From Clytia hemisphaerica (lineage: Eukaryota > Cnidaria > Hydrozoa > Leptothecata > Clytiidae), in assembly GCA_902728285.1 (NCBI GenBank), contig CACVBU010000572.1, positions 272,770 to 336,769 of the forward strand: DNA of 64,000 nt, given 5' to 3'. Position 1 is the first letter of the stretch, and the number at the start of each line of letters is the position of its first letter. The notes under the pieces were generated by a model, which did no database searches, was not told where the DNA came from, and was given only the letters and a program-made list of their open reading frames with translations. Made by a program: the position numbers and the translations under genes. This document shows, one piece after another, positions 1 to 64,000 of this stretch.

Positions 1-399
1 AGTGACCAATTTTGTAGGGAACCGTGTTAATCGAGACCCCCCCCCCCCCAGCGGACCCTCAATTCACGCAATCACGCAATTTATTTTCGAAATTCACGCA
101 TTCACGCAAATTTTCCTCGAGTTTCACGCAATAACCCAATTTTTCAGAAAATTGGAAAATTTTCGGGAAAAATCGGGAAAAATCGGGGAAACATTGGAAA
201 ATCGGGAACAATGCACACAATCAGTGGAAAAAGGGAAAATTCACGTATTCACGCACAAAATAGCCCAGATTCATGCATTCACGCAGTCAAAAAGTGGATT
301 TTCACGTTTACGCAAGTTTTTTCAATTTTCACGCATTCACGCAACCGAAAATGCCCATTCACGCATTCACGCAAACCGCTGGGGGGCCCCTTAATTTGA
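1..399. repeat. Low-complexity repeat built on ATTCACGCA
   Basis: The motif ATTCACGCA or CATTCACGCA recurs many times, spaced by A/T-rich tracts such as AAAATCGGGAAA, between a C-homopolymer near 40-50 and a G-run near 381. The open frames here translate only the repeat (H/T/R-rich) and are not genes. The architecture, a short G/C-containing motif alternating with AAAATTT-type spacers, resembles the repeat elements at 5.1, 7.2, 12.4 and 22.4 kb, so this is probably one arm of a foldback element cut by the window edge. Confidence 0.6.
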
Positions 400-3300
400 T
401 ACAGTACCTCTCAGTACGTCTTTTTTAAATTGAATTGAATTTTATCTTTAATTCTACTGAACCAAATTCAAAGTAACACAGCAAATTTTAAGTTTAAATT
501 TTCTTCTTTTTAATGAAATCATGAAAGAAAAATTTCGTGAAAAATTGTATTATTACTGACACAGTTAGCAATCAAACTCTTACTTGGTCACCCGGTGAAA
601 AACCTTACAGGGCTCGATACAAGATAGTGTCCACGTCAAGGTAATGTGCCTTACTGACAGTAAGAGTAGTAAGAAAACTTTGGGAACTTAACTGGTGAAG
701 AATGAGGGTTTTGTTTGCTTACGATAGCAGATTGAAAAGGGTAATCTGACCCACCTCTCAGAGACGCCTTCTTAAGTGATTCTATTCCCCAATTTTCTAA
801 AAAAGTGGGATAAATTATAAAAAGAGTGAGGTGAAACAGTTTGAATGACAAAAAAAGCACTTCCCTTACTAACACTTTTTGTTAATCTCAATTTGCAATC
901 GGATTGAGCTTTGATTTTTCGTCCCTAAAGCACACACAGGGAGAAGGACAGCCCTCTGATTCACTCCCCCTTGGGCGACACCTGCTTCTTATACTTTCTT
1001 GATATGATATAACGTGTTGAGAAACCTTCATTATTTTTCTGATTGAAAGAAAAACTGAAGTTGATGTCTTTTTGATGACGTGCTTTTCAAATTTTCTTTC
1101 GCGATCAACTGCATATGGTCATGTTCCCTTCAAGTTGCTTTGAAATTTTCTGTTTGGAATGAACAAGAACGCCGGAGTGTTCTATTCAAAGCAAGCGCAA
1201 GTCATGGGTATTTTATTCATCAAAGTAAGAATATTTTAATAATTATGGTATTCAGCTCTTGTGGGACCTTCTTGCGGGCTTTTTTAACGCAGCATGCTAA
1301 AGTCATTCACGAGGGGATTTGAATTAATGACTGTTCATGAAAAATTACTTTTCAATCAAAATTTTTGCATCATTTTTAATTGTACGCACTCAGAGTATAA
1401 CCTTAAAATTAAAATCTTTGACAGAAAGAAATTTTCACCAATTAACTAAATTCGCTGAAATTTCTTCGCGTTAATTTAAAAAAATTTTGTTAGGCTAAAT
1501 TGCGCGAAAATTGTTAGATAAATATTCATTTATTAGTGGAGGATAGAAAATAGTGCGAAGAAAATTCAAATTTAGCTTTCGGTTTACTCATGCTTGGCAT
1601 TTTTCCGCTAATTTCACTTTATTGTAAAAATTATTCCTACTGAAATTAAACTCGTTTTATTGAAGAAAGGAAGCAATCTTTACGGAAATTCTCAAAAACG
1701 GGTCAGAGAATGTGAAATTTTCAGACAGTCTAGCATCATATTTTTATTGTCATTTATTTTTACACATTTTGAACTACCGGGTCAATGGAAAGGTTATTAT
1801 TTTGACTGTGAGTGAGTAGAAGGTCAACTGACGCACAACTTTATGCGTTGATACTTGACGAAAATTTTTCATTTCAAAACTTTTCGGTTTGTGCAGTGTT
1901 TAGTATGATTCGCAAGGTAAGGTATTTTTTTTTTCATCATCTGATAATCTAAAGGGTTTGAAAAGGTATAGATTTTTCGGATTAACTTCCATTGATCATG
2001 TATGGATTAACACAGATGATTTGAACATTTCATTATTTTTTTAATGGGTGATTTTTACCGTCAACTATTTTTGGACGAACTATCTTACCGATTCTCTAAA
2101 ATGAACACAAATTAAAAAACAATTCTTTCAAGTTTAGAAGGGCTTTGAAAAGTTAATTTAGTTTTTTAACAATTTTGCGAAGCTTTCTTTGAACTAGAAA
2201 TCATAAAAGAAACTTTCTTTGGTTCTAAGGATGTACTTAGAGAGAAAGATATGACTAATTCAAAATATCGTGGCTATTTTCTAATGTATTTTCCATGTGG
2301 ATGAATTTTTATCCATTAAAGGGAAAATAGGAAGATTATTCGTTTCCATCTCACTCACTCCACAAACACAAACTTCCTGTTCAGGACAAAAAAAGGAAAA
2401 AGTACAGTCCTGTCAAATTAGAAAATAGTGGTGAAAGTAGGATATCAAGCGCGGTTGGATACTTTACCGAACACTCAAGCAGATGGAGTGTCTTGTATTT
2501 CCAAAAAAAATCACGTCTTGAAAGCGAACCTAAACACTCCTCCTTCTTTCATTGTGCTTTCCTGGAGGTGGTTTGCTTGACAATAGCAATAGCAAAGACT
2601 TTCGATCCAAAAAAAGAAGATTTTTTTTCGAAGATTTTTTTCCTTTTTCTCCTTATTTCTTCGGATTATAAGTACCATCGTGTTTTTAATTTCTCTGTTT
2701 CCCTTGAAATAACATAAAATACTCAGTCAAAATATCCACGCAGATTTTTTCCCTTGTAATAATGTGTACTTTTTAAAGAATTTTCTGATGAAGCAAGAAA
2801 AAGAAGAAAAGAATCTATTTCGTCATAAAATTATTTTGTCCCCTTTTTCGTAGATGTTTCTATAACCTTGAAACAGACTATGAGACCAGCAAATTCACTT
2901 GTTTAACATTGACAAACAATGTTGTCAACACTTACTGTAAAAATCAGAGTTGTATTAGGTGGCAAAGTAGAATAGGGCAATGAAGTGGTTTGCCGTTAAA
3001 AAAAAATCAAAAAAATGTAATTTTTTAGTATTTGTTATCCATTAGCCTAAACTGTAGCCTCACATATCAGTATAGTTCATGAGACAGGAGATAGTTTTTA
3101 AGTGAATCCTAGCAGAAGGTTGGTTTGTCAGCTTGTAAATTCACAGATCTAGATATTGTTTGACAGCCGAAACCTTTAGAAACGATTTTTAGTGATTCCT
3201 TTTGAAAGCTCGTTGATGTGGTAAACTACGGTCTTCAAACTCAAGTAGAAAAAGGTGTCGGCATATATTTGACTTAAAGAAACACTCCCTTTTTAACGTG

Positions 3301-5100
3301 CAAAAGACTTATGCAAAATAAATTTTAGCCTCGATAACCCCTTTCATTACGTCAAAATCTTTATGGAAATTTAGGACCGAAGTTTAGGTACTTTCTTTCT
3401 ATTATAATTTTAAAACTTCATTGAATTTTCAAAAGCATACAAAGTCATCTAAATAATAAAGATCCCAAACGAGAAAGTGTTGCTCAAAATGAAAAACAAA
3501 CTTTTTCAGACTCCTCTTCGGGAGGTGCTTTTCTGCAAACTTGGATATTTCACAGTCAGTAACAACGAATAAATAAGTTCAAACTCACAAGAAACCTTCA
3601 TCATAAAGATATCTGTTGAAGTCCTTCTAGTCAAAATATTAAAACCTCGTTCAGACTCAAGAAAAGTTTAACAGATAGAAAGAAAAATCGTATTACTAAG
3701 AAATAATCTTTTCCACAAAAGTAAAAATAACCAAAATTTTGATACAAGCCATCTAAGCTGAAAACTAAAAATACAGTAAATATGTCCATCAGGGTATGAC
3801 CATTAACCTAAGTCTAATTATGTAAGAAGTGATAGGTTAAAACAACTAGAGACAGGAGTATTTTTTGAAACAAAGTAGATACACATCTGTGATGGTTATC
3901 TGCTTTGCTTTTTGTGATCTTTTTCACTCTTGTTATTGACTTTTTCAATTTTCACATTTGATGATACTTAGGCTACTTGTAGAAAAAAGGGGAAAAGAAA
4001 AATCGAGAAAAAGGGAATGGTAGTTTTCAAGAATAGTGATTGTTGCTAAAGAAAAGAGATTTTTGTCAGTTTTTTTTAAGATACAAAGTTATGTAAATTT
4101 ATAACAAATTAAACACTGTAAGAGTGGTTGGAATGGTAGATATCTATTTTTCTGGTAACAGGTAGCGTAGTAGGTTTTACCGCCCACGCATGGAATTTTG
4201 AGATTTGTATTGATTGTTTCTTGGAAGAGAAAGAGAGCTCGGAAGCAAGATGATTCCCACAGTCACTCATGCTGCTTTCAAGGTTTTTTTAAAATTTTTA
4301 AATGTTTTTTACGGTAAACTATTTTCCCAATGCAAGATGCATTCTTCTTTATATTGCCCTTCTCACTTTAAAAACTTTTATTTCACCCTTCTATCATAAT
4401 GTCTTTTTTCAAAATCTTTGTCATGTACAAGATTCTCCCTTTTTTTGTTTCGTAAAAAGTCTTGAATAATTCACAAAGTGCATGGCGTTGTTGGGGCGTT
4501 GTTACAATTTTGCCTGGATCTCTATTTCTCTCTTTGTCCAAGAGAAAGAAAACTTTTCTATAGAGAATAATGCAGTGAGGAATTTAAAAAGTGTTTTGAA
4601 AATTATTTATATCTGCCAATGTCAAATGAAAAGGTGCCTTATTTTCAAATTAGATATGATTTTGACAAACTTTATAAAGTCATACTGTGGTCTACGAACA
4701 GCCGTATCAATTTGGAATTTCCTAAAAGAGAAGCATCGTTTCTACGCATTCAACTAACGAAAGAATTATGTATCGTTCTTTCCATTACAAAGTTTACTTT
4801 AAAAAGGTGATTTCTGTTCTAAAAAACTTCAAAGATGGTAGCTAGATATTCATGATAGTTTTCTCGAGAAAGAATTTTCATCTTTTTCTCCCTCTTCTAC
4901 GTTGTTGTTTGTTAAGATCATTAAAATCCATTTTAGATATTTGTTTCATAATTTTTCCCTTTTTTCTTGACTTTCGTTCTTCAGAAATTTTCATTTTTTC
5001 ATTAATTAAGTAACTTAGACCAAGTTCATTGCTTAAACAATCAAACCAACCATTTTCACTTTAGACGAGAGTTTCTTTTGATAAAGTAGTCGATTTTTAA
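400..5100. other. Non-coding stretch upstream of ERG-like gene 1
   Basis: Very AT-rich, with no ORF of convincing composition. The only candidate worth recording is at 1905-1916: an ATG followed by three codons and a GTAAGG donor, in phase 0. It would join in frame to the first visible ERG exon at 6672 as a four-residue first coding exon. That is speculative, because such short matches arise by chance. The rest holds nothing I can support. Confidence 0.4.
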
Positions 5101-5104
5101 CTGT

Positions 5105-5365
5105 GTCTCGTCCCTAGTTCCCAAGAGTGAACAGTGACCCAATGGGACCCCAGCCCACTGGAAAAATCTGGCAAAAACTTCATCCCCGATGGGAAAATAC
5201 GCCGGAATTTCAGCCCCACTGGGAAAATGGCTTTGATTTTTCGAAATTCAATGTTTAAAAATTGTACTCCAAAACCATCCCCACTGGACTTTCTAACCTT
5301 GAACTATTTAACCTAGAATTTTTATCCACCGCCTCAGTGGGGTTGTGAGACAGGGTGTGATCCAA
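5105..5365. repeat. Repeat element, family shared with 12.4-13.0 kb
   Basis: Contains GGGACCCCAGCCCACTGG, several CCCCACTGGGAAAA motifs, a block AAAAATTGTACTCCAAAACC (5256-5275) and a GTGAGACAGGG end. All of these recur in reverse-complement orientation at 12385-12990. The elements are therefore dispersed copies of one family placed in opposite orientations on either side of ERG-like gene 1. Confidence 0.6.
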
Positions 5366-5424
5366 CGCCAATCAATTTTTTTTATAAAAAGTATATTTTA
5401 AAGACCAGTGTACGTTACATGTTT

Positions 5425-5795
5425 TCTTTTTATAAGCATAACGCTTATAAGCATACGAAGGCTCAGATTTGCAAAATTCCTAAGCATAACATGAGCATAT
5501 ATGTCAGCTTAAAATATTTTTCAATTGGTCATTTTTATCTGTTTAAAAAGGTTTGGTAGAGGTCAAGTAAAAAATAAGACATTCCACTGCTCGCTAACAT
5601 TCCACTGCTCCCAAAATCTGAACAAATATTTACAAAATTTCTGAAATTTAATTAAAAACTTGGCTCGATGGGGTGAATCATAAGCATGATTCTTAAGCAT
5701 ATAATAAGCATAAACTATGCCTGGATGCTTTGAGAACTTAAGCATACACGAGCCTGACCAAGGGGCATACACTTGCTTATAAAAAAAAAAACCTG
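5425..5795. repeat. AAGCAT-rich element with inverted ends
   Basis: The motifs ATAAGCAT, AAGCATAC and AAGCATAA recur on both sides, and the ends GCATACGAAGGCTC and GAGCCTGACCAAGGGGCAT are imperfectly inverted around a unique middle. It looks like a non-autonomous foldback element. The minus-strand ORF across it is incidental. Confidence 0.45.
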
Positions 5796-6671
5796 TATGT
5801 GGCTACAAAGTCCTTTAAGTCTGGGAAAGTTTGGAACGTTTTGACAAAATGAATCATCTGTTTATTTGCGTGTTTGCAATCAAAGTTGAAAAAAAAACAC
5901 AATCCAAGATTGGAAGAAGCTTTACTCTAGTTTCCTTCTAAATCACAATTTCCTTTGTGTAAACATCAATACTTACATAAATACTCAAAAAAAGATTATT
6001 ACGTGTTCAACAAAATTATTCCGTCTTCAAAGTATACAACTGCCGCATCCTTTTCCTCTACATAACAACCCATCTATTTTTCATCACACTTCAAAAAAGG
6101 TCACTCAGTAATTCTTTTCTTTCTTCGTTCAACTATTTACGGTTCTTAGGTTTAAAGAATTCCTATTTCTTAAGATTTTTTGGCCTTTGAAAAATCAGTT
6201 AGGACCGTTATGTTGGTTGCCGTTATGACGGTCATACAAAGGCTCAGTGTAAGTATAGTGGATAAGCTGTGTATGCCTTAACTTCAAATGTTGATTTCTA
6301 CACTTGGCGGTTTCAGTGTAGAACTAACCAAAGTTTTATTTTAGGCTATACTTTTAAGTTACCATATTCTGAAAAATATTCGTCGGCAGAAATTTGACAA
6401 GAAAATTAACGGAATCATTCGCCGAGAAAGATCATTTTTCCGAAAATTTTTACCGATAAATCAAAATAATCAAAGCCAGATTTTCATTGATGTTTTCCAT
6501 GGCATTAGATTATTGTAGGGCTGATTGAGGTGATATTAAATCTAAATACAACAGTGCATTCGAATAACTAGACGGGAATGTTAGCTATATGATTTATACA
6601 AACCAAACTTTCGATCTTCAAAATTCATCGAACCTGAACTTATATAACGAGATTGTATTTTCACTTTTCAG

Positions 6672-9600
6672 GGAATGATCGGTTTGCCACGGAAGTTTCC
6701 GTCACCAGAGAAAGATGAAGATGTAGATGATGAAGAAGAAGCGTCTTGTGAAGAACTCGTTGTCACTGGTATCCCTTTCGCCAGTCACAAACATGCTGTA
6801 AGTCATTAGTTCATGTTGCCAACAAGGCTACATTTTTCGTGGAAACTTACCTTACAAAAACTTTCTGTCTAGATTCTAGCTCATTAGAGATAAATCTGAA
6901 CTAAGTTTTGAATCCAAAATAGATCATGTGATTACCTTACCGAAAAATCGTCTCAATTTGAAATTTTTTTTGTCAAATTACACCTAAGTGTCATCCCTTT
7001 GTCGGGGAAGATCAAAACTCTGAGGTCCACTGAATTTCTGTACATTAACCAATAGATATCAAACTCCCCACAAGTTAACATAACATTCTCGTCAGCGTAA
7101 CTCTTTCATGGAAGTAAAAATTGACCAACGGGTAACTGATGCAGAGGTTTTATGAATCCTTTCTCAAAGCGTATACCTTATCGGGAAAAAAAATGTCGGA
7201 GTTTTATTTAGTCGGGTTTTTTTTTCGTCGAGGAAAAATTTCGTCACCTAGAGGCATTTTCGTCACTTTCCCCCGACCAAAATTTCAAATTCGTCACTTT
7301 TATCCGACCAAATCTACAATTTAGTCACTTCCACCGCTTCCACCCGACTAAATTGTCCAAATGAAATAGTTTCCTTCACTAGCTCAAAAAAAGATCTTGT
7401 AATTCGATGTTTAAAGCACTAATTTTGGTTGATAAAGGTGTAAAAAATTTAGATTTTAATTTTGGTTGGGTTTTTTTTTAGATCAGATAAAAGTTTGGTC
7501 AGGGATAAAAAAGTCGGGTAAAAGTTTTGGTCGGGTGATAAAATATCGGGGAAAAAATTCGTCGGGGGGAAATTTCGTTACCCCCTCAAAATTTTCGTCA
7601 CTTTCCCCCGACATTTTTTCCCCGTTAAGGTGTATGGGTTTTTCTTGTATACAGGTCGGCTCATTGAATCCAGCTTTGGGAAACATCGAAGTTCGACGCT
7701 GTAACTTTGTCATCAACCACGAAGGACGTTTCAAAGTGTTATGGGATTGGATCGTCTTAGTGTTGGTCATCTTTACCGCTATCCAGATTCCATACTATGC
7801 TGCATTCTCTAATAATGTCAACAACATTGTCCTTGATGTAGTTAAGAACAATGAAGTCCGACCCATGTTGATTCTCAGCTTAATCGTGGACTGTATGTTC
7901 GTGTTGGACATCTTCCTAAATTTCCGAACCACCTACATTCAATCAAGTTCGGACGTGTTGGAGAAGAACCCTAAGAAATTAGCCATACATTACCTGAGAA
8001 CATGGTTTATAATTGATCTACTGGCGGCCATTCCGTTCGACTGGATCATGCATCAAAGAAGTTATGGTGGGAATGTGAGTATTTAAGTCTCTCATTGCGG
8101 AAATTAGAGAATACTGACTATTTTTGTATGTACTGACTATTTTGTAGCCGAAACGGAGAGTTTTTAGTGCTACAGTATCCTGTGGCAAGTTTCCACTTTT
8201 TAGTCTGGAACATAGAACCTTTATAAAACCCCCCGATAGCATAAGAGCACGAATTCAGAGGGTACTAATAGCCTTCTTGACTCTATCTGTCTAGCTCGAT
8301 CATTGTTCTACCTAAGAACAAAATCGTGCACAAAAGTCTTGACACATGACATGATTTACTATTTTTGTAGACATCAACATTGGTGGGTTTACTAAAAAGC
8401 GCACGTTTGTTGCGTTTATTCCGCGTCGCTAGAAGACTGGATCGATATTCGGAGTATGGTTTAGCTGTCCTTTTTCTTTTGATGTGTTTGTTTACACTGA
8501 TCGCTCATTGGTTAGCTTGTATTTGGAACGGAATCTCTTTAATCGAGGAAGGCAACCAAAACAGTTGGGTTCATCGTATGGATGATATCTTATATCCTAA
8601 GAACGTTACCAGGATGCCAACCAACAATACCCTCAACGGTACTTTGAGCAGATTATCCAGTAATGTGATAAGGATGACGCAATCACAGCGTTACATTGCG
8701 TCCATGTATTACATTGTATCTTCATTGACCAGTGTAGGGTTTGGCAACATTGCAGCAACTACTGAATTGGAACAGATGTTTAGCATCATTACAATGTTAC
8801 TTGGAGGTTAGTTCATATTTTGTCTAGAATACACTCTCAAATTTTCTTCTTAATTCACACGCGTTCGATTGATATCAACTTAGACCGATTAATGCTATTG
8901 TGAAATTCGATCGGTTTCCACTTTATGCTCGAAAAGCCTTATGAATGTTCTGTTTGAAAATATTTCTCTATCCCTTTTTATTCTAGCGCTTATGTACGCA
9001 TGTATTTTTGGTAACATGGTAGCAATCGTTCAGCGCTTATATTCGAAAGCATCCACCTTTCACACTCAAATGAACACGATACGAGAGTTCATGAAATTTT
9101 ACAAAATACCCGAGGAATTACGACAATCTATCAATAATTACGTGCGAAGAGAATGGGCCGTCACGCAAGGCATTGATGCCGAAACGGTAAACTTTCTTGC
9201 TCTTGTATCACCTTGAAAAGACGAGTTATACAGAAGCAGAAATAATTGATTTAGTGGAACTGACTGTTATGAATTACTGTGATCGTTTTGTTCCAATGGC
9301 AAGACCCTTTCATCCTTTGAAAGTTGAACAGTTCTATTTAACTGATTTAACTGTTGTAACTGGTAACTGACTGACTCCACTCTGATAATAATAATCTGTT
9401 TGGTCTTTTAAGTTTCTTGTTCCTGAAATGTTGATGGGTGTTTAGTTTAAAAAGTTGGAAATATCTCGAATCTAATGACCTTTGTAAACCCTAGTATGAA
9501 TCGCAGACCTCTACAAAACCCCTGGTAGTATAGTATATCTATAAAGAGCACGAATCCGTTAGTGGATGCCAGCAGCCTATGTAAACCCTAGAAGTGAGCG

Positions 9601-11612
9601 TGGTGAGTCGACCAATATTGGAGAAAACTGGGGAGGAAATCTTTCAGTTGTGATTTGCCCTCCCCTTAAGGGAAATATCTTTGAAGAGATATCGCGAGTA
9701 GAGGAAGCACAAAAATATTTGAATAATTTACCTTCTTTGACTGAAAACTGCTAGTTTTAGGGGTAAAAAAAGCAAAGGGGCAATCAGTGTTGCCTTTTGG
9801 CACCCCTTGTCTTTCGATGGCCCTATACAAATCTGCGGCTCAGCACTGTAATGGTTTTTTTAGATTTTTAGATGTCATCATACTCCATGATTAATGGTTA
9901 GAATTTTACATTTACACGCTATAGGTATTATCAAGATTCCCAGAATGTATCCAAGCAGATTTGACGTACGAACTCTATCAAAACACATTTCACAGCGTCA
10001 AGCCGTTTCGTGAAGCAACCGTCAGCTGCATGAGAGCTATGGCCATGAAGTTTAAAACGATGACATTACAGGCTGGTAATTTTGTGGTTCGCCAGGGTGA
10101 AGAAATAAATCGGTTGTATATTGTCGGTAAAGGATCATTGGAAGTTTTACATGAAGGAAATCTCATCTTATATTTGAGTAAGTTGACTCTCGGATACTGA
10201 TACATAAATAAACTGGTGGGGTTTTCTTTCAAAATCTAATAACTTGGGGTAGAATATAAATACCTTTTTTAAATAGGGCTTTTATAAAAGAATCAGGTCA
10301 AAAGAAGGGACTATTAAAACTGTTCGTTAATGATGCTTCTTTATTCGCCAAACGAAAGTAAAATGAGTCCAACGAATACGAATGCTCAGTTAAGTACTCA
10401 AGCCTTCTCTTACAATCCCTGAAATCTCTGGTCTATTTAAACTAAACAATCCAGTATTACTCAAGAGGATCAATTCTCTCCATCTTTCAACCTTTAGCAC
10501 GGAATTCAACATTCGGTTACGATTTCAAACTATGTCACCACAAGCCGAAAGCGAAAGCCAATATACGCGCGGCAAACTTGGTGGAAATTCATTACATACA
10601 CGTGACAGACTTTCTGGAAATCATGGAATGTTATCCAAAGTTTTTCGAACAGTTTAAAGAGAATTATAAACACACATATGATATCAATGACCCAAATGAG
10701 GTGAGTGGCATATGACGTCCTCTGGATTCTAAGTACTCCTGAAAGATGCCCCTGCCCCTATCCATCCCCGACTATCCATCCACTTGAAAAGCGTTAATGA
10801 CATTTTTGAGTTCTGTTTTAACGACACGAATAAAAATATCAACTTTGAACTTAATCCAAGATCTTAGATTGTCGCCATAGTTACTTTTCTCTGTGTTAAT
10901 TGTGCGCTGAATAGAATCTCGATTGGTCGACAGAGGTCGGAATAGGATTTCGGCATGTGCTATTCACGGTAAAACAAGCATTCTTCCACGCTCCCAAATT
11001 TCTATGGCATACGATTGTCTTATTTTTGGAGTAGATTTTACTGTAATATAAACATCGATGATCACTTTAACATTTCAGGAGGGTTACTTTAAACAAGAAA
11101 GCAAACGTAAAGACGACAAGATACACATCGCAGCGATCGCACGACAGGCGTTAGGTATGCCCATCTTACATAAATGGAATCGTATACATCGTAATGGCAA
11201 GTCTCAACGTAGTAACATCTCTCAAGACGAACATGATAGCCATAACAATGAAACTGATCGTCTACAGAACGTGGAAACAGGAACTATACCTCATTGTAAT
11301 GGCAATGCCAAACAACAATTAATCGCCAATGGTAGTACAACGGAGAGACAACGCACTCCCCCAAAAAGGGCGCCTCCTGAGAGGGGGAGTCTGTTAAATA
11401 AGGTGGTGGTGACCGCCCTAGATGAGGAGTCACCCAAATACGATCAGAATTTCAATCAACGTTTGTGTGCGTTGGAAACGAAGCTTGGTAATTTGCTTGA
11501 TATTTATGATGAGAAATTAACAAGTGTGCTTTCCTTGCTGAACGAAATGAAAGACGATAGAAAACACCGGACGAGTAATGGTGGTCCTCCGATATGCGAA
11601 AGTGAAACTTGA
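6672..11612 (+). CDS. erg: ERG-type (KCNH/Kv11) voltage-gated potassium channel 1
   Basis: Exons with GT..AG borders: 6672-6797, 7655-8074, 8371-8806, 8987-9186, 9925-10177, 10498-10700, 11079-11612. Phases all agree (724 codons, stop at 11610). Seen in order: an acidic N-terminus; S1-S3 (INHEGRFKVLWDW; LNFRTTYI; IDLLAAIPFD); an S4 with regular Arg (SARLLRLFRVARRLDRYSEY); S5; a glycosylatable turret; the selectivity filter SVGFGN; S6 with MYACIFGN, which keeps the Tyr and Phe equivalent to hERG Y652/F656; a C-linker; a cyclic-nucleotide-binding homology domain (RQGEEINRLYIVGKGSLEV); and a C-terminal coiled coil (QRLCALETKLGNLLDIYDEK). SVGFGN is diagnostic of the ERG branch. No eag/PAS exon is visible, so the channel probably lacks the domain that slows closing in vertebrate ERG. 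The first exon shown begins at a splice acceptor, so at least one 5' exon is missing; 1905-1916 is a weak candidate. Polyadenylation signals AATAAA lie near 11961 and 11976. Confidence 0.93.
7171..7645. mobile_element. Foldback element in ERG-like gene 1, next to an acceptor
   Basis: The ends are inverted (TACCTTATCGGGAAAAAA... at the left, ...TTTTTTCCCCGTTAAGGTG at the right), and each arm carries repeated TCGTCACTTTCCCCCGAC or GGTCGGG motifs pointing inward. It lies in the intron between 6797 and 7655 and ends about 10 bp before the acceptor at 7654, leaving only GGTTTTTCTTGTATACAG as host acceptor sequence. No clear target-site duplication was found. The ORF at 7466-8086 begins inside this element and runs by chance into the real exon. 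Confidence 0.55.
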
Positions 11613-12380
11613 AAATGAAATGAAGTGATTAAGTGGTAAAGTACGGGAAGAAATATCCCATAATGATGTCCGAGTAAAAAGTTATTAGTCCAAACATGAG
11701 GACGATTACAAAATTATAACATAATGAATTAAATCAAGCTGATTAACCAACGAGTTTTCATGTAACAAGATAATCCCTGAAAATATAATGTAGTTTATCA
11801 ACAGTGCTGTCACAGCTACTTCAAATATTGAGAAGAAGATTAAATAATGATAGAAACAGTATTAGAAGATGAAAATTTAAACCTAGGTTTGACCTAAATG
11901 GAGGTGCTTTGAGCATTGCGAAGGTAGCCAATTGGATGCAAAAAAATAATCAATCATGACAATAAAGATGTTGAGAATAAAATATTTGCATATGGGACGA
12001 GTCGCTTACTCCGTCATTTTTATAACTTCGCCAGTCTTTTTAGTTTTTGTAGTTATATTTGGAATAAAGCTCACTGCATTGAATTCCCTGTAATTATTGG
12101 CCGAAATGCTGAATATTTCGGAATATTATTGAAATTCATCTTTTCTCAAAATTTAGCCTTTCACGTTATTAAAAAAAGGAGTTCTGCTTTTATTGAAGGA
12201 CTAAAATTGCGGATTGTGTGACTTTCACGACCTTTAGACATTCGCAGGTTCAAAACTTACCAGTTACTATTAAGGGAATATTGTGAATTTGCCATTAATA
12301 AAATGTGTTTTTTTGACTGATGTTACCAACAAAACTATATGGCATTTTATACATCTTTCGGAAAAATTGATGTATCAAAA
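11613..12380. other. 3' flank of ERG-like gene 1
   Basis: AT-rich sequence with AATAAA motifs at 11961 and 11976 as likely polyadenylation signals. No ORF or repeat I can support otherwise. Confidence 0.5.
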
Positions 12381-12384
12381 AAAC

Positions 12385-13000
12385 ACCCCTGTCTCACAGC
12401 CCCGGTGAAACTTTTTTCCTCAGTGGAGATAAAAATTCTTATTGAAATCCCAATGGGGATGGAAATTGTGTTGTTCCAATGTTAAAAAATCCAGTAAGAA
12501 TGGTTTTGGAGTGCAATTTTTAAACATTGAATTTTGAGTGGGGATGAAATCAAAGTCAATTTCCAGTGCTAAGATTACTAGGTCACAGTGTGGATGTAAA
12601 CCACACTGAAACGACCGCCTTCCATCACGCATCTCACGCTCGCGAAAGAGCGCGCGCACATTATCAACGCCTACATATCATCTCCAGTACATTTTAGATT
12701 ATTCATTGAAAATAGATTACAATATAGCCATTTTTCATGTCTCGATTATCCAATTCCAAATAAAAGACATTCAGAGAAAAAAAAGAGAAACACCTGGGTA
12801 ATCTAGTTAAAAAAACTGAAAGTAAATGGTAGACAAAGTAACGAGCCAAGGCAAAACGAGATTAGCGTACCACTATGAAAGAAACCGCCTCCGGCGGTCG
12901 ACAAGGTATTTTCCCACCGGGGGCGAAATTTTAGCCAAATTTTCCAGTGGGGCTGGGGTCCCAGCGCGCAGCGGGTCTGTGACACGGGGGCGTAAAAAAA
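12385..13000. repeat. Inverted-orientation copies of the 5.1-kb repeat family
   Basis: Starts with CCTGTCTCACAGCCCC and ends with TTCCAGTGGGGCTGGGGTCC...GTGACACGGGGGCG, the reverse complement of the ends seen at 5105-5365. It includes the shared block containing GGTTTTGGAGTGCAATTTTT. The minus-strand ORFs here translate repeat sequence. Probably a foldback element, or two nested ones, with the arms partly degraded. Confidence 0.55.
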
Positions 13001-13514
13001 TGTAACTGTTTTCTACGAAAAATTGGTGTAAAACCGCTATTTTCAAGATTTTGAGACACAGTAGTTTTTACAAAAATTTTCAAAAAATCTTTTTTAGTTT
13101 GGTTAAAAATGAACTTTCTAACGCAAAAATATTTTTTCTCCGCCGAAAATTTGGACTTCAAAGTTTAAATTACTGTTCTTTGCAAAATTCTTCATTTTCT
13201 TCTTCATCAAATTTTTTCATTGCGACTTTTGAATTTTCTGATTCAGAAATACTTGGCCTAGCAGAAAATGTATAACATGTCATAGTTTTGCTGGCTACAT
13301 CAGGCAGAATTCTTTATTTTGTACATAGCAAATATGTAATTCTCTATGGTCAGAGCGCTTAAGATTTTGAAGTCCGTGCTTGCGTGATCGGAGGAACCAA
13401 CGTGATCAACGTGTGATCGTAATAGAAAAGAAATTTAACTCGTGATAACGTGATTTGGTAATTATTTTTGGGTGATTGCGTGATTTGAAAGGTGACTGGA
13501 GGACCTCTTAAAAC

Positions 13515-13892
13515 ATGACAGAAAGAAAACAGAATTTCCTTGTTTTTATTTTGATTTTACACAGTGTAAATAGAATTTTAAAAGAGAAAGGAGGATTTTA
13601 TAAAATACAAAAGGGAACCAGAGAACACAAAAAACTTGACTGGACACGTACGGGAAAAAGCTTCCATAACTGGAGTAGTCGTGAGTTTGATATCTGCGTT
13701 CAAGCATTCCGTAACAAAAAGGTTGAGGCTATAAATTTTGATCGAACTCCAATTATTGATAGCATTTGTGTGCTTATTGTTGTTGAAACTAAACTACCTA
13801 GTTTTATGATGACGTCAAATTTAAGTAAAACCTCTACAAACGAGATTTTCAAAAAATTCAAAAGAATTGGGTTGGGTTTTAAGGATCAATGA
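13515..13892 (+). CDS. Unrecognised 125-residue ORF
   Basis: An open frame of 125 codons, Lys/Phe/Ile-rich, with WTRTGKSFHNWSSREF in the middle. I do not recognise a family, and no splice sites or neighbouring exons support it. It lies in repeat-rich DNA between the two channel genes and may be chance or a transposon remnant. Confidence 0.2.
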   Translation: MTERKQNFLVFILILHSVNRILKEKGGFYKIQKGTREHKKLDWTRTGKSFHNWSSREFDICVQAFRNKKVEAINFDRTPIIDSICVLIVVETKLPSFMMTSNLSKTSTNEIFKKFKRIGLGFKDQ

Positions 13893-15840
13893 TTTTTGCT
13901 GAGTCAGCACATTTTAAGACATTTCAACTGAGCCAGCAGAACTTTAAATCCAAATTATGTTGTGATCTAGGTAATCAAAACCCTATACTTATATAGGGCA
14001 CTTATAAGCAATGCAATTTCCAGTTAGTACATTTCAAAGCCCATCTTTTGAGCGTGATTCGAAAATGTAAATTTTATTGAGTAGTTGATGGTGTCATAAG
14101 GAAATATAGAGGATTTTTTAGTCATCTCGGGTCATTTCAGGTCTATGGGGCATAATTTTCAAAATGACCCCATTTTCGTTATATCAAAATTTTACGATCT
14201 TGTGAGTAGAACAGTTGAAATTCAAATTCAATTTTGAAAAAAAAATGAAAAACTTGTTTGCAGGAGTTTGTACTGCAAATTTACGTCATCATAAAGTGCC
14301 CAAAAAAGGATCCAAAACTTCTCAAATCGACAGTAAGCTTTTTTCTGGTAGTTTTTAGACCCTTGAAGCATGAGAAACCTATCTGTGACAAATTTCAGCC
14401 AATATGTTAATAAAATATATTATATAATATCAATTTCAAGGTAAAAAACTTACTAAATTCTACCAGACCCTATTGAAAACCAAGAAAGAAGGTCGTCTTG
14501 TGGTAACTAATGAAAAAAGTTAAAGCAGTGAACTATTAGGGGTGGTGACCAAACTTTTTTGGTCAAGAAAAAATTAGTACTGCGTGTAAAACTGTACAGG
14601 ATGAGGAAAATTTGTACAGTTAATAAATTGTTAATAAACTGTACTAATTTTTCTCATCCTCGACAGTTTTTACACCAACCTATTACCTATAGCACTCAAT
14701 AGAAAAGGGTGGCGTCAAAAGTTAGTGCATTTTAAAATGCACCAAAAAGGTGAAAAAAGGTGGTACCAAAAATGGTTTTTTTTTGGGAGTAAATCTGTTT
14801 CTTTTTGGGAATATAGATTGAGACAAAAGCTACGAGGGGCCATGAAGTCCCCATAAAGTGAGGGACAGCAAAATCATAGGAAAAGTGTTGAAAATGCTGT
14901 GTTTTGCACATTTTAAATAATCAGATTAAAGTTTGATATGAACGATATTCTTTTCAGCCCAAAATGTAGGTATGACTTATAACCACATCGTTATACCTTA
15001 CACACATATTGTGAAAAAAAACGATGATATTTGAAAATCCCACGCTTAGAGAACAAAGAAAAAAACTCAAGCATGGAATAATAGCAGATGGAAAAAATAT
15101 AATGGAAAATAAAAAAAGACAATCGAACGGTGCAAGTTTTTTCATTCTTTTCATAATCATGGCAAAACCTTGACAATAAAAGACACTGAAATTAAAAAAA
15201 TAGGCTTTATAAGTGAAGAGTACGAAAAAATGCTTTTAATAAAAATTTTTAACACATTTCTTGCAACTTGTGATTAGCTAGTTTCTCAGATGAAGCTTTG
15301 ATGAAAAAGAGACAGGGTAAAATTTTGATGCCAAAAGTGGATGTGCATTTTAAATAAATATTTAAATTAACATGGTGGTGGTGCCTGTTAAGATTTTAGC
15401 AGACGATTTAATTTACTATACTTAAGAGAACTTATCAGGGGGTAAACTAGCGGGGTGGGTGGAGGAAATTTCAGGTTTGTAAAAATGGCCTGGGTGGAAA
15501 ATTTATAAAAAGATAGGTAATACAGATAGAAGAATTAGGGCAAAATGGAACTTTTGAAAAAAGTATTTCATAAAACTCAATGGGGGAATAAGAATATCCT
15601 CGGAGGAAAACTTTTATTGTAAGCGCTTTTTTTATAAGAACGGTGTTTTTCCATTTCATCATGAATATTCCTAAGACTTTTTGGGGGAAATCATCCGGGG
15701 GATGAATGGCAATCTAGAGGGGAATTGTCCTGAGTTTCTAAACTCCATGATGTTGGTATTCTATACCACACTGCCGGTTAGGTGAATGCATTTTCTAAAA
15801 TCCAATGACAAATAGGTGACGATTGCAAACTCGGATATAC
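13893..15840. other. Non-coding, repeat-derived stretch
   Basis: No supported gene. Contains the palindrome at 14585-14676 (listed separately) and, at about 15620-15690, a block (TTTTTCCATTTCATCATGAATATTCCTAA followed by TTTTTGGGGGAAATCATCC, read as two parts) that is also present, diverged, at 50785-50880 and partly at 51030-51060. This is a dispersed repeat. Confidence 0.5.
14585..14676. repeat. 92-bp palindrome (hairpin)
   Basis: The arm TGTAAAACTGTACAGGATGA, continuing GGAAAATTTGTACAGTT, is followed after a short AT loop by its near reverse complement AAACTGTACTAATTTTTCTC, continuing ATCCTCGACAGTTTTTACA. It could fold as a cruciform or RNA hairpin, and is probably a small foldback element. 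Confidence 0.65.
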
Positions 15841-15855
15841 TCGACAATGCCCAAT

Positions 15856-16120
15856 CATAGTCATTATAAAAAAACACTGGTCTGGCAATGTATTGTTTTA
15901 GCTTTATTGTCGAATTTTCTTTTGTTATAAATAAAAGGCAAGTTGCGATTTGCATACTTTTTGATCACGTTACCAAATTCTCCTTTTGGGATTGGTTTAA
16001 ATTTCAATCACATGATCAAAAAGTATGCAAAATAAAGTCGATTTGCGAACACAAGCTCTATCTGTTAACAATATAAAGAAACAAAAGCCTTCCAGACCGG
16101 GGTTTTTTATAATGACTATG
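15856..16120. mobile_element. 265-bp foldback MITE with 7-bp target-site duplication
   Basis: The ends CATAGTCATTATAAAAAA and TTTTTTATAATGACTATG are perfect inverted repeats, extending imperfectly to CTGGTCTGG / CCAGACCGG. Internal inverted pairs GCATACTTTTTGATCA and TGATCAAAAAGTATGC continue the fold. The direct repeat GCCCAAT flanks it at 15849-15855 and 16121-16127 (8 bp if one mismatch is allowed), which fits hAT- or Mutator-type insertion better than Tc1/mariner. Confidence 0.75.
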
Positions 16121-16541
16121 GCCCAATGGCAGATAGAATGGAAATACGCTTGTTGGGTACAGCCGACATTGGCACGGATAGGTTTGAAAAAGCCAAGAAT
16201 AGTTAAGAGATGAGTAGATAAAGATTATGTGAAGTGAAATCAATCTTTTTAACAGAAAAATCCAAAAAGAATCCGACGGTTCATCAAAATTTATAAGTAC
16301 TCGGTTGAAGAAAGTTGGTTTACAAAAAACTAGAATTAAATATTCAATCTTTAATATATTATTTACCTCTTTCTGTCAAGAGTTGTCATCATTATTGAAT
16401 GAAGAGAGCGAAAAAGGTCTTGCTGTGCGTTTTACAAGCTGAATCAGCAGAACCAAGGTTATAAAAGTCATAAAAACAAACGAAAATTAACAATAATAAC
16501 AAAAACTCGAAAAAGAAAAAGAAGAGCACTTCGTTGGCAAG

Positions 16542-16628
16542 ATGAAACTGAAGAAGAAATTGAAAGAAAAACCTGGAAGTGTTCTATTGGTCAAAGTGGA
16601 ATTTTGCGATGACGCCACTGAACAAAAG
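16542..16628 (+). CDS. erg: Probable first coding exon of ERG-like gene 2
   Basis: The ATG at 16542 opens 29 codons (MKLKKKLKEKPGSVLLVKVE, then FCDDATEQK) ending exactly at a GTAAGG donor in phase 0. The next supported exon of ERG-like gene 2 begins at 20960 in phase 0, so the join keeps frame. The position matches the short N-terminal exon of paralogue 1 (6672-6797), which likewise joins in phase 0 to the S1-containing exon. This is inference from phase, composition and synteny between paralogues; a 4.3-kb intron is implied. Confidence 0.5.
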
Positions 16629-16688
16629 GTAAGGCTTATTTACATCTTATCATCCAAAAACCTCTTTTTACCAAAAAAATTATGACGG

Positions 16689-17218
16689 TTGGATGTTCCG
16701 CGGTTGGTGGACAAGTCCCTGGTAGAGGCTGATTTTTCTCCGCAAAACTGGCAAATAAATTATTTAGCAAATAATTCTAAGACTTTGCAAAAATTAAAAA
16801 AATATGAGTCCAAATTTTCGGATATTTTTGACGAAATACTTAAATATCTAAAACATCTAAAAAGAAATCAGTCTTCTATCGTCGAACCTGCTCACGTCAC
16901 TGGGCTCAACTTTTGGTCTTTTCTAACTATTCGAAGGTCCCATTTGTTGCGGTACCGTAAAAAACTTATCAAGCCGGGAGAAAGATGAAAAACCCACTCA
17001 GTTATTTATCCTTCGATAGTGATTATCTTCAACATAAGTTCGAAGAAGATGAGGTCATCCCATCTCCATTTCAACGTCAAGACAAAATGACCTTAGTCGA
17101 ACATGAGCGTCACGAAAAACGTCACTCGAAAAAATCGACTTTGGTTTCCATGAAAATCATGTTATTCATTAATATTTATCTGGAGGGTTATGTCATCGCA
17201 AGTTCTATTACATACTAG
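16689..17218 (+). pseudogene. Two overlapping ORFs, possible broken gene fragment
   Basis: A 99-codon ORF (16689-16988) and a 77-codon ORF (16985-17218) overlap by four bases in different frames. Parts have coding-like composition, for example HVTGLNFWSF and FQRQDKMTLVEHERHEKRH. No domain is recognised and no clean splice pair links them to a neighbour. They could be remnants of a retrocopied or transposon gene, or unrecognised N-terminal exons of the channel. Confidence 0.25.
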
Positions 17219-17219
17219 A

Positions 17220-20200
17220 AAAAGAAAATGAAAAACCTCAAAAATATTTGATATCAAAATAAGTGTTCATGAATGAATTAAAAGTCCAATCCCAATCAGT
17301 TAAAGGGCCTATCAGGGCCTATAAGATAGAATTCCTTTATGTAGTAAGCATTTTAAGTCATGCACGTTCTATATTCTATTTTTTTTCATCTAAATAAATT
17401 TGTCGTTATAAAATATTATCAAAATCTAGAAAAAATATTATAAAATTTTCACAATATGTTTCGTGGTACTTTTCATTATTTTTTGTTCATTAAAAATCTC
17501 CGCCATCCGTCACAATATGGTGGTAAGATGCTAGAATTTAGCAATATGATTTTTGCAATAAAGATGCCATATGGGTTATCGCATAAATAATCTGCCCAAC
17601 CTTATCCGTATTAAGAAGATGGGTTTTCCTGACTTACATAACATACATAACTTTAGGAAAACAATTTTCATCAAACTTTTTGGGACGAGAAATTCTGTGA
17701 ATCTGTGATACAAACCATATCACTTGGTCTTTGGTTTTCCATACTCTTTAAACAATCAAAGTCTCATCCTCATTTACGCAGCATACCTACATGAAGAATA
17801 AAAGATTTGATTTAAGAAAAAAACCGATTACATGACAGGCCAGAAAAATAACAGACCTCTCACAATCAAAGTGAAAACCTTTCCCCAATATAAGAGTAGA
17901 TTTTAAAAGAGGTAGTTTCCTTCGAATTCCGTATTTCTGTACATTCAATTTTTGTTGAGACTAGGTTTATTTCGATTTAAAATCGATCGATTTCGATTGA
18001 TATTGCATTTAACATTCGATAAACTTTGATCTAAAGTTATTGGCGGGTTTGAAGGAGGAAACGTAAAAGTCTTCCAACGATAAGGCTGTGGCGTTATTCA
18101 ACCTAGATTAAAAGGAGCAAAATATTTTGAAGTAAAATTTAATGAAGTGGTAATGAATCAAAAAATCAGATAAAGAATTATTCACCAGTTAGTTAGACGA
18201 CATCAAAATGAAAAGGAGGGACAGTGAGAAAGGTTACATGAATAACTAATTTTCATCTTCATTGATGACGTCACAAAAGCAAATTGTTTCACGTCTATTG
18301 ACTTTGATTGAATCAATGTATTCTTCTTCATCTTCATAAACTTCCCTTTATTCATCATCACGAAGGAAAGCTGTAACACATGTATATGAGAATGGAGGAT
18401 GAAGTGTAAAATTTCATAGGAAAATGGTATCAGTTTTCTGATTTGATTTTCGTTTATATTTGTGCAATAAGGATAGAAGGAGATACATAAATTGTAAGGC
18501 AGAGAAGAAAAGTCACCAGATGACCACGGGATAATAGAATGACAGTAAGTTATAATTCCTGAGATACAAAGCTAAGTTCTAATAAAGTACAGAATTTATT
18601 TCCAACGAATTGGTGGAAATTAATGCCTTTTTCCTAGGAGAGCAGGGTCTGATTTTATTCGCCTCTTCATATTTTTAGAACTATTATTTAAAAGGATCTT
18701 TAAAAACAAATAATTTCTAGGATCTGCTACTACCCCTTTTGATATTTGAAGGGTAAAGATTTTCGACGACGTTATGGAATGTCATTTTTTTCCTTCGATA
18801 ACCTCTAATAGATTAGTCTCTAAGATAAAACCAATGACCTTTAAAAATAGGGTTATTCGGGAAAATAAGTGAATATTAGTGAAAGATAAATGATAGAAAA
18901 TTTGTTTAAGTTATTAAAAAATAAAATGAGGAAATATTCATCAGATTTACTTTGTGTTGAAAACACATGGTTGGTGCTTTACTAAGGGACGTCACAAGAT
19001 GGGGTTTTTCTTCGGTTACCTAACGTAAATCTATATGGTAAAACAATCATGTCGGATTTCCTAACATGGGAAATTTCACCCTTTAATTTGTGTCTATATA
19101 AAAACATTATAAACCGCATATTTCTTTAAGAACCCTGATTAATAAAAAAAAACTTCTGATAAAAATATCATCACATGTCGTGTCGTGTGGGTCTTAAGGG
19201 GAATGGTAAGCTGAAAATTCAGGTAGCAGGTTAGGCAAAAGAAATATTGATTTTGGAATCTTAAATATATTTGGGAGGTTCCCTGATAGCCACTGTGCTG
19301 ATGCAAATGGCGAGAAGAAGATGCAGAGGGTTTTGCTTTTGAATAAAGGTACAAACGAGATAAAATTAGCATACAATTAAAATGACATGAAAATTAGACA
19401 AAAAAAGATTTTGGATCTGACTGAGAATTGAAGCACACTTTAAAGGGAAATTGATGGCTATATACGAAAACATCAGAGTCATAGAGAAATAAAAAATAAA
19501 GAAGACCTTTAAGAGGATTTTACCGTGATCCAATATCCCAAAAGTCCCCTTCCACAAAAAAGAAAAAAATGTTCCAAGCAAAAAGCTGAAATACAAAATA
19601 AACAAGACTATTGATTATTCATGAAGCTCAAGGCGACTTTTCTTACGGAGATTGAGTGGGATGACTTATAGAGAGAGCTTTTGTAATCCTGTGAAATAAT
19701 TCCTTGCCTTCTTATACAGGCAGACCGTACAAAAATCAGAATTTTCTTTTGAAAATGAATGTCCATTGAGTTCCCCTCACATTGCATACAGAGGAGCTCT
19801 AACCGGGTGATAGATTTCTCCCTTTTGACCCTTTTTTATTAGATCCAATGCGAGAAAGGCCCTGTTGAATGGGGGAAAATTTCTTTAAAGAAAACAAGAA
19901 AGAATTAGAGTCGATGGAGAAAAGTAAAGAAAGATGGTTAAAAGAAAAAAGAAAAGAATAAAAGAATGGATAAAATAAAAAAAATAAAAAAACATTTATG
20001 TTTTTAAAAATTTATAGAGCTTATGAAGAAAAACCTAGGACTCTTTAAAATTTTCTTATCTCGATATAACGTGCTTAGTTCAGCTAAGTCTAACAATAAC
20101 AAGGAGGGGTGCGAGAGCTGAAGTGAGCAATCTTTAAAGAAATGGAAGATTTTATCATTGAAAATCGCTGATTCAGCATTGAGCTGTCCAATTGACGGAT

Positions 20201-20950
20201 GCAAAAAATCATTAAATCTTTGTCAACACTTTTTAACGGATAAAGGGACGTCACATAAATATTTCTTTTAGAAAATCGAAAAAAACTTGTTTAATTCTTC
20301 AATGGGAGAAGAGTTATTTACACGACAGAGGAAAAAAGAGGAACAATTTGTTAAAGAATTCAGCCAAAAACTCACCGGGGAGTTCCTGGCTTAATAATAA
20401 CAATCATCACAGTTAATCAGAACTAATCAAACATTATCATCGAGAAATTTGAAAATTTCTTTCATAGTTGATTGTAAAAGGGAGAAAAAAATAACATATT
20501 TTTTAATATGACAGCAATTATCGTACGACAAATTTTCCAAAATAACGGTGCTGGCCAAATAACTCAAACGAGTGTGAGTTGAAGAATTTTTGTCGTTGTT
20601 TATAAGAGTGAAAAGCAAGAAATTCTTCAACATTGAACTGTTTTTGAGCATTGTCTGTTAAATTTCTGTAGCGTGAATAAAAGAATTTTTCGTGAAGATG
20701 GTATTTGTTCAGAAGATAGTAAAAAGGGAAATCTAGTTGAAGGAATTCTCATTTCTGATGAAATCGGCAATCCATAGTCTAGAATTATCTATCAAATTAA
20801 AGTAGAGAATTCTAAAGTCCGAAGCTTTTCAGAAAAATAAATTGGGTGGTTGTCTTGTTTTGCTCCTGGAAAGAATTGGTCGAATTGCCCAGATGCAATG
20901 TGTATATTTGTGCTGTTGATCACATTAAATACATAATTCTCCATTCTTTC
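17220..20950. other. Non-coding stretch; probable first intron of ERG-like gene 2
   Basis: Very AT-rich. The ORFs on both strands are Phe/Ser/Leu-rich and look like translated low-complexity DNA. No RNA gene, repeat boundary or exon could be supported. Confidence 0.4.
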
Positions 20951-20959
20951 TCATCTTAG

Positions 20960-23900
20960 ACGACAGCAATGCAAGGAGGCTTCCCAAGCCAACCAGCCAT
21001 CCGAAGCAACAATAGAGAACCTTTATCATCCAAAGTCAAGAAATGTCAATGCGATATGGACTGGTTTTTCAAATGGTACAACAAACAAAAATTCCTTATC
21101 AATCATGAAGGTAGATTCAAGGTGATGTGGGATTGGTTGGTTTTGTTACTGGTCATTTTTACAGCCATTCAGGTCCCGTTCTACGCCACATTCACCAGAA
21201 CAGCTCCAGTGATATTTGACATAGGGGATGGTGGGCACAGTGAAGCTATTGTCATCTTAACCACCATGGTAGATCTCATTTTTATCGTCGACATCTTCTT
21301 GAATTTTCGTACAACGTACGTTCGATCAAGCTCCGAACTCAAAGAACAAGATTCAAAAAAGATAGCAAAACATTATTTGAAGACATGGTTTCTGATCGAT
21401 CTGTTGGCGGCCATACCTTTTGATCTCATGGTACACGATCACGAAAATAATTCAAACAGTAATGTAAGTTTTTCTTCTACGTTCATTTTTTCTGTGAAAC
21501 AACATTAACATCGACGAAAAGTTGTTAAAAACGGTAAATAAATTTGAATGAATATCTTGGTGCAGTTAGAAGTCCGTAACCGAGGAGTTAGGATCAATCG
21601 GTAGACTTTTTATCCCGTGAGGTTTGATCCCTTCAAATGTTTACTCTATACTAACTTATATTTAGTATAAATAGAGACCGAGACTTCAACCTAGACTCCA
21701 CCATAAAAACCTTCTAAATAATCAAATGAATCTGTTCTTCACTTTCAGGCATCGACAGTAATCGGGTTACTGAAATCTGCTCGTTTGTTACGTTTGTTTC
21801 GGGTTGCACGGAAACTGGATCGATATTCAGAGCATGGATACGCCGTATTGTTCCTTCTGATGTGCTTTTTCATGCTGATCTCTCATTGGTTGGCTTGTGT
21901 GTGGAACTTCATTGCTACACACGAAGAACACATAGATGATAGTTGGGTGAGACGGCTGAACGATGATATTTACCCTCCATTGAAAGAGCAAATTAAATGT
22001 TGCTGTAATCGAATCGCGCAGAACGTTCTCATGAATAAATCACTGATCAATACCACCATCAGTAATTTCACCAACATAGCGGGCACTGTTAAACAATTAC
22101 CGCCCATCCAGTTAGGCGTTGGTGAACGTTACATCGCATCCTTGTATTTCATCGTTTCATCATTGACGGGTGTTGGTTTTGGCAACATTGCAGCCACCAC
22201 AGTGTACGAACAAACGTTCAGTGTTATACTCATGATGCTTGGAAGTGCGTAGTTTCTTATGATGATTTTACTTTGTTTCTTTTCTTTCTAAGTCATTCAT
22301 TTCCAAAGGGGCATTTTTGAACGTTTTCGTCGTTTTTTGGTTTTAGCGACTACGAGTTTTTTGGTATTAGTTTATGTGGCGTACTGTATAACCAGGACCC
22401 GGACCGGACCCTGGACCCTAAGAAACCAGGACCCCGGACCTTTACGAAAACCTGGACCCCTCCTAAATTTTCGAGAAAACACGGACCCCCTCGTAAATTT
22501 TCGAGAAAACACGGACCCCATCTCAAATTTTCGAGAAAACACGGACCCCTCACAAAATTTTGCGGATCCATTCTCCTCAATTACGAAATTTTCAAGAAAA
22601 CTCAGGATAGTATAGAAGTAGAACTTGTTAGGGTTTCTAAATAATTTTTTACGCTGTTTGAGCTTTCTTAGACAAAAGATTACAAAGAAAACTTTCATAC
22701 TTTGAGCCGAATCAATGTTCTGACTTAAAAATTCGAGGCCAAAAAGAAACAACAAGTCGAAGTCACTGTAAGCATAAATTGAGGCTGAAAATTAGATTTT
22801 ACTACATCCTCGACTTGATTTTCCCATGTGCTTATAAAAAAGAGTGAGATGATGAGATGATTAGATAATTTGACGGAAATATTCGATGGAAGAATTTGAT
22901 TCATTCTATTCAAACACGGCCAATTGATATTTGGGAATTTGAGGTTTAAATTATGAGCTGTTTATATGGTAAATGTTTATGAAAATAAACTGGAAAATAA
23001 ATGGATTCGTGTTTTCTCGAAAATTTACGGAGGGGTCCAGGTTCTCGTCAAAATTGGAGGGGGTCTGTGTTTTTGCCAAAATTTAAGGGGGGGGGGTCCG
23101 TGTTTTCGCCAAAATTTGAGGGGTCCGTGTTTTCGCAAAAAATTGAGGGGGTACGTTTTTTTGCTAAAATTTGAGGGGGGTCCACGTTTTCGCCAAAATT
23201 TGAGGGAGCATGTGTTTTCGCCAAAATTTGAGGGGATATATGTTTTTGCAAAAACTTGAGGGGTCCGTGTTTTCGCCAAAATTTGAGGGGTCCGTGTTTT
23301 CGCCAAAATTTGAGGGTGTCCGTGTTTTCGCAAAAAATTGAGGGGGTACGTTTTTTTGCTAAAATTTGACGGGGTCCACGTTTTCACCAAAATTTGAAGG
23401 AGTATGTGTTTTCGCCAAAATTTGAGGGGGGGGGGGTCCGTGTTTTCTCGAAAATTTACGAGGGGTCCGGGTTTTCGTAAAAGTCCGGGGTCCGGATTTT
23501 CTTAGGGTCCAGGGTCCGGTCGAGGTCCTGGTTGTACAGTACGCCAGTTTATGTATGTATCACTTTGCATCAAAAATAACATTTTCCGAAAAAAGATTTG
23601 ACCGGCAGACTGCACACTGATGTGCCAGTGTTTCAAAGATTCGGGCATTACAAATTAAAGTTAGTGTGAATCACGGTATGAAACAGAAGACCTTGAAGTA
23701 TTTTTCCAGTAGGATTCTATTTAATGGTCCTGATACCTTTCCATTCTAGCACTGTTGTATGCATGCATCTTCGGGAACATGGTGGCAATCGTGCAACGAT
23801 CTTACTCACGACAAACGTTATACCATAACAACATGACGAGCATGCGAGAGTTCTTACACTTCTACAAAATACCGCATGATCTACAGAACAACATCAATAA

Positions 23901-26164
23901 CTACACAAGGCGTGAATGGCTTTTATCACCTGCTCTCGAAGCTAAAACTGTAAGTACTGGCAGGTGAAATAAGTACACAACACGTTAATATAAGTGTAAG
24001 ACAAATTTAAGGAGGTTTTGTTATTACAAATTGTAGTAAATCAGTTTTTAACTTTTGATCCAGCTTTTAGTTTTACTTAATCAAATGGGTGTAAAGAAAA
24101 GTTAGTCCAAGGTGATGGTCTGTGCTTTGAAAGCTTTTAGAATAAGCTCTCTAACCACGTATCATGTATCACGTATTGTTGAAACCCAGGTGAAAACCTA
24201 TTTTCATTATTTTTCCCGATTGTTAAAGATAAGATGCGATAAAATCTTTTCATCAATAAAAGATGTTATTTAACGCTCATTAAAAATTTTAATCTTAGTA
24301 AGGAAAAGAGGCCAATCTCCATTCTCGTTTTTACAGATGTTGAGTAACTTTCCCGAATGTTTACAAGCCGATTTGACGTACGAACTATACCAGCACGTGT
24401 TTTTCAAAAATTCGGCTTTCCGTGAAGCAACGTTGAGCTGCATGAGAGCTTTATCCATGAAGATGCACACGATGACGTTACAAGCCAATTTATGTATCTT
24501 AAGACGAGGTGATGAGATCGATAAATTATACATCATCGAGAAAGGAGAGATCGAGGTACAAATTAAAAACCCTGAAACAGGTGACAGTCAACATGGCAAC
24601 AAAATCAAATTAGGTAGGCTTTGAATTTGTACTCATTCATTGTTACACCACTAGGGGGGATCGGGTGTGAGCTTTCTAGGGTTGAATCACGTATAGGGTT
24701 TAAAAAGTCAATGAAAACACTTGTGATATTTTTATCCTCTTCATATATCAAGATTAAATCGAACCCAAAAATGCGGCGATCGGGTGCGAGTATCACATTC
24801 CCATCTAAGTAAAAAGAGAGCACCCTGGTCTCAAATATTTTTGAATTTCACAGTCTGATTTTTTTCTACGCATTTTTCAGGGAAAGACAAAACGTTTGGA
24901 TATGACGTCAAAATGATGCCACGCAAACCGAAATCGAATTCGAACGTACGAACGACCATTCTATCAGAGATCCATTATATTGACAAGAATGATTTGTTAG
25001 AAATTTTCGACACTTATCCAAAGTTTGCAGAGAATTTCCGCCATCATTATTCGCATGGATTTGATCTCAATGACGTGGAAGAGGTAAATAACTACTTTTT
25101 TAAATACTGAAGACTTAAAATGGTTTGATACACTATCAAAATTCTTGCTAATGATGTACCTTATTGATTAAGATTAAAGTGTCACATGACTGTTTCTCTG
25201 GTTCCTGAAACGTTTTAAAGGCAAGACTTTCGTCACGAGCCGAAGACAACCAGCAAAAGCTCTCAAAATACCTTAACCGAATCTTTATACTAATCGAAAA
25301 GTAAGCAGTAAAGTCTTTTTCAAGCCCATAACTTTACAAAGTGTAGCAAAATCAACGAGATTTAAAATGAGACATCTATTTTACTCTTTGCAGGAGGGTT
25401 ATTTTACGACGCCAGTACGAAAACAAAAAGTGCACTCCAACCTCTTAGCAAGACAAGCAGCACCCATTATCAACAGAATCCATCGATTCAGCAAACGTCG
25501 CAAATCGCACACGTTTAACGGTGAGATTGCCAAAGTACGTTCCGAAAACTGTCTACTTGATCCTCGATACAGTTTGAAAACGACTTTCTCAGAACCTGAA
25601 GAAAACTTGACGATGAGTAACGACGAACTTTCATCTTCACGAAAACCGAAGACGTCGATTGGTCAGTTCAAGAAACGCGCTCTGCAACAGACGATGAGTG
25701 ATACCAGTTCAGTAGCCAGTAATAGCTCCACTATTCATTTGAGGCCGTTAACACCACACGTTACGCCACGTCGTAAACTTACTGCTCCGGCAACTAGTCC
25801 TTTCTTATCACCAACCAAACTAGACATTGAGACACGTCTCGATAACTTAGAAAATAAAGTCGAAGACGTCAATAAAAAGAACGAACAAAAATTGAATCAA
25901 ATTTTAAGACTTTTAACGGAGTTGACATACGATACACGTCAGAAATCGCCGACGATCAGCAGCAATCAGTCGGAAGAATCGCTTAATCATAAGAATGTTA
26001 AAGAGGACGAAACGTTGAACCATTTTCTTGATACGTACACAACATCTTCAGCAGAACACCATAAAGACAATAACATCAATTTCACAATGAATGTAGTGGA
26101 CTGTGGTGACGACTTGGTAGATTGCAACGAAACAACGCCTTGGTTACAAGAAAGTCAAGGATAG
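20960..26164 (+). CDS. erg: ERG-type (KCNH/Kv11) voltage-gated potassium channel 2
   Basis: Exons 20960-21463, 21749-22244, 23750-23949, 24337-24613, 24881-25083, 25394-26164; all phases agree (817 codons, stop at 26162). Introns fall at the same codon positions as in paralogue 1, so the two are tandem duplicates. Domains: S1-S3 (LINHEGRFKVMWDWL; IDLLAAIPFD), S4 (SARLLRLFRVARKLDRYSEH), S5, a long turret, filter GVGFGN, S6 LLYACIFGN, C-linker, a degenerate CNB homology domain (RRGDEIDKLYIIEKGEIEV) and a C-terminal coiled coil (IETRLDNLENKVEDVNKKNE). Oddities: the filter has Gly where ERG normally has Ser (hERG S624), and the turret holds three adjacent Cys (KCCCNR) and several N-glycosylation sequons (NKS, NTT, NFT). 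The end of the CNB homology domain reads FDLNDVEE, where KCNH channels place their intrinsic ligand. No PAS exon is visible. The reading frame is open from the acceptor at 20959; initiation is at 20969 or, more likely, in the exon at 16542. Confidence 0.93.
22378..23545. mobile_element. Foldback element with tandem-repeat arms and 9-bp TSD
   Basis: Lies in the intron between 22244 and 23750 of ERG-like gene 2. Terminal inverted repeats begin GGCGTACTGTATAACCAGGA and end TCCTGGTTGTACAGTACGCC, with one mismatch. The direct repeat AGTTTATGT flanks it at 22369-22377 and 23546-23554. The left arm carries a few copies, and the right arm many inverted copies, of a unit of about 27-30 bp (GGGGTCCGTGTTTTCGCCAA plus AATTTGA). 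A 9-bp duplication is typical of Mutator-like elements. The Pro/Asp/Lys-rich ORFs here are translated repeats. Confidence 0.85.
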
Positions 26165-26488
26165 AAAGAAATGTGTAGTCTTGGAGATAGGATAGAGAAA
26201 AAGTGAGAAGATATCTAGCTCAAAATGAGTTTTCCCGCCCGAACAGAATAATTTTCATCTCTGAAAGCATTGATGGCCAACAATCGGACAGAAAAAAGAT
26301 TGGTGAAAAAAGGTGTGAAACCAATTGAAAAAACGTTTTTCTTGGATGAATTAAGATGTCCGACAAAACGAAGTCTATCATAATGCAAAACTGTCACTAG
26401 AGGAATATCATATTCGATAAATAATCCATACAAAATTAAACATATAAAATGAGAAAGATATAAATCCGAAATTTCTCTACCTCAATTA
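26165..26488. other. Convergent intergenic spacer
   Basis: About 325 bp separate the stop of ERG-like gene 2 (+) from the stop of the fusion gene (-). The two 3' untranslated regions must therefore abut or overlap, and antisense pairing of the transcript ends is possible. No canonical AATAAA was found for either gene inside the spacer. Confidence 0.6.
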
Positions 26489-29400
26489 TCACATGAATTC
26501 TTCGCCGGGCTCTGCTTTCTCTTCTTCTTCTAAAAAGCTTTTTTTCTCCATCCCTGTCTTCGATTTGGATATGAGAGGGTGGAGTGCAGACCGCAAACTT
26601 TGGAAAAGATTTGGAAAGAGTACTTCTTGATGAGCCAGTAACTGCTTCATTCTATGGCGTTCCTAAAATTTTAATAGTTCTTCAGCTTATCTAATTCTAT
26701 AGGAAGGATTTCGAAAGGCCATTAAAAAATGTTGGTTTCTTGCCCGCTCTGTAAAATTTTCCCTTATATCTGCTAAAGAGGCTGTTTAACTTTATCATTT
26801 CCTCAATTGATTACAGCGTGTCCCGAAAAAAGTCATGTTTCAAAACAATATTATAAGTAGAAAAAATTTGTGTGTATGTCAAAATTAATGTTTGCGTATT
26901 TTATATCTTCTATATGTTCTGACACATGACTTTTTTTGGATAAATTGATTCTTACAAGTTACAACAAGTGATACTTTTATGGACCTACCTGGTTATGCAT
27001 TTAACACATATATAATTGATATCTACATAAGCGTGACCATTAAACAATCATTCAGAACACAAATAGTGACGATCTATTAAAATTAGTCGTTTGTTTCTTA
27101 TAAAAAAAACACGTTTAGAAACCAAAATTTCATGCTCTTGAAATATTCTTTCATATTCAAGACTTCGAGAGCAAAAAAACATCTCATAAAAAAATTCAGT
27201 AATTTTAAGAACATTGATGTATGCTTATTAATAGTGATTCTTATAGATAAATATGCGTTTTTTGAGCTGAAAAATTCTTTTTTTACAAAGTCCAAAAAAA
27301 CCTTTTTTTAGCCGTTTTTTAGCTGAAATTTACTCCAAAAATTTTTTTCCAAAAATCGAGCTCCGTCACATTCGAGGGTTTATAGTTATGCATCTTTGTG
27401 CAAAAAATCATAAAGAATAAAAGAGCCAATCTTGAGAAAAGCTAATACCTAAGTAATTGATAGCGTGCTTATAAAAAAATATTGAATTTGGCCAGTTTTT
27501 CTATAAAAACAAGCCAAGCAACCAAAATTTCATGTCTAAACACATATATTCTTTAAAAGTAAGCCCTCATGAGCAAAAAAAACATCTATCTCATAAAAAA
27601 AATTGAGTAATTTGACTAAGAACATTGATGTATGCTTATTAATAGTGATTCTTATAGATAAACATGCGTTTTTTGAGCCAACTACAATTTTTTTGCAAAA
27701 ATCTGCTTGAACCGTATTTTACCTATGATGGTACCTTACTTTCCTGCAAAAAATCAGAAAAAATTAATGATCCAATTTTTCACAAAGTCCAAAAAACCCA
27801 CTTTTTAGCCGTTTTTTGGCCCAAATTTGCCCAAATTTTTTTTTTGAAAATCGGGCTCCGTCACATTCGAGGGTTTATAGTTATGCATCTTTGTTCAAAA
27901 AATCGTAAAGAATGAAAAAGCCAATCTCGAGAAAAGCTAATACCTAAGTAATTGATAATGTGCTTATAAAAAAATATCGAATTTGGCCAGTTATTCTATA
28001 AAAACACGCCAAGCAACCAAAATTTCATGTCGAAACACACATATTCTTTAAAAGTAAGCCCTCCTGAGCAAAAATCTCATAAAAAAATTGAGTAATTTGA
28101 CTAAGAACATTGATGTATGCTTATTAATAGTGATTCTTATAGATAAACATGCGTTTTTTGAGCCAATAAAATTTTTTTGCAAAAATTCGCTTAAGCCATC
28201 TTTTACCTACGATGGTACCCTACTTTCATGCTTTTTAGCCGTTTTTTGGCCCAAATTTGCCCCCCAATTTTTTTTTTTTGAAAATCGGGCTCCGTCACAT
28301 TCGAGGGTTTATAGTTATGCATCTTTGTGCAAAAAATCAGAAAAAACTAACGAGCCAATCATGAGGAAAGCTAATAACGAACGAACGAACGAACGAACAG
28401 ACGAACGGACGAACGGACAAAGGTTAATTTATAGGACCTCCACCGGGGTAGGTCCAAAAAGCAGATGAACGTCTGAAAGTAGCGTCAAAAAGTATATTTA
28501 GGACTCATAACATCGATTCACCTGTTTATAAAATCCACCAGTGGAGTAAAACCTACCTTTGGTGCTTCAAAGCATGCTGGGCAATTTTCTGGTATGACTG
28601 GTAGTCGCACCTAGAAAAAGAAATCGAGGTTAATTCACCATAGAAACCCTATAAAATCTTTTATGCTTTAAGGATAGAATCGATATTGTACATTTAACAT
28701 TGTAAAAATCTTTCCAGGTAGTCATTATCAGTTCACCCAACTGCACAGTTAGAGTAAGCGACAGATAAAATAAATTCAGAAAAAATACCTTTTCTGCAAA
28801 AGCTCTCAAGTTCTTTTCACGAACGTAAATCAAAGGTCGGACAACTCTCAAATCACCTTCTCTGAAATACAAAAATAAAATCTTAACCATTGAGTAACAA
28901 TACACGGTAACAATTTTACCAGAGGCCGGCTATTCTTTTTTGTACTCAGTATCATGTCCTTATGATAATCATCAGCCACTGCGATAGAGATTGGATGAAT
29001 ACACGAGTGAATACACAAAGTTCTGCGTAAAACCTGATACAGTGAACTTTCGCTTATTCGAACTTCTATTATTCAAATCGTTCTATAATTCGAATTTGTT
29101 TCCAGTCCCCGTTAAGGAGAAACCCTCTTAAAATAACTTCTCTAATTTGAATCTCTCTGTTATTCGAACATCAAATAGAATTCCCCGTTCGAGTTCGAAT
29201 TAAAGATTCAACTTTATAAAGAATGATAAAACAATAGGCTGGTACTCACGTTACTTTGTAGTTTGCCTTCATGGAGCGAAGGTAGCCATTGTGAAATGTT
29301 GACATCAAAAAACTAAACAAAATAATTCACAAACGTTATTCTAAGCCAGTGAAACTTGATCAATAGAAGAGGCGATTCAAAAATAAAAGATATCATCCAG

Positions 29401-32400
29401 CTCGTGAAGGTCCATTTTCCGTGTGAAAGGTGTACCCCTAAAACCCATCAAAATACAGGGAGCTAATGAGATTCTGTAAGTATGCGAAAGTTAAATATCT
29501 AAGCCAGAATACCCAAGCTTGATGAGTTTATCAGTTACTCCTCCTGAAATACAAAGCTTGAATTCAAAATACACAGAAAACAAACAATTGGCATTAACCT
29601 TTCAGCGATATCGTCCAGATGCTGTCCAAGAGCGATGACGTTATATTTTTCTCTGCGTGCGCATGCGTATATTCGACCACGTTTCATGCGCGAACAGAAG
29701 CTACAAATTGATTCGCACACTGGCAGGTTTGAAGCCATACCAATGATGTCTAAGGGTGTAAGAAAGAAAACTATTGAAACTGCTCACAACTTTACATGTT
29801 CAGGCGCGCATCATTATAGTGGATTATAGTTTTTAACGTCCCTTGAGCCTACAGAGTTTGATTTTGAACCCTTTGAAGCACAAAATAATTCTTTTCGGTG
29901 TGCTAATGATCGAGAGATCGAGAGATTTTACCAAAACGATTAAAAAAGAGACTGACCTTGTTCTTCGTAGTGATATTCAACACCCAGCGATTTACAATAA
30001 CCAATCAACGGGCTTGGATCATAGCCAGCACTCTGTGGATCTACTGTCATCGCACCAAATTGGAAAAATATATTCTATAGAATAATGGGAATATTCTTAG
30101 AACCCCAGGAACCAAACTAGTTGTAAGTAAGTCTTACGACCGGAGTATGACGCACGATCCGAGTATGAGCCACGACCCAATGGCTCCTTCTTAGCTATCC
30201 GCCCGAAGGTAGGGGAGGGCGACACTTGTTCCCCTGTATTACATTTCACGCATTATGAAAGGTGTTAATTGGGGGCGTTCTTTTGCCATGCATTGAGATT
30301 GAGAAAGTAAGTCGAGTAAGATTAACGGGTGATTCTATATTTTGCATTCATACCTTTCCTTTGGCGTAGAATTGGTATTGTCTGATGATGTGAAGCATGG
30401 ACAGTGAATCTTTTCCACCGGATAAACATATCAGCACACGGTCTCCGTCCTCTATCATCTGAAAGTCTTCAATACCCTGTTAAAATAAAATTTGTACAGC
30501 ACATGTTTTATGACAATATCAAAACGGAATTAAAAAGCTAGTTCGAATCAGACTTTCATTTTTAAGTAACATTGTCAGGAGCTACTAAAAAAGGGATTTA
30601 GGTCTTGGTATTTTGATCCTGTTCTGACGAATATATGTGCATTTCGTGGTTATATTTAAAGCTCGAATGAATGTAGCATAATTGGTCAAAACAAACTTTC
30701 TAAATGAGAACGGGAAGAAGTCTCTTGAAAAATAGGGTCCGAGTCTTTTAATCCTGAATCTTTGAAAATATGATCGAAGATTACCTCTACAGCTGGTTTG
30801 AAGATATCTTTTGGTGGATTATGAAAGCGCAACGAATTATCTTTATTTTCTTCCGTTGGACTGTTACTGCTATCATCCGTAGTCAGATTCAGAGTTCGTT
30901 TAGGAACTGGTTTACATAACAAAGTACATGTTTCACCATCATCAGTAGAGGAGGCTTCCAAATGCCCATTTATCGTTAGTTTCTCTTCCATTTCTTCGGA
31001 TAATTCCTCTTCTCTGGCAATCTCCGGGGGATCGTTTTTATTATTTGAAGACTGTTCTCCCGGACCAAGATTATGAGTAATTTGTATGTCATTTGCGTCC
31101 ATAGTGCCATTGGTCAACGGTGGTGATTCTCTGGGAAGGGGTACACGAACTGAAATATTTTCTCGATACGGCATACAAGTACAATAATGTCTGTTAATGT
31201 CTTCAAACTTCCTATTTATACCTGGTACAGACTGTTTGACCGGCTGGCCTGGATAGAATTTTGGTGTGTAGCCGGTAGAGCTTAATGGTTTGATTCCATT
31301 TAGATAATCTTGTGCTTCACAGGGAAGTAAGAACCAGCGAAATCTTTCACCTTCCTCGCCGAATAAAACAGTTTGGTCACCACATTTGCAATTCATCTGA
31401 TAGGATAAAAAAATTCAACATATGTCAAAGTGGGCTAAAATACTCCAAAATACTCACTCTTTACAGTAATTCACAAGGATAAACATATTTCCTCAATTTA
31501 TGAAGATTCTTATTACGAGGGTTTGGATGGATATACTGTAGTGTATTTAATGGTAAAATTTGATTGATAACTTGTTGGCTCACAGCAGCCTTTTTCAAAT
31601 CATTTTTCAACTTCACCCCATATCCCGTAACTACACCGTGTATTCCACTTTTTGTTTACGTTACTAATGGGCACCATCGTGTAAACGTCAGTAAACATCA
31701 AAAGCCAATAATACACAGTGAACAAGGTTGATCAGTTTCATAAAATTGGGATTCCACAACAATCCTACCTACCTTGTGTGCTTTTTCAAACAGGCTATCA
31801 GCTTCTTTTAATAACTCCTATAATGGAAACAAAAAGTTAAAAAAATAAATTCATTTTAATGTTTTTAAACTGATGATGGTGGTCGGATGACACCGAAACG
31901 TCTTAATAAATTTTGAATTTACATAAGTGTTCCCGTTTCATATCAGACACATATTTCATATCGGGACAGTGTCTTCCTATTGTTATATTATGCTGATGTA
32001 AGCAAAAAAATTTAATTCCTCTTTCTAACCAATCTTGCTTCACATCCGTGTCAATTTAATGCGAAAAAAGCTTATAAATTAAAATTGAAGAGTAAGCAAA
32101 CGATATTACTCTTATTTAATAACAAAACCTTTAAATAAATTTTGATTTAAAAATAAAACGAATTCGCTTCCGTGTTTACAATTTTTGTTGAAATTATTCC
32201 AGAGGATCAACCAATTTGAAAACAAGTAGAACCAGCTCGTGGGAAAAGGTGTTTTGCTACAGAATAAATTCCCTACCAATTTATTGGTTGGCCTTAGCTA
32301 TCTCCAAGCAGATACTGCTTTCATAACAAGGTTTGTTAAGGTTAAGGTTTGTTAACTCGTCGCAGCCATTAATAGCGGAAGCGTTGGACTGCATGGATGT

Positions 32401-35400
32401 ATGATTGGTTGTGAGATTAGTAGCTTGATTGCTTAAGGATCAAACGGCTTAAATTTGAGTGCAGAATACTTAATGCCTCATCGACGAACATTCCACCGTA
32501 GGGAGAAATATTTCAATGAATATTTTTAGAGTAGCATACCTTGTAAGTTTTATTATAAGCTGAGTATGATGATTTTGAGTATGTCATCCCTTCTTCGGTG
32601 TATTTGATTGATCCCAACCATTTTCGGTCTTTAAACACCTATAGAGGTATTTGGGTACAATCATTACACAGTTTTTGTATACATTTCTTTCTAAGTGGCG
32701 TATTTTACCACCTTAGTTTTGGCCGATCAAATGCACTACAGGATGCACTGATCCGTGCTTACCTTATGGTCTTTATGCTTCCATTCACCGGTTTCTGGAT
32801 CGAATAAATACTGAAAATGTAATGAAGATTAATTTCAGTGGTTGGTTACTGGTTATCGAATGAGCACGAGGAGCGGTGGCCAAATGTTACGAGGCGTCAG
32901 CGCAACAATCCCTGATCGAATCCCCACTCCTTTCATCGTTTCGTTTCGTTCATAGATAGACGAGCCGGCTGACCATGGACTCCGTGAAAACAAGCGAAAC
33001 ACCACTAAATGTCTTAGACTATCCACGTGGAATATCAAAACTCTGGGGTTCTTTACTAATAAAGCAGGATATCCGGGGGGTTCGATACTTCGAAAAAAAT
33101 CAATATCCTCAACAGTGGGGGTAAACTTTTTTTGAAAAGCCCAATATAGAGATGCAAATAAACTAAGAGTACCCAATACCACAATCAGTGGAAAACTCCA
33201 TTGATGAATGTCCAAATAATATTTGACAGGCTTTACTAAATCCAACAACAATCTGAAAACTCGTTTATAGTCTAATAAAGACAAACCTGAGGCAGCAGTT
33301 TCCATCCTTTATCTGCTATCATTTTAACTGCTTCGATTACAAATTCAATTTCTTCATCTGTGAAAAAGTATGGTAAATTCAAACGGGTGAAGCCAGGTCT
33401 AAAGAAGAAATTCAATGAAAAGCTTCGAGACAAGTTTGTTATAAGAGAGCTGTATGATCTATACAGGGTTTTCACGCCAATATATCATGCCTAAACACAA
33501 ATGTAAAAGAAATGTAAATTTCATTATCTTGATCGTTCATTTAAATTCCAAAAGAACATACCAAACCTTCCGTCTCGGACCCTTTCTTGCGATCATCAAA
33601 AGCATACGTATGAAACGTACACTTCGATGAAAAACATTAAGGGGCCCTCAGGAAGGCCGAACACCATCAATAGCACTAATGATAATTTGTGACAGCTTGA
33701 CTCATACGATGTTGGTCCTCCTTTGAGCAAAATTGTTTGTTGTTCCTGGAGTTCAATCCATGACATGAAATGAAACAGCCAGTTGATTTGAATTCGAATT
33801 GTTGCGATCTGATGATTGAGTCAAAGACTAACCAATATTCCCAGTCAAGAGGCTTTTATATGTTTTTGATAGAACATTCCAGAAAAGAACAAAGTGTAAT
33901 CCGATGAAATCCTGAATTTATTTATTGATTAGAAACATAAAGATTGACAACCTTATAAACATTAGTGTTTTTTTACTGTCTAATAAATCAAATGTTCTTA
34001 TAAAAAGAAAGTTGTTGTGTTTTGTTGTTACTAGGAGACAAATAAGAGAGAGAGAGGGAATGTCGAATAAAAATGACTTTATGCGGATGGTGTAATAAAC
34101 AGTAATTTTGCATACTGCAATCTAGAATGTTCTCTCTATCTGCGATGGTTTAACCTACAGTAATATTTTTCTAGAATGGTCTCTCGGAAGAGTATAAAAG
34201 CTACTCGAGTCGATATTTACTTCAGTCTTTGACTCAATCATCAGATCGCAACAATTCGAATTCAAATCAACTGGCTGTTTCATTTCATGTCATGGATTGA
34301 ACTCCAGGAACAACAAACAATTTTGCTCAAAGGAGGACCAACATCGTATGAGTCAAGCTGTCACAAATTATCATTAGTGCTATTGATGGTGTTCGGCCTT
34401 CCTGAGGGCCCCTTAATGTTTTTCATCGAAGTGTACGTTTCATACGTATGCTTTTGATGATCGCAAGAAAGGGTCCGAGACGGAAGGTTTGGTAAGTTCT
34501 TTTGGAATAGTAGTCGTGTATGTCAATATATATTTTTTTCATACGAGCTTTTAGATTTTAGATGGAGGGAGAGGCCAATTATGATATGTTAGGGCGCGTG
34601 TTTAGCTATTATTCATTTTCGAGCAACTGATGGACGATGTAAACTAACGAGGTAGATCGTATTTCACAAACATAATTATCATAACAATGTGAAAGAAAGA
34701 ATTTCGCACTACATAGCTCAGTGAGCTCAACTTCTTTCGAGTTATTAAGAAATGACGGATACCTGAGTATTTCTTTATCTGAATGTTCACGATGTCTTCT
34801 TAAGTGATGGCGATCTAATCTCCTAAAAATAAAAAGCTTCGAGGATATACAAAATATCTCATCTCATAAATTAAAACTTTTAAGTGGATTTTTCGAGGCA
34901 TTTCAAGCTGTGTAAAATTAAAACTCAACTGATGCAGCATAAAATTTAATACAACAATTTGTTCAGCGATATTTTTGCTAAGCTGTTGGCATCTATGTTA
35001 ATGGATTGGTGTTCCTTATAGATAATATAATATGCAGTTTTGTAGAGATCTACTTGTTAAGCAATAGTTTCGTATGTGTATTGCACTCGGTTACTTACTG
35101 ATCTTCCAAGAGCAGACTTTCAATTTGCAAAGCTACATCTTCGTCCATACCAAGCAGTTGCTGGAAATGAAGGGAAATGTAATGGATTGAAAAAACACGT
35201 TGCTATTTAAAGTAAAACGCACGCAGAGTGACTGTAAAAGGCTATACAAGTTCAGGTTTCACGGAGTGTTTTTCTACCCAACAACCGGCCTTCACAGTGG
35301 TTCAAGTCAAGACACAAGAAAATAAGTGATTTATCCATTTCTCGTAGATATTCGTAAACATGGGAAGAGATGATAATCAAGCTTTTTAAACCAGAGACCA

Positions 35401-38400
35401 AAGTTAATTGACCTTTGTTTATACAAAGACCGTCCTAGCTTATGCTATAGAGGGAGAGTCGACCTATTGAAAAAGCCCTGTTTTAACAAATTTAACAAAA
35501 GTAGACAAAAGGTTTAATACTTCCCACCCTAATTTATGGGTGTGCATCACTGAGCTTTTTAAACCCTGAAAAACTCTGATTAAAGATGGCGGATATAGTT
35601 TTAGTCCAGGGTTTTAAACAAAGATCACAGACCTGTAGCGTTCGCCAGGAACAGTTGTAATATGAAAAGACTCACTTGTGCGTACGGTCCTGCACATGCG
35701 CACCCACCACGTGATTGTATGCCAAACAAATCATTCAAGAGGACAGACACATAATTGTGGTGTAGAAAACGTTGTGAATCTTTGTGTTTGATGAGGAAGG
35801 AAAAGATAGGTAACTTGTTGTTGCCATTGGCGTGGATAGTGTTTTTGTTACCAAGGACAACCAGGTTTTGTGTGGATGACCAACTTCGTTCAGCTAACCT
35901 AGTGATAGGAAGGACAAAGTATACAAAATTTAAACAAATAGTTTTAAATATGTCACTTTTTTAAGTATATTATCCTAAACATTCCTTTCACTGTTATCTT
36001 TTCAAAAACTTTATTCTGTCACAGTTTTTCTATTGAAATAGATTTCCATTGCTATGGACAAAATGTTGCTCAAACCGATTGAACAGGTTCAAAACATTAG
36101 TCTTAGGGGACACTGCCAGGCACTGCTTTAAACTTGATCATTCGACTGATGTGTCCCTTATACAAGTGTTCAAAGGGAAGAAATCTACCAAGTCTTATGC
36201 ACGAAAGCATTGCATTGATTTAAACTACATTCATTTTAACTATTGTTTTTGGTATCAGTCTTGTGATTGCTGAATATACACAACCCCCACAAATGAAAGA
36301 GCTTTCCCAATGCATAGTAGTCAACGTAAACAATGTGGCCATGGCTTTTGTACATACAAAAATAATTCTACATGTTGATCTGATGAATCATTGACACTCC
36401 CTTACATTAATTCAAGCAACATCTAAAAACATAGACTAGTAAACTAGTCGGTTATTACTTATAACCTTATAACCTTATAATAAAACTGTCAATCAAATAA
36501 TGTAAACACTAATTAAATATTCAGCGCGCGTGAGAGAAAAGGAAAATAACCGACTAGAAGCTACTTCCAACGCCTTTTTTTCTTCACCTAAAATCGTAAG
36601 GAGAGACATACAGATTTCTGTATGTCTGACCCGTGCGGGATTGCATTTATTTTTCTTTCTGTTTATTGCGTTTTTAGAAATGCTCATTTATTTATATGTT
36701 CCCATGTTCAATGTTACTATGAAATATTATTTAGTCAAAAAAGTTGGATGGATTCTCAAAAACCTAAAAAAAGTTGTAAAATTAAACAACGTTTTTTGAG
36801 GGAAGTAGCTTCTAGTCGTTGAAATTCAGAAAAGAGACGCAACTTCTATTTGGAGCTTGATTTTTTGTATAATGGGTCTGTTTTCAACGACTAGTTTACT
36901 AGTCTACTAAAAACACAGAAAATTGTAGGTCCGAGCTGGGGAAGGTGCGGTCAAAATCATTGAAAAAAATGAAAGCAACTTCTGACACTAAGTGGGGTGG
37001 TCAGAGCTGTAACATTCAATAAAAACCGAGTTTTATAATACTTGTATAACCCAACAATTACTCAACGCGGGAAAAAATGAGCAAGACAATTTATCAACGC
37101 GAAGGGTAGCCTATACTAGACGTCACCTGCATTTTTTTGACGGCAATTAACGTCTATTCCACTTTGCGATTTTTTCGAATGTTTTGAGCCCGGGTTTTCG
37201 GGCTCTAAACATTCGATTTTTTGACGTCACTTTTAACTTTCGAAGCTCTAGCGAGTGCCTCACTAAAAACCGAGATTTTTTATCCCGTTTCTTAGTGAGT
37301 TCCACTTTGGTGCGCTTTTGAAAATAAGGAACCAAACGGTGGAGGGTGCGATCGGTCTCGGGCAGGTAGTGGGCCCTTATATGTAAACTCCATGGCGGAC
37401 AGACCCAAACAAATCAAAACAAATCATAACAAACCAAACGGTGGTGCGCAAAATGGTAGACCTCTAGAGTGAGGAGCGTTGGAGATACAGACGAAAAAAC
37501 ATAAACAAAGCAATGCAAGGGAATCTGTTTTTGTTTTGGTTCAAAGGTTTGGCAAATTTTTTAGACAGCCAAAAAGAGGAAAAAATACAGCAGTCAGTCA
37601 AGTTTTGCAGTGTTTTTTTTTTGTGTAGCACATGAAATATTTTTAAATGAAGGAAGTTTTTTTTATCAATGATGGATGAATTATTAACAAGTAAGTTTGA
37701 TAGTTATACAGCTCAGTAACTTTATTTATTTTTCTCTAATTACACATTGTATATATCTAGTTAAAAACTATGAAAGAGACAGTAGATAGATGGTTTAGAT
37801 TTTATGTTTATGAAAGCCTCTACTGAAGAGATGCAAACCTTAAACATAAGACTTATTCCATCGTCCTTGGTAAAATGGTGTTAAGTCTGGGTCCGAATCC
37901 TGTGGTAGACAAAACTATAAACATTTTTAAAAACCTAAAAGATTATAAGGGTACAAGAGGTCTCTTTAATTTATCAAAAACAATGAAATAAACCATATGT
38001 GAAATAGACCATATGTGAAATAACCTCCTGTACTATGGAAGTGGCAACTCATCTACTAGCCACGCTTAGCATTATTTGACCGGGGACAAATTTTTATTTC
38101 ATTATTAGATCCAGATATTGAGTGGTCAATAGAGGTAGAGTCAAACTGTGTTGCATGTAAAACACCAGTTCCAGTCAGTGGACAGCATGTTTATAATGTC
38201 AATCCAGTGATAAGATCTGCTGATCAGTTCTTGCCAAAGCCAGTGCTAGATCGTATCGGAATAGCCAGTCAAGGTGGTGATGATAAACTTTGCAGAAAGT
38301 GTAGAGATTCGTTATTCAAAATAAAAGATTTGTTCGCAAAAATTTCAACTTTACGAGAAGAAATGATCAATCCACAACAGAAAGAACTTGAGAAAACCAG

Positions 38401-41400
38401 GCCAATTTCCAACTGCTCTGTCCCAACTCCCATATGCATACCCAGCGACAATACATGTAATTCCAAAAACACTTCTGTTGATTCTGATAATTCTCACCTC
38501 CATACTGGTGTGAAAATAACATCGCAAGGATGGTCAAAGGAGCGTACACTACCTCCAGAACTTGCATATATAGGGAAGGCCCTTTGTCGTGGGAATATCA
38601 AAGATGTGGTTTTGGCAGCATACAAACAGCCTAAAATGAAGGAAATTATACATAAATTGGTCATCAAAGACGTACAAAAAGAAGCAGATGACATGTGCTG
38701 CAAGAAAAAACCATCAATCCTGAGAACAACTCAAAAATCAAAAATGAAAATATTTAGCTTTCAAGATTTGGTGAAAGAAATGGAAAACAAAGCCCCACTC
38801 AGCAAGAGTTTGTTAATGGCGATTGCAATCAAGAATGAGAAAGATTACCTCGCAAACCATTGGAAGGCATCAATATCGTCTGCCATTTATCTGTTCTACT
38901 GAAAAACCGCTGTTGCCATATGAATGCATATCAAATCCTCATCAATACCATTTTGCAACATTCAAGTCATACCGTGAGTCAATCAATTTATATTTATTCA
39001 CTAAAATGAAAAATGGGAAACAAGTCTATATTTTTTGTGTGCATTCTTGTTTGCCTTTAAAATATTCTGTCATAATTTCATTTAAGCTTTGCTGTTCAAA
39101 TAGTAGCTAAAAATAAAGAGAACTGAAGGCAATTCTATCAACAACTACAAAAAAGTTATTATTTAATAAATAGTTTTTTCTTCAACGTTTACTAACGTAC
39201 AAGTCTATATTAATCTATCTATTCCTGTGTTAACCATGCACAGGAGACTAAATAAAAAATTATCATTCTAGTGTAAAGGAACAAATTTTAATGAAAATTT
39301 ATTCAAAATTTTATTAATTCCTAAGAGAACTTAATTTTTGCAAAGAAATAATTATAAATAGTCTAGTAGCTATCATAAAACACGCCATTTTTTATTTTTC
39401 CTTTAGAATACAATCCGCAGGTTACAGCCTCTACGTCTTACAGTTCAGTTACAACCTATTACAACAAAATGAATGAGTATGGTGTAGATTTTGATAAAAA
39501 GCTGAAAGACAAGGTTGAAGTTGAAACAGAGAGAATTGCTCAAGAAAATGAAGGAAACCTCATTCAAGTACTGTGCAGGAAGAAGATACACACACTAAAA
39601 CGCGTTCCAAGGATATCTCTTGATAAAACCGCAGAAATCCCAGTCAAAGTTATTAAGTCACAAAAATTGGGAATATTTAACATAGCACCAGATAGTGACA
39701 GCGATGAAGAGCAAGAGCGTCAACACAATAGATTTTCTGATCATAAAGTAACTATTGACTATAATCATTTCAAACGAGACTTTCACGTACTCCTTGTTAT
39801 TCATTATGATAGAATGATACTTCTCCTTAAAATGAACTCGGAGACTTTTTTTGCTTTATAAAATATGAATTTGTGTCATTACTTTAAAATTAATGGATTA
39901 ATTTTCCTTCAAAAATACAAATTCACTAAGATTTGAAGTTTTGAAGTAATTAACCCAAATATCTATTATATATAGTTTTTTTTTCTTTGAAGCTCGAATT
40001 ACGCAGTGCTGTGCTGAAAATACCTTCAAAACCAACAACGTCCCGGCCAGTTGATAATGGGCGCAAGGTGACTATCGATAATCTTACAACGTAGTTGTAA
40101 ACATCAACAAGATTAAAAATTTTATCAACATTTGACATTACTTGCTGAATTTGAAGTTCATTAAAGGAAAACAAAGTTGTAGGCAGTGATAATTTACTTG
40201 AAGTTGGTATCATTAAATCATTTCGTAATATTTGCTCAACATCTTCCTTTTGGGATTTGGTGATAGATCTGACCTTTACTTCTTTGATACACATCGATAG
40301 ATCGTCAAATAACTGAACTTCATGATTTAAATCACATATACAATCCCTTGAACAATAGTCACAGCAATGACACCCAACCATTCCCTCCTCTCCTGAAGCC
40401 TCGAAACTTTCACGTAGCTGCCTCCTTCTACAACTCTCCTTATTTTGTACATAAGTTCTCATTTCATCACTTGTAAACAGCATAAGCATGCCATTATAAA
40501 TTAAGTGGCATTTACTTGGTTCACCATCTCTCCCTGCTCTCCCACATTCCTGAATGTAACTTTCTATTGATCGAGGTGGTCCAAAATGGATGATCTGAGT
40601 GATACCCTTTGTATTTACACCCATTCCAAAAGCTGAAGTGCATATCAAAATTTTGATGTTACCCCCTTTGTCAGTCATGTCTTCGACTATGTGTTCCTTC
40701 ACTGGATCAGGTGTTTTAGCATGAAACATATCTACCCGTCGTTTACGTTCATCAGGTACCGAGCTCGCATAGAATTTATTTCCCAAAATAGCTTTGAAGT
40801 GTTTGTACAATAGTGATGTTTGTTTGCGTGATTGACAAATAATAAGTGTTCGAGGGTAATCATGTAAATTGTTTTGAAATATATCATTGAAGTTGTCAAA
40901 AATCTCTTCTACTCGACATTTTTCTACTTAGTTGACACTGAATCTAATATTGTCTTTCAGAGGTGATTTTACAACAGAAAATGTATTTGAATGACAGAAA
41001 GACAAAAGGGAATAAATTTTTAATTTGTTGGTTGCAGTGACAGTTGCTGATAATGCAATGAAGGGAACATGTCTCAAAATTGAGCGAAGTTGGTCTAATT
41101 TGTAGTACCATTTTCTGAACGCATTGCGGTTAGATTGAGAATTCTGATCCAATCCCCTAAAAAAATGTTTGATAGGATACGTTTAATTTCTAAATTATTA
41201 TAACTTTGAATTGTACGTACCCATCTTTATCTTTATTAATATATAAATACGAATTTGAGCTGATGATGTTTTGTACACAGTTATATATGTTAAAAATTTG
41301 TATATAATTCTGAAACAATTTTTTAACAGCATCTTACTTCAAAATGTAGTTGTCACAAAATAAAAAGAAAGATGCCGAAATGAAATGAAATACCTTACCT

Positions 41401-43131
41401 GTTTTTTATTATGGGCCGAAAGTGTCAAAAGTGTGAATAAATTTTTGCCTTGGTATTGAAAAATGTTTTTAGAGACTCAGGAGTATTTTTTCAATGAACG
41501 CTTGAAATGTCACGCAAATTTTGATAATTTCTAAAAGGCTCATCTTTGAAAAACTGACAGTTAGTGGAAGTGTCTTTTTAATCTGCCATGAAGTGTTATA
41601 AAATTCCTTATTGAATGATACGTTCTTCTACTAAGAAGTCTAAAAAATGGCGTAGAAACAAGAAACTGAAAATTGATTACAAAACATACGTCACAAACAC
41701 GGAGTGCTGACTTTTAGTTTTAATGACTTGTTCTCACTTGTTTCCGTAATAAAAAGAAAATCGTTATTGTGAACTTTGAACATGCTTTAAATGGAGGTAT
41801 TTCCACTAACTGACTGAAATAATTTTATATATAAAGCTTCCAAAAACTTTGCCTTTATTTGTAAGAAGTTCTATGTCGCCAAACTCATTGCTGAGGTTTC
41901 AGGCAATAATACATACTTGCCTAGTGACATAGACTTCAATACCATCATCAATACAAATGAGGAAATGTGTAAGCGCTTTGGTTTAGGATTGATAGAAAAA
42001 ATGAAAACTCTTCCCATCATGTATTGGATGCCAAAAATGCATAAAAATCCTATTGGTTTCAGATTTATTGTAGCCTCTAAAACTTGTAGCACCAAACCGT
42101 TGACCGCAGTTGTTTCAAATGTTTTTAAAGTTCTCTACAAACATGTTGAAAGTTTTCACAGAAAATCAAGATTCTTTTCTGGGTTTAGCAAATTTTGGGT
42201 GGTTCAAAATTCTTCACCGGTTATTGAACATCTAAATCGGATAAATGCTAAGAAAAAAGCACAAAGAATTTCTACCTTCGATTTTGCTACACTTTATACC
42301 ACTCTTCCTCATGAATTACTTGTAAAAACTTTGACAGATATCATTAATTTCGTTTTTGATGGGGCATGTCGCAATAAACTTGGATTTTCTGCAAATTCAG
42401 TCTATTGGACAGCAAAAGGAAAAGATAACAGATTTTTTACCAACATTTCCTTATCAGAGTGTGTTGAATTTTTAATCAAGAATTGCTATTTCAAAGTTGG
42501 TAATCATATACTCAGACAAAACATCGGTATCCCGATGGGAATAGATCCAGCTCCATTTTGGGCTAACCTTTTTCTTTATTATTACGAATCTAAATATGTA
42601 CAAAATTTGATATCTACTAGTTCTCCTAGAGCATACAATTTTCATTCAGTTGGTAGATTTATTGATGACCTTTGCGCTATTAATGATAGAGATGATTTTT
42701 TCTCATGTTATAATGATATATATCCGGAAGAGCTACAGTTGAAAGTTGAACATCATGGAACACATGCAACGTTTTTGGATTTAGATATAAGCATTGAAAA
42801 TAACATCTTTCGCTACAAATTGTTTGACAAGAGAGACGCCTTTCCCTTTTTCATTGTGAGAATGCCACATAAAGATAGTAATTTACCATCAATCATCTTT
42901 TACAGCTCTATATATTCTGAGGTCCTACGCATTGCTAGATGCACTCTTCTTTTTGAAGATGTTCTGCCCAGAATTTCAGAACTGTTCAAGCGCATGCTCA
43001 ATCAGGGAGCTGAAAGATCTTCTTGCGAAAACAAATAGTAAAGTGTTTTGATAGATTTCCAGAGACTTTTATGAAATTCGGAGAATCTTTAAATGGTTTT
43101 TTAGCGCAACTGCATTTTTGAAAAATTGAAA

Positions 43132-43179
<48 letters not shown>

Positions 43180-46100
43180 TATTATGTATTGTATGTTAGT
43201 TTTCTCAGTCATTTCTTTTTCGTTCTTTCCCGTACAGACGGCTGCACGGACTTTAGGTGTCGAACCGGGTTCTGGGCCTACTTTTTAAAAAATTTGTGTT
43301 TTTTGTCGTTTGTCTTGTTCTTGTTCTTGTCTGTTGTTTACCTTTTTTGTTTCTTTGTATTTGTGTGGGAGTTTTTGTTTATTTTTCTATGTTTGTTAGT
43401 TTGTTTGGACTGCGGGTCGGTTCAGGGTTATGCAATCTGGGGGAGGCTGAGTGTTGGACGTCCATAAAACATGTTTAAAGCCGCTGCACCTGTCGCAAGT
43501 CAGGGACTCCAGATTGCATTGGTTGGGTTTTTGAGTGGGTTTTGGTGTTTGTGTTTTTCTGCTTGGCTTTTTAAACTTTATGTCTATTGGTTTGTTGGTT
43601 CTTTTTCGCATAAAATTCTCATTTCTTGACAGGATGTTTGATTGGTTTGATTTATATATTTAGAAAAATTCAAAAAAATGGAAAAAAAACGTATAATTAT
43701 AAAAATATTAGTGCCTTTTTATGTTTCATCTTTATTTTATTTCGTATTTTCAACACTTTCTCTCCTTGAGGTCAGATCTCTGATCTTCACCATATATACT
43801 TATAAAGTTTCCATAGTTCTAATGAGAATCTTGCTAACTCTTTTTGAAAAGAGAAGTGTTTGAAAAAAATGACAGTTTCTTACCATTCAACTATACAATG
43901 GGCTTCATCAATTGCAACACCAATGACATTCTCTTTAAATGTTTGGGATGACAATGCATTTCTCCAAACTGGGATATCTAATACTTCCGGCGAACAAAAA
44001 AGATGACTGACTGCCACACCGCCCTCATCAGTTATAATGTCATCTAACTTTGTGTGACAGTTCAGGATTTTAGCATTGAATCCTTGCTTTTGGAGGGTAT
44101 TCATTTGGTCGGCCATCAAAGCTTTCAATGGGGAGATTATTAAAATTGTCGAATAGACCGGTTTGTCTGGGACAGACTCATACATAAAATCATGTATCAG
44201 TGGCAAGCTTTGATAAATGAGGCTTTTTCCAAAGCCTGTAGGAACACTAAAAAATACATTTTTGCCAGCAAAGAATTGTCTTATGCATTCAATTTGCTCG
44301 TCATGAAAATGTTCAATCTCAAAATGTCTACAAGCGAATCTAACACTTTCTTCAAACTTTTCCATTCTAACTGTGTAAACTTTTCTCTAAATTAAAAAAA
44401 AAGAAGATTATGTATTTGCAGCTACCAAAAAGATTATCTCTGTTTTGTGTTTAAAGCAAAAAGGTAAACAAACTATGTGAAATTCAGCGAAATCCAAAAA
44501 AATTCTCCATCGCCAACAGCTCGCAAAGTTAAATAATTTCAGTAAAGACATGATGCATTTATCCATATAGACGACTTGAGCTACGACTGAGTGCGACCTA
44601 AGCTCCCGCCACCACGGCTGTTGAAAGCTACGGCAAAATCGCGATTGCCGAGAACAAAATCGGAGCCCGAAAACCCGGGCTCCAAACATTCGAAAAAGTC
44701 GCAAAGTGGAATAGACGTTAATTGCGTAGAAAAAACGCGGGTGACGTCTAGTATAGGCTATCGAAGCTCCTGCAGTAGCGAAAAAATCGAATTGGCGTCA
44801 AAGCACTTAAAAGGCTTCCGAAAATCGTCAAAGTGGAACTCACTAAGAAACGAGGTGAAAAATCCCGGTTTTTAGTGAGGTGCTAGCTACGCGAAGGACA
44901 AGTTTTCGAAAAAAATAAGCTCGGCTCAAATTTTGTTAATAAACGGTTGTAATTAAAAGGTAAGAAAAGTAAGAACCTTTAGCCGATCTGCACTAATCAA
45001 GTAATAATAGACCTGTATATAAATTACGTCACGAACATCACTTGCCTCGTATTCAAACAATTACCATGGTGATTGTGTCCCTTGAGACATTAAATGATTC
45101 TTTTATGAATAGGAAGTAGTTTTAATAAAACCCACTGGGAGTTAATCACCATGGCAATAATTTCAAAACGAGGAAAGTGCTTTTCGTGACGTAATTTATG
45201 AAAAGGTCTATTATCAAAAATAATTTGGTCGACTAAAACTTCTCAGTAAGCAAGGATATCATAGACTCACATATGTAAAAAGTGTAGATTTTGAGGTGGC
45301 ATTATAATTTACTTTCAGATTGTCATAATTTTAAGTTTGTACTAGTAGTGTACCTAATTTGAAGGTATATTTCAACTTTGTACCACCAAATAGATGTGGT
45401 CAAGTCCAACTCCAAAAAATGAGAAAGAACACATTTTCGGCACAGGTTCCTTTGGTCTGAGTAAGATCTTTAAAAAGAAGACGTCCTTACTTTATGAGCT
45501 GTTGGTCACGTGCAGCGATATTCTTGATACCGACCGTATCCTTCAGTTGAAAAACCAGACCAGCCCGTATACTTTCGATGATAGCCGGTGTTCCTCCTTC
45601 TTCTCGCATCTCGATGTCTTTCAAATAACGGTGCGAGCTCTCTGTCACCTAAAATTAGAAATTGAGATTCTGAAAAGTTAAAATGGAGATTTTTACGAGT
45701 AATCGAAGCTATCTTTGAAGTTGGAGCTCCCTTGCTGTTTATATACCGCCGGGAATTGGGGATAGTAAGCTTGGCTCGACAAATTTTAAAGCAGAAAACT
45801 TTAGAAGTAGATCATATCGACGTAGAGATGGGCTACTCGTCTGTGTATTTTAATTCAACGATCGTTATGTTCAAAGAACAAAGATAGCGAGTATATGTAT
45901 TTTCACTTTTGAGGACGGTAAAGTGACAGAGGTGGTTTGGAACACATAACCCGCAGTTTTGACCGGCAAAATTGAGGACGGTGAAAGTGCTGATTTACTG
46001 TCGTCCTCAGTTGCAATCAGAATCTAGACAAATCAGATCCTGTACGTCTCCGTCACAGAAAAACACACATACATAAACATGCTTTTACAATATTTAGTAC

Positions 46101-49100
46101 GGTTTGTGTCTCAAGACAATACAGGTTACATTCTGTCACGATGTACAATTTGAAAAGGACTTACAAAGAAAACTGAGCCACCGCCACCACGAGAGGGAAT
46201 CGGGTTCGCAAATAAATTCTTCTTAGCAACCAAAATACCTATGATCAACACAAAATGTATTATTCAATGCATTGTGATTATTTGAGTAAGGCCGAAATCC
46301 CATAGTTCTAAATAACGGTCAAATGATAATGGGATGAAAACTCTATTCATCTTATCATCTGAAAGCAATTATGATAAAAATAGTAAAAGTTATTTTACCT
46401 GGTTACCTAAAAAATAAGCTCTCTCGAGGGTATAACAGCTTTAGCACTAATAATTCTTTAAAACATCAAATGTACCTGGAGTTTGGGGACCACCAACAAA
46501 TTTGTGGGGTGAAATAAAGATAGCGTCTTTGTAAACATTGGATTTGGTATTTGATGAGGGATTCATGTTGATCTCAACGTATGGTCCTGTATCAAAATAA
46601 GAATGTCCATATAGGAATAAGAATTGGTACTCATAAACAATGCTGTGCTTATCAGCCATTAAGGTTGATCCCGGAAGTAGTACCTCTGAGGGTCGCAAAA
46701 TTCACGATTTTTAGGATTTTTTTTTTTATTTCGAGAGAAAAAGTTTCAAAAAAGTCTCCCTAATGGGCACTTTTTCACTAAAAATTGGTCTCTCTAAAGG
46801 TCGCTTTTTGGTCCGCACATACCCCTTATACGCCAACCCTACAACTCCGGGTGATTGACAAACTGTTTTAAAAACAAGTCATGAATTAGCAAACTTTTAA
46901 GTGCTTTTGAAGTACTTGGTGGGAAAGAAAAATAATACTCATGAAAAGTCTCACATGACCTCTCCAAGTATGTCCTGATGATAACAATATAAACAAGTGT
47001 CAATATACAGGAATCACGTTTCTGTGATATAAACACTTTTTGATAAAATAATATTTGAACAAGTTGGTAATTATCTTTTTCAGTGCGACTGCGACAAACA
47101 AAATAAGTTGGTTGTAGTATAAAGAGATTCTCTAATAAAAATGGATTTGAAAAAATATAGTCTGGCAATTACAATAATTGTTGTTTATTTGATAACAATT
47201 ATGATGTGCACGATTTGGATTCCCATAGCTGGACACGTTACTTTCAAATTAACTTGTACATCAAATGGCTCTTTCCTCTGTAACATATGGCCTGTTGTTG
47301 ATCATTCAAACAACCCAATGAATGTTACTGTACTTATCGTTGCAGGCGTGTGGACATTGTTTTGGAACACGATATTGATCGGTATCCTTCAAATATCACG
47401 CCAGATTGAAAAGTCCGCCGTATTCTTGTTCCAGTACACATTATTCCTACAAGTCTTGATGCTTGGAGTTATCATGAACCATTACGTGAATGCTTTTATC
47501 ATTCAGCATGAAAACGACGATGACGAAGATTTCTATATTGACAGAATCGGAGAGTTTTCGTCAATAACTCAACAATTATTTTTGTGTTTTTACGTTGGGT
47601 TTCGTTTGTATTTAACGTACAGAAACAATGGCACAATGATCATATTTGCAGCCTATAAAGTTTTTCTTCTCGTTTTGATTACCGGGTTAGTGTTTGCTAT
47701 TACTTATGGGGCACAAGAAAGCGACATAGGATTTATGAACGTTGCCTGTATATCGATGCCAACCGTCACCGTCTTTTTCTTGTTATACACGATGTGTCGC
47801 CGTAGCAATCACCAGGAGAACAAGATCCAACAACATACAGTTTGGTTCTTCTTCCTAATCAATCTCGCGAATGTTATCTCGTGGACGATTTTAATAAATG
47901 TCTTAGCTCAACATGACCAAATGTTCAAAATGTATCAAAATTGTGAGGAACAAGACAATTGTCAATTCGAACAATTAAAAAACAGTTATTTTGTTTTCCC
48001 AATAATCTGCCCATCATTGAGCGCTTTTGCCAGCATTGTGTCAGACGTCCATCTTCGCAAAATGTTCCTTCAACTGTTCAACTTACAAAAATGTTTGACA
48101 AAGAAACCAGAACACAGAGGAGATGAAAACAAACCTCTTATTGGACCTCACGAACAGGAATACGATAACAGCAGGCCTCACCAACAAGTACCTAAGAATT
48201 GGCAGACCCAATACGGTGCACATCAACCAAGATATGAATCTGACTATCACACCATGCCTCATGAATCTCCAAAACAGAATGTTTCAATAGGAGCACACGA
48301 AGAGAAGTTAGATATCGAATCGAATTTCCGAGCAATGGCTCATGAACCAACAGAATATGATGTAACCAAGGGAGCTCACAAGGAAAAACAACAAACTGAG
48401 TTCGATCCTCGAAAAATGCCACACCAGGCACCTGAACACGACATGACTCGAGGGGCTCATGAAGAAGAAAAGAAATTTGATTCTGACTTGCTACAATGGC
48501 ATATCAACTATTTGGACAAAAAGGCAGAGGAAAATAAAGTAGTGGTGCAATAAATAAGTATGCATACATGACGATTTGATTGACGACATGATCAAATTTT
48601 CTTAGAAACGTATAATATAATAGTATAATTAGTATAATCGTCAGCCGTGCAAAATTACTCGAATCTGATTGGTTTAGAGGAGTGCGATTAATCGTTAATT
48701 GCACTATTACCACTTTTTGCACTCTTCGGCGGGGGGACACTTTTGTCCCCTTATTCTTTTCTCTCCCAAGTCCCAGTCAGAGACTTTTTTTACTATATAA
48801 TAAAAAACAAAGACATTTTTTTTTCTTCAATATAAAAAAGGACAAAGAAATTTTACGTTACAATAGCTTCTTTTAATTGAAAACAAAGAAATTACACTGC
48901 AATGTTTTCTTTTTAAACAAAAGAAAAAAAGGAGGTTTTCGAATGTTTACAAAAAGAAAATATGATTTACTAATGATTATTTACTGACGATTACCTCGGA
49001 ATCGTATGTTTTGTCGTGCAATTAACGATTAATCACTCGTAACAAAGGAGAAAATACCGTAATTTACACTCGTCCTTCGGACTCGTGCAAATTACTATTT

Positions 49101-52100
49101 TCTCCTTTGTTACTCGTGATTAATCGTTAATTGCACTCCAAACCATACGATTACTAGTACTAATTATATAAGTATAATTAAGGATTTTTTTTGATTATTT
49201 TAGGGGATTATAGGCTATGATTTTCTCAAAATTTTCTTGTAAAGTGATATAGTAACATTTAAACTTTTTTATTAAACTGAACATTCGCACTGAATTTACA
49301 TTAGGATTTTTTAAAGTCGCTTGTGTTATCGGATGGTGTGTTTCTTGATATTAACAATCACGATCAAGTTTCTCTATTACACCCATTAACAAGTCTGGAC
49401 GCTGATTAGACCTACCTGATGATTAAAGTTAGAGCAAGTAGGGAAGTGAAATGTAGTCGAGTGCTGAAACGCCGACGGGATAATCAGTAATCGTTCGAGT
49501 TACGACAATTCGAGTGTGAAAGGCAGCGATATAGAGAGTGGAATTTCTTTGAATTTGCGCCATGTTTAGGATGAAAAATTCAATCTAACGCTTACTTTAC
49601 TTTCACGCAGAATATTTTCGAAATCTCGGGATAAATTTTAATTTTACTGGCGTTTGTGTGTAAACTACGCAGCTTAAGCGTTTTGGATGGGAAATAAGCG
49701 GCTTCATTTCACATCAAAGAGTTCCATATCTAGCTCCTTTCGGGTATTTATACTACCTGGTAACGAAACTTTTTATCCCTAGGCTATTATGTGTATGTTT
49801 ATTGGATGATTTAAAAAAAAGGTTGGTACAGGCTAGTAACACTCCTATTCCTGGGTTGACTTTGTAAAAATTTAGAGGAAACGATCCTATGAAAAAGAAA
49901 TCATATTCGTCTAGTATGGACTAGTATAAGTAGCAGCTGGAAATTATAAGAGATCTATTGATACCTGCAGTAGCGTAGTCGAAGAAAACGAAGCCATTGT
50001 ATTTGTGGAAGAGGTGACTGATACTGTCCACATCCACAAGATGACCAGTGACGTTGGAAGCTGCAGCAAAACAACCAAGAATCGGCCGCTCTTTCTCCAT
50101 TGACAAACTCTAAATTGAGAAGTAGTTTATTCGTAAATCAGCCACCTCCCTCGTGAAGAAAAACTTACGCCATCGTCTCAAATTCACAACGAAGGGAGTC
50201 ATTCGGAAACAGCATGATAATTCTCAAAGAGACGAGAGCTACAATGTCTTGTAAGCAAATTTGATAAATATGGTTTATGAATACTATTAGACCTAAAAAT
50301 GTTCTCATGTTGAAGGAAAAGTTTAAATCACTATTTTGAAACCATTTTTGCGAAAATACTCCGCGAAAATCACCTTAAAATAGTCTTTTATTATCCTCCT
50401 ACCTTTTAATTTCACAAATTTTGATAACTCACTAAATTTCGATTAGCAAGAATAAGGTAACAAAAACACAAACACTAGAGAAAATTACCTTTAGTAGAGT
50501 TTCTATATGTTCCAAATCAATTGATCCATTCTCACTTTCTCTTGACCAAACAATCTTGCTCCCTATTTCTTTCCAAGGCAGCAAATTTGAATGATGTTCA
50601 TAAGGGCTGACAAAAACAATCTGTACAAGAGAAAAGATTGTCTCATTAAAATTACGACATCAAATCTTAACTGCTAGAAGAACTAATATCGGGAAAGAGT
50701 TTATAACAAGTTGAAAAGTTTATATCACTCAGTGTCAACTGATAGTTTTCAAAACAAGGAGCAATAAATGCTGTACACTTCTTTTTAAGAATGATGTTTT
50801 TCCATTTCATCCTGGATATTTCTAGCTTTTTGGGGAAAATCATCCTAGAATATTCTTATGGTATATTCTTACATATAATACACACTTGAAGCATTTAAAG
50901 TTTTTTGTGAATGTAACCAGCCTTTCTTGAAGATAAAAGGCAATTTTCAGTTAAAAATGCTCCAAAAATGGCATTCTTAGGCTCAGTTGCCAAATTCCAT
51001 GATGGTGACATTGTTAGCATCCGTAACTTTTATGGCCAATTTCATCATGAATATTCTTATAGAGTATATTCTTATAAAAGAAAGTTAGATAACACTACTC
51101 ACAGGAGGTGCTTTCAAATTCAAAGCATGTAACAATTTATGGACAGCACCGGTACATCCATTGGAGGTGAATATCACAGCATCATGTTCCTGTGCATTCA
51201 CTGTTTGACGAATCAAATCTCTAAAATATAATGGCAAAATTATAATTCACAAGTGCAAAATTTACCCGAAGGGAATAATCAAATAATCATAATGCATTTT
51301 CATGGTTTCATTATTGATAACGCAGCAAATGAAACTAGATTGTTTAACTACATTTTGTGATCGTGATTGACTACGATTATGAGTGATCTTCATGGTACTA
51401 AGTAAGGTACTCTCTGATATTAAGATAATGGTTGAAAAGTAATCAAACCTGGACTCCTGTCTGAACATAGAAGTTTGTAGTGAAGTGATGCTGGTGCTTG
51501 TGTGCGTGTTACCATAATGTGGTAATACATTCTCACTGATGTAATCTTCTATGAATTTCAACGATCTAAAATGTGCAAAGCTCTGGATTAGCCTGGCAAT
51601 TTTCAGAAAAATCTATTAGGAAAGGATCATCAAAAACTAGGTGTGATTACAATTGGAATTCATTTTGTTGGAAAGACAGTTTTTGATGCTTGAAAACTGT
51701 TGAAATTATTCTTGCAAATATCTTTTTTGCGTCATCCATCAAATACCATCTTTAAAGGAGATCTAACGGCAAAAATTTTGCTATATTTTTTTTGGAAATT
51801 ATGGAAACTTTATATTGTGGGGATTAAAATGAGCTATATTATGTTGAAAAATTTTAACTCAATAGAAAATTATATTCCTTTAAAGATTTAAGCGTGTGAC
51901 GTCAGCGCTGAACAACTTGTTTGTTAAACAAGATTTTCTCTCTTTTTCTCTAAACTTTTAGTGAGTTTTATAAAGAAAAATTTCTTGATAAAATCATTTA
52001 GCACATTCATTTAGACTTCTAAATTCAGAGCAAAATGTCGTCGAGTGAATCTTCAAGTGAAGAAAATGATTTCTCAGACATTTTTAACCATTCTACTGAT

Positions 52101-52921
52101 GAAGAAACGGAGTTAGACACATCAGAAACAGAGGCATTTTTTTTGCTATAAAACATCTTCTTTCCATAATTTTTGTCTACAAACAGTTTCTCTATCGAAA
52201 TAAAAGTTCAGCGCTGACGTCACGAAACCCTCTTACTTTCAAATAAAGAGATATTTTAAACAATGATAATTCAATCAATATGAAAGATTTTGCACTCGTT
52301 CTTTTTGCAATGGGTTTTATTTAATTAGGCCTGTACTCTGTCAAAAAATAAGGATAAAGAAATTTTTGCCGTTAGATCTCCTTTAAATGTAATTAGTTAG
52401 TTATTTGGTTACCTTAATTTCAATCGCTAACGATTCAACAGGTTTGATTTCACAAAGATTTAGGCCTAGACTTTATCAACTAATGCATTGTCCGAAATTT
52501 AAAAAACTAGTTAGAAATTTTCTTACCTCCCCGAGGCTGTATAGTCACAATAAAGAACTGGAAGAGAAAATCAAAATGAAATCTTTAAAACATTAAAAAC
52601 ATTTAAAATTGTAATGCAAAATTTAAAAATTTAGTTTAAAGTCGTGGTGTTTGAAATCAAGGTCAAATTTCTATTGATTTGCAGTGGAACAATCAATTTT
52701 ATGATAATTTCAATTTTATGATACTTTCAATTTCACACTGTACCTCTCCTGTCACCAAAAGCACCATTGAACAATTTATCCTTTCCAATTACGTTATTAT
52801 TTATATACTGCAATATTGCATTGTCATCAGTTCGATTTGTTTCGCAAGAATCAGGACTTTTTGTTTTGAAATCTTCATTGATGAAACTACCATGGAACTT
52901 TCGTCCACCGAAAGCATCCAT
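26489..52921 (-). CDS. Class V aminotransferase / TtcA-like tRNA thiolase fusion protein, 24 exons
   Basis: Exons in transcription order: 52744-52921, 52527-52557, 51449-51565, 51103-51220, 50489-50620, 49965-50109, 46476-46586, 46165-46238, 45491-45648, 35676-35898, 35099-35160, 34763-34822, 33287-33398, 32763-32810, 32540-32638, 31773-31817, 30785-31396, 30354-30476, 29957-30074, 29599-29749, 29250-29312, 28789-28861, 28557-28610, 26489-26662. Every border is GT..AG, phases agree throughout, and the total is 3081 nt (1026 residues plus stop). Residues 1 to about 510 form a PLP-dependent class V aminotransferase; residues 572-775 include a linker; residues 776 to about 1000 form a PP-loop ATPase of the TtcA type. 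Inferred role: take sulfur from cysteine on the first half and use it on the second to thiolate tRNA with ATP. The microexon at 52527 (31 nt) supplies the conserved YCDYTASG stretch. Intron 9 has grown to about 9.6 kb through transposon insertion. No exon is broken, so the gene looks functional. Confidence 0.9.
27100..28375. repeat. Three tandem copies of a roughly 450-bp unit in intron 23
   Basis: Landmarks recur three times: GATGTATGCTTATTAATAGT near 27214, 27626 and 28110; GGCTCCGTCACATTCGAGGG or AGCTCCGTCACATTCGAGGG near 27360, 27853 and 28288; and ACCAAAATTTCATG near 27122, 27523 and 28017. The copies differ by small indels. ORFs across them are translated repeats. A retroelement 3' segment duplicated in tandem is likely. 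Confidence 0.75.
28376..28418. repeat. Tetranucleotide microsatellite (ACGA/ACGG)n
   Basis: Successive ACGA units pass into ACGG-interspersed units directly at the end of the third tandem copy. Such tails often mark the 3' end of LINE or SINE insertions. Confidence 0.8.
29040..29215. mobile_element. pogo/Tigger-like MITE
   Basis: The left end CAGTGAACTTTCGCTTATTC, continuing GAAC, and the right end GTTCGAATTAAAGATTCAAC, continuing TTTA, are imperfect inverted repeats, flanked by TA. The TTCGAAC-type ends resemble Tigger/pogo termini. It lies in intron 21 of the fusion gene. Confidence 0.55.
31870..31902 (+). ncRNA. Hammerhead-ribozyme-like core motif (candidate)
   Basis: CTGATGA is followed by the stem GGTG...CACC (9-nt loop) and then GAAACGTC, the order of the conserved hammerhead core. 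One unpaired base between CTGATGA and the stem departs from the textbook core, although minimal hammerheads in Penelope-like retroelements are similarly compact. Stems I and III are not convincing here, so catalytic activity is doubtful. It may be a relic of a retroelement. Confidence 0.3.
33562..33829 (-). ncRNA. Putative heat-shock leader exon, minus arm
   Basis: If transcription begins at the arm edge (about 33829), the transcript reaches a donor-like G|GTATGT at 33562/33561. The next acceptor on this strand is that of fusion-gene exon 13 (33398), so a stress-induced transcript could splice into the C-terminal part of the fusion gene. It contains a 57-codon ORF (33596-33766) that ends before the donor. 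Inference from motifs only. Confidence 0.45.
33830..34223. promoter_or_regulatory. Divergent heat-shock-type promoter
   Basis: TATAAAAG occurs on the minus strand at 33853-33860 and on the plus strand at 34193-34200. Each TATA box begins 31 bp before the adjacent arm of the inverted repeat, so transcription would start at the arm edge on both sides. Heat-shock elements: GAACATTCCAGAA (33872-33884, three alternating units), GAATGTTC (34125-34132) and TTCTAGAA (34169-34176). The symmetry, spacing and HSE/TATA order are those of inducible hsp-type promoters. The downstream genes are not identified. Confidence 0.75.
34224..34491 (+). ncRNA. Putative heat-shock leader exon, plus arm
   Basis: Mirror image of the minus arm, ending at a donor-like G|GTAAGT at 34491/34492. 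It contains the same 57-codon ORF at 34287-34457, beginning [17 protein letters not shown]. No downstream plus-strand exon of a chaperone gene was found in the window, so this may be a non-coding or antisense transcript. Confidence 0.4.
36432..36906. mobile_element. 475-bp MITE with 9-bp TSD
   Basis: The ends TAGACTAGTAAACTAGTCG and CGACTAGTTTACTAGTCTA are perfect inverted repeats. The direct repeat CTAAAAACA flanks it at 36423-36431 and 36907-36915. A second inverted pair (CGACTAGAAGCTACTTCC / GGAAGTAGCTTCTAGTCG) lies inside. The 9-bp duplication fits a Mutator-like family. It sits in intron 9 of the fusion gene, just beside the large helicase transposon. Confidence 0.85.
37669..39861 (+). 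pseudogene. Transposon zinc-knuckle protein, probably frameshifted
   Basis: Exon 37669-37690 (ATG ATG, GTAAGT donor) joins in phase to 38109-38902. The protein starts with two CxxC pairs (NCVACKTP and [17 protein letters not shown]), a treble-clef-like arrangement, followed by a Lys-rich middle. The frame ends at 38902, but coding-like sequence continues in another frame to a GTGAGT donor near 38954. A further exon begins at an acceptor at 39406 and is open to 39861 ([20 protein letters not shown]). This pattern suggests an indel near 38870 in a once longer protein. It is probably the DNA-binding or transposase component of the element; no family was assigned. Confidence 0.5.
41838..43038 (+). 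pseudogene. 5'-truncated reverse transcriptase ORF
   Basis: Open frame to 43038, with a Met at 41917 and homologous sequence upstream from an AG at about 41838. Motifs: [16 protein letters not shown]; motif [18 protein letters not shown]; motif [19 protein letters not shown]; motif [10 protein letters not shown] with the Asp pair; and [20 protein letters not shown]. The LPKxHKxP opening and overall order resemble the RTs of Penelope-like and related non-LTR elements common in marine invertebrates. No GIY-YIG or APE endonuclease was found, and the N-terminus is missing, so the copy looks dead or depends on others. Confidence 0.75.
43134..43670. repeat. Retroelement 3' region with poly-T and stem-loop
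   Basis: A T-run of over 40 bases (43135-43177) follows the RT ORF. Beyond it, ATGCAATCTGG near 43430 pairs with CCAGATTGCAT near 43511, enclosing GAGGCTGAGTGTTGGACGTC and GCACCTGTCGCAAGTCAGGG. This conserved-looking structured tail could be the RT recognition site. The Phe-rich and Leu/Val-rich ORFs here are translations of T-rich DNA. Confidence 0.5.
45004..45214. mobile_element. 211-bp foldback MITE
   Basis: The ends ATAATAGACC and GGTCTATTAT, then ATAAATTACGTCACGAA / TTCGTGACGTAATTTAT and TTACCATGGTGATT / AATCACCATGGCAA, form a long imperfect hairpin. It lies in intron 9 of the fusion gene near exon 9. The target-site duplication is unclear. Confidence 0.65.
47141..48553 (+). CDS. Intronless multi-pass membrane protein with His-rich repeats
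   Basis: 470 codons in a single frame, nested on the opposite strand in intron 6 of the fusion gene (between exons at 46476-46586 and 49965-50109). Residues 1 to about 310 hold seven or eight hydrophobic segments: near 8-30, 64-86, 94-114, 138-158, 164-188, 194-214, 233-255 and 285-305. N-glycosylation sequons lie in the early loop (NVT). The cytoplasmic-type tail has about three and a half repeats of 27 residues, each with GAHEEK-like and MPHE/MAHE-like motifs. I recognise no GPCR, channel or transporter signature, so function is unknown. Absence of introns suggests retrocopy origin or lineage-specific birth. The start is the first Met, directly before TM1. Confidence 0.75.
   Translation: MDLKKYSLAITIIVVYLITIMMCTIWIPIAGHVTFKLTCTSNGSFLCNIWPVVDHSNNPMNVTVLIVAGVWTLFWNTILIGILQISRQIEKSAVFLFQYTLFLQVLMLGVIMNHYVNAFIIQHENDDDEDFYIDRIGEFSSITQQLFLCFYVGFRLYLTYRNNGTMIIFAAYKVFLLVLITGLVFAITYGAQESDIGFMNVACISMPTVTVFFLLYTMCRRSNHQENKIQQHTVWFFFLINLANVISWTILINVLAQHDQMFKMYQNCEEQDNCQFEQLKNSYFVFPIICPSLSAFASIVSDVHLRKMFLQLFNLQKCLTKKPEHRGDENKPLIGPHEQEYDNSRPHQQVPKNWQTQYGAHQPRYESDYHTMPHESPKQNVSIGAHEEKLDIESNFRAMAHEPTEYDVTKGAHKEKQQTEFDPRKMPHQAPEHDMTRGAHEEEKKFDSDLLQWHINYLDKKAEENKVVVQ
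48625..49180. mobile_element. Foldback element with a 121-bp hairpin
   Basis: Outer inverted arms (TTGGTTTAGAGGAGTGCGAT near 48669; TTGCACTCCAAACCATACGA near 49131) flank a near-perfect hairpin at 49016-49136. Its arms start GTGCAATTAACGATTAATCA and end TGATTAATCGTTAATTGCAC, with a loop around TCCTTCGGA. GATTAATCGTTAATTGCAC also occurs in the left arm. A non-autonomous DNA element directly downstream of the nested membrane protein gene. Confidence 0.7.
50785..51065. repeat. Dispersed repeat shared with 15.6 kb
   Basis: GATGTTTTTCCATTTCATCC, followed by TTTTTGGGGAAAATCATCC and TATTCTTAT motifs, diverged from the copy at 15620-15690. A second partial copy (ATTTCATCATGAATATTCTT) is at 51037-51058. 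Intron 4 of the fusion gene. Confidence 0.5.
51756..52382. mobile_element. Kolobok-like non-autonomous element with TTAA TSD
   Basis: Termini AGGAGATCTAACGGCAAAAA and TTTTTGCCGTTAGATCTCCT are perfect inverted repeats bounded by TTAA (51752-51755 and 52383-52386). TTAA duplication with RRG ends is the Kolobok signature, although other TTAA-users exist. A second inverted pair, GTGACGTCAGCGCTGAAC / GTTCAGCGCTGACGTCAC, lies inside. It sits in intron 2 of the fusion gene. Confidence 0.75.
52035..52151 (+). CDS. 38-residue acidic ORF inside the Kolobok-like element
   Basis: [20 protein letters not shown], then an acidic Thr/Glu stretch, stopping at 52149-52151. It resembles the acidic N-termini of transposases, so it is probably the remaining start of a deleted transposase gene. 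Expression unknown. Confidence 0.4.
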   Translation: MSSSESSSEENDFSDIFNHSTDEETELDTSETEAFFLL

Positions 52922-53819
52922 TTTTTTTTAATAATTTAATTTTCAAGATATTTTTCTTTATCCTATTAAGCAAAAATAAATTAGATGTTTTTTTATTGAT
53001 AATGATTTCAACAAGTGTAGAACTGGAAATAATTTACTCAATGTATGAAGAGATTATGAAGGAATTTAAAAGATGAATAGAGATCACAATTTGATCTCAT
53101 AAACTTAATCTACAATAATAATTTTGAAGATCGCCTCTTTTTAAATTTAAGTTATGAAAAGGTATTTTAAATCAAATACATTTATTAAGTTTTTTTCATT
53201 CAATGCAATAAAATGTATTAAAAATACTCTTTGTTTAAAATTGTACAAAATATGTATAATAATTTAATAACAAATCATTACTTCAACAATGCTTTAAAAG
53301 TTGCTCTTCATGTCTGTATATAAACTTTTGCATCAATGTGACGCTTCTTAGAATGAATTTAAGGCTCAAATCTGAATTAATTATGTGATCCTTAAGATAT
53401 TACTAAAGGCAATTACTAATTATAGTGAGAGTGTTACAAGTTATGGACTGGAGATTATTTAACTATTTGATAATAAATTTAATACAAAATTAAATTCGAA
53501 CTGTGTTAAAATGTTTCAAACCAGCTTTAATTAGCATTGCAGGTAGATGGTAAAAGTGCAGCCACTTGAAGATAAAACTTTCTGATGTATCAGCCAGTGT
53601 TAGGGCTGAAACATGTTGGAAATTCTAGCATCTAATGATATTTTTGTCTCCATCCTCTGTCCAATATACCTCTCACATTAATTAATAATTCCCTTTCAAA
53701 AAAGATATAAAAAATGCAATTTTGGTTTTAAATCCTTCCAAACCAAGACAATGAACTTCAAACAATGTATCCCTTCTCATTGTGACAAAACATAATTTTG
53801 CTATCAGAGTGTTATCAAA
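52922..53819. other. 5' flank of the fusion gene
   Basis: Very AT-rich; no TATA or CpG-like block stands out. Near 53590-53625 a stem (TCAGCC...GGGCTGA) followed by AAACATG recalls PLE/hammerhead tails, but CTGATGA is incomplete. The fusion gene's promoter must lie here or upstream of an undetected 5' UTR exon. Confidence 0.4.
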
Positions 53820-55439
53820 TCAAGGTGGATAAGGTGGATGCTCATCAGGATGTCTAAAGAAAACATAGAAAACACAATAAATCACAAATATGTTCCTCCT
53901 ACCCATAGATTATCTATTTTTTATTTCCTTATCTATTTCAATCTTTATTTGAAACTTTTAGGAAATCCTACAAAGCTTATATAAAGCAAAAAATTAGCTT
54001 TGTCTCCCCCCCCCCTCAACAGCAATGTTTTAAAAAGGTACAACTGCCAATTTTTGGAACAGAATTTAGCTATGTCAAAAATATTTCATTTTCTGAAGTT
54101 AATTTTGTTCAGTTCTGTAGATAAAATATTAAAATCATTTTCCATTGGAAGGGATAAAATCTAATTGTGTGATAACTTTCAGAAGATGGTCAAAACTTTT
54201 TAAACAAAACAATCAAATTAAAAAAAAGGAATGAAATTGCACAATTACATCACAGAATCTTTGTTTCAGAGATTTAAAATGACAAAAAAGATCAAAGTGC
54301 TGTCTTTTAATGTAAAAGTAAATCAAAATTCGCAAAATTAAGAATCAACATAATGATGATGTAACTAATAGAATGGCAAAAATCTGCCATTGAACTTGAA
54401 CCAACTTGAAATTTGTTTCAGCCATAACTTCCAGAGTACAGTCCAATTGGGCAAAAATGATTAGTAGCCCATTAAAAATAAAGACATCTTTTTTATGCAA
54501 AAATATTGGCTCTTTAAATAAGAAATTGAGAAAAATTCCTTTAAAGAAAAGGTTTCTGTGGCACATCCAGTGCTGCTGCAAAGGTCCCAAATTGTTTTCT
54601 AAAAAAATAGAACAAATACTTCCCAATTCATGACACTTACTTGAATCTCTCAGCAATTTTGTTTGGCAACCGGAAAAAGCCTTTTACCAGATTGGAACGA
54701 TTCCTCAACGAGTCTTTATTATTTGTTGACTTATGATTGAATTCAACAAATCTTCTGTATACTCTTGAAAAACCATAACTCTAGTTATAAAGAAAAATTC
54801 AATAAATTTAATATAATCTGTCAAAATCAGAAAAAATCAGCCTGATATTATACTGGGGGTCTCGTAAAAAAAGTCCTGTGTCAGACCACTTCTGTAAGTT
54901 TATACGTAGGAAAAATTTGTTGTGTATCATAAAATCTAAATAGTATTCTTTTTAATTACTTGACAATAAAAGATGACATTTTCAGACTATTTCCCTGTTG
55001 CATTAAATAATTTGCCCTTTAAAATCTCTAGTGTTTTGCGTTTTGTGATCCATTGCTGCATTATTGGGATTTGTAGATAATTTTGAAGTTTAATTACTGT
55101 TGTGTTTTTAAAAAAAGAAACTTTTTCTTATATACATTTTTTTTCTACTTATATAGAAGTGGTGTTAGAACTTTTTTTGGGACACTCTGTATAAAGTATA
55201 TTAAAATGTTGTATGATGCAGTTTGATGCATCATTAAAAAGTCTTAGAAGAAATTGTAGAATAAATTTTCAACTTTAAATTTAAATCTATAGCCTTGACC
55301 TTCTGTGAATCGTCTTAAATTTTGGTTGAAGGTGTTTATAAAAAAACAAAATCTGAAGTTTAAAACCAACCCTTCCAATGGCATAAACTGTTGCTTTCTT
55401 CCCAAACCATAAAGCTGCTAATGCCATAAACTTTTCCAT
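53820..55439 (-). CDS. Unrecognised 80-residue protein, three exons
   Basis: Exons 55371-55439, 54641-54780 and 53820-53853 with GT..AG borders and agreeing phases (243 nt). The protein starts MEKFMALAALWFGKKATVYA, has a basic middle (SRVYRRFVEF; RNRSNLVKGFFRLPNKIAER) and ends HPDEHPPYPP. A hydrophobic start followed by basic helices suggests a small membrane-associated or mitochondrial protein; I do not recognise the family. It lies about 0.9 kb upstream of, and on the same strand as, the fusion gene. Two CRE-like motifs (TGACGTAACGTCA at about 55684 and TGACGTCA at about 55734) lie 245-300 bp upstream of the ATG and may be its promoter elements. Confidence 0.65.
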
Positions 55440-55679
55440 TTGAGTAATATTTTCTAAATTACTAGTAGAATTTCATATTTGCTTTCATACAGTTCAGGGC
55501 ATATATAGCAAATGCCTTTTTGCTGGGCAAATATTAAGCAGAAAAATATTGGATTCCACTTTGTACAAATAAATGGTTTATTATCCGCTAAAATATTTCT
55601 CGTTTTCAAGCATAATTCCAATTTATAAGACCGTAAAGCTGGTTTCTTGGTAGCTTTTTATTCAAAAGTCTTATTTTTA

Positions 55680-55745
55680 TTTTGTGACGTAACGTCAAAA
55701 AGAAGATGCTCAATTGTCATTGAACTCGTTGCGTGACGTCAATTT
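55680..55745. promoter_or_regulatory. Paired CRE/ATF-like sites
   Basis: GTGACGTAACGTCA and GCGTGACGTCAAT about 45 bp apart, upstream of the minus-strand small gene. TGACGTCA is the CREB/ATF core. TGACGTCA also occurs inside repeats in this window, so function is uncertain. Confidence 0.35.
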
Positions 55746-58000
55746 TTGAAATATGTAGCCTCCATGGAAGCTATATATTTGAAAATATTGGACAGCAAAG
55801 AAGCCAATCAAATGTCGCTATTTATGCGCGTCGGATAATAATGAATTATAGGGCCCTAGTACCATAAGTTGGTCTAATGTCGACACCCCTCCTGATTAGG
55901 TGCTTATTATATCATGATAATGTACGTTAGCGTATTATGTGCTTAATTAATAGAACTAGGTATCAGATGCCTGTTTTGACCACCACCAGATGCAGTCAGG
56001 ACTTCCTTTCAATTAATCGATATTACGCGTGCGGCAGTGTGTGCTATAATATTTTGGTTTCGCTTTCGATTTCAAGCAAAGGTCTTAGCAACAGGACGCG
56101 CGTTCATAACAACGGGGCTGGGTAGAAAAATCTAAACATAGAATTTAAAAAAAATACCGATCATTCTATAGAACACTAAACATATTTAGGCGATGGGAAT
56201 TTGATGTTCTGTTTACCGTCGCGTTGCAAAAAATATTTGATGCGGCAAAATTTCATTATTCATTATTCATTATTCCTACCTGGTGCTTCCCATCTCCAAC
56301 GAAGTTGAATTCCACCATGAAATCGAGCTGCTTTCACTTTCGAAATCAAAATGACATGCGCGAAAATTCAAACGCGTTCGAGACGCGTCTAAAACGCGAA
56401 TTTCTAAAACGCACTTGTAGCCGCCCACTGCGTAAAAAAATGCCTGTCCCGTTCGCGGACGTGATTGGAACCATGTCTTTTACTCGAGGCGCACATTTTG
56501 TTAGCGAAGCTGTTATTTTTTATTCACATTGAGTGTTTTGGATAGCTTGGCCCAGGAAAAGAAGAAAATAATGAGTTTTTAAGAAATACATGATGTATTT
56601 GAAACAACAAGGATGAGAGTTACCTGAATAAAGTTCAAGTTCCCAAGACAATTAATTAAAACTTGAAAACTTAAAATGAGACAAAATGATAGATTGCAAA
56701 TGTGCAGTAGCCAGAATATCAACCAACCAAATTTTGTCATTCAATTCCCGAGGCAGCGCTTCGATTTTTAAGGCCTTGTTTATACACTAAAGTAAAAATA
56801 ATTCTGCACATGTAAATGGGTCAGTGTTTGAGGTCCGGCAAAATTTCCGGGAAGTAGCCTATCCGGCACAGTACGCGGATCTAGGTGGGTTTTGTCTCCC
56901 TCATAGATCTTTTTCTTGGGAAGTTGATCTTCAAATTAGTTTTCAAGGTTGGCTTGGCTCTTAAATTTTCTCATCTATGGCTCAAATTTTATGCAATTTC
57001 TCATAGTTTTGAAAATGTTAATTTCATTTAAAAAGCGCCGGGTTATTTTTTCATAAATCCCTTTAGAAGTTTTGCGCCGTATTTTTTTGCTTGCTAGTCA
57101 GCGCGCTTTCGCAGCATTAATCTTTGATATGCATTTTGGCGGGACGCTAGTGTGACTAACTGCACAATCTACTTATAGTGGGTATTTTACAAGAACATTT
57201 CGGAGTTCCCGGTGCAGTGCAGACCAATTTGCCAAAAATCATGCTCCAGAGAGCACAGGAAGTGCTTCCGAATCTTCCGGTGTTCCAGAATCCTTCGGTG
57301 TTCCAGCAGTCAAGAACAAGTCAGTGTAGCTGGAACCTCGATATTCCAGGATTAGAAAAAGCTATACCTGTTATCTTTTTCTTTAAAGAATCAACAAGCC
57401 ATCAACATCGATAAATTACACACATTCCCTCAGAAACTTTTAAAATTATCTGCCATTATGCCTTTCTTGAAGCCGTTCCGAAATTAACCAATCGGGTTAG
57501 GTATCGGAATTCCTATGGGAGTTCTTTTCCGAGATTTGTAAAATAGCTAAGGGGTCACTCACAAATCGATTTTAAGTTCAAACAAGACGACTCAGAAGTC
57601 GAAAATTTCGCATAATATTCGAAATTAGAGAAATTGACCATAAAATAACGAGGTCAAGCAGGGGGTATCTGCTGTACAACGACAGACAATCATCTGTACA
57701 ATCATCACATGTTAAACGTGATGCATGAAGAATATTGTACACGAGGTTGTAGATACCATTTTACTTTTTCATAGAGAATCTAAATGGAGGGGGGGTTTGT
57801 AGCATTGAGTTTAAAGCCCGAAACCGTTCTCAGGCAAGAAAAAGTGCATTTTTGACGACAGATTGAATGTAGCAATTCCTTTGTTTACGATTGATATTTT
57901 TTTCGAAATTTAGCGGTAAATTTTAGTTTCAATCTGTCATTTGTGTAAAAAACAGGCGAGCCGCTCAAGGCCGCGCAAGTTTGGTAGGATTTGTTGGCTT
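55746..58000. other. Non-coding stretch before the satellite
   Basis: Mixed composition with some CpG-containing blocks (56040-56110, 56350-56470). The ORFs at 55937, 56224 and 57178 have no recognisable domain or splice support. Nothing else supported. Confidence 0.35.
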
Positions 58001-58029
58001 CAAATCCTACCAAAGAGACTTCTAGCCCT

Positions 58030-58290
58030 TCGGGCTTATACTTCATTGGTTTGTAGGGGTTCGAAATACCGTTTTCCCGTCAAAATTTTGGCTGAATCCC
58101 GTAATCCCGAAAATTGAACAAAATGATAACACTGTTTCACCAGTTTGTAGAGGTTAAAATACCGGCAGATTGGCAAAAGAATTGACTAAATACCGTCACC
58201 GTCTGATTTTAAAATACCGTTTTCCCGTCTTTTTTTCGTCAAATCCCGTAATACTGTACTTAAAAAGGGCCAATCCCGTCACACTGTAAA
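58030..58290. repeat. CCCGTAAT-type interspersed repeat
   Basis: Motifs AATACCGTTTTCCCGTC, AATCCCGTAAT and AATCCCGTCA recur with A/T spacers, the same design as the foldback arms at 7.2 and 22.4 kb but with a different core motif. Confidence 0.5.
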
Positions 58291-58689
58291 AGTACAGATT
58301 CTTTTTTATAAGCGTAGAAAAGGCTTTCTATAGATGGAAATTTCACAATTGACCTCAAACAGAAGAATAGTATAAATTATCCTAGGCTACAGTAGTCTAA
58401 CACTTTATACTTCTTACAAAGTATACAGAATAAGTGTAACTTGCACTCAAAAAAAAATAAATATACCCAAAGGCTCAATCTGAGTTAGGTTTTTCCAAAC
58501 TGAAAAATGAGAGTATCAATTAATAAACTAACTAAAATTAGCTGTTTTAAGCCCAAATTTTCCAACCGAATGAAAATATGTTAAAAAAGCTCAACCAAGG
58601 CTTGTGGCCAAGACAGAATAACGGGCTTATTTAGCACGGTCACTCAATTTTTTTCCCACCTGCTGTACCCATTAAAAATAACTTGGTTA

Positions 58690-58740
58690 GGTATTCGCAG
58701 TTAGGGATTAGGGATTCGCAATTAGGGATTAGGGATTCAA
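58690..58740 (+). repeat. TTAGGGA-rich junction before the satellite
   Basis: Four TTAGGGA motifs occur within 50 bp (GTTAGGGATTAGGGATTCGC and a second similar block). The same TTAGGGATTC core is present once per satellite unit that follows, so this may be a degenerate seed of the array rather than telomeric DNA. Confidence 0.6.
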
Positions 58741-58804
58741 ACTTTGATTGATTTTTTTGAAAGAACTAATAAACTTACGACTTTCAAATAAAAGGAATAT
58801 GGTA

Positions 58805-61800
58805 GATAACATTCCCAAGTTTCATTTCCATCAAAAATGGTCGCTCTCCATCGCAGTGTTCGAGCTGTAAAAATCGCAGACTGACGAATTAGGGATTCGC
58901 GATATCGCCACCGAGTGAACAACTCGGACTTGTGTGGAGTAGAGCAGACTTTTGTTGAACTTTTAAATATTGGAATACGTTTAGGAATATTATAAGATCT
59001 CATTTCCACCAAAAATAGTCGCTCTCCATCGCAGTGTTCGAGCTGTAAAAATCGCAGACTGACGAATTAGGGATTCACAATATCGCCACCGAGTGAACAA
59101 CTCGGACTTATGTGGAGGAGAACAGACTTCTGTTGAACTTTTAAATATTGGAATACGGTTAGGAATATTATGAGGTCTCATTTCCACCAAAAATAGTCGC
59201 TCTCCATCGCAGTGTTCGAGCTGTAAAAATCGCAGACTGACGAATTAGGGATTCGTGATATCGCCACCGAGTGAACAACTCGGCCTTGTGTGGAGGAGAG
59301 CAGACTTCTGTTGAACTTTTAAATATTAGAATACGTTTAGGAATATTATAAGGTCTCATTTCCACCAAAAATAGTCGCTCTCCATCGCAGTGTTCGAGCT
59401 GTAAAAATCGCAGACTGACGAATTAGGGATTCAAAATATCGCCACCGAGTGAACAACTCGGACTTGTGAAGAGGAGAGCAGACTTCTGTTGAACTTTAAA
59501 ATATTGGAATACGGTTAGGAATATTACAAGGTCTCATTTCCACCAAAAATAGTCGCTCTCCATCGCAGTGTTCGAGCTGTAAAAATCGCAGACTGACGAA
59601 TTAGGGATTCGCAATATCGCTACCGAGTGAACAACTCGGCCTTTTGTGGAGGAGAGCAGACTTTTGTTGAACTTTTAAATATTGGAATACGGTTAGGAAT
59701 ATTGTAAGGTCTCATTTCAACCAAAAATAGTCGCTCTCCATCGCAGTGTTCAAGCTGTAAAAATCGCAGACTGACGAATTAGGGATTCACAATATCGCCA
59801 CCGAATGAACAACTCGGACTTGTGTGGAGGAGAGCAGACTTCTGTTGAACTTTAAAATATTGGAATACGGTTAGGAATATTATAAGGTCTCATTTCAACC
59901 AAAAATAGTCGCTCTCCATCGCAGTGTTCGAGCTGTAAAAATCGCAGACTGACGAATTAGGGATTCACAATATCGCCACCGAGTGAACAACTCGGACTTA
60001 TGTGGAGGAGAACAGACTTCTGTTGAACTTTTAAATATTGGAATACGGTTGGGAATATTATAAGGTCTCATTTCCACCAAAAATAGTCGCTCTCCATCGC
60101 AGTGTTCGAGCTGTAAAAATCGCAGACTGACGAATTAGGGATTCGTGATATCGCCACCGAGTGAACAACTCGGCCTTGTGTGGAGGAGAGCAGACTTCTG
60201 TTGAACTTTTAAATATTGGAATACGTTTAGGAATATTATAAGGTCTCATTTCCACCAAAAATAGTCGCTCTCCATCGCAGTGTTCGAGCTGTAAAAATCG
60301 CAGACTGACGAATTAGGGATTCACAATATCGCCACCGAGTGAACAACTCGGACTTGTGAAGAGGAGAGCAGACTTCTGTTGAACTTTTAAATATTGGAAT
60401 ACGGTTAGGATCATTCTAAGGTCTTATTTCCACAAAAAATGATTGCTCTCCATCGCAGTGTTCGAGCTGTAAAAATGGCAGACTGACGAATTAGGGATTC
60501 GCAAAATCGTCACCGAGTGAACAACTCGGCCTTGTGTGGAGAAGAGCAGACTTCTGTTGAACTTTTAAATATTGGAATACGGTTAGGATTATTCTAAGGT
60601 CTCATTTCCACCAAAAATGGTTGCTCTCCATCGCAATGTTCGAGCTGTAAAAATGGCAGACTGACGAATTAGGGATTCGCAAAATCGTCACCGAGTGAAC
60701 AACTCGGCCTTGTGTGGAGAAGAGCAGACTTCTGTTGAACTTTTAAATATTTGAATACGGTTAGGATTATTCTAAGGTCTCATTTCCTTCAAAAATGATT
60801 GCTCTCCATCGCAGCGTTCGAGCTGTAAAAATGGCAGACTGACGAATTAGGGATTCGCAAAATCGTCACCGAGTGAACAACTCGGCCTTGTGTGGAAGAG
60901 AGCAGACTTCTGTTGAACTTTTAAATATTGGAATACGGTTAGGATTATTCTAAGGTCTCATTTCCACCAACAATGGTTGCTCTCCATTGCAGTGTTCGAG
61001 CTGTAAAAATGGCAGACTGACGAATTAGGGATTCGCAAAATCGTCACCGAGTGAACAACTCGGCCTTGTGTGGAAAAGAGCAGACTTCTGTTGAACTTTT
61101 AAATATTGGAATACGGTTAGGATTATTCTAAGGTCTCATTTCCACCAACAATGGTTGCTCTCCATTGCAGTGTTCGAGCTGTAAAAATGGCAGACTGACG
61201 AAATAGGGATTCGCGAAATCGTTACCGAGTGAACAACTCGGCCTTGTGTGGAGGAAAGCAGACTTCTGTTGAACTTTTAAATATTGGAATACGGTTAAGA
61301 TTATTCTAAGGTCTCATTTCCACCAAAAATGGTTGCTCTCCATTGCAGTGTTCGAGCTGTAAAAATGGCAGACTGACCAATTAGGGATTCGGGAAATCGG
61401 CACCGAGTGAACAACTCGGCCTTGTGTGGAGGAGAGCAGACTTCTGTTGAACTTTTAAATATTGGAATACGGTTAGGATTATTCTAAGGTCTCATTTCCA
61501 CCAAAAATGGTTGCTCTCCATTGCAGTGTTCGAGCTGTAAAAATGGCAGACTGACGAATTAGGGATTTGCAAAATCGTCACCGAGTGAACATCTCGGCCT
61601 TGTGTGGAGGAGAGCAGACTTCTGTTGAACTTTTAAATATTGGAATACGGTTAGGATTATTCTAAGGTCTCATTTCCACCAAAAATGGCTGCTCTCCATC
61701 ACAGTGTTCGAGCTGTAAAAATGGCAGACTGACGAATTAGGGATTCGCGAAATCGTCACCGAGTGAACAACTCGGCCTTGTGTGGAGGAGAGCAGACTTC

Positions 61801-64000
61801 TGTTGAACTTTTAAATATTGGAATACGGTTAGGATTATTCTAAGGTCTCATTTGCCACCAAAAATTGTTGCTCTCCATCGCAGGGTTCGAGCTGTAAAAA
61901 TGGCAGACTGACGAAATAGGGATTGGCGAAATCGTTACCGAGTGAACAACTCGGCCTTGTGTGGAGGAAAGTAGACTTCTGTTGAACTTTTAAATATTGG
62001 AATACGGTTAGGATCATTCTAAGGTCTTATTTCCACAAAAAATGATTGCTCTCCATCGCAGTGTTCGAGCTGTAAAAATGGCAGACTGACGATTTAGGGA
62101 TTCGCAAAATCGTCACCGAGTGAACAACTCGGCCTTGTGTTGAGAAGAGCAGACTTCTGTTGAACTTTTAAATATTTGAATACGGTTAGGATTATTCTAA
62201 GGTCTCATTTCCACCAAAAATGATTGCTCTCCATCGCAGCGTTCGAGCTGTAAAAATGGCAGACTGACGAATTAGGGATTCGCAAAATCGTCACCGAGTG
62301 AACAACTCGGCCTTGTGTGGAAGAGAGCAGACTTCTGTTGAACTTTTAAATATTGGAATATGGTTAGGATTATTCTAAGGTCTCATTTCCACCAACAATG
62401 GTTGCTCTCCATTGCAGTGTTCGAGCTGTAAAAATGGCAGACTGACGAATTAGGGATTCACAATATCGCCACCGAGTGAACAACTCGGACTTGTGAAGAG
62501 GAGAGCAGACTTCTGTTGAACTTTAAAATATTGGAATACGGTTAGGAATATTACAAGGTCTCATTTCCACCAAAAATAGTCGCTCTCCATCGCAGTGTTC
62601 GAGCTGTAAAAATCGCAGACTGACGAATTAGGGATTCGCGATATCGCTACCAAGTGAACAACTCGGCCTTGTGTGGAGGAGAGCAGACTTCTGTTGAACT
62701 TTTAAATATTGGAATACGGTTAGGATCATTCTAAGGTCTTATTTCCACAAAAAATGATTGCTCTCCATCGCAGTGTTCGAGCTGTAAAAATGGCAGACTG
62801 ACGAATTAGGGATTCGCAAAATCGTCACCGAGTGAACAACTCGGCCTTGTGTGGAGAAGAGCAGACTTCTGTTGAACTTTTAAATATTGGAATACGGTTA
62901 GGATTATTCTAAGGTCTCATTTCCACCAAAAATGGTTGCTCTCCATCGCAATGTTCGAGCTGTAAAAATGGCAGACTGACGAATTAGGGATTCGCAAAAT
63001 CGTCACCGAGTGAACAACTCGGCCTTGTGTGGAGAAGAGCAGACTTCTGTTGAACTTTTAAATATTTGAATACGGTTAGGATTATTCTAAGGTCTCATTT
63101 CCTTCAAAAATGATTGCTCTCCATCGCAGCGTTCGAGCTGTAAAAATGGCAGACTGACGAATTAGGGATTCGCAAAATCGTCACCGAGTGAACAACTCGG
63201 CCTTGTGTGGAAGAGAGCAGACTTCTGTTGAACTTTTAAATATTGGAATACGGTTAGGATTATTCTAAGGTCTCATTTCCACCAACAATGGTTGCTCTCC
63301 ATTGCAGTGTTCGAGCTGTAAAAATGGCAGACTGACGAATTAGGGATTCGCAAAATCGTCACCGAGTGAACAACTCGGCCTTGTGTGGAAGAGAGCAGAC
63401 TTCTGTTGAACTTTTAAATATTGGAATACGGTTAGGATTATTCTAAGGTCTCATTTCCACCAACAATGGTTGCTCTCCATTGCAGTGTTCGAGCTGTAAA
63501 AATGGCAGACTGACGAAATAGGGATTCTCGAAATCGTTACCGAGTGAACAACTCGGCCTTGTGTGGAGGAAAGCAGACTTCTGTTGAACTTTTAAATATT
63601 GGAATACGGTTAAGATTATTCTAAGGTCTCATTTCCACCAAAAATGGTTGCTCTCCATTGCAGTGTTCGAGCTGTAAAAATGGCAGACTGACCAATTAGG
63701 GATTCGGGAAATCGGCACCGAGTGAACAACTCGGCCTTGTGTGGAGGAGAGCAGACTTCTGTTGAACTTTTAAATATTGGAATACGGTTAGGATTATTCT
63801 AAGGTCTCATTTCCACCAAAAATGGTTGCTCTCCATTGCAGTGTTCGAGCTGTAAAAATGGCAGACTGACGAATTAGGGATTTGCAAAATCGTCACCGAG
63901 TGAACATCTCGGCCTTGTGTGGAGGAGAGCAGACTTCTGTTGAACTTTTAAATATTGGAATACGGTTAGGATTATTCTAAGGTCTCATTTCCACCAAAAA
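58805..64000. repeat. 178-bp tandem satellite with higher-order structure
   Basis: The landmark CGAGCTG recurs at 58861, 59039, 59217, 59395, 59573, 59751 (as CAAGCTG), 59929, 60107, 60285, 60463, 60641, 60819 and so on to 63846: 29 copies at 178-bp spacing, with one extra base near 61854. Two variants are visible: A (AATAGTCGCTCTCC, AAAATCGCAGACTG, GGAATATTATAAGG) dominates to about 60.4 kb, and B (AATGGTTGCTCTCC, AAAATGGCAGACTG, GGATTATTCTAAGG) after it. Each unit has the hairpin CCGAGT-GAACA-ACTCGG, and most have the palindrome CGAAT-TAGGG-ATTCG. The minus-strand ORFs of about 60-66 codons repeat with the unit and are not genes. The array continues beyond the window. Confidence 0.97.

Follow-up and report, generated by a model that had tools for sequence, protein, structure and literature searches.

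To our knowledge, heat-shock non-coding RNAs (ncRNAs) are mostly long, repeat-derived or transcribed from SINEs. Human satellite III and Drosophila hsr-omega RNAs are long or made of repeats, the Tetrahymena G8 RNA offers a further case for comparison, and among protein genes hsp70 duplicates are found in a head-to-head layout. In the available text of PMC9032817, satellite III and hsr-omega are ncRNAs made from HSF-type promoters, with hsr-omega working with RNA-binding proteins, while the B2 and Alu RNAs are short structured Pol III transcripts of very high copy SINEs which appear on heat shock and hold Pol II. The HSF-1 targets of C. elegans include the ncRNA loci Helitron1_CE, miR-239 and dct-10, which carry heat-shock elements (HSEs); Helitrons are transposons, and the accessible part of PMC6765114 does not describe the three as one family of conserved structure. 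Duplicated hsp70 protein genes are kept alike by gene conversion over their transcribed sequence (available section of PMC2871787).

The locus described here probably represents a head-to-head pair of HSF-driven, structured ncRNA genes of ~250 nt that belong to a small dispersed family. It would share with satellite III and hsr-omega an ncRNA made from HSF-type promoters, HSF being predicted here from the promoter elements, but that RNA would be compact, with a conserved fold, and encoded in dispersed pairs. Like B2 and Alu it would yield a short structured RNA on heat shock from several copies, but these are genes with a TATA box and HSEs, and at about a dozen they do not reach the high copy number of B2/Alu-type SINEs. 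With the C. elegans loci it shares HSEs at a predicted ncRNA, and with hsp70 a similar homogenisation, here of a non-coding RNA rather than of protein genes. Heat-shock ncRNAs are a known kind; what appears new is that a compact, folded RNA would come from head-to-head gene pairs that bear signs of gene conversion, and among the literature matches listed there was no description of such a family.

The window, the whole 64-kb stretch of DNA that was analysed (C398:272770-336769), belongs to a genome of 417 Mb in 951 contigs. The mitochondrial cox1 of this genome is open under genetic code 4, with TGA read as a codon, and has cob as its neighbour on the opposite strand, at one end of a 14.5-kb contig; this arrangement suggests a cnidarian, probably a medusozoan. 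A search for the GFP family, run with no working control, gave no match. It contains two 285-bp arms pointing apart around a 394-bp core, with one mismatch when aligned (GTATGT vs GTAAGT, at the outer end), as the first-pass annotation of this DNA had described (Table 1). The core is flanked by two minus-strand coding stretches, so the location in an intron, also proposed there, fits the predicted exons on both sides. The host gene, which has no Pfam match, presumably resembles a class V aminotransferase.

Table 1 Features of the head-to-head pair and its surroundings (positions in the window)
Feature	Position	Strand	Remark
Left arm	33545-33829	minus	inverted copy of right arm
Right arm	34224-34508	plus	inverted copy of left arm
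Divergent promoter region (394 bp)	33830..34223	no strand	separates the two +1 sites
Right gene copy, predicted structured ncRNA	34224..34474	+	RNA body +1 to +251; arm identity up to 34508
Left gene copy, predicted structured ncRNA	33579..33829	-	+1 = 33829; arm identity up to 33545
TATA box TATAAAA, right copy	34193..34199	+	-31
TATA box TATAAAA, left copy	33854..33860	-	-31
Proximal heat-shock element TTCTAGAATGGTC, right copy	34169..34181	+	
Distal heat-shock-like element TCTAGAATGTTCT, right copy	34121..34133	+	
Heat-shock element TTCTGGAATGTTC, left copy	33872..33884	-	three perfect units
RNA domain P1, hairpin	right 34271..34307; left 33746-33782	+ (right)	
RNA domain P2, long hairpin	right 34325..34409; left 33644-33728	+ (right)	
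RNA domain P3, 3'-terminal stem	right 34411..34472; left 33581-33642	+ (right)	loop UUUCAUA
Host-gene exon (coding stretch) downstream of left copy	33287..33397	-	
Host-gene exon (coding stretch) upstream of pair-holding intron	35098..35157	-	

With the arm edges taken as +1, TATAAAA begins at -31 on both sides, in agreement with the first reading of the sequence. The perfect HSEs which that reading placed on both sides were slightly overstated, because the left element has three perfect units while the right one, TTCTAGAATGGTC, combines a perfect TTCnnGAA pair with an imperfect third unit (8/9). Across the whole 64 kb and both strands TTCnnGAA occurs 5-25 bp before a TATA box at these two places only; in 40 Markov-1 simulations such arrangements numbered 0.8 on average and 3 at most, at any position. 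The bases around the promoter elements are not alike between left and right. Promoters were compared at ten placeable start sites, those of nine full copies and of an interrupted copy, 940c. A TATA box lies at -31 to -33 in all ten and a TTCnnGAA or GAAnnTTC pair just above it in nine, the paired HSE falling ~45-70 bp upstream and the predicted start at AGTCTT. The best three-unit HSE score is 9/9 in five promoters, 8 in four and 7 in 940c; in winR, 658R and 431L it belongs to the distal element, the proximal one still having the TTCnnGAA pair. Against random 120-bp windows a three-unit score of 9 corresponds to p 0.0027 and a score of 8 to p 0.065, while four-unit scores are weaker and unremarkable in winR (p 0.16) and 658R (p 0.63). 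The argument for HSEs is thus one of repetition and position, among promoters that are partly non-independent. HSEs of alternating nGAAn units do lie near the TATA promoters of the family, and from these we infer control by HSF and heat induction of the gene copies.

Pol III promoters of the snRNA type would likewise show a TATA box near -31 and an element upstream of it; the element at about -55 would then be a proximal sequence element rather than an HSE, and the RNA would be constitutive. The upstream element is however an HSF-type palindrome at varying distance, and eight of nine predicted transcripts contain, within their first 255 nt, stretches of at least five T, at which Pol III usually terminates. 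We regard a Pol III gene as very improbable.

Three DNA searches, with the window core, a C431 arm and a C940 arm as queries, identified relatives on C658, C940, C431 and C342. In total the family was found on six contigs, with nine copies of full length plus an interrupted one, a truncated one and a relic, these counts being lower bounds (about a dozen). Intact head-to-head pairs are present at four loci (C398, C658, C940 and C431), C342 has one full copy (342L) with a truncated, decayed partner (342R, 75 % alike), and C940 additionally has the single copy 940c, which is interrupted by ~1.6 kb. A TTGATGA repeat was noted by eye at both joints of this insert (L010 2162-3799), so a mobile element has probably landed in the copy. 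A pattern for domain P3, built from the known copies, matched ten places genome-wide with zero mismatches, all of them known copies; allowing up to 2 mismatches raised this to 119 places, compared with 61 in the control, and the extras listed are largely tandem repeats. One site, C473:960558, reached 31.2 bits under model R1 and is apparently a degenerate member of the family; its E-value is biased because the site was picked by the P3 pattern. Two further weak R1 matches (E 0.22 and 0.69) were taken as chance. The start motif AGTCTTKGRCTCA occurs at 29 places in the genome, of which ten are known copies. Its reversed control gives 23, and the motif alone therefore finds no new members. About 55 bp past the truncated C342 copy (L012 ~5688-5770), a tRNA-like stretch, possibly a SINE, was seen by eye.

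The copies share a predicted RNA fold of three domains, P1 to P3. In an alignment of ten rows (A1, 940c not included) 14 of 55 pairs are changed on both sides. Paired cells make up 96.7 % of the total against 41.5-48.3 % in slid versions, a control that favours the structure since this was derived from the same rows. The covariation score was matched by none of 500 shuffles; further pair types do not stand out, with 445 of 500 shuffles equally high. RNAalifold, run on nine of the rows with the truncated 342R left out, gave -43.9 on the promoter's strand against a shuffled mean of -13.0 (z -8.8, 0/200) and -16.3 on the opposite strand against -10.8 (z -1.8, 10/200), so the structured strand is the one predicted by the promoters. 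Folds of single sequences agree in plan, with z values of -1.9 (window body, moderate), -3.0, -2.8 and -3.9. Taken alone, P2 reaches z -4.5 in C431 and -4.3 in C342, against -1.7 in the window and -0.95 in C940, where it folds no better than many shuffles. The closure of P3 falls near the end of homology in the C431 and C342 types, and no shared 3'-end signal was seen among the family copies. The evidence for the structure comes from about four diverged lineages. Compensatory change and a conserved fold are present on the strand predicted to be transcribed, as is characteristic of a structured ncRNA. Rfam 15 returned no match over the gathering cut-off for the window and loci L009-L013; four matches to 33500-34550 lay below it at chance level (E 5.8-8.2).

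No full reading frame is common to the family copies. An ATG-to-TGA frame of 23-28 codons is present in six of them (winR, winL, 658L, 940R, 940L and 342L) and could encode a hydrophobic peptide of 23-28 amino acids ending at a conserved TGA in P3. This frame is broken by an in-frame stop in 658R, and in 431R and 431L it is shifted and stops after 10 codons. Variable columns number 8, 11 and 7 of 24 by codon position, with no third-position excess, and both start and stop lie within predicted helices. On the 658R stop, the C431 frameshift and the codon-position pattern we rejected the peptide, and a short protein gene is barely credible as an account of the family. The HSE and TATA promoters, the strand-specific fold, the lack of a common frame and the absence of Rfam matches instead lend weight to the earlier suggestion of an undescribed stress-induced RNA locus, of which the heat induction is a prediction from the promoters; for a control switch, its companion suggestion, the locus gave no evidence.

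Each arm could alternatively be a heat-shock leader, a structured 5' untranslated first exon spliced to coding exons, perhaps with internal ribosome entry or a thermosensor. The window arms end at the donor-like strings GTAAGT and GTATGT, and GTATG strings stand at about the matching place in 658L and 431R. The left arm moreover runs in the direction of the host gene and is followed by an exon with an acceptor-like end, into which it could splice (33287-33397), yielding a shorter version of the host gene on heat induction. The strings are therefore real in the window, as first annotated, but 658R, 940R, 940L, 431L and 342L, five of the seven full-length relatives, have no GTAAG, GTGAG or GTATG at the matching place, so a leader delimited by its donor is not supported as the defining feature of the arms. 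Nor do the copies share a downstream gene: a scan of nine neighbouring ORFs turned up a GPCR and part of a Pao retrotransposon, the others having no Pfam match above the cut-off, and four host-gene peptides were not found in 9-10 kb around the other copies. As a candidate hsp70 leader the arms were rejected. Ten arm rows (940c not included) were compared with the HSP70 loci and upstream stretches retrieved (L032-L052), and every match was short, the longest 47 bp at 77 % and the best 35 bp and outside the RNA body; several HSP70 contigs were covered in this comparison for ~1.5 kb round a match or not at all, and true starts may lie outside. The HSP70 and HSP90 matches, whose lists are lower bounds, lie on other contigs or ~0.95 Mb from the C473 relic, so that copies adjoining hsp genes, which the first-pass annotation had proposed to look for, were not found near any of them. 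Leader exons are in our view unlikely. Two of the HSP90 matches (C212:319078-320930 and C417:908697-910549) have identical scores at matching offsets, which suggests unmerged haplotypes or a recent duplication.

The inverted arms enclose spacers of unequal length at five loci, and ~1.5 kb is common to the C658 copy and the window. Both would also suit a foldback element or MITE, in which long terminal inverted repeats bound a non-autonomous transposon and the promoters are carried by chance. Transposons can carry HSEs, as the available text of PMC6765114 reports for C. elegans Helitrons, and this explanation therefore keeps a small probability. Its copies would however be few, the three DNA searches and the zero-mismatch P3 pattern returning only known ones. 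No target site duplication (TSD) of 6-12 bp was found within 15 bp of five pair boundaries, and one 5-bp match at C940 lies inside the arms. The outer ends are unlike between lineages, spacer matches between lineages are short and near the promoters only, and RNA structure is kept on one strand. Many dispersed copies with TSDs, by which the locus was to be recognised as an ordinary transposon, were thus not what we observed: copies were few, and no TSD as long as 6 bp was found. Combined with the failure to find a copy near hsp70 or hsp90, this makes both an hsp leader and an ordinary transposon less likely, the transposon being decidedly improbable.

Comparison of the pairs points to exchange between the arms of an ncRNA gene pair. 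Differences between C398 and C658 affect 11 of the 502 sites in the two bodies, which are not independent of each other. Relative to the bodies, more sites have changed in the spacer (22 of 390, p 0.011) and in the right flank (29 of 272, p 1.3e-6); RNA bodies change more slowly than the flanking DNA. The spacer is common to the C398 and C658 pairs at 93 %, so both descend from one pair. Identity within pairs is 100 % in C398, 96.9 % in C658, 99.3 % in C940 and 97.7 % in C431, against 62-88 % between lineages and 97.6 % between C398 and C658. At alignment columns 187 and 247 the arms agree within C398 and within C658 and differ between them. Gene conversion between the arms of a pair, as at hsp70, is suggested by these two diagnostic sites, which are modest evidence, together with the 97-100 % identity within the four pairs. 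At C658 itself exchange is not evident, because its arms are less alike (eight differences between 658L and 658R) than either is to C398 (six). None of the four host-gene peptides was present within the 10 kb read at C658, which was therefore treated as a separate locus; we do not favour its being an allelic copy on a rearranged haplotype.

If the locus is such a gene pair, HSF would bind the core (33830-34223) on stress and activate both sides, with Pol II starting at 33829 and 34224. Both gene copies would yield the same RNA of three folded domains, and the divergent layout would give two RNAs of the same sense that form no double strand. By analogy with B2/Alu and hsr-omega, the stress-made RNA may bind and hold a protein, pairing and gene conversion serving to provide a high dose of one sequence; we offer this role tentatively. 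Pol II transcription, the RNA ends, heat induction and action in trans are predictions from the sequence. A new class of animal heat-shock riboregulator, in which a compact three-domain RNA of conserved fold, made during stress under HSF control, from palindromic pairs kept by conversion, acts in trans on a protein of transcription or translation, is conceivable though somewhat doubtful. If true, an RNA that is compact, folded and driven by HSE promoters would be unusual, and the combination of paired genes and gene conversion known from hsp70 would then also serve an RNA product. Because the fold is defined, a start is predicted and about a dozen copies are available, the proposal is directly testable.

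Elsewhere in the window, two adjacent genes (7460-9216 and 20960-22252) have ion-channel-like exons that are alike by eye, and 21722-22252 has a Pfam Ion_trans match. On the minus strand a Helicase_C match (39950-40927) is accompanied by a helicase piece recognised by eye (43880-44386), and a plus-strand ORF between the two has a weak reverse-transcriptase match below the Pfam cut-off. Short coding-like units are repeated in several frames at 22300-23500, where they probably form a tandem or dispersed repeat.
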